The notes under the pieces are model-generated. The model ran no database searches, was not told where the DNA came from, and saw nothing but the letters and a program-made list of their open reading frames with translations. Source: Acidobacteriota bacterium (GTDB lineage: Bacteria > Acidobacteriota > Terriglobia > Bryobacterales > Bryobacteraceae). Taken from it: a stretch of 64,000 nt of DNA. Position 1 is the stretch's first letter. Each line of letters begins with the position of its first letter. The position numbers and the translations under genes are program-made. This document shows, piece after piece, positions 1 to 64,000 of the stretch. The stretch lies in NCBI GenBank assembly GCA_005808475.1, contig SYLY01000159.1, positions 1 to 64,000 on the forward strand, in the 5' to 3' direction.

Positions 1-552
1 ATAGATGAAGTTGTGGCTGGGCGCGTTGGTCCCGGCGTCCCAACTGTCGAACTGGTGATACTTCGGCATGGTGGGATCGGGCTTGGGCGGCGTGGCCCCG
101 AATTTCGCTTTCGCCGGTGCGCCATCCAGATGCGGCCGGCCAATGGCTTGCCGGCCGTCCTGGTTGTACAAGAAGAACGACATGGAAGGCCGCGGGCCGA
201 ATTGATCAGGCAGAGCGATCGGCTGCCGCAGCGTCATCAGCGCCGCGGTCCAGCGATTGTCGAGCAAGTACGTGGTGCGGAATTCGGCCACTTCCTGAAT
301 CAACTCGTGACTCGGCGAGGCCGTATCGATGTGTTCGTTGTGATGGAACGACGTGCCGATGCGAAGATCCGCGCCGCGGCGGATCGCGGCCGCCAGCGCA
401 TCGGCGCTGCCGGCGGTCACCTGGCGTTTCGAGTCCAACCGATAGAGACAGTTCCAGCCGGCCGGCGATGCCGCTGCAACTGGAGTTTGGGACAGTGCCA
501 CCGCGGCCGCGGGCAACAGGGCATCCCCGAGGAACTTGCGCCGCTTCGACAT
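1..552 (-). CDS. Tat-leader protein of unknown function (3' end outside window)
   Basis: The reading frame starts at ATG 552 and is still open at base 1, so only the first 184 residues are visible. An AGGAG-type ribosome site precedes the ATG. The N-terminus has a twin-arginine leader (SKRRKFLG followed by an Ala-rich stretch and an AAA cleavage region), so export by Tat is likely. The mature part contains RRGADLRIGTSFHHNEHID, rich in His and acidic residues, and later an FFLYNQDGRQAIGRPHLDG segment. I do not recognise the family. It follows the amidohydrolase by 17 bases and is probably the third gene of the sialidase operon read leftwards. Confidence 0.75.
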   Translation of the reverse strand, partial: MSKRRKFLGDALLPAAAVALSQTPVAAASPAGWNCLYRLDSKRQVTAGSADALAAAIRRGADLRIGTSFHHNEHIDTASPSHELIQEVAEFRTTYLLDNRWTAALMTLRQPIALPDQFGPRPSMSFFLYNQDGRQAIGRPHLDGAPAKAKFGATPPKPDPTMPKYHQFDSWDAGTNAPSHNFIY

Positions 553-569
553 CGCTTTCTCCTTGTCTC

Positions 570-1706
570 TCACCGCAGTGCCTTCTCCAAATCGGCCCGC
601 GCCTCCGTCACCAGACGATTACCGTTCCCGTAAAAGACATCTTCGATCTGTGCGCGCGACAGGCCCGCGTACCGCGCCGCGCGGCGGATAGCCCGCAGCA
701 TCTCGTAGCGAACGAAGGTCATGCGGCCGTCGCAATGGGTGGGCTTCGCCGAAAAGTTGTTGCTATCCAACTGCTCCCATCCGTACCCCCACGCGATGTA
801 CTTGCCGCGCGTGATTCCGACCGGAATATCGTCGGATCCATAGCAGAAGCGGTGCGTCCCCAACTGGGAAAACGTCACGAAGAAGGAATCCGCCTCGCAA
901 ACCGAGGAGCTTTCAAACCAGAGGTTCGGCAGGTCGCGCAACCGCGGCGCGGCCTTTTCGATCGCCCAGGCCGAATAGCTACGGGCGTTGTGCAGCAGCA
1001 GCCACCGAAGGCGCGGATACTTGCGCGTGAGCCGCTCCATGTCCGCCAGATTCTCCGGATCGGAAATGGCCAGGCGCTTGGCGACATGCAGCGCCATGAT
1101 CAGCCCGTATTGATTGGCGACTTCGAGGTGCGGCTCAATCAGAAAGTCAGTGATCCGGGCTTGCCGCCAGTTCTCGCCGCCGGCGTACCACATGTACGGC
1201 TTGAAGCCGATGAAGCGGTGCTTGCGGACCTGTTGATCGACGAGCGCCGCCGGCAGATCCGGTTTCACCACCATGGTGCACACGCCGCGCGGAGTGCTGT
1301 TCTTCACCTGCGCGGCGGCCCACTCGTTCTGGTTCAGGCAATCGCATTGCCGATGCGGAAACGGCAGTACGAACGGGATCACTTCGCGGCCGGGGTAGAG
1401 GATCGCGTTGCACTGCCGCAGCGTCTGCATCGTCGATACCTTCTCCAGCGCGCCGGTGCTGAGTTTGGCGCCGCGGCTTTGGTCGCGGGCGGGGTCGAGA
1501 TTGAAGCGGTCGAGCCCCAGATGCGAGTGCATGTCCCACATGCGTTTGGGGACAAACTCGTCGAGTTCCTCCTGCCAGATGCGCCGGTCAAGATCGTTGA
1601 CGTCCAGCACGGCCGCAACGTCCACGGGCCTGTCGGCCGCCGGCGCGGGGGCGGCGAGAGCGGCGGCGCCGCCCCCGAGAATGGTTCTGCGCGGGATGGT
1701 TGGCAT
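570..1706 (-). CDS. Tat-exported amidohydrolase (Amidohydro_2 type TIM barrel)
   Basis: 378 residues. It begins with a Tat-type leader (PRRTILGG, then an Ala-rich h-region). The first metal motif is visible as MWDMHSHLG (HxH), with a later His in LLLHN, an Asp in YGSDD, and the closing FYGNGNRL typical of amidohydrolase-2 proteins. These enzymes hydrolyse lactones or decarboxylate ring acids in a metal-dependent barrel; the substrate here cannot be read from sequence. A GAGGGG ribosome site sits about 8 bases before ATG 1706. It lies between the sialidase (30 bases upstream) and the truncated unknown, so it probably processes a sugar acid or lactone released in the same pathway. Confidence 0.8.
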   Translation of the reverse strand: MPTIPRRTILGGGAAALAAPAPAADRPVDVAAVLDVNDLDRRIWQEELDEFVPKRMWDMHSHLGLDRFNLDPARDQSRGAKLSTGALEKVSTMQTLRQCNAILYPGREVIPFVLPFPHRQCDCLNQNEWAAAQVKNSTPRGVCTMVVKPDLPAALVDQQVRKHRFIGFKPYMWYAGGENWRQARITDFLIEPHLEVANQYGLIMALHVAKRLAISDPENLADMERLTRKYPRLRWLLLHNARSYSAWAIEKAAPRLRDLPNLWFESSSVCEADSFFVTFSQLGTHRFCYGSDDIPVGITRGKYIAWGYGWEQLDSNNFSAKPTHCDGRMTFVRYEMLRAIRRAARYAGLSRAQIEDVFYGNGNRLVTEARADLEKALR

Positions 1707-1736
1707 GACGGCCCCTCTATTCTATTTCGCTCGGGA

Positions 1737-3596
1737 TCATTTCGGCGCTTCGAAGACCTGGATCTCGCGCAGGATCGTCTCGCGAGCCGCCTCCGGCGCC
1801 GTCACCCCACCCGGATCCTGTTTGGGGGCCCCGGGCGCGGCGCGCCTGCCTTCATCGCTGGAGCGCGTGATCGCGAGGCGGATCGCCTTCGTCCGCACGG
1901 GCGCGAAAGTGTGCACGTACTCAAACTGCTTTTCCAGAGTGTCCGGATGCCGTTGCTTGGCGTCGAAGTCGCGGTAGCGCGGCGCGTTCCGCACCGGTGG
2001 AATCAGATCCACCCACTGGCGGCGGCTCTTCTCATATTGCAGGCGATAGTCCAGCGGCACGCACTCGGTGGACGGCTGCTTCGAGATCGCCGGCGCGCCC
2101 GGATGAATACGGATCTCGTCGATGCGGCGCGGTTTGCTCCAACGGAGCTCCACCCAGGCCGGCATGGTCCGCAGAGTCAGCAGGTTGGTGACGTGGTCGT
2201 CACGGAGGACGCGGTCAGGGGACAGGTCGGTGGCCGATGCGGCTACTTGCGCGCCTTCCTCTCTGGTGGCGATGTTCTTCTTCCCTCCCGGGCTGGCGGC
2301 GGTCCAGCCGTTTACGCGATTCAGATCCAGCCGGTTGCGCAGGTCTGAGTCAAACGGCGCGTTGGCGATCGCGCGGTCCGCGTTCAGAGCGCCGGTCAGA
2401 TTCACTCTCCAATTCACCAATCCCAGGTCGCGCGGGTCGGACGCGCCTGGCGTGGTGCGCACCGCACGCTGCGCCCCGCCGTAAGAGGTGAGAAGCGACC
2501 CGTCAGGCAGCAGCACCGAACTGGACGACTGCACCTGCGCGATGTAGGCGGCGTCGGCGCCCTTCACCTGTCCTTTCCAGGTGGCCAGAATGTAGCGATG
2601 GTCCAGGTCCCAGGTTTGACCATGGTCGCGGCTCACCACGGCCTCAACGCCCATCTGCGGAAAGCCATCGGGCGAGGTTGGATAACCGCGCCTCACCACG
2701 TACGTGATGACAATTTCGCCACCAGGCAGAACCACGAAGCTGGGATGATGGTGTCCCCAGTCAAAGAGGGGCTTGATGTCAGACCAGGTCCGGCCGTCGT
2801 CCTTCGAGATGGAAGTCCCCATGCCTGAGTAGTTGTCGTAAACGAGCTTCCGGAACCGGCGCGGCGAATCGCTCCGGCATGCGGCAATCAGATCGCCGTT
2901 TCTGGCGCGGGTGACCGTGATCTCGTTCCACCCCTTCCATTGCGGAACCATGGTGGTGGCGCTCCAGGTAATGCCGTTGTCCGTGCTGAAGCGGATCACG
3001 CCTTGCGAGTAGCCGCCAGCTTCCCAATCGCCGATCGACACATAACCGGTTTCAATCAATCGCGAGCCGTCGAGATAGAGTGGGTCCCACGTGATGAAGT
3101 GCTGCTTGGGGAAGGCCGGTGGGCGGGGCGCTTGCCGCCAGGTGTGGCCGAAGTCGCCGCTAAACCAATTCCAATCCGTGGTTCCTTCCGAAATGGTCAG
3201 CATCGCTTTGCCGGCGCCCAGGTAGGTGAGGCTGGTGGCGCCGGGCGTGTCCGGTTTGCCGCTTGCATCGACGTGCATGTAGGCAGGCGAGCTCCAGGTG
3301 GCGCCGCCATCGCGGCTGCGCGACAGGAGTGCGCGCGTGGGGCGCTCGCTGAGAAAGAGCATGAGCAGTTCGTTCTTCTCCGGCATGTGGATCAGGTAGG
3401 GCATTTGCACGGAGCGCCCCCAATCCTGGCTGGCGAGTTGCGCGCGGCCCGGCAACGCAATCGGCTTGGCTTGGCCGTTCAGTTGCCGGATTTCCTGAGG
3501 TTTCCACTGCGCGCAAACGGGGGGCGGCTGGAAGGCCAAAGCTACGGCAAGGCACAGCACTTTCGAGTGGCGCGCGTCGCCCATTTCAACTCTCAT
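1737..3596 (-). CDS. Secreted sialidase-like BNR protein with C-terminal carbohydrate-binding-like domain
   Basis: 619 residues with a Sec-type leader (hydrophobic run ending PPPVCAQ). Several Asp-box repeats mark a six-bladed sialidase propeller: SRDGGATW, STDNGITW, SKDDGRTW and SRDHGQTW between about residues 90 and 345. The C-terminal 200 residues contain VELRWSKPRRIDEIRIHPG and end LREIQVF, resembling an F5/8-type galactose-binding sandwich. The canonical YRIP arginine motif of GH33 is not obvious, so the exact linkage cleaved is uncertain. First gene of a minus-strand operon with the amidohydrolase. Family call is good; calling it a true alpha-sialidase is weaker than for the genes at 13922 and 19205. 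Confidence 0.75.
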   Translation of the reverse strand: MRVEMGDARHSKVLCLAVALAFQPPPVCAQWKPQEIRQLNGQAKPIALPGRAQLASQDWGRSVQMPYLIHMPEKNELLMLFLSERPTRALLSRSRDGGATWSSPAYMHVDASGKPDTPGATSLTYLGAGKAMLTISEGTTDWNWFSGDFGHTWRQAPRPPAFPKQHFITWDPLYLDGSRLIETGYVSIGDWEAGGYSQGVIRFSTDNGITWSATTMVPQWKGWNEITVTRARNGDLIAACRSDSPRRFRKLVYDNYSGMGTSISKDDGRTWSDIKPLFDWGHHHPSFVVLPGGEIVITYVVRRGYPTSPDGFPQMGVEAVVSRDHGQTWDLDHRYILATWKGQVKGADAAYIAQVQSSSSVLLPDGSLLTSYGGAQRAVRTTPGASDPRDLGLVNWRVNLTGALNADRAIANAPFDSDLRNRLDLNRVNGWTAASPGGKKNIATREEGAQVAASATDLSPDRVLRDDHVTNLLTLRTMPAWVELRWSKPRRIDEIRIHPGAPAISKQPSTECVPLDYRLQYEKSRRQWVDLIPPVRNAPRYRDFDAKQRHPDTLEKQFEYVHTFAPVRTKAIRLAITRSSDEGRRAAPGAPKQDPGGVTAPEAARETILREIQVFEAPK

Positions 3597-3697
3597 GGAT
3601 TCCCCTTTGGCGGCCTAGCCGGATCTGGATTTCTCAGTCTACCGGCATTGACGATGTGTGAAATGTTGGCGTTCGGGGCCGGAGTTGCCGAGGCGGT

Positions 3698-5461
3698 CTA
3701 TAGTGGCGGCTGGCGCCCGGAAGGCGCGGACCACTCCCCACCGGGCCAGCGATACTCGATCTCCAATTCGATATCGCTCACGACCAACTTGCATTGCGAC
3801 CACGGCTGTTCGAAGTCCGGATTGCGCGCGGTGAGCCGGATCTCGATCGCGTTGTTGCCCAGCCGCGGCAGGGCCGCGGCAAGATCGTAGTATTGCCACG
3901 TCAGCAGACCGCCCACGGTGGCGTGGGGCATGTGCTGACCGGGCCGGATCGGATTCGACGGACCCTGAACACTCGACCCGTTCATGGTGACTTCGATCTC
4001 GTCGGCGCCCGTCAGGTTTTCAATCAGCAGGCATAGGCGGACCGACGACAACCGGTCGCGGTTGGCGGCAAGGTCGTCGCCGACCGGCAGGCTGACCGCG
4101 ACAGGCTGCCCCCGTCGGAGTTCGGCGGGAATCACGCGCGGCAGTTCGCAGTAGGGCCATGAGCCCGCGCCCTTCTCATTCCGGCGGCCGGCGGCATAGC
4201 GCTTGTTCTTGCGGCGAAGAATGGCGGGGTCGTGCAGTTCGTTCAGCCCCGGCGTTGTGTTCACGTTCCGGCCCCGATCCGGCCAGTTGAAGAGGTAGAT
4301 TCCATCCGCGCCGGCGTGCCAGAAATTCGCGGCCGCCGCACGGGCGCGTTCGAGATCCACCCACTGGAGCCCGGGTGCACCGCCTTCGGTGGCAATCCCG
4401 GAGCGATAGGATTCCTCGATGCAGGGATAGATCCGGCATCCGGTCCCCTTGCCGGCGGCGATCCACCCGGAAACGTCCGCGTCGAGCGTCATGGCGAAGA
4501 ACGGAGAGGGGACCAGTTGATTCACGAGTCCCTCCCGCGCCCAGCGCGGAGCGTCGAGGCCGATGACCGCGGCTCCGGCAATGGTCCAAGGGACGCGCGC
4601 GGAGAGCCCGATGTAGCGGCCGCGGGCGCGGCCCAACCGGTCGAGCGTGCGCCGGATTTCACGAACGTAGTCCGTCATCACCGCGGTCATCGCGGGAACC
4701 TGTGACTTCTTGAAGAAGTACGGGCAGCGCATGAAGTCGAGCTCGATGCCATCGATGTTGTACCGGCTAGCGGCCTCTTCCGCGATCGCGATCCGGTAGC
4801 GGCGCACCCCTTCGTGCGCGAAATCCTGGAAATCCATGGCGGCTTCCGAAACCGGTTGCCCTTCGGGCCAGCCCTCGAGCCCATCCCGGCCGATGCGCCA
4901 CTCGGGATGCTCGCGCCAGAAGCGGCCCGCCATGAAGTTCAGAAAATGTTTCGGGTCGGCGGTGGACTCACCCCGCACGTGATGCTAGTCGTTCTGGCGG
5001 ATGTGAATCCAGATGTCGATGCCGGCTTCATGGGCGCCATCCACCATCAGCTTCATCGGATCGTGGCCTTGCTCGATGAGTCCCCGGATGGCGCGAATGT
5101 TCCGCCACCACCAAGAGGATTCGAGCTTGACGCCGGCGCCCTCGCGCAGGCTGTCTCCCACCACCTCTCCGCCCGGCACGCGGGTCGGATAGTTCATCAC
5201 GTACAGGCCGTTCATGCCGATCGGCCAGGAAAGCGCATCGACTCGCGTGCCGGCGATCTGCGCGACCGTGGCGTCGACGAATTGCCGCGGCGTCAGGGGC
5301 GGCTCCCACACGCACGGGCCGCCTCCGTCGTCGTTGTAGATCAGCCGGTAGCGGCGCGGCTCCATGGACGGCGCCGCGGATTGCTGCGCGGCCGAGGCGG
5401 CGGCAAGCGGCGCGGCCCCACCGGCGGCGGTCAGGAAATTCCTGCGGTCCACCTTCGGCAT
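3698..5461 (-). pseudogene. Tat-leader TIM-barrel (glycosidase-like) protein, interrupted by in-frame TAG
   Basis: A single frame from ATG 5461 to 3698 (588 codons) is broken only by TAG at 4985-4987, at codon 159. The leader is Tat-type (VDRRNFLTAAGG). Upstream of the TAG the protein reads YRLIYNDDGGG and IHIRQND; downstream it continues with DGIELDFMRCP and GADGIYLFNWPD, all features shared with the paralogues at 12321, 31306, 36010 and 45959. The closest paralogue (31306) has RMNDNHF where this one has RQND-stop-HH, so the TAG replaces an ordinary residue. The start lies 4 bases after the DUF1501 stop, so it is the last gene of that operon. Either a recent nonsense mutation, a sequencing error or readthrough. 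Confidence 0.8.
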
Positions 5462-5465
5462 GGCG

Positions 5466-6881
5466 CTATGCCAGCAGCTTCCGGACCACGTTGCCCGCAA
5501 CGTCGGTCAGGCGGAAGTCGCGGCCCATATGGCGATAGGTGAGCGCCGCGTGGTTCATGCCGAGACAATGCAGTATCGTCGCGTGCAGGTCATGCACGTG
5601 GATGCGGTCCGCGGTCACCTGCAACCCGAAGTCGTCGGTTGCCCCGATCACCTGGCCGCCCTTGATGCCGCCTCCCGCCATCCATAGGCTGAAGGCGAAC
5701 GGATGGTGATCGCGGCCGACCCCGACGCTCTTGTCCGGACTGTCGGCCTGAACCATCGGCGTCCGTCCGAACTCGCCGCCCCAAATCACCAGCGTCGAAT
5801 CGAGCAAGCCGCGTTGCTTCAGATCCGTGAGCAGCGCGGCCACCGGGCGGTCCGTCTGATCGCAGAGCGTTTTCAGCTTGCGGTCGAGATCGTCGTGGTG
5901 ATCCCAGTTGCCGTGCATCAGTTGCACGAAGCGAACCCCGCGTTCGACGAGGCGGCGCGCCAGCAGGCAATTGCGCGCGTAAGGATTCTTCCGGCCGGCA
6001 TCGACTCCGTAGAGTTCCAGAATGTGGGCCGGTTCCTTGGACAGGTCCATCAGTTCCGGAGCCGACTGCTGCATCTGGAACGCCAGTTCATAAGACGCGA
6101 TCCTCGACGCGATCTCGACATCTCCGGTTTCCGCCTGGCTCATCCGATTCAGATCGCTCAATCCATCGAGCGTTGCGCGCTGCAACTCGCCGTTGACTCC
6201 GCGCGGATTCGACAGATACAACACGGCGTCGCCGGCGCCGCGCAGGGGCACGCCCTGGTAACTCGACGGGAGAAAGCCGCTGGTCCAGTTGCCCGTGCCG
6301 GCGCCCGGCGCATTGGATCCGGATCGCATCACGACGAAGCCGGGCAGATTCCGCGACTCGTTGCCGAGCCCGTAGTTGACCCACGCACCCATGGAGGGCC
6401 GGCCTACCAGCGGCGATCCGCAATTGAGCATGAGCTGACCCGGGTGGTGGTTGAACTGATCGGTGAACATCGACCGGATGAGGCAGATGTCGCCGGCGCG
6501 GGAAGCCAGATGCGGCATCCAGTCGGAAAGAGGGATTCCGCCGTGGCCGTGGGGAGTGAAAGTACGAGAGCTTGCGACCACCTTGGCGGTTGGCTTGATG
6601 AAGGCCAGCCGCAGGTTCTTCGTCATCGACTCGGGCAGAGCCCGTCCCTCGTACTTCTTCATCGCCGGCTTGGGGTCGTACAAGTCGATATGACTGGGAC
6701 CACCATCCATGAACAGGAAGATGACGTTCTTCGCTTTCGCCGCGAAGTGAGGAGGCAGGCCACCCGGACCGCGGCCCTCGGCGGCCATCAGTTGCGAGAG
6801 CGCGATCGTGCCCAGCCCGGCGGCGCAACGCTCCAGGAATCGGCGGCGGGAGTGAAGTTCCCGAAAGTGTCGCTGGTCCAT
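5466..6881 (-). CDS. DUF1501 protein (sulfatase-like/alkaline-phosphatase fold), Tat leader
   Basis: 471 residues from ATG 6881. The leader HSRRRFLERCAAGLG is twin-arginine. The mature start NVIFLFMDGGPSHIDLYDPK is the hallmark of DUF1501 proteins, which share the sulfatase/phosphatase fold; later landmarks are FVQLMHGNWDHH, VIWGGEFGRTP and GRDHHPFAFSLWMAGGG. DUF1501 proteins are typically paired with DUF1549/DUF1553 cytochrome-like proteins, and here the partner lies directly upstream with a 5-base gap. The open frame extends upstream of ATG 6881 but overlaps the partner gene and lacks coding character. Function of the family is not established; a role on sulfated or phosphorylated glycans is inference. 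Confidence 0.88.
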   Translation of the reverse strand: MDQRHFRELHSRRRFLERCAAGLGTIALSQLMAAEGRGPGGLPPHFAAKAKNVIFLFMDGGPSHIDLYDPKPAMKKYEGRALPESMTKNLRLAFIKPTAKVVASSRTFTPHGHGGIPLSDWMPHLASRAGDICLIRSMFTDQFNHHPGQLMLNCGSPLVGRPSMGAWVNYGLGNESRNLPGFVVMRSGSNAPGAGTGNWTSGFLPSSYQGVPLRGAGDAVLYLSNPRGVNGELQRATLDGLSDLNRMSQAETGDVEIASRIASYELAFQMQQSAPELMDLSKEPAHILELYGVDAGRKNPYARNCLLARRLVERGVRFVQLMHGNWDHHDDLDRKLKTLCDQTDRPVAALLTDLKQRGLLDSTLVIWGGEFGRTPMVQADSPDKSVGVGRDHHPFAFSLWMAGGGIKGGQVIGATDDFGLQVTADRIHVHDLHATILHCLGMNHAALTYRHMGRDFRLTDVAGNVVRKLLA

Positions 6882-6886
6882 GCGGA

Positions 6887-9460
6887 TCACCCTCGCGTGA
6901 TGAACTCGTCCAGATTGAGTAGCAGCCGGCCAATACCCACCCAAGGCGCGGCTTCGGTTGGCGCGATGCCGTCGAGATCGCGCGCGGGGAAGATGGATTC
7001 CACTAGCGACGGGTCCTTCTCGAGAATCTCGACCTGTTGGCGATGGAAGCGAACCAGCCGGTCCAACTCTTCGGCGCGGGGCTCGCGGGCGAGACTGACT
7101 CGAAACGCGAACCGCAGGCGATCCTCCACCGAGCGGCTCTCCGATCTCAAAATGCGCACGGCCAGCAGTTGCGCGGCTTCGAAGAATGAGGAATCGTTGA
7201 GCAGATTCAACGCCTGTAAGGGTGTTGTGGAACGCTCCCGGCGGCTGCATGCCACCATCGAATCCGGCGCATCGAAGTTCGTCATCTGGGGATGCGGCGA
7301 AGTGCGGAGGAACAGCGTGTAGAGGCCGCGGCGGTAGCGCTCGGCGCCCGTGCTCTCCTTCCACTTCGAGCCGCTGCCGTAGGCGAGGTCCAGCACTCCG
7401 GCCGGCATCGCGGGACGCGCGCTCGGGCCGCCGATTTCAACGTTGAGCAGCCCGGCAGCGGAGAGAGTCGCGTCGCGGATGAGTTCGGCGGAGAGGCGGA
7501 GCCGGCTTTGCCGCGCCAGCAATGAATTTCCGGGATCTCGCGCGGTGAGTTCCGGGCGCGCCTTCGAGGACTGGCGATAGGTGGCGGAAGTCACGATGAG
7601 GCGGTGCACTTTCTTCATCTCCCAGCCGCCCTGCATGAATTCGGCCGCAAGCCAATCGAGCAGTTCCGGGTGCGTGGGAGGTTCGGCGCGTACGCCGAAG
7701 TCTTCCGAAGTTGCCACCAGACCGCGCCCGAAGAATTCCTGCCAAGCTCGATTCACCGTGACGCGCGCGGTGAGCGGGTTGTCGCGCGACACCAGCCACT
7801 TGGCGAGCGTCAGGCGCGAAGCGCGCGGGTCCGCCGGCATGGGATTGAGGACCGCAAGCCCGGCGGGCTGGACCTCGATTCCGGGCTGGCGAAAGTCGCC
7901 CCGGACGAGAATATGCGACTTGCGCGGCTCCGGGCGTTCGGCGAGGGTCTGCGCTTCGGATAGATCCTGGCAGCCCGCCTTCAGTTGCCGCAGCTTCTCG
8001 TTCAGCTCTTTGAACTTCAGCTTTTCGAGTTCCTGTTTGGTAGCCACCCGCGAGTAGTTCCCGATGAAGAAGTCCGTGATCTTGGCGTTCCATTTCGCGG
8101 ACCTTTGCGCGGCCGGGATTCGCATCTGCTCCTGCCCGCCATCGACGTAAAGCCCGAAGATGTCCCAACTGACGTCGTAGAGCGTGTCGACGCCCGGTTG
8201 CCCGGCGGCAAGCAGCATTTTGCGCTCCCAATCCGGCTGCAGCCCGGCGGCGTTGTACTCGGCGAGCAGCGCCCCGCGTTTCGCCTCGCAATCGGGTTGG
8301 CGCTGGAGATAGGCGGCCAATTCACCCGGAAGCGGAGCTTCGATGTTCGCTTCGCCGGCCGAGTTGAAAAACGCCGTGAGCTGATAGAACTCGCGCTGGC
8401 TGATGGGATCGTACTTGTGGTCGTGGCAACGGGCGCAGCCTACGGTGAGTCCGAGCCAGACAGTGCCTACGGTGCTGGCGCGATCGATCACCTGCTCGAC
8501 GCGGAACTCCTCGCGGTTCACTCCGCCTTCGCGGTTGGTCAGGGTGTTCCGGTGAAATCCGGTGGCGAGTTTTTGTGCCAAGGTGGCGTTGGGGAGCAGG
8601 TCCCCCGCCATTTGCTCGATGGTGAACCGGTCGAACGGCATGCCATTGTTGATCGCGCGAATCACCCAATCGCGCCACTTCCAGGCGTCTGGCCGGAGGT
8701 TGTCTTTTTCGAAGCCATCGCTATCGGCGTAGCGAGCCAGGTCGAGCCAGTGACGAGCCCATTTCTCGCCGTAGTGTTCCGAGCGGAGAAGGCGGTCGAC
8801 GACGTGTTCGTAGGCATCGGGCCGCGGGTCTTTGACGAACGAGGCCACTTCCTCGGGGGATGGCGGCAGGCCGGTCAGATCGAGGCTTGCCCGGCGGATT
8901 AGCGTCGAGCGCTCCACTTCCGGCGATGGGGCGATGCCTTCGGCTTCGAGCTTGGAGAGCACGAAGGAATCGATCGGATTCCGGGCCCAGCGACGATCGC
9001 GCGCGGGCGGCACAGGTGGTCGGACAGGAGCAATGAAGGCCCAGTGGGTGGCCTTGGGTTTCACCGCGGAGACCGTGGCGGCGCTGGCCGGCCACTGCGC
9101 GCCCTGGCCGATCCAGTCGCGAACCAACGCCACTTGTTCGGCGGTCAAACGCGGACCGGCCATCGGCATCGCCTTCTCCTTGGCGGTGCCGTCGATCAGC
9201 GCGATGAGCCTGCTGGCGGCGGCGTTGCCCGGTTTGATCACGGCGCCGGAATATCCGCCGGCAAGCGCCGCCTCCCGGGAGTCCAGCCGGAGGCCGCCGA
9301 GTTGCTTCGTTCCGGCGTGACAGGCGTAGCAACGCTGTTTGAAGAGGGGCTCGATCTGCTTGCGGAAATCCACCGCGGCGGGCGGAGAAGCCCAGCAATG
9401 GCAGGCCGCCGCTATCGCCGGCCATATCCACCGTGCGATCCGTATCAGGTCCAGTGACAT
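6887..9460 (-). CDS. Planctomycete-type cytochrome c / DUF1549 / DUF1553 protein
   Basis: 857 residues. An N-terminal signal-like hydrophobic stretch is followed by a haem-binding motif (QRCYACHAG, near residue 45) in a PSCyt1 module, then a DUF1549 module (NPIDSFVLSKLEAEGI near 165; CARCHDHKYDPISQREFYQL near 340), and a C-terminal DUF1553/PSD1 module (DNPLTARVTVNRAWQEFFGRG). This architecture is common in Planctomycetes and Solibacter-type Acidobacteriota and is almost always next to a DUF1501 gene, as here. A GGGGA ribosome site precedes ATG 9460, 7 bases after the DapA-like gene. It is presumably periplasmic and redox-active; its reaction is unknown. Confidence 0.88.
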   Translation of the reverse strand: MSLDLIRIARWIWPAIAAACHCWASPPAAVDFRKQIEPLFKQRCYACHAGTKQLGGLRLDSREAALAGGYSGAVIKPGNAAASRLIALIDGTAKEKAMPMAGPRLTAEQVALVRDWIGQGAQWPASAATVSAVKPKATHWAFIAPVRPPVPPARDRRWARNPIDSFVLSKLEAEGIAPSPEVERSTLIRRASLDLTGLPPSPEEVASFVKDPRPDAYEHVVDRLLRSEHYGEKWARHWLDLARYADSDGFEKDNLRPDAWKWRDWVIRAINNGMPFDRFTIEQMAGDLLPNATLAQKLATGFHRNTLTNREGGVNREEFRVEQVIDRASTVGTVWLGLTVGCARCHDHKYDPISQREFYQLTAFFNSAGEANIEAPLPGELAAYLQRQPDCEAKRGALLAEYNAAGLQPDWERKMLLAAGQPGVDTLYDVSWDIFGLYVDGGQEQMRIPAAQRSAKWNAKITDFFIGNYSRVATKQELEKLKFKELNEKLRQLKAGCQDLSEAQTLAERPEPRKSHILVRGDFRQPGIEVQPAGLAVLNPMPADPRASRLTLAKWLVSRDNPLTARVTVNRAWQEFFGRGLVATSEDFGVRAEPPTHPELLDWLAAEFMQGGWEMKKVHRLIVTSATYRQSSKARPELTARDPGNSLLARQSRLRLSAELIRDATLSAAGLLNVEIGGPSARPAMPAGVLDLAYGSGSKWKESTGAERYRRGLYTLFLRTSPHPQMTNFDAPDSMVACSRRERSTTPLQALNLLNDSSFFEAAQLLAVRILRSESRSVEDRLRFAFRVSLAREPRAEELDRLVRFHRQQVEILEKDPSLVESIFPARDLDGIAPTEAAPWVGIGRLLLNLDEFITRG

Positions 9461-9467
9461 GGTTCCC

Positions 9468-10409
9468 CTACGCGACTCGCGGCACGCCGCATTCGATCAG
9501 CATCCGGCGGACTCGCTCGCGATAGTGCGGCCGCACGTCGCGGGTGGGAGGCCGGCAGCGGCTGGAATCGAGCCCCACGAACTCCATGCAAAGCTTATCC
9601 AGGTATCCGTCGCCGCTGGTGTACCGCTCCATCTCTTTCCAAAGAGTGTGGTATGGCAGAGCGACGCGGGCCAGTTCGAGTTGCGCTTCCCGATAGCGTC
9701 CGCTTTCGAGAAGATCCCACAGAGCCACGCCCCATTGCGGCCAGTAGTTGCACGCATGGACTTCGATGGAGCGCGCACCGAGGATATGGCTGGTGACGAA
9801 GCGGACCTGATTATCGATGATGCTCAGCCGGCCGGCGAACTGCACGATGACCTGCTCGAACTCCATGTAGTCCGAAGTGGGCGTGGCCCACTTCAAGCCG
9901 ATTACGTTCGGCACGTCGACAAGGCGTTCCACGAGCCCGCGCTCCACGGCGGAACTCGACGTGTAGGTGTTGTAGACGATGATTCCGATGTCAGCCGCAT
10001 CGGCGGCGGTGGTGACGAACTCGTGGAAGTCGTCTTCGGTCGCCTGGAAGTAGAAAGGCGGAGAAACCTGGATGTATTCGGCGCCTATTCGGTGGGCCGC
10101 GCGAGCCAGCGTTGCCAGCTCTCGCGTGCTGGTGGTCTGCGCGCCCATCACGACCGGGATCCGTCCACCGGCTTCTTCGATCACCGCCGCGGTCACTTCG
10201 ATGCGCTCGTCCAAGGACATCGTGCTGAAGCCGCCAGCGGCGCCGCGAGCGAGCAGCACGCCGTTGCCGGTCCGCAATCCACCATCGAGCAGAAAGCGAA
10301 CATGGCGGCGGATGCCGGCGAGGTTGACCGCGAGGCTGCCGTCCACGAAGAGAGTGGGCACGGTTACGTAGCAGCCGGAAAGGCGAGTGCGAGCGATTGC
10401 TTGGTTCAT
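9468..10409 (-). CDS. DapA/NanA-type class I aldolase/lyase
   Basis: 313 residues, no signal peptide, so probably cytoplasmic. The family Schiff-base lysine is visible in VIGLKWATP and the catalytic tyrosine in IIVYNTYT. The substrate loop reads ARGAAGG rather than GTTGE or GSTGE, so neither dihydrodipicolinate synthase nor N-acetylneuraminate lyase can be claimed; it could cleave another 2-keto-3-deoxy acid. Its start overlaps the symporter stop by 4 bases (ATGA), and the downstream cytochrome-like gene starts 7 bases after it. With sialidases either side, cleavage of an imported sialic acid or related keto acid is a reasonable but unproven guess. Confidence 0.82.
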   Translation of the reverse strand: MNQAIARTRLSGCYVTVPTLFVDGSLAVNLAGIRRHVRFLLDGGLRTGNGVLLARGAAGGFSTMSLDERIEVTAAVIEEAGGRIPVVMGAQTTSTRELATLARAAHRIGAEYIQVSPPFYFQATEDDFHEFVTTAADAADIGIIVYNTYTSSSAVERGLVERLVDVPNVIGLKWATPTSDYMEFEQVIVQFAGRLSIIDNQVRFVTSHILGARSIEVHACNYWPQWGVALWDLLESGRYREAQLELARVALPYHTLWKEMERYTSGDGYLDKLCMEFVGLDSSRCRPPTRDVRPHYRERVRRMLIECGVPRVA

Positions 10410-12157
10410 GCTGTTGCCGGCGGCCGGGCGCCGTCCCCCTGAATTCCGTCGGCCCCGTGTCCCTTTACCAGGCCTCTGAGGCTTTCCGGGCTCATCGCCG
10501 GGAATCCGAGGCTGAACAGGTAGCCGAGCAGCATCGTTAGCCCCAGTCCCAGCGGCGCGTATAAGAAGAAAGACGTTCGAGTGAACGTGCCGGCGTAGAT
10601 CACGATCAGAAGGCTGACCAGTGCGCCGAGGCTCGTCCCTTGCCAGTTGGCTCGAAGCGTCAAAATACCCAGCAGAAAGATCCCCAGCAGAATTCCGGTA
10701 AAGAAGCTATTGGTCTTGGCCGAAATCTCGAGCACGGTTCCCAGTCTGCCGACGAACAGGCCCATAACGGTCGCGGTGACGCCCCAGAACAGCGACATCC
10801 AGCGCGATACGCCGAGGTAATGGTGCGCGGGAGCTTCGCGGCGGATGAAGCGCTGATAGAAATCGACGAGCGAAGCGGTGGCAATCGAGTTCACGCCGGA
10901 ACTGATGCTCGACATCGTGGCGGCCATGATGCCCGCGATCACGAGTCCGGAGATGCCCGGCGGAAGCGCGGTGATGACGAAGTACGGCAGGACCCGGTCC
11001 GGACTGAAATTGGCCGGGAGTCGATCGGCGTGCTTCTGGAAGTAGGCGAAGATCCCAAGGGAAATGAGGAACAGCAAGGTCGTCGCCGGACCGTCGATGA
11101 AGGCGTTGGCGATCACCGAGCGGCGGCTGGACCGAAGATCCTTGGCGGTGAAGTAGCGTTGAAGAACCACTTGGTCGACTCCGTACGATGCGAGGTTGAT
11201 CACGAGATAGCCGGATACGACACTCCAAACGGTGATGTCGATCGTGGGATCCAGTGTCCAGTCGGCCATTTGCGTCTTTCCGGCCTCGGCGGCGATCGAA
11301 TAAATCTGTCCGGCATCCCAGCCGAAGTCCATCAGCACGTAAACGCCGATGAACAAGACACCGGCCATGAACACCGCTGCCTGGGCGACGTCGGTCCAGA
11401 TGACGCCCTCCATCCCGCCCAGCATCGTGTAGAGAGAGGTGCCAAGCCCCAACGCGAGCGAGCAGTAGACTTGCGAAACGCCGGTGATTTCGGCCAGCGC
11501 GATCGAAGTCGCGTAGATCATCGTCGCCAGCCAGCACAGCCGCAAAAAGATGAACAGCACGCTGGCGATGCTCCGTACCAGCGGATTGAAACGCTTTTCC
11601 AAGTACTCGTAGGCCGTGTAGACCTTCAGGTTGTAATAGAAGTTGACGAACAGGTAGAGAACCAGAGGCGTAATCAGAACCAGCGTGATGACGTTCGGAT
11701 AGAGCATCAGGTTCTGCTTGTATATGTAGGCGGCAACGCCCATGTAGCTGACCGCGCTGGTGTTGGTGGCCATGATCGAGATCGCCACCGGCAGCCACGA
11801 CATCTTCCGGCCGGCCAGCAGAAAATCCTCGGTGTCCTGTTGCCGGCGCCCGAAATAGCTGCCGAGCGCGATCGACCCGATGAAGTAGATGGCCAGTACG
11901 GTCCAGTCCAATGCGCCGAAATGTCCCAATTCATGCTCCCAGAAACTCGTCCATCGCCCGCCGGCGGCATCGACGGCTTCGAACAGCGCTTCCCGGTCGA
12001 TCGTCAACGGCGGCACGATCTTGAAGGATCCCATGCCCGTGAGAAACATCATACACGCAGCGGCGAGGGTGTTCTTTTCGAATGCACCGAATCTAAGCGT
12101 CCGCGGCCATTGTGCACTTCGGCATGACGTTGCGATCCTCACGCGCTGAGTGCTCAT
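10406..12157 (-). CDS. Sodium:solute symporter (SSS family)
   Basis: 583 residues with about 13 membrane segments. The SSS signature region is clear: LDWTVLAIYFIGSIALGSYF, then DTEDFLLAGRKMSWLPVAIS and TNTSAVSYMG, and the conserved ISSGVNSIATASLVDFYQRF. These carriers couple Na+ to uptake of sugars, sialic acid, proline and similar solutes. ATG 12157 gives an unusual 70-residue N-terminal extension with one hydrophobic stretch; internal starts near 12052 are possible. It heads a tightly overlapping minus-strand operon (symporter, lyase, DUF1549/1553, DUF1501, TIM-barrel protein), which suggests that the substrate released outside is imported here and cleaved by the next gene product. Confidence 0.88.
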   Translation of the reverse strand: MSTQRVRIATSCRSAQWPRTLRFGAFEKNTLAAACMMFLTGMGSFKIVPPLTIDREALFEAVDAAGGRWTSFWEHELGHFGALDWTVLAIYFIGSIALGSYFGRRQQDTEDFLLAGRKMSWLPVAISIMATNTSAVSYMGVAAYIYKQNLMLYPNVITLVLITPLVLYLFVNFYYNLKVYTAYEYLEKRFNPLVRSIASVLFIFLRLCWLATMIYATSIALAEITGVSQVYCSLALGLGTSLYTMLGGMEGVIWTDVAQAAVFMAGVLFIGVYVLMDFGWDAGQIYSIAAEAGKTQMADWTLDPTIDITVWSVVSGYLVINLASYGVDQVVLQRYFTAKDLRSSRRSVIANAFIDGPATTLLFLISLGIFAYFQKHADRLPANFSPDRVLPYFVITALPPGISGLVIAGIMAATMSSISSGVNSIATASLVDFYQRFIRREAPAHHYLGVSRWMSLFWGVTATVMGLFVGRLGTVLEISAKTNSFFTGILLGIFLLGILTLRANWQGTSLGALVSLLIVIYAGTFTRTSFFLYAPLGLGLTMLLGYLFSLGFPAMSPESLRGLVKGHGADGIQGDGARPPATA

Positions 12158-12320
12158 CGTCGCGGTCTGCCTGGTTCGATCCAGCCGGCCTGGCTAGTAC
12201 AATGCAACGTGATGCGTGGGTATCCGCCTGGGCACGAAGCGCCAGACAGCCACTGCAACGATCCGGCCCGCCGCGCCCTCAACCCGGCGTGACCGTGCAC
12301 GGATAGGAAAGGGAGACGGA

Positions 12321-13838
12321 ATGAAACCAAGCCGGCGCCAACTACTGCAACTCACGGCAACAGCGGCGGCCGCCGCCAGTCCAGCCGTGGGAAAACCCGC
12401 GAAGCGGCGGACGCTCTACTACAACGACGCCCGTCACTACTACCTTTTCGTGTTCGAGCCTCCGATGCGATTGGAAGACGCATGGCGTCCGATCGACGAG
12501 GTCGCGGGAACGGCCGTCGACACGTTCGTGTACGGAGTGGAGCGAGGTGACGGGCTCTTCTACCCATCCAAAGTGGGAATGCGTTTCGGCGCGGATATCC
12601 AGCCGTTCACGCTGTCGGCCTATTGGCGGGTCTGGCGGAACATGCAAAGCCTGATGGACCGTGGTCTGGATCCGCTCGAGGTTCTTCGCGATCGCGCACG
12701 GGCGAAGGGGCTCGACTTCTTCGCGAGCATTCGCATGGCGAGCCACGGCGGCATGAATCCGAAATTCAAAGTCACTGAAGGCGGCAGAGGCCTGGCCCAT
12801 CCGGAACTGCGCGAGCATCAGTTCGCGGTTCTCGAGGAGTTGGTGACGCGCTACGGAGTGGATGGCATCGAACTCGATTTTGCCGCGGCGCCCGGCGGCA
12901 TGCCTCCCATCGTCCGCAAGGAAGAGGCCAAGGCTTTCACGCCGGTTCTGACGGAGTACACCGGGCGGATCGCGCGCATGGCTCGGGCAAGACGCGGCAA
13001 GCCGTGTCACGTCGCGGCGCGCGTTTATCCGGCCGAGGCGATGTGCCTGGCGCAGGGAATGGATGTCCGTGCGTGGCTGCGGAGCAACATCGTCGATTCG
13101 GTCACGCCGATGCTCTATGCCGATTTCAATCTCGATCCGGACATGCCGTTCGATTGGTTGACGAGCGAAGCCAAGGCCACCAACGCCGCCGTCTACCCGA
13201 TGCTGCAGCCGTATGCGCGCGACGAGGCGACGGGCTCGGCCGTGCGGATCGCGCCGGCGCCAGAAGTGATGCGGGCCGCCGCCGCCAACTACTGGGATCG
13301 TGGAGCGGACGGTCTCTACACGTGGTTCATGAATTGGCCTCTCGGCAACGCCGAACGGCGAATGCTGACCGAACTCGGAGACCCGGATTTGATCCGGCGC
13401 GAAACCAAGCGCTACGTCTTGCGCCGGCGTTCCAAGCAAGCCACCGAACTCGGCTACGGAGCGGCACTGCCAGTGGAAATCCCGTCGGCGAATCCGGATC
13501 GCGCCTATCCAATCCGCTTCCACGTCGCGGACGATGCCGCCACGACACAGCCTCGCGAAGTGGTGCTGCGAATCCTGGTGACGAATCTGGTGACCGCGGA
13601 CGAGTTCCCGGTGAAGTTGAACGGACAGTCGCTCGCGGGGGAGCCGGTCGCCCGGAGCGCGGGCAATCCGGTCAGCCCGTATTCGGCTCTGTGGCTCGAC
13701 TTTCGCCTTCGGCAAATCCGGCCTCGCCGCGGAGAGAACTTGTTGGAAGTGTCCCTGGACAGACGGCCCGCGCAACTACAGGGTGGCGTCACGGTGGAAC
13801 AAGTGGAACTTGTGATCGATTATGGAACCTATGCATGA
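12321..13838 (+). CDS. Tat-leader TIM-barrel (glycosidase-like) protein, paralogue B
   Basis: 505 residues. An excellent ribosome site (GGAAAGGGAGACGGA) fixes ATG 12321. Tat-type leader (PSRRQLLQLTATAAAAA). Shared paralogue landmarks: LYYNDARHYYLFVFEPPM near residue 35, LMDRGLDPLEV, the likely acidic active-site strand DGIELDF near 181, ANYWDRGADGLYTWFMNWP near 320, and a C-terminal beta-sandwich of about 110 residues ending VEQVELVIDYG. Closest to the copy at 45959. The barrel with an E-x-D strand suggests a glycoside-hydrolase-like enzyme, but I cannot assign a family or substrate. It leads the plus-strand sialidase region and is divergent from the symporter operon across 163 bases. Confidence 0.8.
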   Translation: MKPSRRQLLQLTATAAAAASPAVGKPAKRRTLYYNDARHYYLFVFEPPMRLEDAWRPIDEVAGTAVDTFVYGVERGDGLFYPSKVGMRFGADIQPFTLSAYWRVWRNMQSLMDRGLDPLEVLRDRARAKGLDFFASIRMASHGGMNPKFKVTEGGRGLAHPELREHQFAVLEELVTRYGVDGIELDFAAAPGGMPPIVRKEEAKAFTPVLTEYTGRIARMARARRGKPCHVAARVYPAEAMCLAQGMDVRAWLRSNIVDSVTPMLYADFNLDPDMPFDWLTSEAKATNAAVYPMLQPYARDEATGSAVRIAPAPEVMRAAAANYWDRGADGLYTWFMNWPLGNAERRMLTELGDPDLIRRETKRYVLRRRSKQATELGYGAALPVEIPSANPDRAYPIRFHVADDAATTQPREVVLRILVTNLVTADEFPVKLNGQSLAGEPVARSAGNPVSPYSALWLDFRLRQIRPRRGENLLEVSLDRRPAQLQGGVTVEQVELVIDYGTYA

Positions 13839-13921
13839 GATCGCCGCGGCGCGGATGCTTGCCGGTTACGACGCCACCCCGTTGCGAGCAGCTTGACAGG
13901 CGGCGGCACTATACTCTTTTC

Positions 13922-15496
13922 GTGCCTATTTGTGCTGGAGTGTGCGTCCGGCGACGATCCGCCGGACTCCTTCTTTTATCGCTGGTTGCCGCCGTCTCTT
14001 GCTCTCCGCCGGGCGGGCGGCTGGGAATTTCGGTCACGGATCCGGTCCACCCCGTGTTGATCCGAAATCCTCACAACGTCCTTCTCCAGGTGACCGTGAA
14101 CGCCGCCGCCGAGGCCGAACTCACCTCCATGGAGTTCTCGACCGATGGTACGACCAGCCTTGCCGGCCTGAAGGATTTCGAACTTTTCAGCACGGGCGCG
14201 AAAGCTGAGTTCGCGGCGGAGAACCGTTTCGGCGAAGTGGAGCCGCCAGCCAAGACTGTGGCGTTTCGCGGCAAGCAAACGCTGCGCCCCGGCGCGAATG
14301 TCTTCTGGCTCTCATGCCGTCTCGAGCCATCGGCGGATCTGTCGCACACGGTGGCGGCGAGCCTGCTAACGGTGAACGGAACGGCCGCGGGGGCCGCCGC
14401 CGCGAGGCCCAAGCGAATCGGGATCGCCCTTCGCCGCCACATGGACGACAACGTGCACACCTACCGGATTCCCGCGCTGGCGACCTCTCCCCAGGGAACG
14501 CTGCTGAGCGTCTACGACATGCGGCGCCGCAAATCGCGCGACCTGCAGGAAGACATCGACATCGGGCTGAGCCGAAGTGGCGACGGCGGCAAGACGTGGG
14601 AGCCGGTCAAGGTCATCATGGACATGGGCGCCTACAACGGCAAGCCGCAAGAGGAAAACGGCGTCAGCGATCCTGGCATCGTCATCGACCCGCAAACCGG
14701 CGAGATCTTCGTCTTCGCCGTTTGGATGTGGGGCAAGCCGGGCAAGCACCAATGGGAAAAGGACGGCTCGGAACCGGGCTTCGAGACCGGCAAGAGCGCG
14801 CAGATGATGATGGTCCGGTCCCGCGACGACGGCTTGACGTGGAGCAAGCCCGAAAATCTCACGCGCAAGTTGAAAAAGGAAGCGTGGTGGCTGCTGGCGC
14901 CGTCGCCGCAGCAGGGGATCCATCTCGCTAACGGCACGATGGTGATGCCCATTCAGGGCCGCGACGAAAAGGGAGACACGTTCGCCACGATCATGTCGAG
15001 CGGCGACCACGGCGCCAGTTGGACCGTCGGAACTCCCGCGTACAGCGGCGGCAACGAATGCCAGGCCGCGTTGTTGAGCGACGGGTCCATCATGCTCAAC
15101 ATCCGCAACGACCATGAGCGCTTCCGCGCCGTGTACGTGACAGCCGATCTCGGCAAAACCTGGAAGACGCACCCGTCCAACCGCAACACACTGATCGAGC
15201 CGAACTGCAACGCCAGTCTGCGCCGGGTGACGGTCACGAAAGGCGCCGAGTCCAAGTCCGTACTGTTGTTCGCCAATCCCCATTCGCAAAAGGCGAGGAC
15301 CCATCACACGATCCAGGTCAGCTTCGACGACGGTCTGACCTGGCCGGAAAGCAGCCACCTGCTGCTCGACGAAGGACGCGGCCGGGGCTATCCGAGCCTC
15401 TCCCAAATCGACAGCGGCCATGTCGGCATTGTCTACGAGGGCAGCCGGGCGGACATCGTGTTCGAGAGGCTTGCCCTATCCGCCTTGGTTCGATAG
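13922..15496 (+). CDS. Sialidase (GH33) lipoprotein with BNR-associated N-terminal domain
   Basis: 524 residues from GTG 13922; no ATG is available before the leader. The leader LLLLSLVAAVSC ends in a lipobox, so it is probably membrane-anchored. Residues about 30-165 match the beta-sandwich that precedes bacterial BNR neuraminidases. The GH33 propeller follows: TYRIPALATSP carries the conserved Arg-Ile-Pro, with Asp boxes GDGGKTW, SRDDGLTW, SSGDHGASW and SFDDGLTW. Canonical enough to call exo-alpha-sialidase with fair confidence. There is no clear ribosome site; a TATACT box ends 6 bases before the GTG, so the mRNA may be leaderless. Only 83 bases separate it from the preceding TIM-barrel gene. 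Confidence 0.88.
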   Translation: MPICAGVCVRRRSAGLLLLSLVAAVSCSPPGGRLGISVTDPVHPVLIRNPHNVLLQVTVNAAAEAELTSMEFSTDGTTSLAGLKDFELFSTGAKAEFAAENRFGEVEPPAKTVAFRGKQTLRPGANVFWLSCRLEPSADLSHTVAASLLTVNGTAAGAAAARPKRIGIALRRHMDDNVHTYRIPALATSPQGTLLSVYDMRRRKSRDLQEDIDIGLSRSGDGGKTWEPVKVIMDMGAYNGKPQEENGVSDPGIVIDPQTGEIFVFAVWMWGKPGKHQWEKDGSEPGFETGKSAQMMMVRSRDDGLTWSKPENLTRKLKKEAWWLLAPSPQQGIHLANGTMVMPIQGRDEKGDTFATIMSSGDHGASWTVGTPAYSGGNECQAALLSDGSIMLNIRNDHERFRAVYVTADLGKTWKTHPSNRNTLIEPNCNASLRRVTVTKGAESKSVLLFANPHSQKARTHHTIQVSFDDGLTWPESSHLLLDEGRGRGYPSLSQIDSGHVGIVYEGSRADIVFERLALSALVR

Positions 15497-15535
15497 AGTA
15501 GCGTCGATAGAGCGGAGATGTTGAAAGGAACAGCG

Positions 15536-18500
15536 ATGATAAAGACAGCCCTTCCCGGCTTGGCGCTCCTGATGCCCGGCTTGTGCCTGGCGCAGATTAC
15601 CGGCGGTTCGTTCACGGGCGTGGTCACCGACGCAACCGGGGCGGCCGTGGTGGAAGCCCGCGTGGACGCCCGCAACCTGGGCACGAACTCGGTCACCACG
15701 ACATCGACCACCGAACAGGGGCTCTACGAGTTTCCGCTGTTGCCCGCCGGGCGGTACACGATCACGGTCGAGAAGGGCGGTTTCCGGCGCGCAACCACGG
15801 GTGAGTTGCAGTTGAACTCGGGCACGCGTCCGAAGATCGACCTCGCGCTCCAGATCGGCGAGATTTCGCAATCGGTGGAGGTGGTCAGCGAGGTCCCGCT
15901 CGTGAACGCCACTTCGCAGTCGCTCGGCACGGTAGTGGATTCGCAGAAGGTCCGTGACCTGCCCCTGAACGGCCGTACGTTCACGCAGTTGTTGGTGCTG
16001 CAGCCGGGCGTGAGCATGTCGGGCGGAAACGCCAACCGCGGCGGCGTGGAATTGAACGGTCATCGGGTCTGGGCAACAACTGGCTGATGGATGGCGTGGA
16101 TATGTCGTTCGGAGAGAACAACGGCGTGGGCATCGGTGGCGTGGGCGGGAGCGGCACGGTGATCAACTCGATCAGCATCGAGGCGCTCGAGGAGTTCAAG
16201 GTCACCACCAATGCGTTTTCGGCCGAGTACGGCCGCGCCACGGGCGGCGTCATCAACCTGACGACCAAGTCCGGCACGAATCAGTTTCATGGGACGCTGC
16301 TCTACTTCGTGCGCAACGACAAGCTGGACGCCAACAACTTCTTCTCCAACCGCGCGCGGCTGGGCAAGCCCCCGCTGCGTCACAACCAGTACGGCGGCAA
16401 CATCGGCGGCCCGGTGAAGAAGGACAAGCTGTTCTTCTTTTATAATTTCGAGGGCGACCGCATCCGCCGCGGCCGGACCATCACCGGCACGACGCCAACA
16501 CCGGCGTTCCTGGCCGCGCGGAGAAATCCGCGACTGCGCGAGCATCTCTCGAACCTGCCGAAAACCTTCGAGCCGACGGCGACTCCGTTCATCGGGCAGC
16601 ATTTCCGCAACGACCGGCAGCGGGTCAACGAAGCCACCAACATCGCCCGCGTGGACTACCTGCTGGGAGCTCACCGCTTGTCCGGACGCGTCAACTTCAA
16701 CAACCAGGATGTGTTCAATCCGCTGTTGCGCGAGGACGTCCGGCAGCAGTTCCCGTTGCGCCAACGCAACGTGATGGTGTCCGATTTCTGGGTGGTTTCG
16801 CCCCGCACCTCGGTGGACGCGCGCTTCGGCTTCAATCGCACGGCCGTGATTCGCGGACCCAATGACGGGCGTCAGAAGCCCGGCCCGCAAGCCGGCTATG
16901 TTTCGATTGCCGGCCTGACCGGTGGCAGCGATCTTCAGGATCAGCTCGCGACGTTCACCGATGTCTTCAGCGGCGTAGCCAACATCACGCATATCCGCGG
17001 CGCCCATACTTTCAAGGCGGGGACCGAGATCCGGTCCACCGACAGCTTCCGGGACCAGTTCGGCAACCCCCGGGTCTTCTACAATTCGCTCCAAGACGCC
17101 ATTGACGACCGGCCGTTCCAGGTCGAGATGTTCTTCGGAAATCCCAAGGGCGGATATGCGTTCGGTGGGTACGCGGCATACGCGCAGGATGACTGGCGCA
17201 TCAGCCGCCGGCTGCAGTTGAATCTCGGGATGCGCTACGAGTACTACGAGCCGTTCAAGGGTTCGATCGGATTGGCGAGCAGGGATCCGTTTGGCCCCAG
17301 GACCAAGAAGGGCGATTCCATCTGGAATGCCGACCGCAACAATTTCGGCCCGCGGCTCGGTCTGGTTTGGGACCTGTTCGGTAGCGGCAAAACGATCATG
17401 CGCGTGGACGCGGGAATGACCTACATCGCTCCGCAGCCGTTCTTCTACTATGACGCGGCGTGGATCGGCGAACGGGTTCCATTCGCTCCGCTGGTGGCCG
17501 TGATCGACATTCCAGCCAGCCTTCAGCCGGTGACGTTCCCGTTCCCGGTGTCGTTCGTGCAGTCGGTCCGCGAGAACCCGGCGTTGGTTCCGCGAGGACT
17601 ACAGCCCGGACTGCTCGCGCCAGATCCGGCCCGGCGCGACGAGTATGCGCTGCAGGGCAACTACTCCCTCCAACAGCAGATCGGTTCCACGCTGGCCGTG
17701 CAGGCATCCTACGTGCTCAATCGCGCCGCCAAGCTTTACAGTTCGCGGCTGATCAATCCGATCAATCCAGCCACCGGCCGGCGCGATCTCGGCCAGGACA
17801 TCGGCGCGGCATGGTTGCAGGAGTTCGGCGCGAACATGACCTACCACGCCATGCAATTGGCGGTGAACAAACGGCTGAGCAAGGGACTGAACTTCGACCT
17901 GTTCTACACGCTGTCGAAGGGCATGCAATACAACAACGCCGATAACGCGTTCGTGCGCGATGGCGTCACGCAGGACTTCAACTGGATCGCCGGTTCGCGC
18001 GGTCCGAAGGTAACGGACGTGCGCCACCGCACGACCGCCGTGTACTCGTATCAGATCCCGTCTGGTTCGTTCGCGAAAAGCGGCCTTGCGAATGGGCTGC
18101 TGGGCGGATGGACGGTGCAGGGAATCATGGGCTACCGCGCCGGATTCCCGTTGAACGTGGTGACCGGGCGCGACAATGTCGGCAACGGACGCCCGGACGG
18201 CCAGCGGCCTGACGCGGTTGGCGGTCAAAGCCCGTATCTCGAGGGCGCCGACAGGCTGCTTGCGCTCACTCGAGCGGCGTTCGATTTCGACACCGTGCGT
18301 ACGCAGCGGCGGTTCGGGAACCTGGGATACAACACGGTTCGCGGTCCTGGAGCGTTCACCTGGGATGCCTCCATCAACAAGTGGTTCACGGTGCGCGAGG
18401 GACACCGGCTGAACTTCCGCTTCGAAATGTTCAACTGGATGAACCACACCGTGTTGGCCAATCCCAGCACCAACGGATTGGATGCCAATTTCGGGCGCAT

Positions 18501-18558
18501 CACGTCGGTCGCCGTGGACCCGAGAAACATCCAGTTTGGGTTGAAGTACCTGTTTTAG
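15536..18558 (+). pseudogene. TonB-dependent receptor (Oar-like) split by a frameshift
   Basis: ATG 15536 with AAAGGAA upstream starts a Sec leader (LCLAQITGG) and a carboxypeptidase-regulatory-like domain (SFTGVVTDATGAAVVEARV), then a plug segment. The first frame stops at 16085-16087; the rest of the plug and the barrel continue in another frame. Switching frame at about 16060-16066 gives GLGNNWLMDGVDMSFGENNG, the expected plug motif, so about one base is extra or two are missing. The second part runs to residue NIQFGLKYLF with a terminal Phe typical of outer-membrane barrels. Restored length would be about 1007 residues. It lies between a sialidase and the NanQ-like gene, as expected for a glycan-uptake receptor. 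Could be an assembly error or real decay. Confidence 0.85.
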
Positions 18559-18564
18559 GGTGAG

Positions 18565-18592
18565 CCCGCCGCTGACCGCATCTGGCGGCGGG
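18565..18592 (+). other. Intercistronic stem-loop after the TonB receptor
   Basis: CCCGCCGC and GCGGCGGG form a perfect 8-bp stem around a 12-base loop, beginning 6 bases after the receptor stop. There is no T-run behind it, so it is not a standard intrinsic terminator; it may protect the 3' end or reduce expression of the downstream sialidase genes. Confidence 0.45.
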
Positions 18593-18614
18593 ACTCCCGG
18601 AAGGAACCAGCACA

Positions 18615-19208
18615 GTGAAAGCACGCATCGAACAACCGTTGGATGGCCGGCGCGATTTTCTTCGGACCCTCGGCGCGGGCGGCGCCGCTCTCCTGGTGGT
18701 CGCGGGGCCGGTCTCCGCCGCCGGCGCGGCCTCGTCGCGTCTTGTTCAGGGCGAGTTGAAGTCATGGCGATCCCACCCGCCACTCGCGCGACTCGAAGTG
18801 GCGTTCCGATTTCTGGAACGGCCCGATCTGAAGATGTTGCCGGTGGGCAGGCATGAAATCGACAGCCAGGCTTACGCGGTGATTGACAAGTCTCGTTCGT
18901 TGCCGCCGGAAAAGGTCGAGTTCGAGGCGCATCGCAAGTACATCGACGTGCACTACATGATCTCTGGACAGGTGACCACCGGCTACGCTCCGGTGGAGGA
19001 CCTGAAGCTGCACACGCCTTACAACGAAAAGGACGAAGCGGCGATGTACCATGTGCCCGCCAACTACACGAAAGTGAAGCTCTACCCCGGGATGTTCGCG
19101 GTGTTCTTCACCGGAGGGGGACACATGCCGAACTGCCATTTGGGTGGCGTCCACGATCTCCACAAGGTGGTGGTGAAGGTTCGCCACGACCACGGGCCGA
19201 AGCCGTGA
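18615..19208 (+). CDS. YhcH/YjgK/YiaL (NanQ-type) family protein with Tat leader
   Basis: 197 residues from GTG 18615. After a leader with DGRRDFLRTLGAGG comes a YhcH-family cupin-like core: LPVGRHEID, FEAHRKYIDVHYMISG, MFAVFFTGGGHMPNCH and a final HKVVVKV. The His and Glu ligands of the family (AHRKYIDVHY, HMP, H) are all visible. In enterobacteria YhcH/NanQ acts on N-acetylneuraminate anomers in sialic acid catabolism, which fits the three sialidase genes around this one. The twin-arginine leader is unusual for a family that is normally cytoplasmic. The stop overlaps the next GTG by 4 bases, indicating translational coupling. Confidence 0.85.
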   Translation: MKARIEQPLDGRRDFLRTLGAGGAALLVVAGPVSAAGAASSRLVQGELKSWRSHPPLARLEVAFRFLERPDLKMLPVGRHEIDSQAYAVIDKSRSLPPEKVEFEAHRKYIDVHYMISGQVTTGYAPVEDLKLHTPYNEKDEAAMYHVPANYTKVKLYPGMFAVFFTGGGHMPNCHLGGVHDLHKVVVKVRHDHGPKP

Positions 19209-20335
19209 GCAGACGGGCGCTGCTGCTCACGGGATCGTTGTGCGCATGGCTTGCCGGTTGCGGCGGGCCCCCGCCGGCGGCGAGCACTGAAACCAGGGCG
19301 GCCAACGCGGCTGGCCATTTCGACGAACAGGAGCTGTTCCAGGCGGGCGAGGCAGGCTACTCGCGATACCGCATTCCCGCGCTGGTGGTTTCGGCGAAGG
19401 GAACGATCCTCGCTTTCACCGAAGCACGGAAGGGAAAAGGAAGCGACACCGACGAGATCGACATCGGTCTCCGGCGCAGCTTCGATCACGGCAAAACGTG
19501 GGAGCCGATGCGGATCGTCGCCGACGATGGAACGCGCACGATGAACCAGCCAACGCCGGTACTCGATCGCGATACCGGCACGATCTGGCTGCCGTTCTGC
19601 AAGGACAACCGGCAGGTGTTCGTGATGAAGAGCACCGACGACGGCGCGACGTGGTCGACTCCGGTGGAGATCACCAAGGACGTCAAGGATCCCTCCTGGA
19701 AGTATCTCGGCGCGGGCCCAGGCCACGGGATTCAACTGAAGAGCGGACGGCTGCTGATTCCCGCCTGGGGGGACACTTCGCCCGGACCAGCCACGTGGCC
19801 GAATGCGAACTGGGGCAAGGTGCAATTCTCCTACGCCTTCTTTAGCGACGACCACGGCGTCACATGGAAGCGCGGCAAGCCTCTCGACAACGATCTGTCC
19901 GACGAGTGCGAGGTGGTGGAGACCTCCGACGGCAAGGTGTACATGAACGCGCGTAGCCGCCAGGACCGGAAGGCCCGCATGTTCGCGCGGAGCGAAGACG
20001 GCGGCGCGACATGGTCGAAACTCGAAGCCGACCCGGCGCTGCCCGAGCCTTCCTGTCAGGCAGGCTTGGCGCGCTATTCGACCGGCAGGGATCGCATCCT
20101 GCTCACGCATCCATCGAGCACCGCGAGCCGCACCCGCCTCACGGCGAGGCTGAGCTACGACGAAGGCCGGACATGGCCGGTGTCGAGGGTGATTCAAGAA
20201 GGGAAGGCCGCCTATTCCGATCTCGCGGTGGCGCACGACAACACAATCCTGAGCCTGTATGAATCGGGAGGATCGGCCACGCTGACGCTGGCTCGTTTCG
20301 ATCTCGCGTGGCTGACCGCTGGCGCGGATCGATGA
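19205..20335 (+). CDS. Sialidase (GH33) lipoprotein
   Basis: 376 residues from GTG 19205, overlapping the NanQ-type gene by 4 bases. Lipoprotein leader with lipobox LAGC near residue 19. Compact GH33 catalytic propeller: YRIPALVVS holds the Arg-Ile-Pro motif, followed by Asp boxes SFDHGKTW, STDDGATW, SDDHGVTW, SEDGGATW and SYDEGRTW. An acidic DECEVVE segment lies where the catalytic Glu is expected. Length fits a single-domain exo-sialidase. It would act in the periplasm or at the outer membrane on terminal nonulosonic acids, feeding the NanQ-type enzyme encoded just before it. Confidence 0.9.
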   Translation: MSRRALLLTGSLCAWLAGCGGPPPAASTETRAANAAGHFDEQELFQAGEAGYSRYRIPALVVSAKGTILAFTEARKGKGSDTDEIDIGLRRSFDHGKTWEPMRIVADDGTRTMNQPTPVLDRDTGTIWLPFCKDNRQVFVMKSTDDGATWSTPVEITKDVKDPSWKYLGAGPGHGIQLKSGRLLIPAWGDTSPGPATWPNANWGKVQFSYAFFSDDHGVTWKRGKPLDNDLSDECEVVETSDGKVYMNARSRQDRKARMFARSEDGGATWSKLEADPALPEPSCQAGLARYSTGRDRILLTHPSSTASRTRLTARLSYDEGRTWPVSRVIQEGKAAYSDLAVAHDNTILSLYESGGSATLTLARFDLAWLTAGADR

Positions 20336-21555
20336 TGACGAGACGGCACCTACTCGCGGGCGCGGCCGGCATCGCACCGTTGGCGCGCGCGGCGGACGGT
20401 CAGGCGCTGTTCGAGGGTTTCGCGGTCGAACCTCGCGCGCATGTTCAGGAAGCCATTCTGAACCGCCTGGACGACGGGCGCTTGTGGCTTCTTTTCGGCG
20501 AGAACAAGCGCTTGGTGGGGAAGATTTCCAAGGATGGTGGCCGAACGTGGGGGCCGGTCCAGGCGTTGACGGAGAAGGGAGGCGCGCCGATCGAAACCGG
20601 CCGCGACAACGTGCATCTCACGATGCTCCACCTGAAATCCGGACGCCTCGGAATCGTCTACGGAGGGCCGTACTCGCGGCCCGGCCGCGACGGCACGCTG
20701 CAGTTCCGCTCATCGGCGGACGGCGGCGCGACGTGGTCGCCCGCGGTGGTGATCGATCCGGTGTTCTCGCTCTGCCGCACCGGCGGCGCGCGCGTGCTCT
20801 CGAACGGACGGATCGCGGTTCCCGCTTTCAACTGGTACAGCCCGTCGGCGGGGGGCGACTCGGAGTCGTCGCAAAACAGCATCTGCATCAGTTGGGTCTT
20901 CTATTCCGGCGACGAAGGCGCCACCTGGCATCGGAGCCTCAGCGAGCAGTTCGTCAGTATCGACGGCGGACGCGGTGGGTGCTACTCGTTCGAGGAGCCC
21001 AGTCTCGAGGAGCGGGCCGATGGGACGCTGCTGATGCTCGGACGCACGGAACTCGGCCAGTTCTATCAGTGCACATCCAATGACAAGGGCGTGCGCTGGA
21101 GCGCGCCTCAGCCTGCTCCGCTAGCGGCGTCCTACGCGCCGCCGATGCTGGCGCGGATGCCCGGATCGGCGGATCTCCTGGTGCTCTGGAACCAAGCCTC
21201 GGCGGAAGAGATCAAAGCGGGATTGAGCCGGCACCGGCTCTCCACCGCGATATCGAAAGACGGTGGAGCGACCTGGGGACATTTCCGGAACCTCGAGTCC
21301 ATGGATGACCGGGCCCGGATCGAAACTCCCGCGCGGATCGAAGTCCTGCGGTCCACGGGCGGGTACCGGCAGCCCGCGGACCGGAGCCGCTATCCGCGCA
21401 GTCCGGGCTGCTTGCGGATCTGCTACCCGACCGTCGTCTTCAACGGTGACGAAGTCGCGATCGCGTATGACTACGGTTATGGCGTTGGTGAGTTCGCCGG
21501 CCGTCATGCCACGCGGATCAAGGTCGTCAACAAGGCGTGGTTCTACCGGGCATGA
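20332..21555 (+). CDS. BNR/sialidase-superfamily protein with Tat leader
   Basis: 407 residues from ATG 20332, which overlaps the previous stop (ATGA). Leader MMTRRHLLAGAAG is Tat-type, unlike the lipoprotein leaders of its neighbours. Asp boxes SKDGGRTW, SADGGATW, SGDEGATW and SKDGGATW define the propeller, but there is no YRIP motif, and the propeller carries inserts such as a Gly/Ser-rich PSAGGDSESS loop. It resembles the exo-alpha-sialidase/neuraminidase-like proteins of Planctomycetes and Acidobacteriota whose substrates are unknown. Last gene of the sialidase run. Confidence 0.78.
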   Translation: MMTRRHLLAGAAGIAPLARAADGQALFEGFAVEPRAHVQEAILNRLDDGRLWLLFGENKRLVGKISKDGGRTWGPVQALTEKGGAPIETGRDNVHLTMLHLKSGRLGIVYGGPYSRPGRDGTLQFRSSADGGATWSPAVVIDPVFSLCRTGGARVLSNGRIAVPAFNWYSPSAGGDSESSQNSICISWVFYSGDEGATWHRSLSEQFVSIDGGRGGCYSFEEPSLEERADGTLLMLGRTELGQFYQCTSNDKGVRWSAPQPAPLAASYAPPMLARMPGSADLLVLWNQASAEEIKAGLSRHRLSTAISKDGGATWGHFRNLESMDDRARIETPARIEVLRSTGGYRQPADRSRYPRSPGCLRICYPTVVFNGDEVAIAYDYGYGVGEFAGRHATRIKVVNKAWFYRA

Positions 21556-21571
21556 GCCGGGCGGCGCCCTC

Positions 21572-21790
21572 TTATCGAACGGTCATCGCGAGCTCCTGAA
21601 TCCGGAGATTGGTGGTCCCCGCGCTGTTCACCAGGCGCACCCGCAGGTCATTGTCGCCGAAGCGAACCAGCGGCTCCGCCAAGCGGACTGGCCGTTGGCA
21701 ACGAACTCGCGCTGGATCGCCGCGAGCGTAGCTGGCCGCGATGACCGCAATCTCACCGAGATCCGGAAACGCATCGAGACGACAGGTTCT
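21572..21790 (-). pseudogene. Orphan 3' fragment of a minus-strand gene
   Basis: Read on the minus strand, the 73 codons between an in-frame TGA at 21791-21793 and TAA at 21572-21574 look coding (DLGEIAVIAASYARGD, VRLAEPLVRFGDNDLRV, RLVNSAGTTNLRIQELAMTV). There is no start codon in the right place. The ending resembles the C-terminal beta-sandwich strands of the TIM-barrel paralogues in this window (alternating LRVRL/LRIQEL strands), but the match is too short to be sure. It probably is what is left of a gene once downstream of the Gfo/Idh gene at 21820. Confidence 0.45.
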
Positions 21791-21819
21791 TCACCAATTG
21801 TTCGCGGTCAACTCGGCGG

Positions 21820-23115
21820 CTACAGCGCGAAGGGCGGGCGATACTGCTTCGTCAGGAGACGGTTTGCCTCCGGGTCCTTGGGGAACGTCTCCGTGGCGGG
21901 GTCGAAATGAAGCACGCGGCCCACGCGGTAGGCGATCGCTCCGAGGTGCACCAACGCGCACGTCTTGTGCGCCACCTCCGCTGGCGCGATCGTTGGCTTG
22001 CGCGTCTTCACCGAATCGATGAAATCTGCGAAGTGCTTCGGGTGCCCGCCGCCGCCCTTCATCGACGGACCTTTCTCTTCCTTTGGCCCGAGGTAGACCT
22101 GAAACCATCCCCGCCGGGAAAACACCATGAAGCCGTCGGTTCCGTAGAACGCGTTTCCGCTGTCGACGCCGTATTGACCGTACTGAGTCCAACTGCGCTC
22201 TTCATAGAGCAGCACCTTCCCGCCGGCGAATTCGTAGGTGACGCTCATGTTGTCCGGATAGTCGTCCAGTCCGCCATCGACGTTCCGGCCGCCGGCCACG
22301 ATCCGCACCGGATGCGACTGGGGGGCAAGCCCGAAGTGCGCCATGTCGAGATCGTGGACGCCATCGTTGCCGATGCTGCCGTTTCCGTATTCGAAGGTGT
22401 TGCCCCAATTCCTCGAATTGTTGAACCGCCTCGGATTGAACGGACGCGCCGGGGCGGGACCGAGCCACAGGTCGTAGTCGACTCCCGGCGGCGGCGCCGA
22501 GTCCGCCACCGGCGCGGGCGGCGTCATCTTTTGCTGGTTCCAGGCCTTCGACATCTTGACGGCGCCGATCACACCGCCGTCGAGCAGTTCACGCGCCTTC
22601 GCGGTGACCTCGCTCGAGCGCATCTGCGTCCCATGCTGGAAAATCCGGTTGTAGCGAGCCGATGTCTCGATCAGGATTCGGCCTTCTCGAAATACATGGC
22701 TCGCGGGCTTTTCAACGTAGACGTCCTTGCCCGCCTTCATGGCCGCGGCCGCGATGGGGCTGTGCCAATGATGTGGGGTGGCAATCATGACCGCATCGAT
22801 CGACTTGTCGTCGAGCAGCTTGCGGAAATCGCTCGCCGTCCGCGGCGCTTTGCTCGTCTTCTTGTAGACGAGTTGGCTGGCGCGTTCGGCGGCGTTGGAG
22901 TCGACATCGCAGACCGCGATGATGTTCGCGGTTCCGAGGTCGAGCGCCTGATTGACGGCGCTGGTTCCTCTGCCTCCCACGCCCACGAACGCCAGCCCGA
23001 TCCTGTCGCTGGGGGCAATGTTCTGGGCGCGGGCGCTGAGTCCGCTCAATGCCATCGCGGCCCCGGCCGATGCGGCGACGATCTCCCTGCGGGATAAAGA
23101 ATCCGGCGGTTTCAT
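21820..23115 (-). CDS. Gfo/Idh/MocA-family oxidoreductase, Tat leader
   Basis: 431 residues from ATG 23115. Leader SRREIVAASAGAAMALSG is twin-arginine. The Rossmann fold starts IGLAFVGVGGRGTSAVNQAL, with the substrate-domain landmarks ATPHHWHSP, VYVEKPASH and HDLDMAHFGL. These enzymes oxidise or epimerise sugars with tightly bound NAD(P). The VYVEKP motif and WGNTFEYGNGSIGNDGVHD place it in the large secreted Gfo/Idh group common in Acidobacteriota and Planctomycetes. It is divergent from another Gfo/Idh gene at 23319, with a GTATAC site between them, and is followed by a gene remnant. Confidence 0.88.
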   Translation of the reverse strand: MKPPDSLSRREIVAASAGAAMALSGLSARAQNIAPSDRIGLAFVGVGGRGTSAVNQALDLGTANIIAVCDVDSNAAERASQLVYKKTSKAPRTASDFRKLLDDKSIDAVMIATPHHWHSPIAAAAMKAGKDVYVEKPASHVFREGRILIETSARYNRIFQHGTQMRSSEVTAKARELLDGGVIGAVKMSKAWNQQKMTPPAPVADSAPPPGVDYDLWLGPAPARPFNPRRFNNSRNWGNTFEYGNGSIGNDGVHDLDMAHFGLAPQSHPVRIVAGGRNVDGGLDDYPDNMSVTYEFAGGKVLLYEERSWTQYGQYGVDSGNAFYGTDGFMVFSRRGWFQVYLGPKEEKGPSMKGGGGHPKHFADFIDSVKTRKPTIAPAEVAHKTCALVHLGAIAYRVGRVLHFDPATETFPKDPEANRLLTKQYRPPFAL

Positions 23116-23238
23116 GGCGCGGTCTCCTGGAACGGAAAAATGATGACGCCCATCACGATCATGTCGCGCTGCCCTTGTTCTTCCGAGGCCCTCCGGAGAA
23201 ATGCCAAGGCGGCGCTGTGTACGATAATACTGGTTCAC

Positions 23239-23244
23239 GTATAC
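23239..23244. promoter_or_regulatory. GTATAC candidate GntR/FCD operator
   Basis: CACGTATACATC lies in the 203-base gap between two divergent Gfo/Idh genes (starts 23115 and 23319). The palindromic core matches other promoter-proximal copies in the window and the GTATAC-type sites of several FCD-class GntR regulators; a GntR/FCD gene is at 53112. Confidence 0.4.
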
Positions 23245-23318
23245 ATCCTGCTGGCACGGAGGTGTCCGCGATTAGGACATTCGCCGATGCAACGTTCACC
23301 CATTCTGGAGGCGACAAG

Positions 23319-24353
23319 ATGATCACGAGAAGGGCTCTCGCGATGGCTGGCGCGGCCGCCGTGGCGTCCGGGGCGAAGCACAAGCCGGTCCGTGCGGCCG
23401 TCTATGGCGCCGGACACGCCCACGCCATGGGCAAGGTCGAGGCGCTGCGCAAGCTGCCGGAGTTCGAACTGGTGGGAGTTTGCGAGCCCGATCCGTCGGT
23501 TCCAAGGACCCATAAAGCCTTGCAGGGCGTCCGCTGGCTTTCCGAGAAGGAAGTGCTAGACGATTCGATCGAGTTCATCGCCGTCGAATCGCGAGTGCAA
23601 CAGAATCTTCTTTACGCCAGGCGCGCCATCGACGCGGGAAAGTTCGTCCATCTCGACAAGGCGCCAGGTGACGACCTCGCGAAATTCCGTGACCTGCTGA
23701 CCGAGGCCGCTCGCAAGAAGTTGGTGGTGCAGATGGGCTATCAGTGGCGTTATCAGCCGGCCATGCAGGCGGCCATTGAAGCGGCCCGAAACGGTTGGCT
23801 GGGCCGCGTGCAGCATTTCCGCGCCGTGATCGACAAGCCGATGTCCGCGAGCGACCGGGTTCAACTGGCTGCTTTCCGGGGCGGCATGATGTTCGAACTC
23901 GGCTGTCATCTGATCGATCGCGCCACGGCTCTGCTCGGACGGCCAAAGAAGGTGACGGGCCACCTGTGGCATCACGGGGCGTTCCATGACACGCTGGCCG
24001 ACAACACTCTCGGCATTCTCGAGTACGATCACGCGGTGGCGGAGATCCACGTGGGCGCCACCAATCCTTTCGGCGGCGAGTACCGGACCATCGAAATCAC
24101 CGGCACGAATGGCCTCATGTCGGTGCGGCCGTTCGGCCCGTATCGAATGGTGAGCCACCTCAAAGACGCCGTGGGGTCCTATCCGGGCGGGCGCAAGGAG
24201 CACGTTTTCCCGCCTGACACGCTGCCTGGCTTTGCTCCGGACATGCTCGAAATGGCTCGCGTGATTCGCGAGGGCGCCAAGCCCAGCCATTCCGCCGGGC
24301 ATGACCTCATGACGCAAGAGGTGCTGCTGCGAGTGTGCGGATATGACGTATAG
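23319..24353 (+). CDS. Gfo/Idh/MocA-family oxidoreductase, Tat leader
   Basis: 344 residues from ATG 23319, with GGAGG 8 bases upstream. Leader ITRRALAMAGAAAVASG is Tat-type. Nucleotide-binding start RAAVYGAGHAHAMGKVEAL, then FVHLDKAPGDD in place of the usual EKP, so the conserved Lys is kept in DKAP. Later landmarks include FELGCHLIDRATALLG (metal or substrate His) and GGEYRTIEITGTNGLM. First gene of a long plus-strand operon with an aminotransferase, DapA-like, aldo/keto reductase, amidohydrolase and duplicated unknown. Likely oxidises or isomerises a sugar or inositol in the periplasm. Confidence 0.87.
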   Translation: MITRRALAMAGAAAVASGAKHKPVRAAVYGAGHAHAMGKVEALRKLPEFELVGVCEPDPSVPRTHKALQGVRWLSEKEVLDDSIEFIAVESRVQQNLLYARRAIDAGKFVHLDKAPGDDLAKFRDLLTEAARKKLVVQMGYQWRYQPAMQAAIEAARNGWLGRVQHFRAVIDKPMSASDRVQLAAFRGGMMFELGCHLIDRATALLGRPKKVTGHLWHHGAFHDTLADNTLGILEYDHAVAEIHVGATNPFGGEYRTIEITGTNGLMSVRPFGPYRMVSHLKDAVGSYPGGRKEHVFPPDTLPGFAPDMLEMARVIREGAKPSHSAGHDLMTQEVLLRVCGYDV

Positions 24354-24406
24354 CCGCGCGCCATTGGAGATCCGCGAGAGTCGAACCATGGAGACTGGAG
24401 GCCCCT

Positions 24407-25723
24407 CTGACCAACAGCGGCGTTGAACTCTACAAGCGGGCGCGAAGCCGAATTCCGGGAGGCACGCAACTTCTGTCCAAGCGGCCCGAGATGTTCCTTC
24501 CGGACCAGTGGCCCGCCTACTATTCCCGCGCGAGCGGAGCCGAGATCTGGGACATGGATGGGCGCCGGTACATCGACATGTCGATCGGTGGCATCGGCGC
24601 CTGCGTTCTCGGCTATGCCGACCCCGATGTGGACGATGCCGTACGCGAAGCAATCGGGCGCGGAGTGGCGTCGACCCTCAACTGTCCGGAAGAGCCCGCG
24701 CTCGCCGATTTGCTGTGCGAGTTGCATCCTTGGGCGGACATGGTCCGCTACCTTCGTTGCGGCGGCGAAGCGATGGCGGCCGGCGTGCGGATCGCGCGCG
24801 CCAGAACAAGAAGAGACAAGATTGTTTTTTGCGGCTACCACGGCTGGCATGATTGGTACCTGGCCGCCAATCTCGCGCAGGGGAACCAACTGGACGGCCA
24901 CCTGCTGCCTGGGCTCGATCCGGCTGGAGTGCCACGAGCGCTGGCTGGCTCCGCGATTCCGTTTCAGTACAACGATGTTGCCGGACTCGAGAAGGCGCTT
25001 GCCGCCGCCGGTGACGATCTGGCGGCGATCGTGATGGAGCCGATGCGCTCCGCGGAACCGGCGCCGGGCTTTCTCGAACGCGTTCGCGATGAAGCGCACC
25101 GCCGCAAGGCGCTGCTCGTCTTCGATGAAGTGAGCGCCGGATTCCGCCTGAATACGGGCGGAGCGCACCTGACGCTCGGCGTCAATCCAGACATCGCGGT
25201 GTTCGCGAAGGCGATCGGGAATGGCTATCCGATGGCCGCCGTGATCGGCACGGGCGATGCGATGCAGGCGGCGCAGGATACGTTCGTGAGTTCCACGCAC
25301 TGGACCGAACGAACCGGTCCCGCGGCGGCGCTGGCAACCGTGGCCAAGCACAGGCGCCTCGACGTAGGGCCGCAACTCGTCAGCACCGGACTCAGCGCGC
25401 AAGCTGCCTGGCGCCAGGCCGCATCCGAGACCGGGCTCGCCATCACGATCGGCGGAGGGCTGCCTCCGTTCTCCCGTTTCACGTTCGATTATCCGGAACC
25501 ACTGCCGATTCGCACTCTGTTCACGCAATGCATGCTGGACCGCGGCTTTCTGGCTGGCGCCGCTTTCTACTCGATGCATGCGCACACTCCGGACCACGTG
25601 GCTCAGTACGGAGCCGCGGTCACGGAGGCGTTCCGCGAAATCAGGAAGGCGATCGACGAGGGCGCGGTGGGGAGCCTGTTGCGAGGTCCGGTAGTGCACA
25701 GCGGCTTTCACCGCTTGGCCTGA
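24407..25723 (+). CDS. Class III PLP aminotransferase (glutamate-1-semialdehyde aminomutase-like)
   Basis: The first ATG in frame (24491) would cut off conserved N-terminal sequence (ELYKRARSRIPGGTQLLSK). No ATG, GTG or TTG exists between the upstream in-frame TGA (24344) and that point, but a CTG at 24407 has GGAGG five bases upstream, so I place the start there (438 residues). PLP-binding features: FDEVSAGFRL (Asp contacting the pyridine ring) and VFAKAIGNGYPMAAV (Schiff-base Lys). Such proteins include glutamate-1-semialdehyde aminomutases and many sugar or amino-sugar aminotransferases; the catabolic operon favours the latter. No signal peptide, so it is cytoplasmic while its neighbours carry Tat leaders. 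Confidence 0.82.
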   Translation: MTNSGVELYKRARSRIPGGTQLLSKRPEMFLPDQWPAYYSRASGAEIWDMDGRRYIDMSIGGIGACVLGYADPDVDDAVREAIGRGVASTLNCPEEPALADLLCELHPWADMVRYLRCGGEAMAAGVRIARARTRRDKIVFCGYHGWHDWYLAANLAQGNQLDGHLLPGLDPAGVPRALAGSAIPFQYNDVAGLEKALAAAGDDLAAIVMEPMRSAEPAPGFLERVRDEAHRRKALLVFDEVSAGFRLNTGGAHLTLGVNPDIAVFAKAIGNGYPMAAVIGTGDAMQAAQDTFVSSTHWTERTGPAAALATVAKHRRLDVGPQLVSTGLSAQAAWRQAASETGLAITIGGGLPPFSRFTFDYPEPLPIRTLFTQCMLDRGFLAGAAFYSMHAHTPDHVAQYGAAVTEAFREIRKAIDEGAVGSLLRGPVVHSGFHRLA

Positions 25724-25743
25724 ATCGGCGAGGAGTGTGACCG

Positions 25744-26742
25744 ATGGATTGCATCACGAGAAGGACCTGGATGCCGGCCGCCGTCGCGGCCGGCGCATTC
25801 GCGGCGGCGCCCGCGAAGAAGGATCGAGGCGGCGCGCGCCGCTCGATGCCGGAGTTGCGCGCCACCCTGCGCGGCGTTCACAACTTTCTCACCACGCCGT
25901 TTCGGCCGGATCTGTCGCTGGACGATGACGGCCTGCGGCGGAACGTGGCGCATCACGCATCCAAGGCGCCGGCTGGCATGACGATGGTCGTTGGCGGTGG
26001 GCTGGGTGAGTTGTTTACCATGGACGCCGATGAACAGCGCGCGATGGCGGCGGCCGCGGTGGCCGGATCGGCGGGACGGCTGCCGGTTGTGGTGGGCGCG
26101 GGCGGCGGCTATCGATTGGCGATGCGGATGGCGGAGAACGCCGAGAAGGCGGGCGCGGACGCGATCCTGCTGTTCTCACCGCCCTACGGAAGCGAGAGTG
26201 GAGATGGCGCGTTCCACTATTTTCGCGATGTGGCCGCGTCGGTCGGTATCGGAGTGGTCGCGTATCCGCGCGGCAAGGAAGAGTATTGGCCCGCGGTGCT
26301 GAAACGGTTGGCGGAGATCCCGAACGTGATCGGGTTCAAGGATCCCACCGGCGGAACATCGATCGGACAAGCGCTCGGCTCGCTCATCGAGGAGCGTTTG
26401 TTGTGGATCGCCGAGGGCGAGGCCCACGCGCTCGAAGCCTTGCCGGCCGGATCGCGCGCCTACACCACCGCGGTAGCCACCTTCGTTCCGAACGCTTGCC
26501 ACGAGTTTTGGAAGCACGGCGTCGCCGGCGAGCGGACGAAGATGCGAGCCGTGATGGAGACCGGCATCGATACGGTGGTGCGCGTTCGATCGCTGCGGCC
26601 GAACTATGGCATCAGCGGCATCAAGGCCGCGCTCGAGGCGCTGGGACGCGCGGGTGGTCCGGTGCGCCCACCTGGGACCAACGTGGCTCGGGAAGATCGC
26701 GCGGCGATCGCCGGGATCGCGCGCAAGCACTCGGAGGCATGA
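25744..26742 (+). CDS. DapA-superfamily lyase/dehydratase, Tat leader
   Basis: 332 residues from ATG 25744. Leader ITRRTWMPAAVAAGAFAAAPA is twin-arginine, unusual for this cytoplasmic superfamily. The core shows VVGGGLGELFTMDADEQRA (substrate loop), VVAYPRGKEEYW at the catalytic Tyr, and VIGFKDPTGG with the Schiff-base Lys. The GFKDPTGG pattern is closest in style to 5-dehydro-4-deoxyglucarate dehydratases, so a keto-deoxy sugar acid substrate is plausible. It starts 20 bases after the aminotransferase and ends one base before the aldo/keto reductase. Confidence 0.8.
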   Translation: MDCITRRTWMPAAVAAGAFAAAPAKKDRGGARRSMPELRATLRGVHNFLTTPFRPDLSLDDDGLRRNVAHHASKAPAGMTMVVGGGLGELFTMDADEQRAMAAAAVAGSAGRLPVVVGAGGGYRLAMRMAENAEKAGADAILLFSPPYGSESGDGAFHYFRDVAASVGIGVVAYPRGKEEYWPAVLKRLAEIPNVIGFKDPTGGTSIGQALGSLIEERLLWIAEGEAHALEALPAGSRAYTTAVATFVPNACHEFWKHGVAGERTKMRAVMETGIDTVVRVRSLRPNYGISGIKAALEALGRAGGPVRPPGTNVAREDRAAIAGIARKHSEA

Positions 26743-26743
26743 G

Positions 26744-27769
26744 ATGCGCGAAAACCCGCGGAGAGCGTTTCTAGGCGCCTGCGGCGGCGCGGCGATCGCC
26801 CAGGTGACGGAGCCCGCGCCGGACCGCAAAGGATCGCTGGTTCGCTTCGGCCACACGGATCTCTTTGTGTCGCGGCTCTGTCAGGGCACCGCGTTCCGTC
26901 AGGTGGCCCGCGATCCGAACGATGCCATGGGCCAGAGGATCCTGCACCGGGCGCTGGACCTCGGCATCAATTTCTTCGACTCCTCGAATGCCTACGGCTG
27001 GGGCGGCGCCGAGATGGCGCTCGGGAAAGCGATCCGCGGGCGGCGCGACAAACTGGTGATCGCCACCAAGGTTTCCCCGCACCAGAAGCCAGAAGAAGGA
27101 AAGCCCTCCGTCAATCCGGCGCTCTCGCGCGACTACGTGATGACCGAAGTAGAGGGGAGTCTCCGCCGGCTCGGTACCGGCTACATCGACCTGTACCTCT
27201 ATCACAACCCCGACAACAAGACACCTTCGGAAGAACTGGTTCGAACCATGGACTCGCTCGTGCGCGCCGGGAAGATCCGCTATTGGGGCGCCTCGAATTT
27301 TTCCCCGAAACAAATTGGCGAGTTCGTGGATCTGGGCTCGCGCAAGGATAAAGCGCCGTTGGCTGGCCTCGAAGACTACTACAACATCATCGCCGGCACG
27401 CGGCGCGACTTCATGGAAGACGAACTGTTCCCGCTGATTCGCCGCGGACGCCTCGGGCTAATGGCGTTCAGTCCGATCGCGGAAGGCCGCCTCGCGCCGG
27501 GCCGCGAAGTGGACCGGGGCAAGCCGTGGGCGCCGGTGGTGGACGCGCTCGACAAAGTGGCTCGCGAACTCAGCGCCAGCCGTCCTCAGGTTTGCGTCGC
27601 TTGGGTGCTTGCGCGCAAGGAGGTCACCAGCGTGCTTGCGGGCGCCGAACATCCGGATCACGTGGACGACAACTTCGCCGGAACTCGCCTTGCGTTGCCC
27701 GCCGATGCGCTCGCGGCCCTGAACGCGGCCAGTGGCCGGTTGCGCGGAGTAGACACCAGTGGCCGCTGA
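26744..27769 (+). CDS. Aldo/keto reductase, Tat leader
   Basis: 341 residues from ATG 26744. Short Tat-like leader NPRRAFLGACGGAA. The AKR tetrad is visible: Asp and Tyr in INFFDSSNAYGWG, Lys in VIATKVS and His in DLYLYHNPD; the NADP site is indicated by YWGASNFSP and SVLAGAEHPDHVDDN near the C-terminus. Reduces or oxidises a sugar or sugar-derived carbonyl with NADP(H). Export of an NADP enzyme by Tat would require cofactor loading before transport. The 3' end overlaps the amidohydrolase start by 11 bases. Confidence 0.85.
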   Translation: MRENPRRAFLGACGGAAIAQVTEPAPDRKGSLVRFGHTDLFVSRLCQGTAFRQVARDPNDAMGQRILHRALDLGINFFDSSNAYGWGGAEMALGKAIRGRRDKLVIATKVSPHQKPEEGKPSVNPALSRDYVMTEVEGSLRRLGTGYIDLYLYHNPDNKTPSEELVRTMDSLVRAGKIRYWGASNFSPKQIGEFVDLGSRKDKAPLAGLEDYYNIIAGTRRDFMEDELFPLIRRGRLGLMAFSPIAEGRLAPGREVDRGKPWAPVVDALDKVARELSASRPQVCVAWVLARKEVTSVLAGAEHPDHVDDNFAGTRLALPADALAALNAASGRLRGVDTSGR

Positions 27770-28712
27770 GTCCACTCGCGCGATCACGCGACGCCAGAGC
27801 CTTGCGCCCGTCGCGGCGCTGTTGCCGCAAGGCAACGCCGCGCCGCTGGCCGGCCTCGTCGACGCGCACGTTCACGTCTGGAGCGCAAACACGGGGAAGT
27901 ATCCGTTGGCGCCGGGCTTCACGATGAAGGACCTGTGGTCGCCGAGCTTCACCGCCGAGGAGCTGCGAACGCATGCTGACGCGGCGGGCGTGCGGCGCAT
28001 CAATCTCGTGCAGATGACCTGGTATGGCCTCGACCACCGCTACATTCTGGACCTCATTGCCACGGACCCGCGGCGCTATTGCGGAACCGGGATCGTGCCC
28101 GCGATGTCCGATGTTTCAGGCCCCAGTCCGGACCAGGCCATGATCGAACTGTCGCGGCACGGTGTCGTCGCGTTTCGTGTTCGAGGGAAGAGCACCCGCC
28201 CGCCGCTGCCGGAGATGACGCGCTGGATGGAGCACCCGGGCTACGAGAAGATGTTCGCCGCCGGAGCCGCCCACAATCTTGCGCTGAGCTTCCTCATGGG
28301 CCCGCCAGATCTACCCGAGCTCGACCGCATGTGCGGCCGCTTTCCGGAGTCTCCCGTGATCATCGACCACTTCTGCATCATCGGGCGGCAGGGCCGGTTC
28401 GACGAAGAGGAAGTGGCGGCGCTGGTTCGCATGGCGCGGCACAAGCGCGTCATGGTCAAGTTCGGCGGCTTCTATGCTCTCGGAAAGAGGCAGCCTCCGT
28501 ACCTGGACATGCTGCCCCTGATGCGGCGGCTGGTGGAGGCGTTCGGTCCGGACCGCTGCATGTGGGAGAGCGATGCGCCCATGCAGGCGAAGCCGCCGCA
28601 CACGTATGAGGCCGCCGTGGCCGTGATTCGCGATCATGCCGATTTCCTGAGTGCTTCCGAAAAGCATCGGATCCTGACCAAGACAGCCGAAGATTTCTTC
28701 TTCCGGAGGTAG
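27759..28712 (+). CDS. Amidohydrolase-2 family TIM-barrel hydrolase/lactonase, Tat leader
   Basis: 317 residues from GTG 27759, overlapping the aldo/keto reductase by 11 bases. A twin-arginine pair (ITRRQSLAP) is followed by a rather weak hydrophobic region. Catalytic landmarks are LVDAHVHVW (HxH), VIIDHFC (His) and CMWESDAPM (Asp). Such proteins include 2-pyrone-4,6-dicarboxylate and sugar lactone hydrolases; with an oxidoreductase, aldo/keto reductase and keto-acid lyase in the same operon, hydrolysis of a sugar lactone is the most likely role, but this is inferred from context. Confidence 0.82.
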   Translation: MAAESTRAITRRQSLAPVAALLPQGNAAPLAGLVDAHVHVWSANTGKYPLAPGFTMKDLWSPSFTAEELRTHADAAGVRRINLVQMTWYGLDHRYILDLIATDPRRYCGTGIVPAMSDVSGPSPDQAMIELSRHGVVAFRVRGKSTRPPLPEMTRWMEHPGYEKMFAAGAAHNLALSFLMGPPDLPELDRMCGRFPESPVIIDHFCIIGRQGRFDEEEVAALVRMARHKRVMVKFGGFYALGKRQPPYLDMLPLMRRLVEAFGPDRCMWESDAPMQAKPPHTYEAAVAVIRDHADFLSASEKHRILTKTAEDFFFRR

Positions 28713-28719
28713 CGCGCTC

Positions 28720-31230
28720 ATGATGACCGATTCCACCATCTCGCGCAGAGACATGCTCGGCGCGGGTGTCGCTGCCGCGCAACGCCCGCCATCGAGGCGG
28801 CCGAGGATCGCCGCCGTCGTGACCGAATACAGGAAATGGTCGCACGCGCAGCATATCGTGGACCGTTTCCTCGACGGCTACGGCTGGGACAACCGCCACC
28901 ACCGGCCCGCGGTGGATCTGGTGTCGCTCTACGTCGATCAGGTGGGACCCAACGATCTGAGCCGGGAGCGCGCCACGCGGTTCCCGTCGATGAAGATCCA
29001 CAAGACGATCGCGGAGGCACTCACTCTCGGCGGCAGCAGCCTGGCGGTGGACGGCATCATTCTCATCGGAGAGCACGGCAAGTATCCGGTGAACGAAAAA
29101 GGGCAGACGCTGTATCCGCGCTATGAGTTCTTCCGGCGGATCGTGGATGTGTTCCGCGCCAGCGGCCGGTCCGTGCCCGTGTTCAACGACAAGCACCTTT
29201 CGTGGAACTGGGAATGGGCGCGCGAAATGGTGGAGACGGCCCAAAGCATGGGCTTCGCGTTCATGGCTGGATCCTCGGTCCCGCTTGCGTTCCGCATTCC
29301 CGATGTCGACATCCCGCTGGGCGCGGTGATCGACGAGGCCGTCACGATCGGAGTCGGCGGCGTGGACAGCTACGATTTCCACGTACTGGAATCGCTGCAG
29401 TGCATGATCGAACGCCGGCGCGGAGGCGAGACCGGCGTGGCCGCGGTGCACGCGATCAAGGGCGGCGCGGTGTGGAAGGCGATGCGCGCCGGATCGTTCG
29501 CCGCCGGTGGCTGGGATCCGGAACTGTTCGAAGCGTGCCTGTGCCGGAGCCACGATCTCGGCCAGCCGCGCAAAGGCTTCCATCATATTCTCCCCACGCT
29601 CGACGAGATTCCCAAGCTGGTCCCGAATCCGGTGGCCTACCGCATCGAATATCGCGATGGGCTGAAGGCGACGATGCTGCTGCTCGAAGGACTCGCGAAT
29701 CCCTTTCACTTCGCCGCGCGGATCAAGGGGCGAAAGGACCCGCTGTCGACCTACTTCCTTCTGCCCGGACGCGGAGTCAACAACGGCGGCACGGAAGCGC
29801 CCTTCTTCAATCCCTTGGCCTATGCGATCGAGCAGATGTTCCTCACCGGAAAGCCCGTCTATCCGGTCGAACGTACGCTCCTCACCAGCGGGCTCACCGC
29901 CGCGGGGGTCGAATCGCTCTGGCAGGGACAGAAGCGCATCGAGACTCCGCACCTGTCGATTCGCTACCAGGCGCCGCGAGAGCCGTTCTACTGGGGCGCG
30001 CGGACCTTCCCTCCCTCGGCTCCCGGCTACGGCGGTCGAAACATCCCGGTGACAGGACCGCGGAAGCGCGTCGCGATCGTCACCACGATCTGGACGTATC
30101 TGTCGCATTCGCAGCACATCGGCGACCGGCTCATCGTGGGCTATCCGGAAAACGGCCGCTGGCACAAACCCGCGGTCGATGTCGTCTCTCTCTACGTCGA
30201 CCAGAAGCCCGGGAACGACGAGAGCGCGAGCCGGGCCCGCGAGTCCGGATTCACCGTCTACCCAACGATCGCGGAGGCGCTTCGTTGTGGCGGCGAAAAA
30301 CTCGCGGTGGACGCGGTATTGATCATCGGGGAGCACGGCGACTACCCACACAACGAGAAGGGGCAAAAACTCTATCCGCGCTACGAGTTCTTTCAACAGG
30401 TGACGGAGGTGTTTCGCAAGGATGGCCGCGCCGTGCCGGTATTCAACGACAAGCATCTTTCCTACAGCTTCGAGAAGGCGAAGAGGATGGTGGAGACTTC
30501 GCGCGAGCTTCGCTTCCCGATGCTCGCCGGATCATCGGTCCCCGTCACGTGGCGCCTGCCCTCGATCGAGCTTCCGCTGGACTGCCGGATCGAAGAGGCT
30601 CTGATGGTTGGCAACGGATCGCCGGACGCGCATGACTTCCACGCGCTCGAGGCGTTGCAGTGCATGGTCGAGCGCCGGCGCGGTGGAGAGACCGGCGTGA
30701 AGCGGGTTCAACTGATCGAAGGCGGCGCGGTTTGGGCGGCGGGCAAGTCGGGACTATGGTCCGAGCGGCTGCTCGAAGCGGCGCTCTCCAACGCGAGCTC
30801 GCTGCGGGGCCTGACGCTCGAGGACGGGCGAACGCAGGACCTGGTGCGCAACGGCGAGTTGCCCCGGCTGGTTCCCAGCCCAGCCGCGTACGTGATCGAG
30901 TATCGCGACGGATTGCGCGCCACGCTGCTGTGGTTGAACGGCGCGATTTCGAATTTCCTGTTCGCCGGGCGCGTGAATGGCGCACTGAGGTCGACGCAAT
31001 TCTTCATGGGTCCGGTCCCCAATGTCACCTACTCGGCGTGTCTCGGTTCGGGCATCGAAGAAATGATCCAGACGGGAGTCGCGCCCTATCCGGTGGAACG
31101 AACGCTTCTGGTGAGCGGGATACTGGAACGGTGCCTGGATTCCAAGGTTGGTGGCAACCGGCGCCTGGATACGCCGGAACTGGACGTCCGCTACCGGGCG
31201 CCGAAGCGAGCCCAGTTCGCCCACACTTGA
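28720..31230 (+). CDS. Uncharacterised Tat-leader protein made of two tandem homologous halves
   Basis: 836 residues; leader ISRRDMLGAGVAAA. Residues about 25-445 and 447-836 are copies of the same domain. Each half starts with a beta strand and a SH(A/S)QHI motif, then has YVDQ, VDxxxxIGEHGxYPxNEKGQ, LYPRYEFF, PVFNDKHLS, MVET, AGSSVP, LQCMxERRRGGETGV, a VEYRDGL-like strand and YPVERTLLxSG. The two copies have diverged elsewhere. I do not recognise a named family; the Rossmann-like opening and AGSSVP segment faintly resemble Gfo/Idh proteins. It closes the operon begun at 23319. Single-domain relatives would be expected to act as dimers. Confidence 0.7.
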   Translation: MMTDSTISRRDMLGAGVAAAQRPPSRRPRIAAVVTEYRKWSHAQHIVDRFLDGYGWDNRHHRPAVDLVSLYVDQVGPNDLSRERATRFPSMKIHKTIAEALTLGGSSLAVDGIILIGEHGKYPVNEKGQTLYPRYEFFRRIVDVFRASGRSVPVFNDKHLSWNWEWAREMVETAQSMGFAFMAGSSVPLAFRIPDVDIPLGAVIDEAVTIGVGGVDSYDFHVLESLQCMIERRRGGETGVAAVHAIKGGAVWKAMRAGSFAAGGWDPELFEACLCRSHDLGQPRKGFHHILPTLDEIPKLVPNPVAYRIEYRDGLKATMLLLEGLANPFHFAARIKGRKDPLSTYFLLPGRGVNNGGTEAPFFNPLAYAIEQMFLTGKPVYPVERTLLTSGLTAAGVESLWQGQKRIETPHLSIRYQAPREPFYWGARTFPPSAPGYGGRNIPVTGPRKRVAIVTTIWTYLSHSQHIGDRLIVGYPENGRWHKPAVDVVSLYVDQKPGNDESASRARESGFTVYPTIAEALRCGGEKLAVDAVLIIGEHGDYPHNEKGQKLYPRYEFFQQVTEVFRKDGRAVPVFNDKHLSYSFEKAKRMVETSRELRFPMLAGSSVPVTWRLPSIELPLDCRIEEALMVGNGSPDAHDFHALEALQCMVERRRGGETGVKRVQLIEGGAVWAAGKSGLWSERLLEAALSNASSLRGLTLEDGRTQDLVRNGELPRLVPSPAAYVIEYRDGLRATLLWLNGAISNFLFAGRVNGALRSTQFFMGPVPNVTYSACLGSGIEEMIQTGVAPYPVERTLLVSGILERCLDSKVGGNRRLDTPELDVRYRAPKRAQFAHT

Positions 31231-31255
31231 GCGGAGCCGCGATGTCTCCGATCCC

Positions 31256-31261
31256 GTATAC
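31256..31261. promoter_or_regulatory. GTATAC candidate GntR/FCD operator
   Basis: CCCGTATACATAATCC lies 45 bases before the TIM-barrel gene at 31306. The site overlaps TATACA and CATAAT, either of which could serve as a -10 box, so bound protein would block initiation. Confidence 0.4.
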
Positions 31262-31305
31262 ATAATCCCGCCCGGGTCTCGCTGCTTTGACATAATGGAG
31301 CATCC

Positions 31306-32940
31306 ATGAGTTCCCACCACACCACGCGGCGCACCGTTCTTGGCGCGGGGATTGCCGCTCCCGCGCTCATGGCGGCCCCGTCGCAAGGCCCCGCGGCGCA
31401 GGCTGGATCACGGCCGCCGGCCTATCGGATCATCTACAACTGGGATGGCGCTCCACACGCCTATTCGGAGTATCCGCAGACTGTCTCCCAGTTTCTCGAC
31501 AAGACCTTCGCGCCCATGAAGAACACGCAGGTGGACGCGCATTTCTGGTGCATCAGCGAGCATGAAGCCAAGTGGCGCCCCACCCAGTTGGAGTTCACTG
31601 GCGAACCCGAAGACCGCCGCTACGACTCGGCTGGATCCATGCGCCACAACGAGGGCATTCGCGCCATGTACGACCGGGGCGAGGATCCCTACGGCGCCAT
31701 GGTCCGCCGCGGAAAGGAACTCGGCATCTCGGTTTGGGCTTCGGTCCGGATGAACGACAACCATTTCAACGGCCTTCAGCCCGCGGAGATGCGCGACACC
31801 GTCATGTCCGGGCTCACCCGGTTGCGCAAGGCGCACCCGGAGTGGTGCCTGGGACCCAAGAACACGCCGAAGTGGTTCGCCGCCAGTTGGAACTTCGCGG
31901 AGCCCGAGGTTCGCGAGCACCGGTTTCAGCATGTCACGGAAGTTGCGAAGCTGGCCGATTGGGATGGCATCGAACTCGACTGGCAGCGCCATGCGTTTCA
32001 TCTCCCGGCCGCCAGCGCCGAACGCCTCCGCTACACACTCACGGATCTGCAACGGGCCATCCGCCGCATGACGAATCAGATCGGCCGCGAGCGCGGGCGT
32101 CCGTTCTACCTGGCCGTTCGAGTGGCCACGACGCTCGAATCGTGCCGCCGCATCGGTTACGATCTGCCCTTGTGGGTAAAGGAGGGGCTCTGCGACGTAG
32201 TGATCGCGGGCGGCGGCGCGGGCACCGATCCGGGAACGAACGTCGAGGAGTTCCGGACCCTGCTGGAGGGAACGCCGATCCGTTTCTATCCGGGATTCGA
32301 CGGAGGGTTCTGGGGTCAACACAGTGGACTGACCGCGGACTGGAATCAAGCTTGGGTCCGGGCCGCCGCTCAAGGATTCTGGGCACGCGGAGCCGATGGC
32401 ATGTATGTATTCAACTGGCACGCCAACGAGCGTGGCCGGCGTCCTCTGCTCACCACCATCGGGTCCAAGGAAACGCTTCGGAAAACCAACAAGGCTTACA
32501 TGAGCCTGCACCGCCACGTGGGAGCGGAAGACGGGCAATGGGGCGGCGCCGACCTCAACGACAGGATCCATGGCGAAACGCCCGTGGAACTGCACCGAAC
32601 GCTGACGGGCGATGGCCCGGAGTTCCATGTCCGGGTGTTCGAGCCGGAGGCGAACGCCGCTTCGGTTGAATTGCAGATCGAGGTCGAGCACCTCACGCCG
32701 GACGACAAGGTGAAGTTCACACTCAACGGCGCCGAATTGGGCGCTCCCACGGTGAAGTACGCCCTGGGTGAGGATTCGCCCTCCGACATCGCCGAATCAG
32801 CATGGCTGGTCTGGAAGCTGCCGGCTAAAGCCGCTGTCGTGGCGACGCATACGGTGAAGGCGGTGCTGCTCGCCCGCCATCCGCGCGTCAGAGTGCCGCT
32901 GGTGGTGCGGCACGTCGAAATCCACGCTCGCTATTCGTAG
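31306..32940 (+). CDS. Tat-leader TIM-barrel (glycosidase-like) protein, paralogue C
   Basis: 544 residues from ATG 31306. Leader TTRRTVLGAGIAAPALM. Paralogue landmarks: YRIIYNWDGAPH near residue 43, MYDRGEDPYGAM, WASVRMNDNHFNG, the acidic strand DGIELDWQRHAF near 220, and FWARGADGMYVFNWHANE near 365. A C-terminal beta-sandwich (IEVEHLTPDDKVKFTLNGAE) closes the protein. It is the nearest relative in this window of the TAG-interrupted gene at 3698. Likely acts on a carbohydrate in the periplasm; substrate unknown. It is flanked by its own promoter region and converges on a Gfo/Idh gene 3 bases away. Confidence 0.8.
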   Translation: MSSHHTTRRTVLGAGIAAPALMAAPSQGPAAQAGSRPPAYRIIYNWDGAPHAYSEYPQTVSQFLDKTFAPMKNTQVDAHFWCISEHEAKWRPTQLEFTGEPEDRRYDSAGSMRHNEGIRAMYDRGEDPYGAMVRRGKELGISVWASVRMNDNHFNGLQPAEMRDTVMSGLTRLRKAHPEWCLGPKNTPKWFAASWNFAEPEVREHRFQHVTEVAKLADWDGIELDWQRHAFHLPAASAERLRYTLTDLQRAIRRMTNQIGRERGRPFYLAVRVATTLESCRRIGYDLPLWVKEGLCDVVIAGGGAGTDPGTNVEEFRTLLEGTPIRFYPGFDGGFWGQHSGLTADWNQAWVRAAAQGFWARGADGMYVFNWHANERGRRPLLTTIGSKETLRKTNKAYMSLHRHVGAEDGQWGGADLNDRIHGETPVELHRTLTGDGPEFHVRVFEPEANAASVELQIEVEHLTPDDKVKFTLNGAELGAPTVKYALGEDSPSDIAESAWLVWKLPAKAAVVATHTVKAVLLARHPRVRVPLVVRHVEIHARYS

Positions 32941-32943
32941 CCG

Positions 32944-33984
32944 CTACCGGCTGAATATCGACGGATCGATCCAGTTCGGTTTAAGATGCCGGGGCGACCA
33001 ATCGGCGGGCACGCTATCGACGCCGACGAGTTGACCTCCGCGTTCCAGGTGCGAATAGTACCCGGCCAGAAACGTCTTCGTCTTTTTGCGGATCGTCTCG
33101 AACGGCTGGTAGTTCTCGCCCTGAAACGTCCGCTGCATGTCGAACAGCTGAGGCGCGAAATAGGCGTACAGCGTTTCGCGAGTGTCCGGACTGCGATCCA
33201 CCGTAACGCTCTCGGCGCCCTTGTCGCCGATCACGTTGACCGACAGGTAATGGTGCTCCGTTGCCGCCGTGATGGCGGCCACGAACGGAGGCTGGCCATC
33301 GCGGCCGCGGAACAGCATGGTCTCCTGCATGTATGTGGCGTTGCGCTCGTCGTCGGTGATGAGCGAGACTTTCTCCACGTCGAATCCCAGCGCCTTCGGC
33401 AGAAACCACTGCGCATGGAAATGGCCAGGGTACTCGGTGCTCCAGGAAGTTGCATGCACCGCTTTGACGATCCCCACGCGCTTGATCCGCTCGCGTAGGA
33501 ACGAAGCCTGCGAATAGTGCTCTTGGACGCTGGTGGCCATCAGCGGCGTGCCGCGTTTGGCGGCGAGGTCGAGAATCGAGTCGAGGTCGCGGAGCCGGTA
33601 GGCGAACGGCCGGCTCAGGTAGGTTGGCACGCGGGCATCGACATAGGGCCGGGCCAGCAGGTGCTGCCACGGCGTCTCATGGATGCCGCCGAAGGCGATC
33701 GCGTCCACCTTGCCCAGCATGCCGTCATAACGCGCCACCGCGGTGCATCCGAACTTCGCCGCGAATTCGGCGGCCAGCTTCGGATTGACGTCCCAGCAGT
33801 GCGTGATCTCCATGTCGAGCAGTCCGCCGCCGAGCTTGCCCTTCTCCGAAAGAACGTCCGCCCAGATTCCCCAGAACGTGTACTCGCCCACGGCCATCGC
33901 TCCGATGCGCAGCTTCCGTGCCCGGGCGGACCCGGGCGCTTGCCGCGCGGCGGCCAGCGAGAGCGCGAACTGCCTTCTGTTCAT
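32944..33984 (-). CDS. Gfo/Idh/MocA-type oxidoreductase, Tat leader
   Basis: 346 residues from ATG 33984. Leader MNRRQFALSLAAARQAPG. It has an N-terminal Rossmann-like segment (LRIGAMAVGEYTFWGIWADV), which lacks the standard GxGxxG, and PTYLSRPFAYRLRD where EKP is usual. So cofactor binding may be altered or lost. The C-terminal domain resembles the family (YLSVNVIGDKGAESVTVDRS). It follows the cupin/SMP-30 gene by 12 bases and is probably in the same minus-strand operon. Family call is moderate because of the missing motifs. Confidence 0.65.
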   Translation of the reverse strand: MNRRQFALSLAAARQAPGSARARKLRIGAMAVGEYTFWGIWADVLSEKGKLGGGLLDMEITHCWDVNPKLAAEFAAKFGCTAVARYDGMLGKVDAIAFGGIHETPWQHLLARPYVDARVPTYLSRPFAYRLRDLDSILDLAAKRGTPLMATSVQEHYSQASFLRERIKRVGIVKAVHATSWSTEYPGHFHAQWFLPKALGFDVEKVSLITDDERNATYMQETMLFRGRDGQPPFVAAITAATEHHYLSVNVIGDKGAESVTVDRSPDTRETLYAYFAPQLFDMQRTFQGENYQPFETIRKKTKTFLAGYYSHLERGGQLVGVDSVPADWSPRHLKPNWIDPSIFSR

Positions 33985-33996
33985 GAGCTGCGTGAC

Positions 33997-35883
33997 TCAG
34001 TTCGGGTAGCGGAAGCCCTTCACCTTGGTCTGAATCATCCAAGCGGACGACTCGCCGACGCAGTGCAACTGGTCCAGTTTGGCTCCGCCGAACGTGCAAC
34101 TCACCGGATATTGCGGGAACCAGATCGTGCCCACATAGGTTCCGCTCTTGTCGAACACCTGCGCGCCGGAGAGCGTCGCCACGTAGATCCGCCCGTCGGT
34201 ATCCACGGCCATGCCGTCGGCCCGCGAATCGAATCTCTGCGCCGGATCCTTGGCGCTGAGAACTTCCGGAGTCAGATTCAGCGCGGCGAACTTCCGCTTG
34301 TTGCTCAGCGATCCGTCCGGCTGAATATCGTACGCCCACAGGAAATTCTCACCCGGCGAGAACCACGTGTTGTTCACGTAGAACGTCTTGCCATCGGGCG
34401 AGATCTCGACTCCGTTCGGCATGGAATACTCGCCGGCCGGGATCACCACCTTCGCCGATCCATCCGGCGCGACATAGTAGACCTGCTTGCCGGGCTGGCT
34501 CTTCTTCGCTTCCGGCGTGAACTGCGGATCGGTGACGTAGAGCCCTCCCTTCAGATCCATCACGAGGTCATTCGGTCCGTCAATGGCTTTGCCGTCTACC
34601 TTGTCGAGCACCGTCCGCAGCACCTTGCCGGTGTTCTTGTCCACTTCGATCACGCGATGGCCGAACATGTCGCAGGCGAGCAGATTGCCGCCGCGGGAAG
34701 CGATCGTGCCGTTGGTCTGCATGCCGGAAGAGAGCGTCTTGTACTTTCCGCCGGGCTCCATCGAGATCAGACGGCTTTTGGCCGGGCTGCCGGTCCAGTC
34801 GCCGTTCTTCGGATCCTTGAAGAACATGTCGGAGAAGTAGAGCTTACCGGCGAGCCAAGTGGGGCCCTCGGAGAAGGTGAATCCTTCCGCCAGCTTGGTG
34901 GGCTTGGCATCCGGCGCGATCACCTCCCGGAAGAGCGCCATCTGCTTGTCGTGCCGCTCGATGTAGTCTTTGCGGACCGGCCAGAAAATGTCCATCGCAT
35001 CGGCGCCGAGTTCACCCATTACCGCCGAGTGCACCATGTTCGAGGGCAGGAGGTTGATGCTGCGCTTCTCGCCGTCCATCGGATGCTTGCCGTCCATCAC
35101 GCCTTGGGTCAAAGCTCCGCGCAAGGCGATCATCAACTGCTCCTCGGGGTGGATGTGATGCGGGAACGACGTGCCCGGATCCATGCGGAGCAGACTCAGC
35201 ATGACGTTTTTTCCCCAAACCAGCCGCGCGCTCGCGCCGTGCCGCTTGTAGGATTGTCCCGGTTCGAGCGGCGTCAGCGGCGTCAACTGCAACTCTTCCG
35301 AGTTGTATACGACGCCGGGTTCGAGTGATGCCGTGATGCCTTGATCGGGGAACTTGCCGCCTTCCGGCCCGGAGATCGTGCCGCCCGCGAGAGCGATGTG
35401 ATCCGCCCGGACTGGCGAAAACACGTCGAGCGCCTTGAACCCGGCGGGGCCCGCCTCGAGGCTCCTCTTCATGCCCTCGGTGAGGTAGAGGATCGAGTTC
35501 TTCTTCAACTGGAGTTTCTTGCCATCGACGGTTGCGGCCGCCTCGCCACTCTCGACGACGGTGATCGATTCGCCCGTCATCGCGAGTTCGGGGTACGTCG
35601 AGCCCGCCTTCATCTCGAGCTGCTCGAGCATCGCGCCGCTTCCCCACGCCACGCGGGCTGTCACTCCCTCGGCCAATTGGATGGACGGAACATCCTTGGA
35701 GTCGTATACTTTGCCTCCGTCGAGTTTGAGGTCCACTCCGGTCACCGGCATCGCCCGTTCCCGCATGGTGAGCTTGTGTTCGGCAATGATTCCGGCGTTT
35801 TTCGATTTCCAGGAATCGCCTCCGCCTCCACAGCCGGCGCAGAGAACGGCAACGGCAACGGCGGCATTTCGAATGTTCGGCAC
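33997..35883 (-). CDS. Lipoprotein fusing two cupin-like domains to an SMP-30/gluconolactonase propeller
   Basis: 628 residues from GTG 35883, with GAGGA 8 bases upstream. The leader ends AVLCAGCGGGG, an imperfect lipobox. Residues about 35-330 hold two cupin-type barrels; the second carries the metal-binding-like FPHHIHPEEQ. Residues about 340-628 form an SMP-30/gluconolactonase-type propeller: KLAEGFTFSEGPTW, IDGPNDLVMDLKGGLYVTD and YSMPNGVEISPDGKTFYV match the Glu, Asn and Asp metal ligands. A lactonase joined to cupins suggests a sugar-lactone enzyme anchored outside the cytoplasm. It is divergent from the TIM-barrel gene at 36010. Confidence 0.8.
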   Translation of the reverse strand: MPNIRNAAVAVAVLCAGCGGGGDSWKSKNAGIIAEHKLTMRERAMPVTGVDLKLDGGKVYDSKDVPSIQLAEGVTARVAWGSGAMLEQLEMKAGSTYPELAMTGESITVVESGEAAATVDGKKLQLKKNSILYLTEGMKRSLEAGPAGFKALDVFSPVRADHIALAGGTISGPEGGKFPDQGITASLEPGVVYNSEELQLTPLTPLEPGQSYKRHGASARLVWGKNVMLSLLRMDPGTSFPHHIHPEEQLMIALRGALTQGVMDGKHPMDGEKRSINLLPSNMVHSAVMGELGADAMDIFWPVRKDYIERHDKQMALFREVIAPDAKPTKLAEGFTFSEGPTWLAGKLYFSDMFFKDPKNGDWTGSPAKSRLISMEPGGKYKTLSSGMQTNGTIASRGGNLLACDMFGHRVIEVDKNTGKVLRTVLDKVDGKAIDGPNDLVMDLKGGLYVTDPQFTPEAKKSQPGKQVYYVAPDGSAKVVIPAGEYSMPNGVEISPDGKTFYVNNTWFSPGENFLWAYDIQPDGSLSNKRKFAALNLTPEVLSAKDPAQRFDSRADGMAVDTDGRIYVATLSGAQVFDKSGTYVGTIWFPQYPVSCTFGGAKLDQLHCVGESSAWMIQTKVKGFRYPN

Positions 35884-35971
35884 AGAGTGATCCTCGGCTT
35901 TGAAATGTGCGCTGCGCGCCCACCGAATCGCGCAACGCCTTTGGTTTATGATACAACCGAACGTACGCCTT

Positions 35972-35977
35972 GTATAC
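35972..35977. promoter_or_regulatory. TGTATACA candidate GntR/FCD operator
   Basis: A perfect TGTATACA palindrome in the 126-base gap between divergent starts 35883 and 36010, 33 bases before the latter. A second partial copy, TATGATACAA, lies about 20 bases to the left. Confidence 0.45.
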
Positions 35978-36009
35978 ACGAGATCCCGCGCCAAAAGGAG
36001 ACGCAAGCG

Positions 36010-37704
36010 ATGAAACGGCGAAGTTTTCTGACCGGTTCCACGGGCGGCGTGGTTGCGCTGGGAACCGGCGCGGCGTCCCCGGCTCGAGCCCAAACTCGGT
36101 CCGCGACGGCGAAATCGCGGCCCCGGATCATGTTCTATCACGACGGGCGCCACCCGCTGATTTACATGTACGAGCCGCCGATGCGGAAGGAAGAGTACGA
36201 GTCGGCCGTGGATGAGTTGGTGGGCACTCCCGTGCAGGCGATCATGTTCGGCCTGGGCGACGGGCGGACCGTGCTGCATGACACCAAGGTAGGCGAATTG
36301 TGGGGGCATCGCGTCAACAAGTGGCCCCACCCCATCTTCCGGCGCGCGCATCAGAACGCCCGGATGCTGATCGACGCCGGGCACGATCCGCTGCGAGTCG
36401 TCTGCGACCGCGCCCACCAGAAGGGCATGCTGCTATATCCGGCCTTGCTCATGCAAATGGGGTCGGGCAACGAAGAGGACACGCGCACGTCGAACTTCCG
36501 GCTCCGGAATCGCCACCTCGAGATCGGGGCGCGGGGCGGGATCGATCCCTCCTTCCCCAAGGGCGCCCTCCAATTGGCGGACTACAAGCAGCCCGAAGTG
36601 CGCCGCGAACGATTTGCATTGATCGACGAGACCCTGAAGCGCTATCCCGTGGACGGCTTCGAGTTGCAGCTCAACTACGGTTCCCGTTACTTCCGGCCGG
36701 ATGAGCTCGACGAGGGGCGCAAGATCATGACCGAGTGGATTGGCGAGATCCATCGCGCCGTGATTGCCAGCGGCGCCAACCGCGAGTTGGTGATCCGCGT
36801 GCCCGGCAGTCTCGACGGCTGCTGGTCGATCGGGCTGGATGTGCGCGAGTGGATGAAGCGCAAGATCGTCGATGTCGTGGCGCCGCAGATCTTCGGCGGG
36901 CCGGAGCGCATCGACATGACGCTCGATGTCCGTGCGTTCGTGGAAGCAGCGAGGGGGACCGGCACTCGAGTCCACCCCACGCTGCAAAGCGATGTGGACT
37001 CCGATCGCACGCAGACCGCGCCGATCGAGATGATACGCGCGGCGGCCTGCAACTATTGGGCGCAGGGAATCGACGGCCTCTACCTGGCCCATTGGTTCAA
37101 CCGGTGGCCCTATCAGGCGCCGTTCTACGAAATCTTGCGGGAGTTGCCCCACGCCGGCATCATGGCGCCCAAGGACAAGTTCTATTCGCTGCCAACGGTA
37201 TCCTACCGGTATCCGAATCTGGCCGACGGCCTGGAACCCGGGATGTCCGTGCAACTGCCGAAGCCGCTGGCCCAGGGCAAAAGCGCAGCCGTGACGTTCC
37301 CTGTATCCGACGATCTGAAACGGTGGGCGAAGGTTGGCCGCGTTCACGAGGTTCTGTTGCGCGTGCGGCTGACCAACACCACCGAACTCGACCGCTTCGA
37401 GTTCCGTCTCAACGGCAAGCCGCTTGCTCCCGATGGGGACCGGCGCATCAACGAGACGTACAAGATGTCCGCGCCGCGCTATCGGGTGAACGGGTATTGG
37501 TATATCTGGCGGCTCGACGCGGCGCACTGGCCGGAGACGGGCAGCAACAAGTTCGAAGTCACGCTCACCCGGCGCGATCCGGATCTGATCCCCGAGATCG
37601 CGCTGCGCGACGTGGAACTGGAAATCAAATACAAGATGGGCAAGAATTTCCATCGTGGCCAGGATCCCGATCTCGGCCCGGCCCAGGGAAGTTCGCCCAA
37701 TTGA
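36010..37704 (+). CDS. Tat-leader TIM-barrel (glycosidase-like) protein, paralogue D
   Basis: 564 residues from ATG 36010 with AAGGAG upstream. Leader MKRRSFLTGSTGG. Landmarks: IMFYHDGRHPLIYMYEPPM near 40, LIDAGHDPLRVVCDRAHQKG, a strand DGFELQLNYGS near 214, and CNYWAQGIDGLYLAHWFN near 345. At the third-from-last position of the usual DGIELD strand it has Gln instead of Asp, so a likely active-site acid is missing. C-terminal beta-sandwich ends VELEIKYKMG. Longest of the five paralogues. Starts the two-gene unit with the Gfo/Idh gene at 37724. Confidence 0.78.
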   Translation: MKRRSFLTGSTGGVVALGTGAASPARAQTRSATAKSRPRIMFYHDGRHPLIYMYEPPMRKEEYESAVDELVGTPVQAIMFGLGDGRTVLHDTKVGELWGHRVNKWPHPIFRRAHQNARMLIDAGHDPLRVVCDRAHQKGMLLYPALLMQMGSGNEEDTRTSNFRLRNRHLEIGARGGIDPSFPKGALQLADYKQPEVRRERFALIDETLKRYPVDGFELQLNYGSRYFRPDELDEGRKIMTEWIGEIHRAVIASGANRELVIRVPGSLDGCWSIGLDVREWMKRKIVDVVAPQIFGGPERIDMTLDVRAFVEAARGTGTRVHPTLQSDVDSDRTQTAPIEMIRAAACNYWAQGIDGLYLAHWFNRWPYQAPFYEILRELPHAGIMAPKDKFYSLPTVSYRYPNLADGLEPGMSVQLPKPLAQGKSAAVTFPVSDDLKRWAKVGRVHEVLLRVRLTNTTELDRFEFRLNGKPLAPDGDRRINETYKMSAPRYRVNGYWYIWRLDAAHWPETGSNKFEVTLTRRDPDLIPEIALRDVELEIKYKMGKNFHRGQDPDLGPAQGSSPN

Positions 37705-37723
37705 TCCGAACGGAGCCGGCTTC

Positions 37724-38893
37724 ATGAACAGACGTAATTTCTTCGCGGGAGCGGCCATGCTTCCGGCCGCCGCGCAGGCGCAGTCCGCGGCGCCGGCCAA
37801 GAAGAAGTATCGAGCCGGTGTGATCGGTCTCGGCTGGACGGGGCTGCTGTACGATCTCGCCGAGCGTACGGGCGAGAAGTTCAGCGTGGACGACATCCAG
37901 CGCCCCACGCCCAAGCTCGATATGCGGCGGCGTCACTACAGTCACGACCATCCCGGCGAAGAAGGTCTGCCGCAGTCGTATTCGGTGGCCCTCTCCGAGA
38001 GGCCCGATGTCGAGCTCGTGGCCGGCGCCGAGCGCGATCCGAAGCGCCTGGCCGTGTTCGGCGAGCGGTTCGGACTGAAGGCCCTTTACACCGACGCGAT
38101 CGAAATGATGAGGAAAGAGCGGCTCGACATCGTCGCGGTCTGTACGAACGCGAAAGGACGCTCGTTCCTCACCGTCAAGGCCGCGGAGATGGGCGCGAAG
38201 GGGATCGTCGCCGAAAAGCCGATGTGCCACACCCTCGCCGAAGCCGGCGCCATGGTGAAGGCGTGCGCCGATCGCAAGATTCCTCTCAGCGCGGGTGCGA
38301 TCACAACCACTCATCCCTCGTTCGGCCGGGCGAAGCAGTTGCTGCGCGAAGGCGTGATCGGCGGCCTGATCTCGATCGATACCAGGGGGCCTGGGGCGCA
38401 GCATCAGAACTGGGCTTATTTCGTCGACGGAACAATTGCCTGGGTCTCTGGCACTGGCGACAAGCCACGCCGGGAAGGCGGGAGCGACGAATTCACGGGC
38501 CAAGGCATGGCCGTCACGAGCGACGGCCTGGTGATTCACTTCCGGCATGGCGCGCCCGGCGTCCGCTTGAGCGGAGCCAAGGGCGAGATCGCGTTCGATC
38601 GCTACCGGTGGACGCTTGACGTGGAACTCGATACGCCCGCCGGACGCCAGCGCGTCACGTCGCCGTGGCCCGATCCGCAGTTCGTGCCGCCCTATCATTC
38701 GGTGTACACGATCGACGATGTAGTCGCCTGTATGGACGGGCGAATGGACGAACCGAAGAATTCCGGCCGGCGCGTCGCCATGGCTCTGGAAGTCGAGATC
38801 GCGCTGAAGGAGTCGTCGCGGCGTGGCGGCGCCAAGGTCGAACTGCCGCTGGCGGACCGGTCGCTGGGCCTCAACTATGACTGGTTCCGGTAG
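37724..38893 (+). CDS. Gfo/Idh/MocA-family oxidoreductase, Tat leader
   Basis: 389 residues from ATG 37724, GGAG upstream. Leader MNRRNFFAGAAMLPAAA. Rossmann start YRAGVIGLGWTGLLYDLAE and the conserved IVAEKPMCHTLAEA (EKP lysine), with AITTTHPSFGRAKQLLREG following. A roughly 40-residue insert between the first strand and helix (DDIQRPTPKLDMRRRHYSHD) is unusual. Probably an NAD(P)-dependent sugar dehydrogenase working with the TIM-barrel protein encoded 19 bases upstream. Confidence 0.87.
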   Translation: MNRRNFFAGAAMLPAAAQAQSAAPAKKKYRAGVIGLGWTGLLYDLAERTGEKFSVDDIQRPTPKLDMRRRHYSHDHPGEEGLPQSYSVALSERPDVELVAGAERDPKRLAVFGERFGLKALYTDAIEMMRKERLDIVAVCTNAKGRSFLTVKAAEMGAKGIVAEKPMCHTLAEAGAMVKACADRKIPLSAGAITTTHPSFGRAKQLLREGVIGGLISIDTRGPGAQHQNWAYFVDGTIAWVSGTGDKPRREGGSDEFTGQGMAVTSDGLVIHFRHGAPGVRLSGAKGEIAFDRYRWTLDVELDTPAGRQRVTSPWPDPQFVPPYHSVYTIDDVVACMDGRMDEPKNSGRRVAMALEVEIALKESSRRGGAKVELPLADRSLGLNYDWFR

Positions 38894-38934
38894 GCTTGCC
38901 GCGCCGCACGCACGCCGACGCGCACCAGCGGGGA

Positions 38935-38962
38935 TTGACACCATGGCTGCCGTGTGTATACA
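38935..38962 (+). promoter_or_regulatory. Sigma70-type promoter overlapped by a TGTATACA operator
   Basis: TTGACA (38935-38940), a 16-base spacer and TATACA (38957-38962) form a good promoter 43 bases before the receptor gene at 39005. The perfect palindrome TGTATACA (38955-38962) covers the -10 box, so a GntR/FCD repressor binding there would exclude RNA polymerase. Confidence 0.6.
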
Positions 38963-39004
38963 TTAGGCAGTCCGAGCTTGGTCTCGAAACTGGGAGGTAG
39001 TCTC

Positions 39005-42000
39005 GTGTCGAGAAATGGAAATTTGGCCCTTACGGCAGTGCTGTGGTGCGGACCACTGGCATGGGCGCAGTCTCCACTGTCGAAAATCGTCGGCACCGTG
39101 ACCGATCCGTCCGGCGCGGCCGTGGTGGGCGCCAAGGCGTCCGCGCGGAATGACGGCACGGGATTCACCGCGTCAGCGGCGACGGACGCCCGCGGGTACT
39201 ACGAACTCGACAAGATGCCCGACGGGATGTATACCGTCGCGATCGAACTTGCCGGGTTCCGGACTCACCGGCAGGCGAAGATCGTGCTGGAAACCCGCCA
39301 GACTCTTCGAATCGACGTCGCATTGACGGTCGGCGATCTCAGCCAGCAGGTGGAGGTCACCGGCCAGGCGCCGGTCGTCACCACCGACTCCGGCCAAGTC
39401 AACAGCGGCCACTTCAACCGCAAGGCCATCAACAACAACTACCTGCCGCAGATCTCGAATGTTTATGTCGCCACCGCGGGCGCGCTCTCTCCGTCGTTTC
39501 AGGGGTTCCAGGGTGTCGGCACCACCGCCGCGCAGAACAAGACCACCGTCGATGGCGTCGAGATGAACAACTTCTTCCTCAACGTGGAAACGCTGCAGGA
39601 GGTCAAGGTTCTCACGAGCGGCAATTCCGCCGAGTACGCGACGCCGATGGTCATGGATTTCGCCACCCAGAGCGGAACCAATTCCCTTCACGCGAAGTTC
39701 CTGATGCAACTTGGAAATCCGGCGATGAACTCGCTCGGCCCGAACAATCGTGTCCGCGGACCGGGATATCCGACCAACCGCGATCAGCTCTGGTCCGTAT
39801 CCGGTCCGGTGCGAATCCCGGGAATCTACAACGGCAAGGACAAGACGTTCTTCTACGTGGACCGCTACTGGCTCAATCAGGTGACGTACGTGCAGGGCGG
39901 AAGCCCGACAACCATTGCGCCCGAGCGCATCCGCACAGGCGACTTCTCGTTCCTGCCCGCCAGCCGGTTCCGTGCCGGTACGCTCATGGATCCCTCCACC
40001 GGCACTCCGTTTCCGGGCAACCGGATTCCGGCGTCGGCGATCAGCGGCGTCTCGGCGAACTTCCTGAAGTTGCTCCCGGCCACCAACTTCCCGTCCCAGA
40101 ACCCGGCCAACGATGGTCCGAACTTTCTGCTGGGCCTCGGAACTCCGACGGGCTCTTCGACTGGGTCGAACTTTTCCGTCAAGATCGATCACCAGTTGAC
40201 GTCGAAGGACCGCATCGGCTGGGCCTCGACATGGAGACGCGCCTACTCGACCAGCGATCGAAGCGGCTACAACTTCTGGTGGCTCGGCAACAACTGGCCG
40301 AGCAACAGCCAGCGTGTTTACTGGACCCGCGTGATACGGCCCAATATGGTGAACGAATTCCGGGCAGGCATCGAACGGAAGGACGAATTCGAAGCCACCG
40401 ATCCGAACACGCCGTTTCCGAGTGGATTCTCCAGCCAGTACAAGGGCAACGGCCTCGCGCTGCTACGCGCACTCGGCTTCTCATGGCTGCCATCGCTCGA
40501 TCCCACCACATCCGCCAGCCTGCCCGTCATCAACATCCCCGGATTCTCCACGGGGTTCGATTTCGGATTCACGGGCGGATACGACTATCGCGTGGATACC
40601 CGGAACTTCACGGACAACCTCTCGTGGGTGAAGGGTGCGCACAGCTTCAAGATGGGCGCCGATCTGCGTCCCGCCTACAACCAAACGATCAAGTGGGGCC
40701 AAGCAACCGCGGGCCGGTTCGACTTCACGGGACGCTTCAGCGGCCACCATTACGGAGACTTCCGTCTCGGCGTTCCCGACAATGCGGCGCGGGCCGGTGT
40801 CACTCCTCGCCCGTATCGCCAACAGATCTGGGGCGGTGTCTACTTCCAGGACAACTGGCGCGTGACGCCGCGGTTCAACCTCGAACTCGGCCTGCGTTTC
40901 GAGCACAACGGCCTGGCCTTCGAAAAGAACAACATGATGTCGAATTTCGATCCGGCTACGGGTAGTCTGATCGTACCCGTGGACGCGACCCGCGCCTTGA
41001 TCAGTCCTGCGTTTCCTTCTTCGATTCCGATCAAGACCGCCGCGGAAGCGGGCTTCCCGTTGCGCCTGCGGAACCGGCCCCAATTCCATTGGTTCCCACG
41101 CCTCGGATTCGCTTACCGGCCCGGGTTCGTTTCGAAGTCCGTGCTTCGTGGCAGCTTCGGGTTCTTCTCGGTGCCTCCTTCCTGGGAGGCCGGCGGCGGC
41201 GCCTGTTGCGCGCAAGATGGAAGCGCCATGGCGACGCGAGTCCCGTTCGCTTTGGACGAGGCCTTCAGCAACAGCTACAGTGGCGGGCGCCCCGCGTTCT
41301 CCTTCCCGTTCCCGTTTCCACAAGGATTCGGCGCGACCGGACAGACGGCGCTGGGTGTCGATAAGAACTTCCCGTTTGGCTACACGGCGAACTGGAACCT
41401 GACCATCGAAAAGGAGGTTCTGCCCGACACCGCGTTGCGCGTCACCTACCTCGGCGTGAAGGGCACCAACCTCCCGTATCAGTCCTACCTCAGTCCCGCT
41501 ATCGGACGCGGCGCGCTTTATCCGCGATTCAGCCGCGTGTCCATGGTGAGCGCGGGAGGAAACCTGAGCTATCAGGGCATGGAAGCGTCGCTGAAGCGGC
41601 GATTCTCGGCGGGCATGCAGTTTGAAGCCTTCTATTCCTGGGGCCACAAACTCGGCCTTCCCAGCGTGCTTCGGCCCTGGCGGGAAACCGACTTCGGGGA
41701 CTACATCGAGGACGCGCGGAACCGGGAACGCGACTACGGCCGCCAGCCGGATTGGGCCGACCAACGGTTCAGCATCTCCCATGTCGTGGAGTTGCCGTTC
41801 GGACGCGGGCGAAAGTTCCTGTCTTCGATCCCGCGCGCGGCAAACTACGCGATCGGCGGATGGGCGTTGAGCGGTTGGTGGTGGTTCGACACCTGGAAAC
41901 CGATCACGCCGGTTGTCGCTGGCCAGGACCCGCTCGGACTGGGCCGCAACATTCGAGCATCGGTAGTGCCCGGGTGCAATCCGAACATCGCCCCCTCCCT

Positions 42001-42310
42001 CGGCGCGATCTACAATACCGCCTGCTTCACGCGGCCGGCGGCGGGACAGTATGGCGATGCCGCCTATAACGTCATCCTTCCCAAGTCCTGGGTTGGGCTG
42101 GGCCAGAACAACGTCGCGCTGTACAAGGACATTCCGCTGCTCTTCACCGAAAGCGCCATGCTTCGAATCGGAGGGAAGTTCGTCAACTTGTTCAATCACC
42201 CCTGGCTGACGCAGGCGGGTGGAGGCAACATCATCACCGGTGGCACGGCGGGCAGAGGCGCCATGACCGGTGCGCGAACGGTTCGAATCGAGGCCAAGAT
42301 CGAATTCTGA
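39005..42310 (+). CDS. TonB-dependent receptor (Oar-like) with carboxypeptidase-regulatory-like domain
   Basis: 1101 residues from GTG 39005; GGAGG lies 7 bases upstream. An in-frame GTG at 38954 is rejected because it lies inside the promoter. Sec leader ending PLAWAQS, then the N-terminal beta-sandwich IVGTVTDPSGAAVVGAKA (residues about 25-110), a plug with TTVDGVEMNN, and a long barrel ending VRIEAKIEF with a terminal Phe. Intact, unlike the receptor at 15536. Expected to bring oligosaccharides or other large ligands across the outer membrane. Leads a plus-strand operon running to 49488 with an inner-membrane AbgT transporter directly after it. Confidence 0.9.
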   Translation: MSRNGNLALTAVLWCGPLAWAQSPLSKIVGTVTDPSGAAVVGAKASARNDGTGFTASAATDARGYYELDKMPDGMYTVAIELAGFRTHRQAKIVLETRQTLRIDVALTVGDLSQQVEVTGQAPVVTTDSGQVNSGHFNRKAINNNYLPQISNVYVATAGALSPSFQGFQGVGTTAAQNKTTVDGVEMNNFFLNVETLQEVKVLTSGNSAEYATPMVMDFATQSGTNSLHAKFLMQLGNPAMNSLGPNNRVRGPGYPTNRDQLWSVSGPVRIPGIYNGKDKTFFYVDRYWLNQVTYVQGGSPTTIAPERIRTGDFSFLPASRFRAGTLMDPSTGTPFPGNRIPASAISGVSANFLKLLPATNFPSQNPANDGPNFLLGLGTPTGSSTGSNFSVKIDHQLTSKDRIGWASTWRRAYSTSDRSGYNFWWLGNNWPSNSQRVYWTRVIRPNMVNEFRAGIERKDEFEATDPNTPFPSGFSSQYKGNGLALLRALGFSWLPSLDPTTSASLPVINIPGFSTGFDFGFTGGYDYRVDTRNFTDNLSWVKGAHSFKMGADLRPAYNQTIKWGQATAGRFDFTGRFSGHHYGDFRLGVPDNAARAGVTPRPYRQQIWGGVYFQDNWRVTPRFNLELGLRFEHNGLAFEKNNMMSNFDPATGSLIVPVDATRALISPAFPSSIPIKTAAEAGFPLRLRNRPQFHWFPRLGFAYRPGFVSKSVLRGSFGFFSVPPSWEAGGGACCAQDGSAMATRVPFALDEAFSNSYSGGRPAFSFPFPFPQGFGATGQTALGVDKNFPFGYTANWNLTIEKEVLPDTALRVTYLGVKGTNLPYQSYLSPAIGRGALYPRFSRVSMVSAGGNLSYQGMEASLKRRFSAGMQFEAFYSWGHKLGLPSVLRPWRETDFGDYIEDARNRERDYGRQPDWADQRFSISHVVELPFGRGRKFLSSIPRAANYAIGGWALSGWWWFDTWKPITPVVAGQDPLGLGRNIRASVVPGCNPNIAPSLGAIYNTACFTRPAAGQYGDAAYNVILPKSWVGLGQNNVALYKDIPLLFTESAMLRIGGKFVNLFNHPWLTQAGGGNIITGGTAGRGAMTGARTVRIEAKIEF

Positions 42311-42317
42311 TTCCCGA

Positions 42318-43850
42318 ATGACAGCGACAGGCGCGTCCGGCCGGGGCGTTCTGGACCGGATCGAGCGGCTGGGTAACCGGCTGCCCGATCCGGCCATCCT
42401 GTTTGTCTGGCTGCTGGCGTTCGTTTGGGTGATCTCGGCGATTCTGGCGCCGGTCGAGTTCGCGGAGTTGGACCCGAGGACGAAGCAGCCGGTCCGGGTC
42501 GTCAATCAGTTGACTGGGCCGGCGATCGCCGGCTTTCTCACCCGGATGGTCCGGACCTTCATGGAGTTTCCGCCGCTCGGCACGGTGCTCGTGATTCTGC
42601 TGGCCACCGGCGTTGCGGAACATAGCGGCCTGTTTTCGGCGGCGATCCGCGCCTTGCTGCGGCGCACGTCGCGCAAGCTGCTGACTCCGATGCTCCTCTT
42701 GGTTGCCGTGCTGAGTCACTCCGCTGGCGATCCTGGCTACGCGATCGTGATCCCGGCGGGTGGGGCGATGTTCGCCGCATCCGGCAGACATCCGCTGCTG
42801 GGAATCGCCGTCGCGTTCGCGGGCGCCTCGGGCGGATTCAGCGCGAGCTTCCTCCCGTCGTCGCTCGATCCCCTCCTGCAGGGCTTCACGCAGCAGGCGG
42901 CGCGCATCATCGATCCTGACGCGCGGATCAATCCGCTGTGCAATTGGGGATTCATGAGCGCGTCGGCGCTGCTGCTGATCGGAGTGGGCTGGTTCATTAC
43001 GGATCGCATTGTCGAGCCCCGGCTGGCGGGAGTTGCCGTGGACGGCGAACCAACCGATGCCTCCTCGATGCCGGAGGCTCCGGCGGCCGAGTCGCGCGGG
43101 CTTCGAATGGCGTCGATCGCGGCGGCGTCGATCGTAGCCGCCATGGTGCTTGCGTGCTGGCCGGTGAACTCGGCGCTACGCGATCCGGGAGGCAGCCTCA
43201 TCGCTCCCGCGGCGCCGTTGATGCAAATGGTGGCGCCGATGCTGTTTATTCTGATGCTGGTTCCGGGCATCGCCTACGGCGCCGTGGTGGGAACGGTGAA
43301 GAACCATCGCGACGTGGTCCAGGCGATGACGAAGGGAATGGGTGGTGTCAGCTACTATGTCGTGATGGCGTTTTTCGCCGCGCAATTCACGGCGGCGTTC
43401 ACGCAATCGAATCTCGGCCTGCTGATCGCGATCAAAGGCGCGAACGCGCTCGAGGCCTGGCGGCTTCCCGCGCAAGTGACCATCGGCGGGATCATTCTGC
43501 TCACGGCCGCGATCAATCTGCTGATCGGCTCGGCGTCGGCGACATGGGCGCTGCTCAGTCCGATCTTCGTGCCGATGCTGATGGCGGCCGGGTTGTCACC
43601 GGAACTCACGCAGGCTGCCTTCCGAGTGGGAGACTCGAGCACGAACATCATCACCCCTCTGATGCCGTTCTTCCCCTTGGTTGTTCTCTATGCGCGCCGC
43701 TATACTAAGGGCGCCGGCTCCGGGACGCTGATCTCGCTCATGCTCCCTTATTCGATGGCGTTCCTGGTGGTATGGAGTCTTCTGCTGGCTGTATTCTGGA
43801 CCTTTCGGCTGCCGCTCGGGCTGCAAGCCGGTTACACGTATTCCCGATGA
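42318..43850 (+). CDS. AbgT-family transporter (p-aminobenzoyl-glutamate type)
   Basis: 510 residues from ATG 42318, 7 bases after the receptor stop. About 12 membrane segments. AbgT landmarks: RIERLGNRLPDPAILFVWL, ATGVAEHSGLFSAAIR, LSHSAGDPGYAIVIPAGG, ASGRHPLLGIAVAFAGASGG and GDSSTNIITPLMPFFPLVV. The family moves aminobenzoyl-glutamate and may export sulfonamides or carry other amidated or carboxylated small molecules. Directly following a TonB receptor and preceding an amidase, it may import a peptide- or amide-linked product that the creatininase-type enzyme then hydrolyses. Confidence 0.9.
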   Translation: MTATGASGRGVLDRIERLGNRLPDPAILFVWLLAFVWVISAILAPVEFAELDPRTKQPVRVVNQLTGPAIAGFLTRMVRTFMEFPPLGTVLVILLATGVAEHSGLFSAAIRALLRRTSRKLLTPMLLLVAVLSHSAGDPGYAIVIPAGGAMFAASGRHPLLGIAVAFAGASGGFSASFLPSSLDPLLQGFTQQAARIIDPDARINPLCNWGFMSASALLLIGVGWFITDRIVEPRLAGVAVDGEPTDASSMPEAPAAESRGLRMASIAAASIVAAMVLACWPVNSALRDPGGSLIAPAAPLMQMVAPMLFILMLVPGIAYGAVVGTVKNHRDVVQAMTKGMGGVSYYVVMAFFAAQFTAAFTQSNLGLLIAIKGANALEAWRLPAQVTIGGIILLTAAINLLIGSASATWALLSPIFVPMLMAAGLSPELTQAAFRVGDSSTNIITPLMPFFPLVVLYARRYTKGAGSGTLISLMLPYSMAFLVVWSLLLAVFWTFRLPLGLQAGYTYSR

Positions 43851-43866
43851 ACGAGGTGAAAAAACA

Positions 43867-44622
43867 TTGCTACTCGCTGAACTCTCCTGGCCGGCCGTGA
43901 ACGCACTGTCGCGCGACGTGCTCGTGGTGCTGCCGATCGCGGCGCTCGAACAGCACGGCCCGCATCTGCCATTGTTCACCGACAGTTTTCTGGTAGGCGA
44001 GGTGGCGCGGCGGGCCAATGAGGCGCTCGGCGGCCGGGTGTTGTTCGCGCCGGTGACGTGGCTCGGCAATTCGCATCATCATCTCGATTTCGCGGGCACG
44101 ATGACGGCGGCTCCGCGCGTTTACCTCGACATGCTGCGCACGATGATCGATTGCGTGCTGACGCACGGCTTCAAACGCATCGTGCTGCTCAACGGCCACG
44201 GCGGCAACAACGTGCCCGGGCAGCAGGTGCTCTATGAGGCGCGTCAGCATCATCGCGATCGCAAGGACTTGTTGTTGCTGCTGGCCAACTATTGGGCGCT
44301 CGGCTCCGATCCGGCGAAAACGATTCCAGGCCTGCAGCACAAGATCGAACATGCGTGCCAATGGGAGACATCGATGATGATGCACCTGCGTCCGGATCTC
44401 GTTGGCGGCTACAAGAGCACTGCCAAAGTCGAATGGGGGAACCCGTTCCAGCCGGCCACGCGCGCCTGGACAATGCCCGATGTTTCCCCTGAGGGACATG
44501 TCGGAGAGCCCGCGCTGGCCACGGCCGGGATCGGCGAGGCGCTTCTCGAGGCATTCGCCGCCGATGCGGTTGCGTTCCTGACCAGAGTGATCGAATGGGA
44601 CGGAAGGAGTTGGAACGGATGA
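43867..44622 (+). CDS. Creatininase-family amidohydrolase
   Basis: 251 residues from TTG 43867, with GAGGTG 8 bases before it. The family opens LPIAALEQHGPHLPLFTDS (Glu and His metal ligands, then Asp), followed by GNSHHHLDFAGT, LNGHGGNN and a late QWETSMMM holding the remaining Glu. Members hydrolyse creatinine, formylated amines or lactam/amide bonds in cofactor or peptide breakdown. No signal peptide: a cytoplasmic enzyme, consistent with action after uptake by the preceding transporter. Stop overlaps the next start by 4 bases. Confidence 0.88.
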   Translation: MLLAELSWPAVNALSRDVLVVLPIAALEQHGPHLPLFTDSFLVGEVARRANEALGGRVLFAPVTWLGNSHHHLDFAGTMTAAPRVYLDMLRTMIDCVLTHGFKRIVLLNGHGGNNVPGQQVLYEARQHHRDRKDLLLLLANYWALGSDPAKTIPGLQHKIEHACQWETSMMMHLRPDLVGGYKSTAKVEWGNPFQPATRAWTMPDVSPEGHVGEPALATAGIGEALLEAFAADAVAFLTRVIEWDGRSWNG

Positions 44623-45962
44623 GCAATCTGATTTCGCGGCGCGGGCTTTTCGCGGCTGGCGCGGCGGCCTTTTCCTTGCGCACCCTGCGGGCGCAGCAGC
44701 GCGCCAACGCGGCGTTTCCACGGCTGAAGATCGTCGATATCGAAGAACACCGGATCCAGACGCCGTGGGCGGATTTCCAGAAGTACGAGATGATGCACTT
44801 CTACGGCCCCAGCAGCCGGGTGATCTATGTCGTGCGGACCAATAGTGAACTGACCGGTCTCGGCGAGGGTGGGGACCCCGAGTCGAAGGACACCCTTCAG
44901 AAGTACATCGGAACCAGCCCGTTCGACTGGGTGGCGGACGAAACGAGCAAGGCGCTCGGCACGGCGATGTACGACTTGATGGGAAAGGCCGCCGGCGTCC
45001 CGGTTTACAAGTTGATCGGCCCGAAGCACCGCTCGTTCGTTCCCTGCGCGGCATGGCACGTGTCGACTCATCCCAAGCGCATGGCGGCCGCGGTGAAGCA
45101 CTTGGCCGGCATTGGCTACACGTGGATGAAGTATCACCTCTCGCCGTTCGAGAATGTCATCGACCAGATGGAGGCGATGCAAGCCGTCGCGCCGAAGGGC
45201 TTCAAGATTCATCACGACTTCACGATGGGCGGATCGAATGATCACGTTTTCGAACTGCTTCAGAAGATCGAGAAGTATCCGATCGCGGGGGCCTTCGAGG
45301 ATCCGATGGCGGAGCGTGACATCAAAGGCTACGCCGAGCTTCGCGCCAAGTGCCGCCTGCCGATCCTGTACCATCATTCGCCGCTCGGCGCGGGTTTCGA
45401 AACCCAGCATCGAGCGGCGGACGGTTACATCCTGGGCAACAGCTCGATCGGCGCGGTGATGCGGCACGCGGGCCTGTTCGCGATGCTCGAGACTCCATTC
45501 TCTTGGCAGAACACCGGCGGCACGATCACGCGGGCGATGACGCTTCACATGCAGGCGGCCTGCAAGACGGCGTATCTGCATTTCAACAACGACACCGAGT
45601 CCTGGAGCGCCGACGTGGTGAAGGAGCGGCTGGAACCGGTCAATGGGTTGATTCGGGTGCCCGAGGCTCCGGGGCTGGGCCTGACGCTCGACCGCGCCGA
45701 ACTCGAACGGCTGAAGAAGCTGCAACTGCCCGCGCAACCCAAGTGGATCATCAGGACGCGGTTCGCCAACGGGTCGATGATGTACAACATCGGAGACACC
45801 ACGTCGCCGATCTTCATGGTCCGCCCCGATACGAGACGGCTGGCAACGCTGAGCTACGACGCTCCGTTGACCACTGAATACTGGGATCCGGACGGAACGC
45901 CGGCGTTTCGCACCATGATGGAGAGGCTGGAAAGAGAAGGAATGGTTCTGGAGCGCGCATGA
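44619..45962 (+). CDS. Enolase-superfamily (mandelate racemase-like) protein, Tat leader
   Basis: 447 residues from ATG 44619 (ATGA overlap). Leader ISRRGLFAAGAAAFSLRTLRA. The capping domain and barrel follow the mandelate racemase pattern: YTWMKYHLSPF near 170 (acid/base Lys), IHHDFTMGG (metal Asp) and GAFEDPM (metal Glu). Where the third metal ligand (a Glu or Asp in PIxxGE) is expected, the sequence is LPILYHHSPLG, with two His. So either metal binding is changed or the catalytic set differs from known dehydratases. Probably acts on a sugar acid in the periplasm, given its Tat leader. Gene overlaps the next start too. Confidence 0.82.
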   Translation: MSNLISRRGLFAAGAAAFSLRTLRAQQRANAAFPRLKIVDIEEHRIQTPWADFQKYEMMHFYGPSSRVIYVVRTNSELTGLGEGGDPESKDTLQKYIGTSPFDWVADETSKALGTAMYDLMGKAAGVPVYKLIGPKHRSFVPCAAWHVSTHPKRMAAAVKHLAGIGYTWMKYHLSPFENVIDQMEAMQAVAPKGFKIHHDFTMGGSNDHVFELLQKIEKYPIAGAFEDPMAERDIKGYAELRAKCRLPILYHHSPLGAGFETQHRAADGYILGNSSIGAVMRHAGLFAMLETPFSWQNTGGTITRAMTLHMQAACKTAYLHFNNDTESWSADVVKERLEPVNGLIRVPEAPGLGLTLDRAELERLKKLQLPAQPKWIIRTRFANGSMMYNIGDTTSPIFMVRPDTRRLATLSYDAPLTTEYWDPDGTPAFRTMMERLEREGMVLERA

Positions 45963-47416
45963 TCTTGCGAAGGACGTTCCTGGGGGCCGCTGCCTCCGCG
46001 GTGGCCATTCCGGCTCCTGGCGGCCGGAAGCGGCGCACCATGTACTTCAACGACGCGCGCCACTTCTATCTCTATTCGTTCGATCCTCCGATGAGCGACG
46101 AGGACTCGTGGCGCCCGATCGACGAATTGCTCGGGACGGCCGTGAACACGCTGATCTACGGCGTCGAGACGGGAGGGCTGTTCAGCAGATCGAAGGTGGC
46201 GCCGCGAGCCTTTTCGCAAGGACGCCCCTACACGAGCGGATTGGCTTGGCGCGCCTGGTACAACATGCAGAGTCTGATCGATCGTGGGCTCGATCCGCTC
46301 CGTGTCGTGATCGATCGCGCGCACGACAAGGGGCTCGACTTCATCACGAGCATGCGCGTGGGTGACGGCAAGATGGACTTCTCGCGCAAGGAAGTCCGCG
46401 ATACCCGATTCTCCTGGCTCGAGGAACTCGCCGGGTATCCGGTGGAGGGGATTGAGCTCGACCTCACCTACACGCCGTTCTACTTCCAGCCTTCCGAGGC
46501 GAGGGCCAACGCGCCGGTGATGAGCGCCTACGTTCGCGACATCGCGGCGATGGTCCGGTCGAAGGGCAAGGATCGGATAGTCGGCGCGCGCGTCTTTCCC
46601 ACCGTTGCGCTCAACGAATCGCTCGGGCTCGATGTCAAGGAGTGGCTGGCAAAGCGCTACGTCGACTATGTCGCTCCGATGTTCTACGGGTTCCATCAGC
46701 TCGATCCGAATCTCCCGTTCGAGTCCCTGGTAGCGGCGGCGAGGGGGACGGGCGCGGACGTGTTTCCGGTGATTCAGCCGTTTTATCTCAGGCAAGAGGA
46801 GCACGCCACGCCCGCCATGCTGCGCGCGGCGGTAGCGAATTTCTGGGCCAAGGGCGCTACCGGATTGATCGTGGCGCCGTGGTTCCGATGGCCGTTGCGC
46901 GATGCCGAGAAGTCTTTCCTCACCGATATCGGCGATCCGGACTCGGTGCGGGATCGCGACAAGCACTACGTCGTGGCGCACCGCGAACCGGATGCGGCCC
47001 GTCACGGATATGGGCAACCGTTGCCACTGGCGATCGAGCGGGCCGATCCGAACGCGCGATTCTCCGTGCCCTTCTACATGGCCGATGATTGTTCATCGAA
47101 ACGAATCCGGTCCGTGAGGTTGATGCTCAAAGTCGTGAACATGGTTGGGCCGGATCAGTTCGCCGTCCGCTTGAATGGAACATCGCTCGACAGCGAGCCA
47201 CGGCGGCGCACCAGTCACCGGTACGGGTTTCAATGGCTCGACTACACGCTCGGCGGCATCCGTCCCCGCCGCGGCGAGAATGTGCTCGAGGTCGCGCTGG
47301 CCAAGAGACCGGATGGACTCGAAGGAGGGGTCACGGTGGAACAGGTGGAGGTTGCCGTCGACTACGGGCTGCCTAGCTCCATGTTCGAACGTCCCCGAGC
47401 GCTCGAGGAGCGGTAG
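45959..47416 (+). CDS. Tat-leader TIM-barrel (glycosidase-like) protein, paralogue E
   Basis: 485 residues from ATG 45959, overlapping the previous stop. Leader LRRTFLGAAASAVAIPAPGG. It closely tracks paralogue B (12321): MYFNDARHFYLYSFDPPM, LIDRGLDPLRVVIDRAHDKG, EGIELDLTYTP near 162, and the C-terminal sandwich GGVTVEQVEVAVDYG. Differs in having FWAKGATGLIVAPWFRWP where others have a GADGLYxFNW strand. Shortest intact paralogue. Sits between an enolase-superfamily and a Gfo/Idh gene in the operon headed by the TonB receptor. Confidence 0.8.
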   Translation: MILRRTFLGAAASAVAIPAPGGRKRRTMYFNDARHFYLYSFDPPMSDEDSWRPIDELLGTAVNTLIYGVETGGLFSRSKVAPRAFSQGRPYTSGLAWRAWYNMQSLIDRGLDPLRVVIDRAHDKGLDFITSMRVGDGKMDFSRKEVRDTRFSWLEELAGYPVEGIELDLTYTPFYFQPSEARANAPVMSAYVRDIAAMVRSKGKDRIVGARVFPTVALNESLGLDVKEWLAKRYVDYVAPMFYGFHQLDPNLPFESLVAAARGTGADVFPVIQPFYLRQEEHATPAMLRAAVANFWAKGATGLIVAPWFRWPLRDAEKSFLTDIGDPDSVRDRDKHYVVAHREPDAARHGYGQPLPLAIERADPNARFSVPFYMADDCSSKRIRSVRLMLKVVNMVGPDQFAVRLNGTSLDSEPRRRTSHRYGFQWLDYTLGGIRPRRGENVLEVALAKRPDGLEGGVTVEQVEVAVDYGLPSSMFERPRALEER

Positions 47417-47422
47417 GCGAGC

Positions 47423-48646
47423 ATGTATACTCGTATGTCGATGACGCGCCGTCTGCTCCTCTCCTCCGCCGCTTCGCCGCTGCTCATGAGCGCTGCCGGC
47501 TCCGGCGATTTGCTCACCACTCCGGAACAGGCGGCGGGGCGGCGCAAGCTTCGTGTGGGAATCGTGGGCTGCGGACGCATGGGTCAGTACTTCGCCGAGG
47601 TGTATCGCCGCTCGCCCGACACCGAACTCGCCGCGATCGCCGAGTACAACGACGAGCGCCGCAAGGTGGTGGGCGACCGCTTCCAGGTGAAGGCTCTGTT
47701 CAAGGAAGCGCCGGAGATGGTCCGAAGCGAAAAACTGGACATCGTGGCGATCATCACGCCGACGAAGTTCATGCAGGCGGCGGTATTGGCCGCGGCCGAG
47801 GCCGGCGTGAAAGGCATCTCCACCGACAAGCCGATCGCCGCGAAGCTTGCCGGCGCCGATGCGATGGTTCAGGCATGCGGCAGCCGCAAGATCGTATTTG
47901 CGGGAGGCAACCTGCAACGCGCGCGATGGCAGACGCAGATCGCGGCGCAGCGTCTGCGCTCCGGCGTCTACGGGCGGATCACGGGAGCCACGGTCATGGG
48001 ATACGGCGGTGAAATCTCCGGTGGCGGTTGTCAGCACGTGGCCGTGCTTCGGTTGTTGACTGGCGCCGAAATCACCCAGGTGGAAACCTTCGGCTATCCG
48101 GCCAAGGCGCTTGCGCCGGAGGCGAACGATCAAGGCCTCATGATCAACGGCCGGTGGCGATTGTCGAGCGGCATCGACTGCATGGTGTTCGGCGAACGCG
48201 ACCCCTTCAGCGGCGTGGAAGTTCGAGCCGAACGGGGAGCGGTCCGCTGGAGTTGGAACGCGCCGCTGCTATTCGAGGGCAGTGGAAGGACGGCGCCCCG
48301 GAAGGAGATCGATCCCGCCTATCCACCGTTTCCTTGGGCGCGGATGCTCGAAACTCCGCCGCTGCGTAACGACGACGACTACCTGGTGGCGTCGATCCGC
48401 TCGTTCGTCGATGCGGTTCATCTCGGGCGGCCGTCGAGTTCGCTCTTCGTCTCCGGCCACGATCTGCGGCAGTCCCTCGAGGCCGCGATCGCCAGCAAGG
48501 TCTCGGCGATCGAAGGTGGGCGGACTATTTCCCTGCCGCTCGCCGATCGCTCTCTCACGTTGATGCCGTCGCCATACCGGTGGCTGGGCGGGGATGCGGT
48601 AGGCAGTCCGCAGCCGGTCAAAGACGCTTCGGGAGAGTCGCGTTGA
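47423..48646 (+). CDS. Gfo/Idh/MocA-family oxidoreductase, Tat leader
   Basis: 407 residues if it starts at ATG 47423; ATG 47435 and ATG 47441 are alternatives that would leave the GTATAC site untranslated. Leader SMTRRLLLSSAASPLLMSAA. Rossmann start LRVGIVGCGRMGQYFAEVY, then GISTDKPIAAKLAGADAMV (DKP in place of EKP, Lys retained), GGNLQRARWQTQI and GGGCQHVAVL. Ends with PLADRSLTLMPSPY, close in style to the Gfo/Idh protein at 37724 (PLADRSLGLNYDWF). Last sugar enzyme of the receptor-led operon. Confidence 0.85.
   Translation: MYTRMSMTRRLLLSSAASPLLMSAAGSGDLLTTPEQAAGRRKLRVGIVGCGRMGQYFAEVYRRSPDTELAAIAEYNDERRKVVGDRFQVKALFKEAPEMVRSEKLDIVAIITPTKFMQAAVLAAAEAGVKGISTDKPIAAKLAGADAMVQACGSRKIVFAGGNLQRARWQTQIAAQRLRSGVYGRITGATVMGYGGEISGGGCQHVAVLRLLTGAEITQVETFGYPAKALAPEANDQGLMINGRWRLSSGIDCMVFGERDPFSGVEVRAERGAVRWSWNAPLLFEGSGRTAPRKEIDPAYPPFPWARMLETPPLRNDDDYLVASIRSFVDAVHLGRPSSSLFVSGHDLRQSLEAAIASKVSAIEGGRTISLPLADRSLTLMPSPYRWLGGDAVGSPQPVKDASGESR
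47425..47430. promoter_or_regulatory. GTATAC candidate operator or internal promoter element
   Basis: ATGTATACTCGT at the very start of the Gfo/Idh gene. TATACT (47426-47431) lies 9 bases before ATG 47441 and could be a -10 element of an internal promoter; the palindrome matches the other GTATAC sites. Confidence 0.3.
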
Positions 48647-49488
48647 TTCGCCTCTCGCTTGTTGTCGCTTCACTGCTCTCGGCGCCGGCGGCTCTAGCGC
48701 AAGAGGCGCCCGCCGCCGCCCAGGTCGTGGCCGTCGAGCCGCTGACACCCAACGTCAAGCGGCTTCGGGTTCGCATGCCGAAGAACTACAGATTCGAGGC
48801 GGGGCAGTTTGCGCTGCTCTCCGTGCCATCCGCGTTCGTCGAGGCATGGAATGCGAAGTACAAGACTGAGCTCGGCGCGGTGCGCCGCCCCTACTCGTTC
48901 GCGTCGAGCCCGAAACGGCTGCCGGTGGCGGAGTTCATCATCCAGTTGGCGGCGCCACCGCCCGGGCGCGATGTTCCGCCGGGAATCGCTTCCACATATA
49001 TCCACGGCGAGTTGAAGCCGGGCGGCACGATCGAGATCGGACAGCCGTTGGGCAGCCTGAACAAAGCCGGGGACAGCGCCACCCGGCCGCTCATCCTGGT
49101 GGCGGGCGGAACCGGCGTGGCTCCCTTCGTGGGGTTGCTGGATCACTGGTTCCGGACCAAGCAACACAAGGGCCGCAAGATCTACCTCTTCTTCGGCGCC
49201 CGGCAACGGCGCGACCTGATGCTCGACGCGCAGTTCCGCCGCTGGGCCGCCAAGCATTCGAATTTCACCTATGTGCCGGCGCTTTCCGATCCCGCGCCCG
49301 ATGACAACTGGACCGGGCCCACCGGCTTTGTCAACGTGGTTCTCGACAAGCACTTCACCGGCACGCTCGACGCGGACGTGCTGATTGCCGGCTCGCCGCG
49401 CATGATGCAAGAGACTGTGAAGGTGGTCAAGGCGAAGGGAGTGCCCGAGGGACAGATCCGCCACGATCCGATCAAAGTCGCGCCGTAG
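48643..49488 (+). CDS. Exported ferredoxin-NAD(P)H reductase-like flavoprotein
   Basis: 281 residues from TTG 48643, overlapping the previous stop by 4 bases, with GGGAGAG before it. Sec leader RLSLVVASLLSAPAALAQ. FAD domain: FEAGQFALLSVPS and RRPYSFASSPK (the RxYS flavin motif); NAD(P) domain: ILVAGGTGVAPFVGLLDHW, YLFFGARQRRDLM and VLIAGSPRMMQETV. These reductases normally use cytoplasmic NAD(P)H, so the signal peptide is odd and its electron source is unclear. It may service the exported Gfo/Idh or enolase proteins encoded upstream, or act on a quinone or cytochrome. Ends the operon begun at 39005. Confidence 0.83.
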   Translation: MIRLSLVVASLLSAPAALAQEAPAAAQVVAVEPLTPNVKRLRVRMPKNYRFEAGQFALLSVPSAFVEAWNAKYKTELGAVRRPYSFASSPKRLPVAEFIIQLAAPPPGRDVPPGIASTYIHGELKPGGTIEIGQPLGSLNKAGDSATRPLILVAGGTGVAPFVGLLDHWFRTKQHKGRKIYLFFGARQRRDLMLDAQFRRWAAKHSNFTYVPALSDPAPDDNWTGPTGFVNVVLDKHFTGTLDADVLIAGSPRMMQETVKVVKAKGVPEGQIRHDPIKVAP

Positions 49489-49523
49489 ACGCGAGGTATG
49501 GCAACCGATTCGCCGCTCTAGAT

Positions 49524-49904
49524 CTAGATTCGCTCGATCAGCACTTCGGCAGCGTGGGCGGCCAGCGCCTCCAGGTCGTCCGGATCGGACGTGAGTATGG
49601 TCCCTCCGGGTTCCGCGAATGCCACGACAAGCGCATCGACGGCTGACCCACGACGGGCCAGTCGCCGCAACTGGGCTGCTCGTCGCGCGAGAGACTCGGG
49701 GATCGTATCGGCGATGTCACAGGTCTCGAGGAACCGATTCTCGTTGGCGTCGCGCCCCGCGTGCCCCTGTATGCACTCCACGAGAACCACCGCAGGTACC
49801 GCCGGTGGCCATAGGCCCTCTTCGCGCAGGGCGACGATCAGGGCTAGGGCGCGGCGCGAGCGCTCAGCCAGTTGACTGACCGCCCCCGAATCCAGGATCA
49901 ACAC
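49524..49904 (-). CDS. vapC: PIN-domain ribonuclease toxin (VapC family)
   Basis: 126 residues from GTG 49904. PIN-domain acids are in the expected order: LILDSGAV (Asp 5), VLVECIQG (Glu), SAVDALVVAFA (Asp) and TILTSDPDDLEAL (Asp pair). VapC toxins cleave tRNA or rRNA and are held inactive by the neighbouring VapB. The antitoxin gene ends 5 bases upstream. The pair is convergent with the preceding operon. Confidence 0.88.
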   Translation of the reverse strand: MLILDSGAVSQLAERSRRALALIVALREEGLWPPAVPAVVLVECIQGHAGRDANENRFLETCDIADTIPESLARRAAQLRRLARRGSAVDALVVAFAEPGGTILTSDPDDLEALAAHAAEVLIERI

Positions 49905-49909
49905 AAAGG

Positions 49910-50158
49910 CTAACCAGCCTTCCGATCCGTGCGGCTGCCGATTCGTTGTGCCACGGCGACCGCGCGGGCGCGCGCCCGAGGATCGGGCTGGCCGACCTGT
50001 GCCGCAAGTTCGGATGTGTAGCGCCGGCTGGCGGACTGTAGCTCCTGACGACGCACTTCGGTGCGCACCGCTTCCTGAAGAAGCTCGGATGCGGGGAGTC
50101 CGCGCTCCTTCACCATTTCGTAGAGATCCGTTGGCAGGTAAACCTGCATGCGCGGCAT
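49910..50158 (-). CDS. vapB: VapB-type antitoxin (ribbon-helix-helix)
   Basis: 82 residues from ATG 50158; ATG 50149 (MQVYLPTDL) is an alternative. The N-terminal MQVYLPTDLYEMVKERGL is a typical ribbon-helix-helix DNA-binding segment, followed by a charged helix and a basic Ala/Arg-rich tail that would wrap the toxin. Antitoxins of this kind repress their own operon; two direct repeats overlap the start region. A TATACT box ends 6 bases before ATG 50158, so the message could be leaderless. Confidence 0.85.
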   Translation of the reverse strand: MPRMQVYLPTDLYEMVKERGLPASELLQEAVRTEVRRQELQSASRRYTSELAAQVGQPDPRARARAVAVAQRIGSRTDRKAG

Positions 50159-50173
50159 ACGCCTAGTATACGC
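50155..50173 (-). promoter_or_regulatory. vapBC operator/promoter: two direct repeats 11 bp apart
   Basis: On the minus strand GCGTATAC (50173-50166) and GCGTATGC (50162-50155) are repeated at an 11-base interval, one helical turn. The first contains TATACT as a probable -10 box; the second contains the ATG of vapB. Good placement for VapB autorepression. Confidence 0.5.
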
Positions 50174-50295
50174 ACATGCGTTCACCCAGGCTTGTGCGTG
50201 CGGAACTCTCGATCGCATTGTACTGCACAGCGGCGTTTACCTGGCATGGCAACGCCGCGGCTCATTTGCCGGCGAATCGTTGCCTTACGCCGGCT

Positions 50296-51048
50296 TCACG
50301 CCTTCTTCCAGAGCGCCGAGATATCGTCCTTGGGCTGGAATCCGAGGATGCGCTTGGCCTTGTCGTTGCGAAACTTCCCGTGCGGCATGTCGGTCAGGAT
50401 CAGGAACACTTCGCACTTCGAGGGCAACTTCGCTTTGTCGACGGTGAGTCCCAGGCGAATGGCCTCGCCCGCGTCGTCGCCGGTCACCACGAACGGAACC
50501 GGGTTGCTTCCGGGCTTGAGCTGATTGAACGAACCCGGGGCGGCGCCGCGAAGGTCGCGGAAGTTGTAGAAGAGAAAATTGAGCACGTGGATGTCATGAT
50601 GCTCGGTGAACACCCGCGTCACCTCGTGGCCGAGCGACTTGGTGAGCGCGTAGAGAATCGTCGTCGGCTGCGGCGGAACGTCGCCATCCATGCCGAAGTC
50701 GAATCCCTCGTACGCCGGACCGGTAACGGTGAAGTGCGGACCCGTGTTGAGGATGCGTTTGATACCATGGCGCACCGCCGCCGTCATCATGTTCCAGCAG
50801 CCGCCGGTGTTCACGCCGAACGCCAGCCGCTCGCTTTCCCTTACGACGGAGCAATTCACGATCGCGTCCATTCCCTCGGAGGCGCGCATCACCTGATCGA
50901 AGGAAGTCATGTCGACCACCCGGAACTCGTGCCCGAGGTCTTGGGTGGGCTGCTTGACGTCGGAGAGCAGCAACTGGTGATCCTTGCCGAGCGCGTTGGC
51001 AACGAAGGGCCCGAGATATCCGGCCGCGCCGGTGACGAGTACTTTCAT
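50296..51048 (-). CDS. NAD-dependent epimerase/dehydratase (extended SDR)
   Basis: 250 residues from ATG 51048. Rossmann start MKVLVTGAAGYLGPFVANAL with the GxxGxxG motif, VDMTSFDQVMRA, and YALTKSLGHEV carrying the catalytic YxxxK as Tyr-Ala-Leu-Thr-Lys. Ends with KRILGFQPKDD, typical of UDP-sugar epimerase relatives. No signal peptide. Third gene of the operon read from 52920, 4 bases after a paralogous SDR gene, and likely acts on a sugar or sugar nucleotide. Confidence 0.85.
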   Translation of the reverse strand: MKVLVTGAAGYLGPFVANALGKDHQLLLSDVKQPTQDLGHEFRVVDMTSFDQVMRASEGMDAIVNCSVVRESERLAFGVNTGGCWNMMTAAVRHGIKRILNTGPHFTVTGPAYEGFDFGMDGDVPPQPTTILYALTKSLGHEVTRVFTEHHDIHVLNFLFYNFRDLRGAAPGSFNQLKPGSNPVPFVVTGDDAGEAIRLGLTVDKAKLPSKCEVFLILTDMPHGKFRNDKAKRILGFQPKDDISALWKKA

Positions 51049-51052
51049 GGCC

Positions 51053-51889
51053 TCACCATTTCACCTTCGGTTGATAGTTCAACGCGTACTTGGCGCCCGC
51101 GACGGAGAATCGCGCCTTGGGCGAATCCATTCCGATGTGGACAACCGCCCACCAACTGCCTACGCCCTGTTGGTTGTCGCGCGGCGTGGCGGCAACCGCC
51201 CGGGCCACGGCGTGCGCCACGTCTTCCTCGTCCACCCACATCGGATCGAACGGCTTGCCCGCCGTCTCGGCGAACTTCACCACTTTGCCCAGCCGCAGTG
51301 TCATGGCCCGGATCTTGCGGTCGCGGGCGAACTCGCGGCAAACCACTTCGCCCAAGTACTTGCCGAGCACTCGCGCATCGGTCGTGGGCCGGGGCCGCCA
51401 GGATTCGCTCACGGTGTAGCCGGCGTCGTAGGCGGTCATGAGGTCGAGCGTACTGAGAAACACGGCCTTCGGGACGCGCGCTTTCGACGCGGCTTCGAGC
51501 AGATGATAGGTGCCGCGGGTGAGCCAGTCGAGCGTCTGCCGGTCGTTGTCGCCCGGTGAGGATTCGGCGACATGCACCACCGCGTCGAGTCCCTGCACGA
51601 GCGCCGCCGTGTCGTCGGGTTTGTCGAGCGGCGAGCGGATGAACTCGAAGCCCGGCGAGACTGGCTCGCGATCGGTGAGGCGGATCTGGTGATCCTTGCC
51701 GAGCACACGGGCCAGAGTCATCGCCAGCGGATGCGCGGCGGACGTGATCAGGATGCGGGGCCGTCGCGCCCCCGGCCCTTCCTGTGGCGCGGCCGCCATC
51801 GCCGCGGCGGATGCGGCGGGCGCGGCCAGAATGGTCCGGCGCCGCAACCGCCGGTCATGGATGGGATGGTCACTCATCGTACCGCTCAT
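51053..51889 (-). CDS. SDR epimerase-like protein with Tat leader
   Basis: 278 residues from ATG 51889, overlapping the aldo/keto reductase stop by 4 bases. Leader HDRRLRRRTILAAPAASAAAM is twin-arginine. The core PRILITSAAHPLAMTLARVLG lacks the glycines of the SDR cofactor loop, and no YxxxK is evident, so it may not be a conventional NAD enzyme. Later landmarks are VVHVAESSPGDND and LGKYLGEVVCREFA. It looks like an exported, cofactor-site-altered relative of the next SDR gene. Confidence 0.7.
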   Translation of the reverse strand: MSGTMSDHPIHDRRLRRRTILAAPAASAAAMAAAPQEGPGARRPRILITSAAHPLAMTLARVLGKDHQIRLTDREPVSPGFEFIRSPLDKPDDTAALVQGLDAVVHVAESSPGDNDRQTLDWLTRGTYHLLEAASKARVPKAVFLSTLDLMTAYDAGYTVSESWRPRPTTDARVLGKYLGEVVCREFARDRKIRAMTLRLGKVVKFAETAGKPFDPMWVDEEDVAHAVARAVAATPRDNQQGVGSWWAVVHIGMDSPKARFSVAGAKYALNYQPKVKW

Positions 51890-52920
51890 GATAGCTCCGC
51901 CGGCCGGAGCGCCCATCCGCCGCTGGTCCAGACCAGTACGCGCTCGTCGCCGAAGGGACCCTGTGGCGGGACCAGCGTCTCTAACTCGGCCAGGTGTGCC
52001 GCCGGGATCCGCAGTTCGGTTGCGGCTATCGCCGATTCCATCTGAGCCTCGCTACGCCAGCCGAGAATCACCGATGCCACGGACGGCCGCGAAAGCACCC
52101 AGGCGATGGCATACCCGGCGCTGCTTGCTCCGCTTTCAGACGCCATGCGAGCGAGCGCTTCCAGCCGCTCGGCGTCACCCGGTTTCAGCTTCGGAACCCA
52201 TCCGGGTTTCTCGCTCCCGCGCGATCCCTCAGGGGCCTTCTCTCCGGCGTACTTGCCCGAAAGGACTCCGGCCTCGAGTGGCTGGTAGCTGACGATCGAG
52301 ACGCCATAGTGCGCCGCGCAGGCGTTCTGCTCCAGGTCGACGCCGCGATAGAGCAGGTTATACTTCGGCGAGACCACCTGAAGTTTCGGCGCACCCGATG
52401 ACCGCGCCATTTCGCAAGCTTGCGCAATGCGCCATACCGGCCAGTTCGAAGCTCCGACAGCCCGAACTTTACCATCGCGGATCCAACGCTCGCATGTTCC
52501 GAGGAACTCCTCCACCGCAACGGCCGGGTCCCAGCGGTGAGCCAGAAACAGGTCGACGTAGTCCGTGCCGAGCCGTCGTAGACTGGCCTCGAGCTGCTTG
52601 TCGAGATGGCGGCGCGACAGGCCGGCATCCAGCGGTCCGGCGCCCGCCGGGTTACCGAATTTGGTGCAGATCACGGCGCGGTGGCGCTGCCCGCCCAGCG
52701 CCTTGCCGAGCACCTGCTCGCTGACGCCGCCCGGTGACCCCCAGGTCCGGCTGTAGCCCTCGTAAACATCCGCGGTGTCGAAGAAATTGATGCCGCGTTC
52801 GAGCGCGGCCGAAACCAGCCGGTCGCACTGGCTCTGGTCGAGCGGGTTGCCGAAGATCATTGTGCCCATCGTGATGGGCGAGACGCGCATACCGGTCGTG
52901 CCGATTGCGTTGTAGTTCAT
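51886..52920 (-). CDS. Aldo/keto reductase
   Basis: 344 residues from ATG 52920 with GGAGG upstream. Tetrad: Asp and Tyr in INFFDTADVYEG, Lys in VICTKFG, His in LFLAHRWD; NADP-binding features VRAVGASNWP and SVILGWRSEAQME. No signal peptide, in contrast with the aldo/keto reductase at 26744. First gene of a three-gene minus-strand operon with two SDR-type proteins; a GTATAC site lies about 70 bases upstream. Confidence 0.88.
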   Translation of the reverse strand: MNYNAIGTTGMRVSPITMGTMIFGNPLDQSQCDRLVSAALERGINFFDTADVYEGYSRTWGSPGGVSEQVLGKALGGQRHRAVICTKFGNPAGAGPLDAGLSRRHLDKQLEASLRRLGTDYVDLFLAHRWDPAVAVEEFLGTCERWIRDGKVRAVGASNWPVWRIAQACEMARSSGAPKLQVVSPKYNLLYRGVDLEQNACAAHYGVSIVSYQPLEAGVLSGKYAGEKAPEGSRGSEKPGWVPKLKPGDAERLEALARMASESGASSAGYAIAWVLSRPSVASVILGWRSEAQMESAIAATELRIPAAHLAELETLVPPQGPFGDERVLVWTSGGWALRPAELS

Positions 52921-52988
52921 GCCTTCCGCCCTCCGGGTAGGGTGCGGCCGGGAAGCCGATCGAGGAGCTCGACTGAGCGCCGGTTACT

Positions 52989-52994
52989 GTATAC
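52989..52994. promoter_or_regulatory. GTATAC candidate GntR/FCD operator
   Basis: ACTGTATACCAT in the 191-base gap between the aldo/keto reductase start (52920, minus) and the end of the GntR gene (53112). Together with CTGTCA about 20 bases upstream on the minus strand it could form the promoter of the reductase operon. Confidence 0.4.
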
Positions 52995-53111
52995 CATCAT
53001 GTCTGCATCATTATGACAGGTGCGGAGCGCACAGGAGACCCGGGCCGCGCAACCACGATCCGGGGAACTTCCGGATTCGGGAAAGGCGCACGATTTACGC
53101 CCGCGGCCCCC

Positions 53112-53888
53112 TTACCGGGGGTGCAGATACTTCTTGAGGAAGCCACCGACAGACTTGGAGAAGTCCTCGTCCGGAGCCTCATAGTTGGCGGCGATGTGCG
53201 CCGCCATCGCTTTGGCTGCCGCTTCCGCATCCCGGCGGCACAATGCGTCGACGATCGGTTGATGCCCGGCGGCGTGTTTCTCCCGTTCCAGCAGGACCTG
53301 CTGTACCGAGATCGCGGCGGCGTTCCTGCGGTAGTAGGGCGACGCCAACGTTCCATTGGAAACAATGTGGAATGGGCCCACCACGCGAATCAGCAGCTTC
53401 TCCAATTCATCGTTGGCGGTGAGGCTCCAGATCTTCCGGTGGAGCGCCACGTCCAGAGCATCCTGGTCGGCGAGACTGTCCTGGGGTTTCTGAAGATCCT
53501 CGGCGATCGCGCGGAGTTCGCGAAGGTCGTTTTCCGTCAAATTGGGGATCGCTTCCTTGACGGCGAGTTGCTCCAGGGCGATTCGGATCGGGACGAGCTT
53601 GGCGATCAGTTCCTCGGTGAACTCGGCCACGAATTTCCCGATCTTCGGACGATCGATCAAGAGACCCTCGGCTGTCAGGAAGGTGAGCGCCTGACGAATC
53701 ACGGAGCGGCTTGCACCGAACTCCTCGACCAATACCTCTTCCTTGAGATGCTCGCCGGGCCGGTAGCCGCCGGTGTAAATCTTCTCTCGAAGCCTCTTGT
53801 AGGTGCGCTCCGCGAGGTAGTCTTTTTGCCTGGGCTGGGCGGAACGGTTGGACGAGCGGCGTTTTCCAGTCTTCTTCGCGGCGGGCAT
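53112..53888 (-). CDS. GntR-family transcriptional regulator, FCD subfamily
   Basis: 258 residues from ATG 53888; the frame is open further upstream but lacks coding character. N-terminal winged helix: KRLREKIYTGGYRPGEHL, then VLVEEFGASRSVIRQALTFL. The C-terminal FCD domain has the metal-ligand pattern Asp-x3-His (LDVALHRKIW), His (GPFHIVSNG) and His (KHAAGHQPIVDAL). FCD regulators sense sugar acids and often bind GTATAC-containing palindromes (UxuR, ExuR, NanR). As the only specific regulator beside the sugar operons, it is the prime candidate for the GTATAC sites listed here. Confidence 0.88.
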   Translation of the reverse strand: MPAAKKTGKRRSSNRSAQPRQKDYLAERTYKRLREKIYTGGYRPGEHLKEEVLVEEFGASRSVIRQALTFLTAEGLLIDRPKIGKFVAEFTEELIAKLVPIRIALEQLAVKEAIPNLTENDLRELRAIAEDLQKPQDSLADQDALDVALHRKIWSLTANDELEKLLIRVVGPFHIVSNGTLASPYYRRNAAAISVQQVLLEREKHAAGHQPIVDALCRRDAEAAAKAMAAHIAANYEAPDEDFSKSVGGFLKKYLHPR

Positions 53889-54167
53889 TGAGTCGGGAAC
53901 TCCAATCGTAACACCAATCAAGCCGGCTGCCCCCAACGGTGCGGAGTGAATTTCCGGCGAGCATGCGCAAGGGCGGCCCGGCACGTGAAATGTGGCTCGC
54001 CGCGAGTCGGGATTGTAGCCTTCGGCTCCGTCCATGCCACAAGCGCCGCATAAGACGACTCTTGGCGGAAGTGTTGGCGGCTTGACGCGGCCGGCCCCTT
54101 CACGGCGGCTGCTCCTGGATGTACAATCATTCCGCTAACAGCGGTTCGGTCCCTTTGCGAGGTGTCC
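53889..54167. other. Non-coding gap between GntR and membrane protein genes
   Basis: No convincing gene on either strand. It should hold the divergent promoters of the GntR regulator and the membrane protein. TACAAT at 54122-54127 is a possible -10 box for the latter. There is no GTATAC site here. Confidence 0.5.
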
Positions 54168-54230
54168 ATGAAGATCCAGGTCTCGATCGCCGCCTTTGCG
54201 CAGGAATACCGTGCCTCGATCAAGAGGTGA
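54168..54230 (+). CDS. Possible 20-residue leader ORF
   Basis: ATG 54168 has GAGGTG five bases upstream and opens a 20-codon frame (KIQVSIAAFAQEYRASIKR) ending in TGA at 54228-54230. Its last codons contain the AGAGGTGA ribosome site for the membrane protein that starts 7 bases after the stop, so translation of one could control the other. It may instead be the remnant 5' end of a lost gene. Confidence 0.4.
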   Translation: MKIQVSIAAFAQEYRASIKR

Positions 54231-54237
54231 TCTCCAC

Positions 54238-55758
54238 GTGCCCCCCCTGGTTCTGCTCACCGCGCTCTCGATGGCCTTCGGTTGGCGAATTCGCGGACAG
54301 TTCGGTCATGAAGCGGGAGCGGCCATCGCGGGCGCGCTCGGCGCGATGGCGATCGCGCTGCTCTCCGGCCGCCAGGATTGGCAACGCCGCGTGCACTACT
54401 TCGCGCTGCTCGGCGCGTTGGGATGGTCTTTCGGCGGCAGCATCTCCTACATGAAGGTGATCGGCTACACGCACTCGTCGGACTCGGCGACGGTCCTCTA
54501 CGGATTCGCGGGCGTGTTCCTGATCGGATTCCTCTGGGCCGGACTCGGTGGCGCGGGGACGGCGCTGGCCGCTGTGCTCGATCAAGAGAAATTGCGAGAT
54601 GTAGTGCGCGCCGCGGCCGTGGTCATGGGAGCGTGGTTCGTCGAGGACGTGTTCGTGGATGCCGTTCGCGCCCACGGCGGCCGGTCGTGGAACTGGTTCG
54701 ACAGCGACTGGATGGGCGCGACGTCCGCCGCGCTGGCGGTGTCGATTCTCGCTCTCGGCCGGCGCCGCATCGACTTCGGTGTTTCCCTCGTTCTCCATCT
54801 TGCCGCGGGCTGGTGGATCGCGTTCGGCCTACTGGTTCCGATCCTCGGACTTCACCTCAATCCTCCGCGTGGCGACAACTGGGCTGGCGTTCTCGGACTC
54901 TTCGGCGGTTGGGTGGTCTTCAGCAGGCGGCGGCGTCTGGATGAAGCCGCGCGTTCGGCGATGCTTTGCGCGATCCTCGGTGGCGCGGGATTTTGCCTGG
55001 GGCAGACGCTCAAGCTCGTCTGGATCGCCACCGGTGTGCAATGGGGATGGCACGCCACCATGGAGTGGTTCCACGGTCTCTTTCATGGCGTTGCTCTCGC
55101 GATCGCCATGGCTCCGCTGCTTCGCGGCGGCAGCGTCTCCTGGACCGCCATGCCGCGGATGGAGGTTTTTGCAGTGCTCTTCGTCGTGTGGGTAATCCCG
55201 TATCTGAACTTCCGCCGCACGCCGCCGATCTGGCTCAAACACGTCAAATCGCTTCCAGCGGCGTTCCATGGCCTCTATCTTTCCTCGAACTTCCTCCCAT
55301 CGCGAGGATGGCTGGGCTGGATCGAAATCGGCTTTGTCGCGGCCGGCGCGATCGCCGCGGCTCTGCTGGTGCGCCACACCCGCCAATCCCTGGCGCCGTT
55401 GTCCGGATCGTGGGAGAGCAGAGGGCAACTGCTCTACCTGACGTTGCTGTGGACCATGTTCGTGATCAGCACGGTACACGAGACGGCGATGCTGGAACCG
55501 ATGGTCCTGGTGATGCAGATGGGCGTGGGTCTGACGGGAGCTATCTGCATGTGGCTGCTTCTCGCATCCCCGCCCGTTCGATCCACCGCCGTCCCTGCTT
55601 GGCCCAGCCGCATACTGGCGATCGGCCTGGCCGCCGCGATCGTCGCGCCCGTGGCCGGCTGGACCGTCAAGCGCGCCCTTTACGGCGACAAGTTCGGAGG
55701 CTACTTCTACATGAACCACATTCGGTTCGGTCCGAACAATACCAACGACAAACGCTGA
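54238..55758 (+). CDS. Polytopic inner-membrane protein of unknown function
   Basis: 506 residues from GTG 54238, chosen because AGAGGTGA lies 9 bases upstream; a start at 54196 has no such site. About 12 membrane segments. Distinctive motifs are FGWRIRGQFGHEAGA near the N-terminus, GWSFGGSISYMKVIGYTHSSD, WFVEDVFVDA and HGLYLSSNFLP. I do not recognise the family; it lacks transporter signatures known to me. The charged residues inside membrane segments (Arg, His and Glu in the first motif) suggest a transport or enzymatic role. Confidence 0.75.
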   Translation: MPPLVLLTALSMAFGWRIRGQFGHEAGAAIAGALGAMAIALLSGRQDWQRRVHYFALLGALGWSFGGSISYMKVIGYTHSSDSATVLYGFAGVFLIGFLWAGLGGAGTALAAVLDQEKLRDVVRAAAVVMGAWFVEDVFVDAVRAHGGRSWNWFDSDWMGATSAALAVSILALGRRRIDFGVSLVLHLAAGWWIAFGLLVPILGLHLNPPRGDNWAGVLGLFGGWVVFSRRRRLDEAARSAMLCAILGGAGFCLGQTLKLVWIATGVQWGWHATMEWFHGLFHGVALAIAMAPLLRGGSVSWTAMPRMEVFAVLFVVWVIPYLNFRRTPPIWLKHVKSLPAAFHGLYLSSNFLPSRGWLGWIEIGFVAAGAIAAALLVRHTRQSLAPLSGSWESRGQLLYLTLLWTMFVISTVHETAMLEPMVLVMQMGVGLTGAICMWLLLASPPVRSTAVPAWPSRILAIGLAAAIVAPVAGWTVKRALYGDKFGGYFYMNHIRFGPNNTNDKR

Positions 55759-55771
55759 CGAGCCCGGGCCG

Positions 55772-56551
55772 CTACGCCGCGCGCAGGCGTCCCGCCCCAT
55801 AACCGGCGGCCAGGGAAATAAGGATCGTTGCGCCATGCCACACCAGCAGGTGGACTGCCTCGAGGTCGGGGCACGACACCTGCAGCGCGAGCATCGCGAC
55901 CGCCGAGGAGAACGCGGCGGTCAAGACGCCGGTGCGAGCGCCGTTCGTCGAGTACCCCAGCCGGGCGAATGCGTACGACGCGCCGGCGGCCATTGCCGAG
56001 AGCACAGCTCCGGCGATCAGGCATCCCTGGCCATCCGCCACGAAATCGCCGGTTGGCGCGAACGGAAACAGAGACGCCACGATTGCCGGAAATCCAACCG
56101 CGATGAGCGCCACCGGCGCTAGCGGCGCGACTCGCCGCCGGCTGCCCGGGCGGATCGATTCATGGAGACTCGCCGCCGCGGCCAGGATCGCGGCAAGGAA
56201 CAGCGCGCCCAGCAGCAACGGTTGCGCGCCGGTCAGAGCGTTCCAGCCGCGAACGCCAACGCCCCAGGCGCTCAGGCCGCCAATGATCGCCGCAACGCAG
56301 CAAGCGCCGGCCGCAGCCACCCAAACTGGCGGCACAGGCGCGACCGGCTTCAGGTCCGCGTGCAACATCGCGCGGATGCGCTCCGCGGCGCGCTCGTCCT
56401 CGCGCGGGACCGGCAGTGGGGCGAGACTCCAGGAAAGCAGGGCGGCGCAGCGGGGACAAGTGTCCATGTGCCCGCGCACTTCGGGGCGCGCGCGGAACTC
56501 CGCGGGCTCGATTCCCTCGCCGAGCAACAGGTCAACGTCCGCGCACTTCAT
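55772..56551 (-). CDS. NrsF-like (DUF1109) membrane anti-sigma factor with zinc-finger-like N-terminus
   Basis: 259 residues from ATG 56551, overlapping the sigma gene stop by 4 bases. Residues about 30-40 contain GHMDTCPRC, the His-x3-Cys-x2-Cys of zinc-finger anti-sigma factors. Six hydrophobic segments follow from about residue 78. The last part, LQVSCPDLEAVHLLVWHGAT, resembles the closing Cys-Pro and Trp-His region of DUF1109 proteins such as NrsF, the metal-responsive anti-sigma factor of Caulobacter sigma-F. That match is from memory. It would hold the sigma factor at the membrane until metal stress. Confidence 0.75.
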   Translation of the reverse strand: MKCADVDLLLGEGIEPAEFRARPEVRGHMDTCPRCAALLSWSLAPLPVPREDERAAERIRAMLHADLKPVAPVPPVWVAAAGACCVAAIIGGLSAWGVGVRGWNALTGAQPLLLGALFLAAILAAAASLHESIRPGSRRRVAPLAPVALIAVGFPAIVASLFPFAPTGDFVADGQGCLIAGAVLSAMAAGASYAFARLGYSTNGARTGVLTAAFSSAVAMLALQVSCPDLEAVHLLVWHGATILISLAAGYGAGRLRAA

Positions 56552-57159
56552 CCGCTTCCTTCTCCCCGGTCGTTTTTCAATCCGAGCGCCCGCCGGACCG
56601 CTTGGTAGGCGCGGTACGCCTTCTGCTTGACGGCGGGCGCGGTGGACTCGGTTGCGCGGGCCACGTCCTCCACGCTCATGCCTCCCACCTTCAGCATGAT
56701 CAACACCTCGCGCTGTCCCTCTGGCAATCCGTCCATCAGCGCCAGAATCTGGTCCGCGCGCAGCCGGTTTTCGATTGGAACGCGCGGGTCGGCCGACGGG
56801 TGTTCGGCCATGAGGTCGATGTTGGACTCGCGGCCAGACGAACGCTGCCAGCGGCGGTACTGATCCACCCTGGTATGCCGGGCGATCGCCAGCACCCACG
56901 GCAGCACCGGCTCGCCGGGCCGGTAGCTGCGCCTCGCCCGATGCAAGCGCAGCCAGCACTCCTGCAGCAAATCGTCGACCGGCCCGGTGCTTCCCCCAAG
57001 GGCATAAAAGTAGCGCGACAAGACCGGGTTCAGCAGGCGCACCAGTTCGTCCGCGGCGCCGGCATCGGCTTGCTGATAACGAACCATCAACGTCAGTAGC
57101 TCTTGCTGGAAGAGCCCGGTGTCCGGCCGCGATTCCCGCGCGCGGTCCGTTGAGGGCAT
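56548..57159 (-). CDS. ECF RNA polymerase sigma factor
   Basis: 203 residues from ATG 57159. Region 2: YFYALGGSTGPVDDLLQECWLRLHRARRSY, shown here in part as PVDDLLQECWLRLH, followed by PWVLAIARHTRVDQYRRW; region 4: LPEGQREVLIMLKVGGMSVEDVARATE, where the VEDVAR helix begins the -35 recognition helix-turn-helix. Overlaps the anti-sigma gene (ATGA). It lies 64 bases downstream of the membrane Fe-S gene and may be co-transcribed with it. The two GTTACC-N16-CGAA promoters at 59623-59699 are the likely targets. Confidence 0.9.
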   Translation of the reverse strand: MPSTDRARESRPDTGLFQQELLTLMVRYQQADAGAADELVRLLNPVLSRYFYALGGSTGPVDDLLQECWLRLHRARRSYRPGEPVLPWVLAIARHTRVDQYRRWQRSSGRESNIDLMAEHPSADPRVPIENRLRADQILALMDGLPEGQREVLIMLKVGGMSVEDVARATESTAPAVKQKAYRAYQAVRRALGLKNDRGEGSG

Positions 57160-57223
57160 GCCAGTCTTGTATATCCCATTCGAGTTTCGCCCGAAACCGG
57201 CGCCGGAGGCAAGATCCGCGGGA

Positions 57224-58315
57224 TCATACCAGCCTCCGGTCCGCGCGAATGCCTTCGATCTGAACCAGGGCGGCCTGCTGGGGCGCCTGGGTCCGCACGT
57301 TTTCGAGCCGCAGGACGCCCCGCGGGCACACCTCCGCGCACAAGCCGCAACCGACGCAGGAGGCGCGCGTAAAGCTCTCGTTGGCCTGCGCGTAGGAACG
57401 GACGTCGATGCCCATCTCGCAGTACTTGGAGCACATGCCGCAAGAGATGCACATGTTCTCCTTCACCGCGATCCGGTACCGGCCCACCTTCTGGACCAGG
57501 CCGAGCAACGCCGCCATCGGGCAGAAGAAACGGCACCAGACGCGAGTGCCGCCCAACGGGTAGAGTCCGACGCCGACAACGCCGGCGAGCATCGAAGACA
57601 CCATCAGGCCGTAGAAGGACTGGAAGCCCGCCGTCCACTGGACGATGGCCGGATTCGTCTTGCCGGCTCCCCAACTGATGAAGAGCATCGCCGTGAGGAG
57701 TAGACTCGCGCCCAACACCGCATGGACGGTCACCCGTTCGATTCGCCACGAGGCATTCGACTTGTCCGACAGGTGCCGCCACGGCTCGCCGAAGGTGTTC
57801 GCCAGTCCGCCGCAGCCGCAGATCCAGGAGCAATACCAGCGCTTGCCGAAGAGCGCTCCCAGCAGCGGAACCAGCAGCGCGGAGCCGAGGAAGCTGTAAA
57901 GGATGTACGGTAGCGGGAGCGAGAAGATGTACGACGGGGTCAGGTAGTCCATCTTCAGCGGCCAAAAGTAGCTGAAGTAGTACTCCGGCTGATGCAGGAA
58001 CTTCAACATTTGCGGGATCGAGAACGCGAACACGGACTGGACGAAGATCACCACGCACGTGCGAATCACCTGGTAGCGGTTGTGCCGGTATTTGCGAATG
58101 ACGTGCACGCCACCCGCCGTCACCGCCAACGTGTAGAGGAGCCCGTACAGCGTCCACTTGCTTTCGAGCCCGATCATCCGCGCGGGGACGGCGAGCCATT
58201 CGGTGAAGTAAAGGACCAGATAGAAGCCCGTGAGGATCGCGGCGAGCAGCCATGCCGAGATGCCGCGGTTCTTCACGTCATGCAAAAGCGAGTGAGCGGA
58301 GCCGGACTTGATCAT
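57224..58315 (-). CDS. NapH/CcoG-like membrane iron-sulfur protein
   Basis: 363 residues from ATG 58315, with AGGAGGG upstream. Five or six membrane helices carry two Cys motifs of the 12-cluster type (WYCSWICGCGG and VWCRFFCPMA), and the cytoplasmic C-terminus has two 4Fe-4S motifs (CISCGMCSKYC and CVGCGLCAEVC). This is the polyferredoxin architecture of NapH, NosR and YccM, which pass electrons between quinones or NAD(P)H and periplasmic or membrane targets. It overlaps the FAD oxidoreductase gene by 4 bases, so the two probably form one electron-transfer unit. Confidence 0.85.
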   Translation of the reverse strand: MIKSGSAHSLLHDVKNRGISAWLLAAILTGFYLVLYFTEWLAVPARMIGLESKWTLYGLLYTLAVTAGGVHVIRKYRHNRYQVIRTCVVIFVQSVFAFSIPQMLKFLHQPEYYFSYFWPLKMDYLTPSYIFSLPLPYILYSFLGSALLVPLLGALFGKRWYCSWICGCGGLANTFGEPWRHLSDKSNASWRIERVTVHAVLGASLLLTAMLFISWGAGKTNPAIVQWTAGFQSFYGLMVSSMLAGVVGVGLYPLGGTRVWCRFFCPMAALLGLVQKVGRYRIAVKENMCISCGMCSKYCEMGIDVRSYAQANESFTRASCVGCGLCAEVCPRGVLRLENVRTQAPQQAALVQIEGIRADRRLV

Positions 58316-59601
58316 GCCGCCCTCCTTTCCGCGCTCTGGAACGCGGCGCGCACGCTCTCGAGAGCCAGCCTTCCGAACTCCACGTCGAACTGGGCCAGGT
58401 GTAGATTGGCCACGACATGGGCCATGGACCGCCGCTCGGCGATCCACTTCTCGAACCACTTGTGGTTCCAGCGCGAGCCCAACAGATTGACGCCCACCAC
58501 GGCGCCCTCGTTTTCGACGATGCGAATGCTGGCGTCCTTTCCGGGAACGCGATGAAAAAAGGTCGTCGCTCCGGCGGGAGCCCGCGTCACTTCGCCGACG
58601 GTGGTGTACTCGATCTCGAAGAATTTGGCGCTGTTGTAGAACAGCGGCGGCCGGTAGGCGGCCGTGTCGCCGAGCATCGCTCGCGCGGCCGATTCGCCTT
58701 GCCGTTTGGCCGAGTACCAGATCTGCTCCAGCAGAGAGCCTCCGTCAGGTCTGGTGAACTCCGCGCAATCGCCGGCCGCCCAGACATCGGGCAGGGAAGC
58801 GCGGAAATCGTCCGCCACCTTGATTCCACGTCCCAGCGCCAGCCCTGGCGCGCCGCTCTTCAACCAATCGATGGCCGGCCGCACTCCGATGCACGTGCCG
58901 AGCAATTGACACGGAAACTCGACGCCCTTGTTCGTGCGGACCGACGATACGCGGCCGTCCGCGCCGGCGGTCACGCGATCCACCTCTTGTTCCAGATGAA
59001 GCCTCACGCCGCAATGGCGGATGTGATCGGAGACGATGGCGCCCTCCTCGCGGTTCAGTGCGACTGGCCAGTACCAGGAGTCGCGGACGAGGAAGTCGAC
59101 CTCTACTCCGTGATGCACCAGACACTCCACCAGTTCGACGCCGATCAACCCGCCTCCCGCCACGACGGCTTGGCGCGTGGATGGCGTCAGCCGCTCGCAG
59201 TCCGCCAGGTTTTGCAGGGAAACGAACTGCACCACGCCGTCGCGGACGGTGTCCAGTCCGGCCCAGGGCGCGCGGTTCGGGACCGATCCCCCCGCCAGCA
59301 GGAGCCGGTCATAGGCGATCTCGCGGCCATCGTCCAGCCGCACGATCTTGCGGTTCGCGTCCAGTCCGGCGGCCCAGCCGCGGATGCGCTCGATGCGTTG
59401 CGCGTCGTAGCTCTTTCGCTCGTAGGGCTCGAGGTCCCGCGGATTCATCCGGTCCATGAACGCGTACATGAGCGCGGTCCGCGAGAAGAAGTAGTCGCTT
59501 TCGCCGCCGATCACGGAGATCCGCGCGTGGCGGTCCCGTTCGCGGATCTTTAGCGCGGCCGTGATGCCGGCCACACCGTTGCCAATCATGACGTAGTGCA
59601 T
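58312..59601 (-). CDS. FAD-dependent pyridine-nucleotide oxidoreductase
   Basis: 429 residues from ATG 59601, GAGAGGA upstream. FAD-binding IGNGVAGITAALKIRERD at the extreme N-terminus, NAD(P)-binding VVAGGGLIGVELVECLVHHG near 155, and the second FAD motif DVWAAGDCAEF near 280. It resembles the NirB/rubredoxin-reductase group; there is no CxxxxC redox pair. Its start codon faces one of the two divergent GTTACC-type promoters, and it is followed by the membrane Fe-S gene. Likely supplies electrons from NAD(P)H to that protein. Confidence 0.88.
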   Translation of the reverse strand: MHYVMIGNGVAGITAALKIRERDRHARISVIGGESDYFFSRTALMYAFMDRMNPRDLEPYERKSYDAQRIERIRGWAAGLDANRKIVRLDDGREIAYDRLLLAGGSVPNRAPWAGLDTVRDGVVQFVSLQNLADCERLTPSTRQAVVAGGGLIGVELVECLVHHGVEVDFLVRDSWYWPVALNREEGAIVSDHIRHCGVRLHLEQEVDRVTAGADGRVSSVRTNKGVEFPCQLLGTCIGVRPAIDWLKSGAPGLALGRGIKVADDFRASLPDVWAAGDCAEFTRPDGGSLLEQIWYSAKRQGESAARAMLGDTAAYRPPLFYNSAKFFEIEYTTVGEVTRAPAGATTFFHRVPGKDASIRIVENEGAVVGVNLLGSRWNHKWFEKWIAERRSMAHVVANLHLAQFDVEFGRLALESVRAAFQSAERRAA

Positions 59602-59622
59602 GAAATCCTCTCTCAGCTTATC

Positions 59623-59648
59623 TTCGCGGCCAGCCGCATTTCGGTAAC
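59623..59648 (-). promoter_or_regulatory. ECF-type promoter GTTACC-N16-CGAA toward the redox/sigma operon
   Basis: On the minus strand GTTACC (59648-59643), 16 bases, then CGAA (59626-59623), 22 bases before ATG 59601. It matches the divergent copy at 59674 exactly in both boxes and spacing, and is one mismatch from the GTAACC-N16-CGAA consensus I recall for Caulobacter sigma-F. Confidence 0.7.
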
Positions 59649-59673
59649 GGGCTAATTTTCCTCGATTTTTCGC

Positions 59674-59699
59674 GTTACCGAATCCCGGACGGCGGCGAA
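59674..59699 (+). promoter_or_regulatory. ECF-type promoter GTTACC-N16-CGAA toward the bufferin operon
   Basis: GTTACC (59674-59679), 16 bases, CGAA (59696-59699), 77 bases before the precursor ATG 59776. The -35 boxes of this and the minus-strand promoter form a perfect 10-bp inverted repeat (TTCGGTAACG 59640-59649, CGTTACCGAA 59673-59682). Confidence 0.72.
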
Positions 59700-59775
59700 A
59701 TCCATTTCGACGGGCCGGAGATCCCAATGTCGGACGCCGGCTGAGTTTATCGACACCCGAAAAGGAGCATTTCAA

Positions 59776-60147
59776 ATGACACGACGCACATTCGGCGGCC
59801 GCCTGGGCGCCGCCGTGGCCGGCATCGGCGCGGCCGCTGCCGCCTCCCACCTGATGGCCGCCGACAAGAAGGCCAAGCACGTATGTAAAGGAATGAACGA
59901 CTGCAAGGGTCAAGGCGGCGGACCCAAGGGAGTGGCCGGCAAGAACTCGTGCAAAGGCAAGGGCGAATGCGCCACCGTCTCCAAGCACGACTGCAAGGGC
60001 ATGAACGACTGCAAAGGATATGGCGGCTGCAAGACCGGCGACAACGGATGCGCGGGGAAGAACTCCTGCAAGGGCCACGGCGGATGCCAGGTGCCGATGA
60101 AGGCCAAGACGTCGCGCCTGCGAGAGCGCGCCGTGCAATCGGCCTAG
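59776..60147 (+). CDS. bufA: Cys-rich bufferin-type RiPP precursor with Tat-like leader
   Basis: 123 residues from ATG 59776 with AAAGGAG upstream. N-terminus [19 protein letters not shown] ends in a MAA cleavage region; the twin arginines suggest Tat. The mature part has ten Cys in two related units: [12 protein letters not shown] plus [10 protein letters not shown], then [13 protein letters not shown] plus [15 protein letters not shown]. CKGxGGC repeats next to DUF692 and DUF2063 genes match bufferins (copper-sequestering periplasmic peptides whose Cys are oxidised by MNIO enzymes). I recall the low-complexity CKG type as the BufA2 class. First gene of the operon. Confidence 0.85.
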
Positions 60148-60159
60148 CCTTACTCCAAG

Positions 60160-60182
60160 GGGCCCGCCGCGACGGTGGGCCC
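60160..60182 (+). other. Hairpin between precursor and MNIO genes
   Basis: GGGCCCGCC and GGTGGGCCC pair over 9 bp (one G-U) around a 5-base loop, 12 bases after the precursor stop. No T-run follows, so it is more likely a stabiliser or partial terminator giving excess precursor message than a full stop. Confidence 0.5.
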
Positions 60183-60205
60183 TCGCTTCACGACAAGGAG
60201 TCACC

Positions 60206-61057
60206 GTGGCGAATCGATGGAATCTGCCCGACCTGGGCTTCGGCGCCGGCCTGCGAACCGTGCACTTTCAGCACATCCTCGCCGAATGGCCCGCCGTGGA
60301 TTGGTTCGAAATCCTGTCCGAGAACTTCCTGGACACGGGTGGGCGGCCCGCCTACGTGCTGGACCTGACCGCCGAGCGCTATCCGGTGGCGATGCATGGT
60401 GTGTCGCTCTCGGTGGGGAGCACCGATCCGGTGAACTTCGAATATCTGCGGAAGCTGAAGGCGCTCGCCGGGCGCACCAAGGCGCGTTGGATCTCCGACC
60501 ACCTGTGCTGGACCGGCGTGGCCGGCATCAACACGCACGACCTGTTGCCGATGCCTTACACCGACGAGTCGCTGCGGCACGTGGCGGAGAGGGTGCGCAC
60601 GATCTCCGATTACCTGGAGCGCCCGTTGTTCCTCGAAAATCCATCCACCTATCTCGAGTTCGCCGAATCCACCTGGACCGAATGGGACTTCCTCGCCGAG
60701 TTGACTGGCCTGTCCGGCTGCGGGCTGCTCCTCGACGTCAACAACGTCTACGTCAGTTCGTTCAATCACGGCTTCGATCCCTTCGAATACGTGGACCGGA
60801 TTCCGGTGGACCGCGTCGTGCAGATCCACTTGGCCGGGCATACGCACAAAGGCACACACATTCTCGACACCCACAGCGACCACGTCGTGGATCCAGTCTG
60901 GGAGCTGTACCGCCGCGTGTACCAGCGAATGGGCGGAATCGCGACGCTGCTCGAATGGGACGACTCGATCCCCTCGTTCGACACGGTGCACGCCGAAGCA
61001 CTGAAGGCGCGATGGTATCGAACCATGCCGCAACAGGAGGCGCGAAGTGCGGCTTGA
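60206..61057 (+). CDS. bufB: DUF692 multinuclear iron oxidative enzyme (MNIO)
   Basis: 283 residues from GTG 60206 (AAGGAG upstream). The TIM barrel keeps the metal ligands of the family: GVSLSVGS preceded by His, [44 protein letters not shown] and EWDDSIPS. These enzymes use two or three irons and oxygen to remodel Cys in RiPP precursors, here presumably the CKGxGGC repeats of the upstream peptide. No leader, so modification happens in the cytoplasm before export. Overlaps the partner gene by 11 bases. Confidence 0.92.
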
Positions 61058-61883
61058 CGCAACCCGGCTCGGCAGCGTGCAGCACTGGATGCAATCCTAC
61101 ATCCGCGAGGGCGGCGCGGCCGCCGATGAAGCCGCCGCGCTGATTCGTCCATCCCGCGCGCTGGCGCCGCTGGAACGGCTCGACATCTACCGGGGCATGT
61201 ACGAACTGCGTTTGGTGGAAGCGCTGCGGGCCGACTATCCGGGGCTGGTGCGTTTGCTGGGAGAGGACCTGTTCGACGAACTGGCGCGATTGTACGTGGC
61301 GGCGCATCCGTCGCGAAGCTACACGCTGAACCGGCTCGGCGACCGGTTGCCCGAATACCTGGCGCGCGTGGAGGGTCTGCCGAAGCCCGGGTTTACGCGC
61401 GCCCTGGCCCGGTTGGAGCTCGCCGAGACGCTGGTTTTCGACGAAGAGGAGTCGCTGCACGCCTCCGCGGAGTTCTTGACCGGCGTGCCCGCGGACCAGT
61501 GGAGCGGGCTGCGTTTCCGGCCCATCTCCGCGCTCCGTTTGCTCCGTCTGGACTACCCCGCGCATCTGTTCGCCGATGCCGCGCTTCGGCCCAAGAAGAC
61601 GAGGCTGATCGTTTACCGCCGGGATTTCGCCGTGGCGAGCCTGTCCGTGAGCGAGCCCGCGATGGCGCTGTTCGAAGCGCTGGCCGAGGGGCGGCCGTTG
61701 AGCGATGCGGTGGAGCGGGCGGACCGGGCGAAGGAGAGCGAGATATTCGGCTGGTTCCGCGACTGGTTCAGCGAGGGCCTGTTTCAGAGCGTCGAGGCCG
61801 CGCAGCCGCCGCGCGCTTCCGCATCCCGGACTCGAACGACACGCGCGACACGGCCATCAGCCGCCGCAAATCCGGGTCCTTGA
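61047..61883 (+). CDS. bufC: DUF2063 partner protein of the MNIO enzyme
   Basis: 278 residues from GTG 61047. N-terminal DUF2063 domain: [20 protein letters not shown] and [20 protein letters not shown], then [15 protein letters not shown]; the C-terminal part is a wHTH-like segment ([18 protein letters not shown]). In MNIO systems this protein binds the precursor leader and presents it to the enzyme. The last 30 residues are Arg/Ala/Thr-rich and overlap the end of the minus-strand gene by 116 bases, so the natural end may have been extended. Confidence 0.88.
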
Positions 61884-62955
61884 GCTCCTTGCGCGCGGAG
61901 TTCGGCAGCAGCGTCTGCACCAGGTAGAAGGTTCGCGCGGAAGCGTTCGTGAAGCCGGCCAGCGCGCGATAGTAGCCCATCTGGCCGGGGATCTTGCGGC
62001 AGCCCTTCGAAAGCGCGTCGACGATTTCGGCGCGATCCTCGCCCGATAGGGAAGGGTGGGTTGAGAGCGTCGCGCCCCAGTCGTCGAGAAAGGGCCCCAG
62101 CGGCAACAGCAGATCGGCCGAACGCCGCAAGGGCTTGGGTCCACGCAGCGGATAGTTGCGATGTCCTTCCCCGGACAGGCAGTCCTTGTAGAGCGCCGCC
62201 GCCACCTGGAACCAGCCGCCGTAGGCGTTCCGGTTTTCGTGCGCCAGCTTTCCGAATCTGGTGCGCGAATCGCCCTGGCGTCCATCCCAGAAGCCGATCG
62301 CCTGATCCACGTCGCCGGCGTTGTGCGTGATGCTGGTTGCCAGCCGCAGCGCGTCGAGTTCGGCGTCCTTGCGGTACAGCGCCGTTCGAAACGCCTCCGC
62401 CTCGCGGTGGAGTTCGGCGTCCACGGCGGCGGCTGTCTTGTCCGCGTACTCGGCGTCGCCCAGCGCGACGAACCGGCCATGCGCGCCGAGAAGGATGCTC
62501 AGCCACTCGCCGTCGTGTCCGCTCACCGGGCGTCCGCCTTCGACATCGACGCCTCGCTTGGAGATGCCGTCGATCGACCAGGCGGCGCCGTTCAGAGCGA
62601 AGTCCGCCATGGCGCGCAGCGTGGCGGCGTCCCGCGTCTTGCGCCAGATCAGACCGCGGATCTTGGCGTCGACATCGGTGGGAACGAACGTTGCGACCGT
62701 GGCGTGGTGACAGGAGACGCACAGCGCGAAGTAGTCCGCGAGTTGCTCCTCCGGCGAGAGCCGCTCGTCGAGAATGGCTTTCCAATTGGCGAGCACGCTC
62801 AGGAATCCACGAGGCCCGCCGCCCTGTTCGAGGAGACGCGCGGTGGACGCCGGGGCCGGACTTTCGAACAAAAAGGGCGCCGTATTCACCACCAGATCCA
62901 CCAACGCCGCCGGAGCGATCCAACTCTCCCACGCCGGAGGCCGCGATTCTTCCAT
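61768..62955 (-). CDS. Protein of unknown function with a CxxCH motif
   Basis: 395 residues from ATG 62955; the ribosome site is poor. Near residue 83 it has ALCVSCHHATV, a c-type haem motif, but there is no signal peptide to take it to the periplasm. Otherwise mainly helical, with VNTAPFLFESP near the N-terminus and CRKIPGQMGYYRALAGFTNA near 320. The last 17 residues are Arg/Ala-rich and lie over the bufC-like gene end. I do not recognise the family. It is divergent from the cytochrome c gene by 44 bases. Confidence 0.65.
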   Translation of the reverse strand: MEESRPPAWESWIAPAALVDLVVNTAPFLFESPAPASTARLLEQGGGPRGFLSVLANWKAILDERLSPEEQLADYFALCVSCHHATVATFVPTDVDAKIRGLIWRKTRDAATLRAMADFALNGAAWSIDGISKRGVDVEGGRPVSGHDGEWLSILLGAHGRFVALGDAEYADKTAAAVDAELHREAEAFRTALYRKDAELDALRLATSITHNAGDVDQAIGFWDGRQGDSRTRFGKLAHENRNAYGGWFQVAAALYKDCLSGEGHRNYPLRGPKPLRRSADLLLPLGPFLDDWGATLSTHPSLSGEDRAEIVDALSKGCRKIPGQMGYYRALAGFTNASARTFYLVQTLLPNSARKELKDPDLRRLMAVSRVSFESGMRKRAAAARPRRSETGPR

Positions 62956-62999
62956 CTCCGTATTGTCGCCCCGCTCGGCCGCCGGCTAACATAGCTGTC

Positions 63000-63794
63000 A
63001 TGCCGAGACTCGCCGTTGGAGTTCTGCTCGCGTCGATGGCCGTTCACGGCCAGGACGAGAAAAAGAAGGAAGAAGTGGTGCTGCCTACCGCTTCCGAGGA
63101 TCTGGAACGAGGCAAGAAGCTCTATGACGGAAGCTGCCAGCTCTGCCACGGTCCACTGGGCGACGGCGGCAAGGGGGCCAATCTGGCGCAGGCGAAACTC
63201 CCGCGCGCGCAGACCGACGGGGACTTGGCTCGCGTGATCGAGATAGGAATTCCCGGCACGGAAATGCCCGGCGCCTGGCACATGACGCGGCGCGAAGTGA
63301 CGCAAGTGGCGGCGTACGTTCGCACCTTCGGTAAGACCACGCGCGAGGCCGCTCCTGGCGACGCCGGGCGGGGCCGGTCGCTGTACTTCGGCAAGGGTGG
63401 CTGCCAGGGTTGCCACACCACCAAGAACCCGGAGGGTGTGCTCGCCGGAGGATTGATGGGGCCCGATCTCTCGGTGATCGGATCGCGGCGGAGCGTGGCT
63501 CACTTGCGCGAGGCGCTCGTCGATCCGGGCGCGTCGCTGCCGGACTACTTCATGGACACCACCGTATCGATGAAATCGGGCGGCAAGATCAACGGACGCC
63601 GGCTCAACGAAGAGACGTTCACGATCGTGGTGCAGGACTACGGAGGCAAAGTCCACGTGATCGACAAGACGAACGTGGCGGAGGTCGTAAAGGACCGCAA
63701 GAAGTCGCCCATGCCGTCGTACGGCGGCAAGCTCTCCGCTTCCGAAATCGACGACGTGGTTTCGTTCCTCGTTTCCCTTCAGGAGGCCCGATGA
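63000..63794 (+). CDS. Dihaem cytochrome c
   Basis: 264 residues from ATG 63000. Sec leader LAVGVLLASMAVHGQD. Two haem c sites: GSCQLCHGPLGDGG near residue 46 and GGCQGCHTTKNPEG near 135, each in a class I cytochrome-like fold (AYVRTFG, and the later PDYFMDTTVSMKSGGKING region). It overlaps the PQQ dehydrogenase start (ATGA), so it most likely accepts electrons from that enzyme. Confidence 0.9.
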   Translation: MPRLAVGVLLASMAVHGQDEKKKEEVVLPTASEDLERGKKLYDGSCQLCHGPLGDGGKGANLAQAKLPRAQTDGDLARVIEIGIPGTEMPGAWHMTRREVTQVAAYVRTFGKTTREAAPGDAGRGRSLYFGKGGCQGCHTTKNPEGVLAGGLMGPDLSVIGSRRSVAHLREALVDPGASLPDYFMDTTVSMKSGGKINGRRLNEETFTIVVQDYGGKVHVIDKTNVAEVVKDRKKSPMPSYGGKLSASEIDDVVSFLVSLQEAR

Positions 63795-64000
63795 GACTCG
63801 CGACCGCCGCATTGTCGCTCGCCGCCGCCGTTTCGGCGCAGGTTCCCTACGAGCGCATCCTCGAGGCTCGCAAGGAGCCGCACAACTGGCTCACGTATTC
63901 GGGCACGTACGACGGGCAACGCTATTCGTCGTTGAACCAGATCCACGCGGGGAACGTGAAGAAGCTCGGCGTGGCGTGGGTGCAGCAGTCCGGCGCCACG
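63791..64000 (+). CDS. PQQ-dependent dehydrogenase (3' end outside window)
   Basis: The first 70 residues only. Sec leader LATAALSLAAAVSAQ, then PYERILEARKEPHNWLTYSG and DGQRYSSLNQIHAGNV, the opening of quinoprotein alcohol/glucose dehydrogenases of the eight-bladed propeller class. The frame is open at the window end. Overlaps the cytochrome c gene by 4 bases, forming a dehydrogenase-cytochrome pair that oxidises an alcohol or sugar in the periplasm. Confidence 0.9.
   Translation, partial: MRLATAALSLAAAVSAQVPYERILEARKEPHNWLTYSGTYDGQRYSSLNQIHAGNVKKLGVAWVQQSGAT

Follow-up and report, generated by a model that had tools for sequence, protein, structure and literature searches.

Divergent predicted NrsF-sigma promoters join a Buf2-type bufferin operon to a flavoprotein/Fe-S pair and sigma/anti-sigma genes in Acidobacteriota

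In Caulobacter crescentus, the ECF16 sigma factor SigF and its anti-sigma factor NrsF are encoded in one operon. Sigma-F recognizes the consensus GTAACC-N16-CGAA and controls the bufferin operons CC3254-3257 and CC2907-2905 (PMC3511200). Because CC2907-2905 depends on sigma-F, there is a precedent for sigma-F acting in trans on a second bufferin operon. In Sinorhizobium meliloti, the sigma/anti-sigma pair RpoE7-EcfR7 is encoded divergently from the DUF692/DUF2063 operon SMb20530-20527, and ECF16-type promoters containing GTAAC are located on both sides (PMC6180224). The plasmid pASTEX01 of Asticcacaulis excentricus (L371) encodes BufA2 (100 bits), BufB, BufC, a sigma factor, and two NrsF proteins, and contains divergent, outward-facing GTAACC-N16-CGTA boxes. 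The divergent arrangement of bufferin and sigma genes is therefore already known from Sinorhizobium (PMC6180224) and from the Asticcacaulis plasmid. Bufferin clusters of the Buf2 type encode a precursor with six or twelve cysteines, an MNIO enzyme, and a DUF2063 partner, and published bufferin precursors carry Sec signals (PMC12452194). According to a 2025 survey, sigma/anti-sigma (NrsF) genes are present in Buf1 but not in Buf2 clusters (PMC12452194).

The locus analysed here belongs to a 64-kb stretch of DNA from an acidobacterial soil bacterium, referred to as the window, and its features are listed in Table 1. It resembles the Caulobacter system in that the sigma factor and NrsF share an operon, a bufferin operon is under predicted sigma control, and two NrsF cysteines are 50 residues apart. 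The promoters share the N16 spacing and CGAA, but the third base of the -35 element differs (GTTACC in the window, GTAACC in Caulobacter). The window cluster also differs in that its sigma operon includes a flavoprotein/Fe-S pair and its NrsF has an N-terminal Cys-His-Cys-Cys motif, it lacks an MsrP-like or DoxX gene, and it comes from a different phylum. The redox pair is absent from the Sinorhizobium RpoE7 locus. In pASTEX01, a Buf1 bufferin cluster takes the place of the redox pair as the divergent operon, and NrsF lacks the N-terminal motif. What is new here is that such a cluster contains a Buf2-type bufferin, that the sigma operon includes the redox pair, that NrsF has a zinc-finger-like motif at its N-terminus, and that the precursors carry twin-arginine motifs. 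Exceptions to the reported absence of sigma genes from Buf2 clusters are the window cluster, three clusters of genus g5, several more distant ones, and that of the Asticcacaulis plasmid.

Table 1 Features of the divergent bufferin/sigma locus in the window
Feature	Position	Strand	Description
nrsF	55772..56551	-	Anti-sigma factor; PF06532 49.3 bits, cut-off 26.8
sig	56548..57159	-	ECF sigma factor, NrsF-linked type
FeS	57224..58315	-	NapH-like membrane protein; two [4Fe-4S]-type motifs
FAD	58312..59601	-	NAD(P)H-dependent flavoprotein (ferredoxin/rubredoxin reductase-like); PF07992 (Pyr_redox_2)
Leftward box	59623..59648	-	GTTACC-gaaatgcggctggccg-CGAA, read 59648-59623; predicted NrsF-sigma type promoter (-35 GTTACC, -10 CGAA); toward FAD-FeS-sig-nrsF
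Spacer between -35 boxes	59649..59673	none	25 bp, A+T-rich, 44% GC against 64% in the window
Rightward box	59674..59699	+	GTTACC-gaatcccggacggcgg-CGAA; predicted NrsF-sigma type promoter; toward bufA2-bufB-bufC
bufA2	59776..60147	+	Buf2-type precursor (duplicated 6-Cys), 123 aa; NF050166 48.4 bits, below cut-off 60
bufB	60206..61057	+	MNIO bufferin maturase; NF050167 352 bits, cut-off 310
bufC	61047..61883	+	DUF2063 partner; PF09836 78.6 bits, above cut-off

The intergenic gap that contains the boxes lies between 59602 and 59775. The CGAA of the leftward box is 21 nt from the start codon of FAD, and that of the rightward box is 76 nt from the start codon of bufA2. The first-pass annotation placed two outward GTTACC-N16-CGAA boxes at 59648-59623 and 59674-59699 and stated that the window contains no other such pair. 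The coordinates and the sequence were confirmed, and the window contains no further exact match, with 0.05 expected from shuffles. None of the shuffled windows yielded two exact boxes. When one mismatch was allowed, six matches were found in the window against 2.4 expected. The 7.9-Mb draft genome contains nine exact matches against seven for the reversed control, which is the background level for the bare pattern. Therefore, the evidence must come from the placement and conservation of the boxes. A larger regulon deduced from the whole-genome count of hexamer pairs was rejected because the count is at background. The degenerate pattern GTWACY-N16-CGAA occurs at 25 sites in the genome; the window pair alone is located in an evident gap between genes, and the other 23 sites are inside long open reading frames.

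Conservation of the boxes was analysed in 237 genomes of the acidobacterial family to which the window belongs. Related sigma genes are present in 80 genomes, related BufB in 53, and close FeS orthologues (at least 60% identity) in about 33. About 140 loci were retrieved, and the seven cluster genes were mapped on each of them. The dyad GTWAC-N17-CGAA, equivalent to GTWACN-N16-CGAA with the same spacing and a free sixth base, is located upstream of 38 of the 71 distinct related sigma genes, against an average of 0.17 for 720 permuted dyads. The runner-up dyad upstream of the sigma genes scored 7, and spacers of N15, N16, N18, and N19 scored zero. The other 33 sigma genes, some of which are operon-internal, lack a perfect box within 300 bp. 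The dyad also precedes FAD genes (8 of 26; permuted-dyad mean 0.04) and bufferin operons (12 of 58; permuted-dyad mean 0.36). The bufferin count is weak taken alone, because coding repeats of the precursor fall inside the scanned stretch and one permuted dyad reached 11. The search across related genomes that the first-pass annotation had proposed found this relaxed form of the motif in front of all three kinds of gene. The base preceding GTWAC is C in 54 of the 57 aligned sites, as it is at both window sites.

The seven-gene order of the window is present in four other genomes (G193, G150, G221, and G180, in which the contig terminates within the sigma gene). All four of these relatives retain the divergent box pair. 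When close bufferin operons, defined by a BufB identity of at least 70%, were compared, a box was found in 8 of 8 with sigma/NrsF genes nearby and in 1 of 13 without them (Fisher p 4e-5, to be taken as indicative since the sequences share ancestry). No box was found upstream of bufA2 in G001 and G002 from the same genus as the window. In genus g5, the two halves of the cluster are separate: a GTAACT box precedes FAD-FeS-sig-nrsF, and a GTTAC box precedes bufA2-B-C-sig-nrsF on another contig of the same genome. T occupies the third base of the -35 element in 9 of the 12 bufferin promoters against 3 of the 38 sigma promoters. Most sigma promoters of the family read GTAAC, and T at the third base is found mainly in bufferin promoters and in the close kin of the window.

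Several loci deviate from the window arrangement. The genome of the window (G000) contains a second bufferin operon, split over the ends of two contigs (C238, L084, and C383, L085), with a BufB about 80% identical and no box upstream. In one G001 locus (L086, contig C139), sig-nrsF is kept, FeS is reduced to its last third, FAD does not adjoin, and no box was found; the redox pair has apparently been lost. In G193 and G150, a gene for a lipoprotein-like protein of about 340 residues lies between the leftward box and FAD (L153 3959-5000, L154 8951-9976) and has no confident Pfam match.

It is highly probable that the gap contains two divergent promoters for a single ECF16/SigF-like sigma factor, which is encoded in the minus-strand operon that the promoters help to drive. 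This interpretation places presumed transcription starts and a presumed sigma specificity on boxes, spacing, conservation, gene content, and operon overlaps that are read directly from the sequence. The stop codon of FAD overlaps the start of FeS, the sigma and NrsF genes overlap, and the sigma gene starts 64 bases past the FeS stop codon. The leftward FAD-FeS-sig-nrsF stretch shows no promoter of the sigma-70-like kind, and the simplest reading is that the four genes form one operon. The ECF sigma gene and the NrsF-like anti-sigma gene that the first-pass annotation recognized in the minus-strand run were verified, the latter by its match to PF06532. The two redox genes that it assigned to the regulon indeed sit in the sigma operon. 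The Caulobacter consensus and the sigma-F control of bufferin-type operons, both cited in the first-pass annotation, were found in the literature (PMC3511200). The proposed autoregulation is well supported at the level of sequence, as the boxes are located upstream of sigma genes, are conserved, and co-vary with sigma linkage.

In the retrieved loci, the genes that directly follow a box are those for the sigma factor (31), BufA2 (11), a lactonase-like propeller (8), FAD (7), a SpoIIE-type phosphatase (4), peroxiredoxin (3), EthD (3), a CMD-fold protein (2), OsmC (1), and others. Judged from these genes, the regulon would be concerned with thiols and oxidants no less than with metals. The presumed inducer may be metal, as the first-pass annotation predicted, or oxidative/chlorine stress, which we regard as equally plausible. 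It is quite possible that the boxes are NrsF-sigma promoters but respond to oxidative or chlorine stress, so that the bufferin and the redox pair repair damage or scavenge oxidants, with copper secondary. The peroxiredoxin (AhpC-TSA), OsmC, CMD-fold, EthD, and lactonase-like genes behind family boxes fit such a signal. ECF16 systems elsewhere respond to hypochlorite or reactive oxygen, and their targets include methionine sulfoxide reductase and MXKDX genes (PMC8315932), and ECF16 systems with these genes are present in the plasmid loci L372 and L374. However, the window cluster contains no methionine sulfoxide reductase or peroxidase gene, and the Caulobacter sigma-F targets were induced by chromate and cadmium but not by generators of reactive oxygen (PMC3511200). 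Sinorhizobium RpoE7 and its divergent target responded to none of the stresses tried, which included H2O2, cadmium, and chromate (PMC6180224). The lactonase-like beta-propeller is predicted to be secreted, is found behind a box in eight loci (L088, L240, L245, L247, L248, L257, L258, and L261), and appears to be a frequent member of the regulon. In six loci (L075, L087, L186, L187, L188, and L190), the SpoIIE-type phosphatase gene is divergent from bufA2 or the sigma gene and lies behind one box of the pair; the phosphatase may provide a second regulatory layer.

The boxes are unlikely to be the binding site of a repressor or activator instead of promoter elements. GTTAC and GTAAC are reverse complements, the boxes are arranged as an imperfect inverted repeat, and about one third of the divergent pairs are separated by 23-25 bp, as might be expected of such a site. 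However, the gap can be as short as 1 bp or as long as 68 bp, whereas the N16 distance to the outward CGAA is constant, and many sigma genes are preceded by a single, non-divergent box. Because of this range, the 25-bp gap was rejected as a defining feature of the promoters. The A+T-rich spacer was likewise dismissed as a general upstream element, since it is seen in the window and G180 but is absent from G221 and G193.

We see a similarly small chance that another sigma factor of the cell uses the boxes and that the operon carries the local sigma gene merely as a passenger. The family has many ECF factors, and the expression of Caulobacter sigF is not wholly dependent on sigma-F (PMC3511200), but the presence of the box tracks linkage to an NrsF-type sigma gene, and the genome of the window (a draft, 77% complete) yielded a single NrsF gene. 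The window sigma factor groups with those of G150, G193, and G221 in the sigma tree with moderate support (94/69). A tblastn search of plasmids with NrsF gave no match at E 0.1, and the plasmid comparison was therefore queried with the sigma factor. Its best plasmid matches are proteobacterial sigma factors of about 30% identity, many of which adjoin NrsF genes. A chance pair of hexamers, for which the background frequency of the pattern in the whole genome might speak, is hardly credible given two perfect outward copies within one 100-bp gap and the conservation of the pair in four relatives despite diverged spacer sequence.

The nearest solved relatives of the flavoprotein are NADH-dependent subunits of the ferredoxin-reductase type, the best being chain E of 8c0z. 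The AlphaFold model of the FeS protein was set aside as too poor (pLDDT 48). FAD and FeS adjoin at 100 of the 111 loci compared, which come from Acidobacteriota, Myxococcota, Zixibacteria, Dadabacteria, Bacteroidota, and others. Across these phyla, no third gene recurs next to the pair from which its function could be named. Judged from this distribution, the pair is an ancient module for electron transfer, which some members of the family have brought under the sigma factor. The flavoprotein presumably hands electrons to the Fe-S protein.

The precursor BufA2 of the window has a duplicated repeat with ten cysteines. Its close homologues score 46-55 bits against NF050166, for which the cut-off is 60. 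The bufB and bufC genes adjoin, as in Buf2 clusters. We infer that the bufferin product carries modified cysteines and binds copper. The N-terminus of the window precursor (59776-59850) contains the twin-arginine motif TRRTF. The motif RRxF is present at the N-terminus of 18 of 18 homologues whose BufB falls in the same clade as that of the window (identity of at least 70%; L070-L075, L084, L153, L154, L156, L157, L186, L187, and L193-L197), and in none of the 27 distant precursors (BufB under 60%). The clade differs in this respect from the published precursors with Sec signals, and Tat export would allow the modification of the bufferin to be completed first.

The structure model of NrsF (pLDDT 92) contains six long helices past residue 73, in agreement with the six-helix membrane domain (DUF1109) of NrsF proteins. 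Cys177 and Cys227 of the window NrsF have the same spacing as the pairs C131/C181 of Caulobacter (PMC3511200) and C129/C179 of Brucella (PMC8315932), and 61 of 62 NrsF homologues of the family contain C-x49-C, two cysteines 50 residues apart. The longer motif C-x49-C-x6-H-x4-H is present in the membrane domain of 60 of the 62 and could be a metal site. This exact motif is missing from all six proteobacterial plasmid NrsF proteins, two of which have no second cysteine. The N-terminus of the window NrsF contains Cys-x(18-40)-His-x3-Cys-x2-Cys (C3, H28, C32, and C35), a motif found in 36 of the 62 family proteins and in 0 of the 6 plasmid proteins. It appears zinc-finger-like, as in zinc-binding anti-sigma domains. 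This is a claim at the level of the motif because zf-HC2 matches weakly (E 0.12, and E 0.0076 in a relative, both below cut-off). Motif invariance in alignment A3 was not counted as evidence, since the rows were picked for carrying the motif. The fold search with the NrsF model effectively covered residues 73-259 and produced no Foldseek match below E 0.5 and, in a second comparison, only matches with Z under 6; no claim is based on the fold. A plus-strand open reading frame for a membrane-like protein of 520 residues (54196-55758) faces the end of the nrsF operon and has no Pfam match at E 5.

Based on these features, a mechanism of regulation can be proposed. In the resting state, membrane-bound NrsF probably holds the sigma factor. 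Stress acting on the thiols of NrsF or on a bound metal may release the sigma factor, which would then initiate transcription in both directions from the GTTACC-N16-CGAA boxes. Rightward transcription would provide the Buf2-type precursor, the MNIO maturase, and the partner protein, and lead to a modified periplasmic copper chelator. Leftward transcription would provide the NAD(P)H flavoprotein, the membrane Fe-S protein, and more sigma factor and NrsF, which may close an autoregulatory loop limited by NrsF. We speculate further, with considerable doubt, that NrsF has two inputs, the cytoplasmic zinc-thiol motif and a possible copper site at C-x49-C-x6-H-x4-H. In the module that it governs, the flavoprotein and Fe-S protein would maintain copper or bufferin thiols in the reduced state by driving electrons through the membrane, and the Tat-exported, pre-modified bufferin would capture Cu(I).

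The boxes extend the promoter logic of SigF-NrsF to Acidobacteriota, with statistics from 237 genomes. The clusters described here are clear exceptions to the published claim that Buf2 clusters lack sigma/anti-sigma genes. The NrsF variant and the twin-arginine precursors bear on what NrsF senses and on how export of bufferin before its modification is avoided. A widespread and unexplained flavoprotein/Fe-S pair is now tied to bufferin biology, which makes its function testable.
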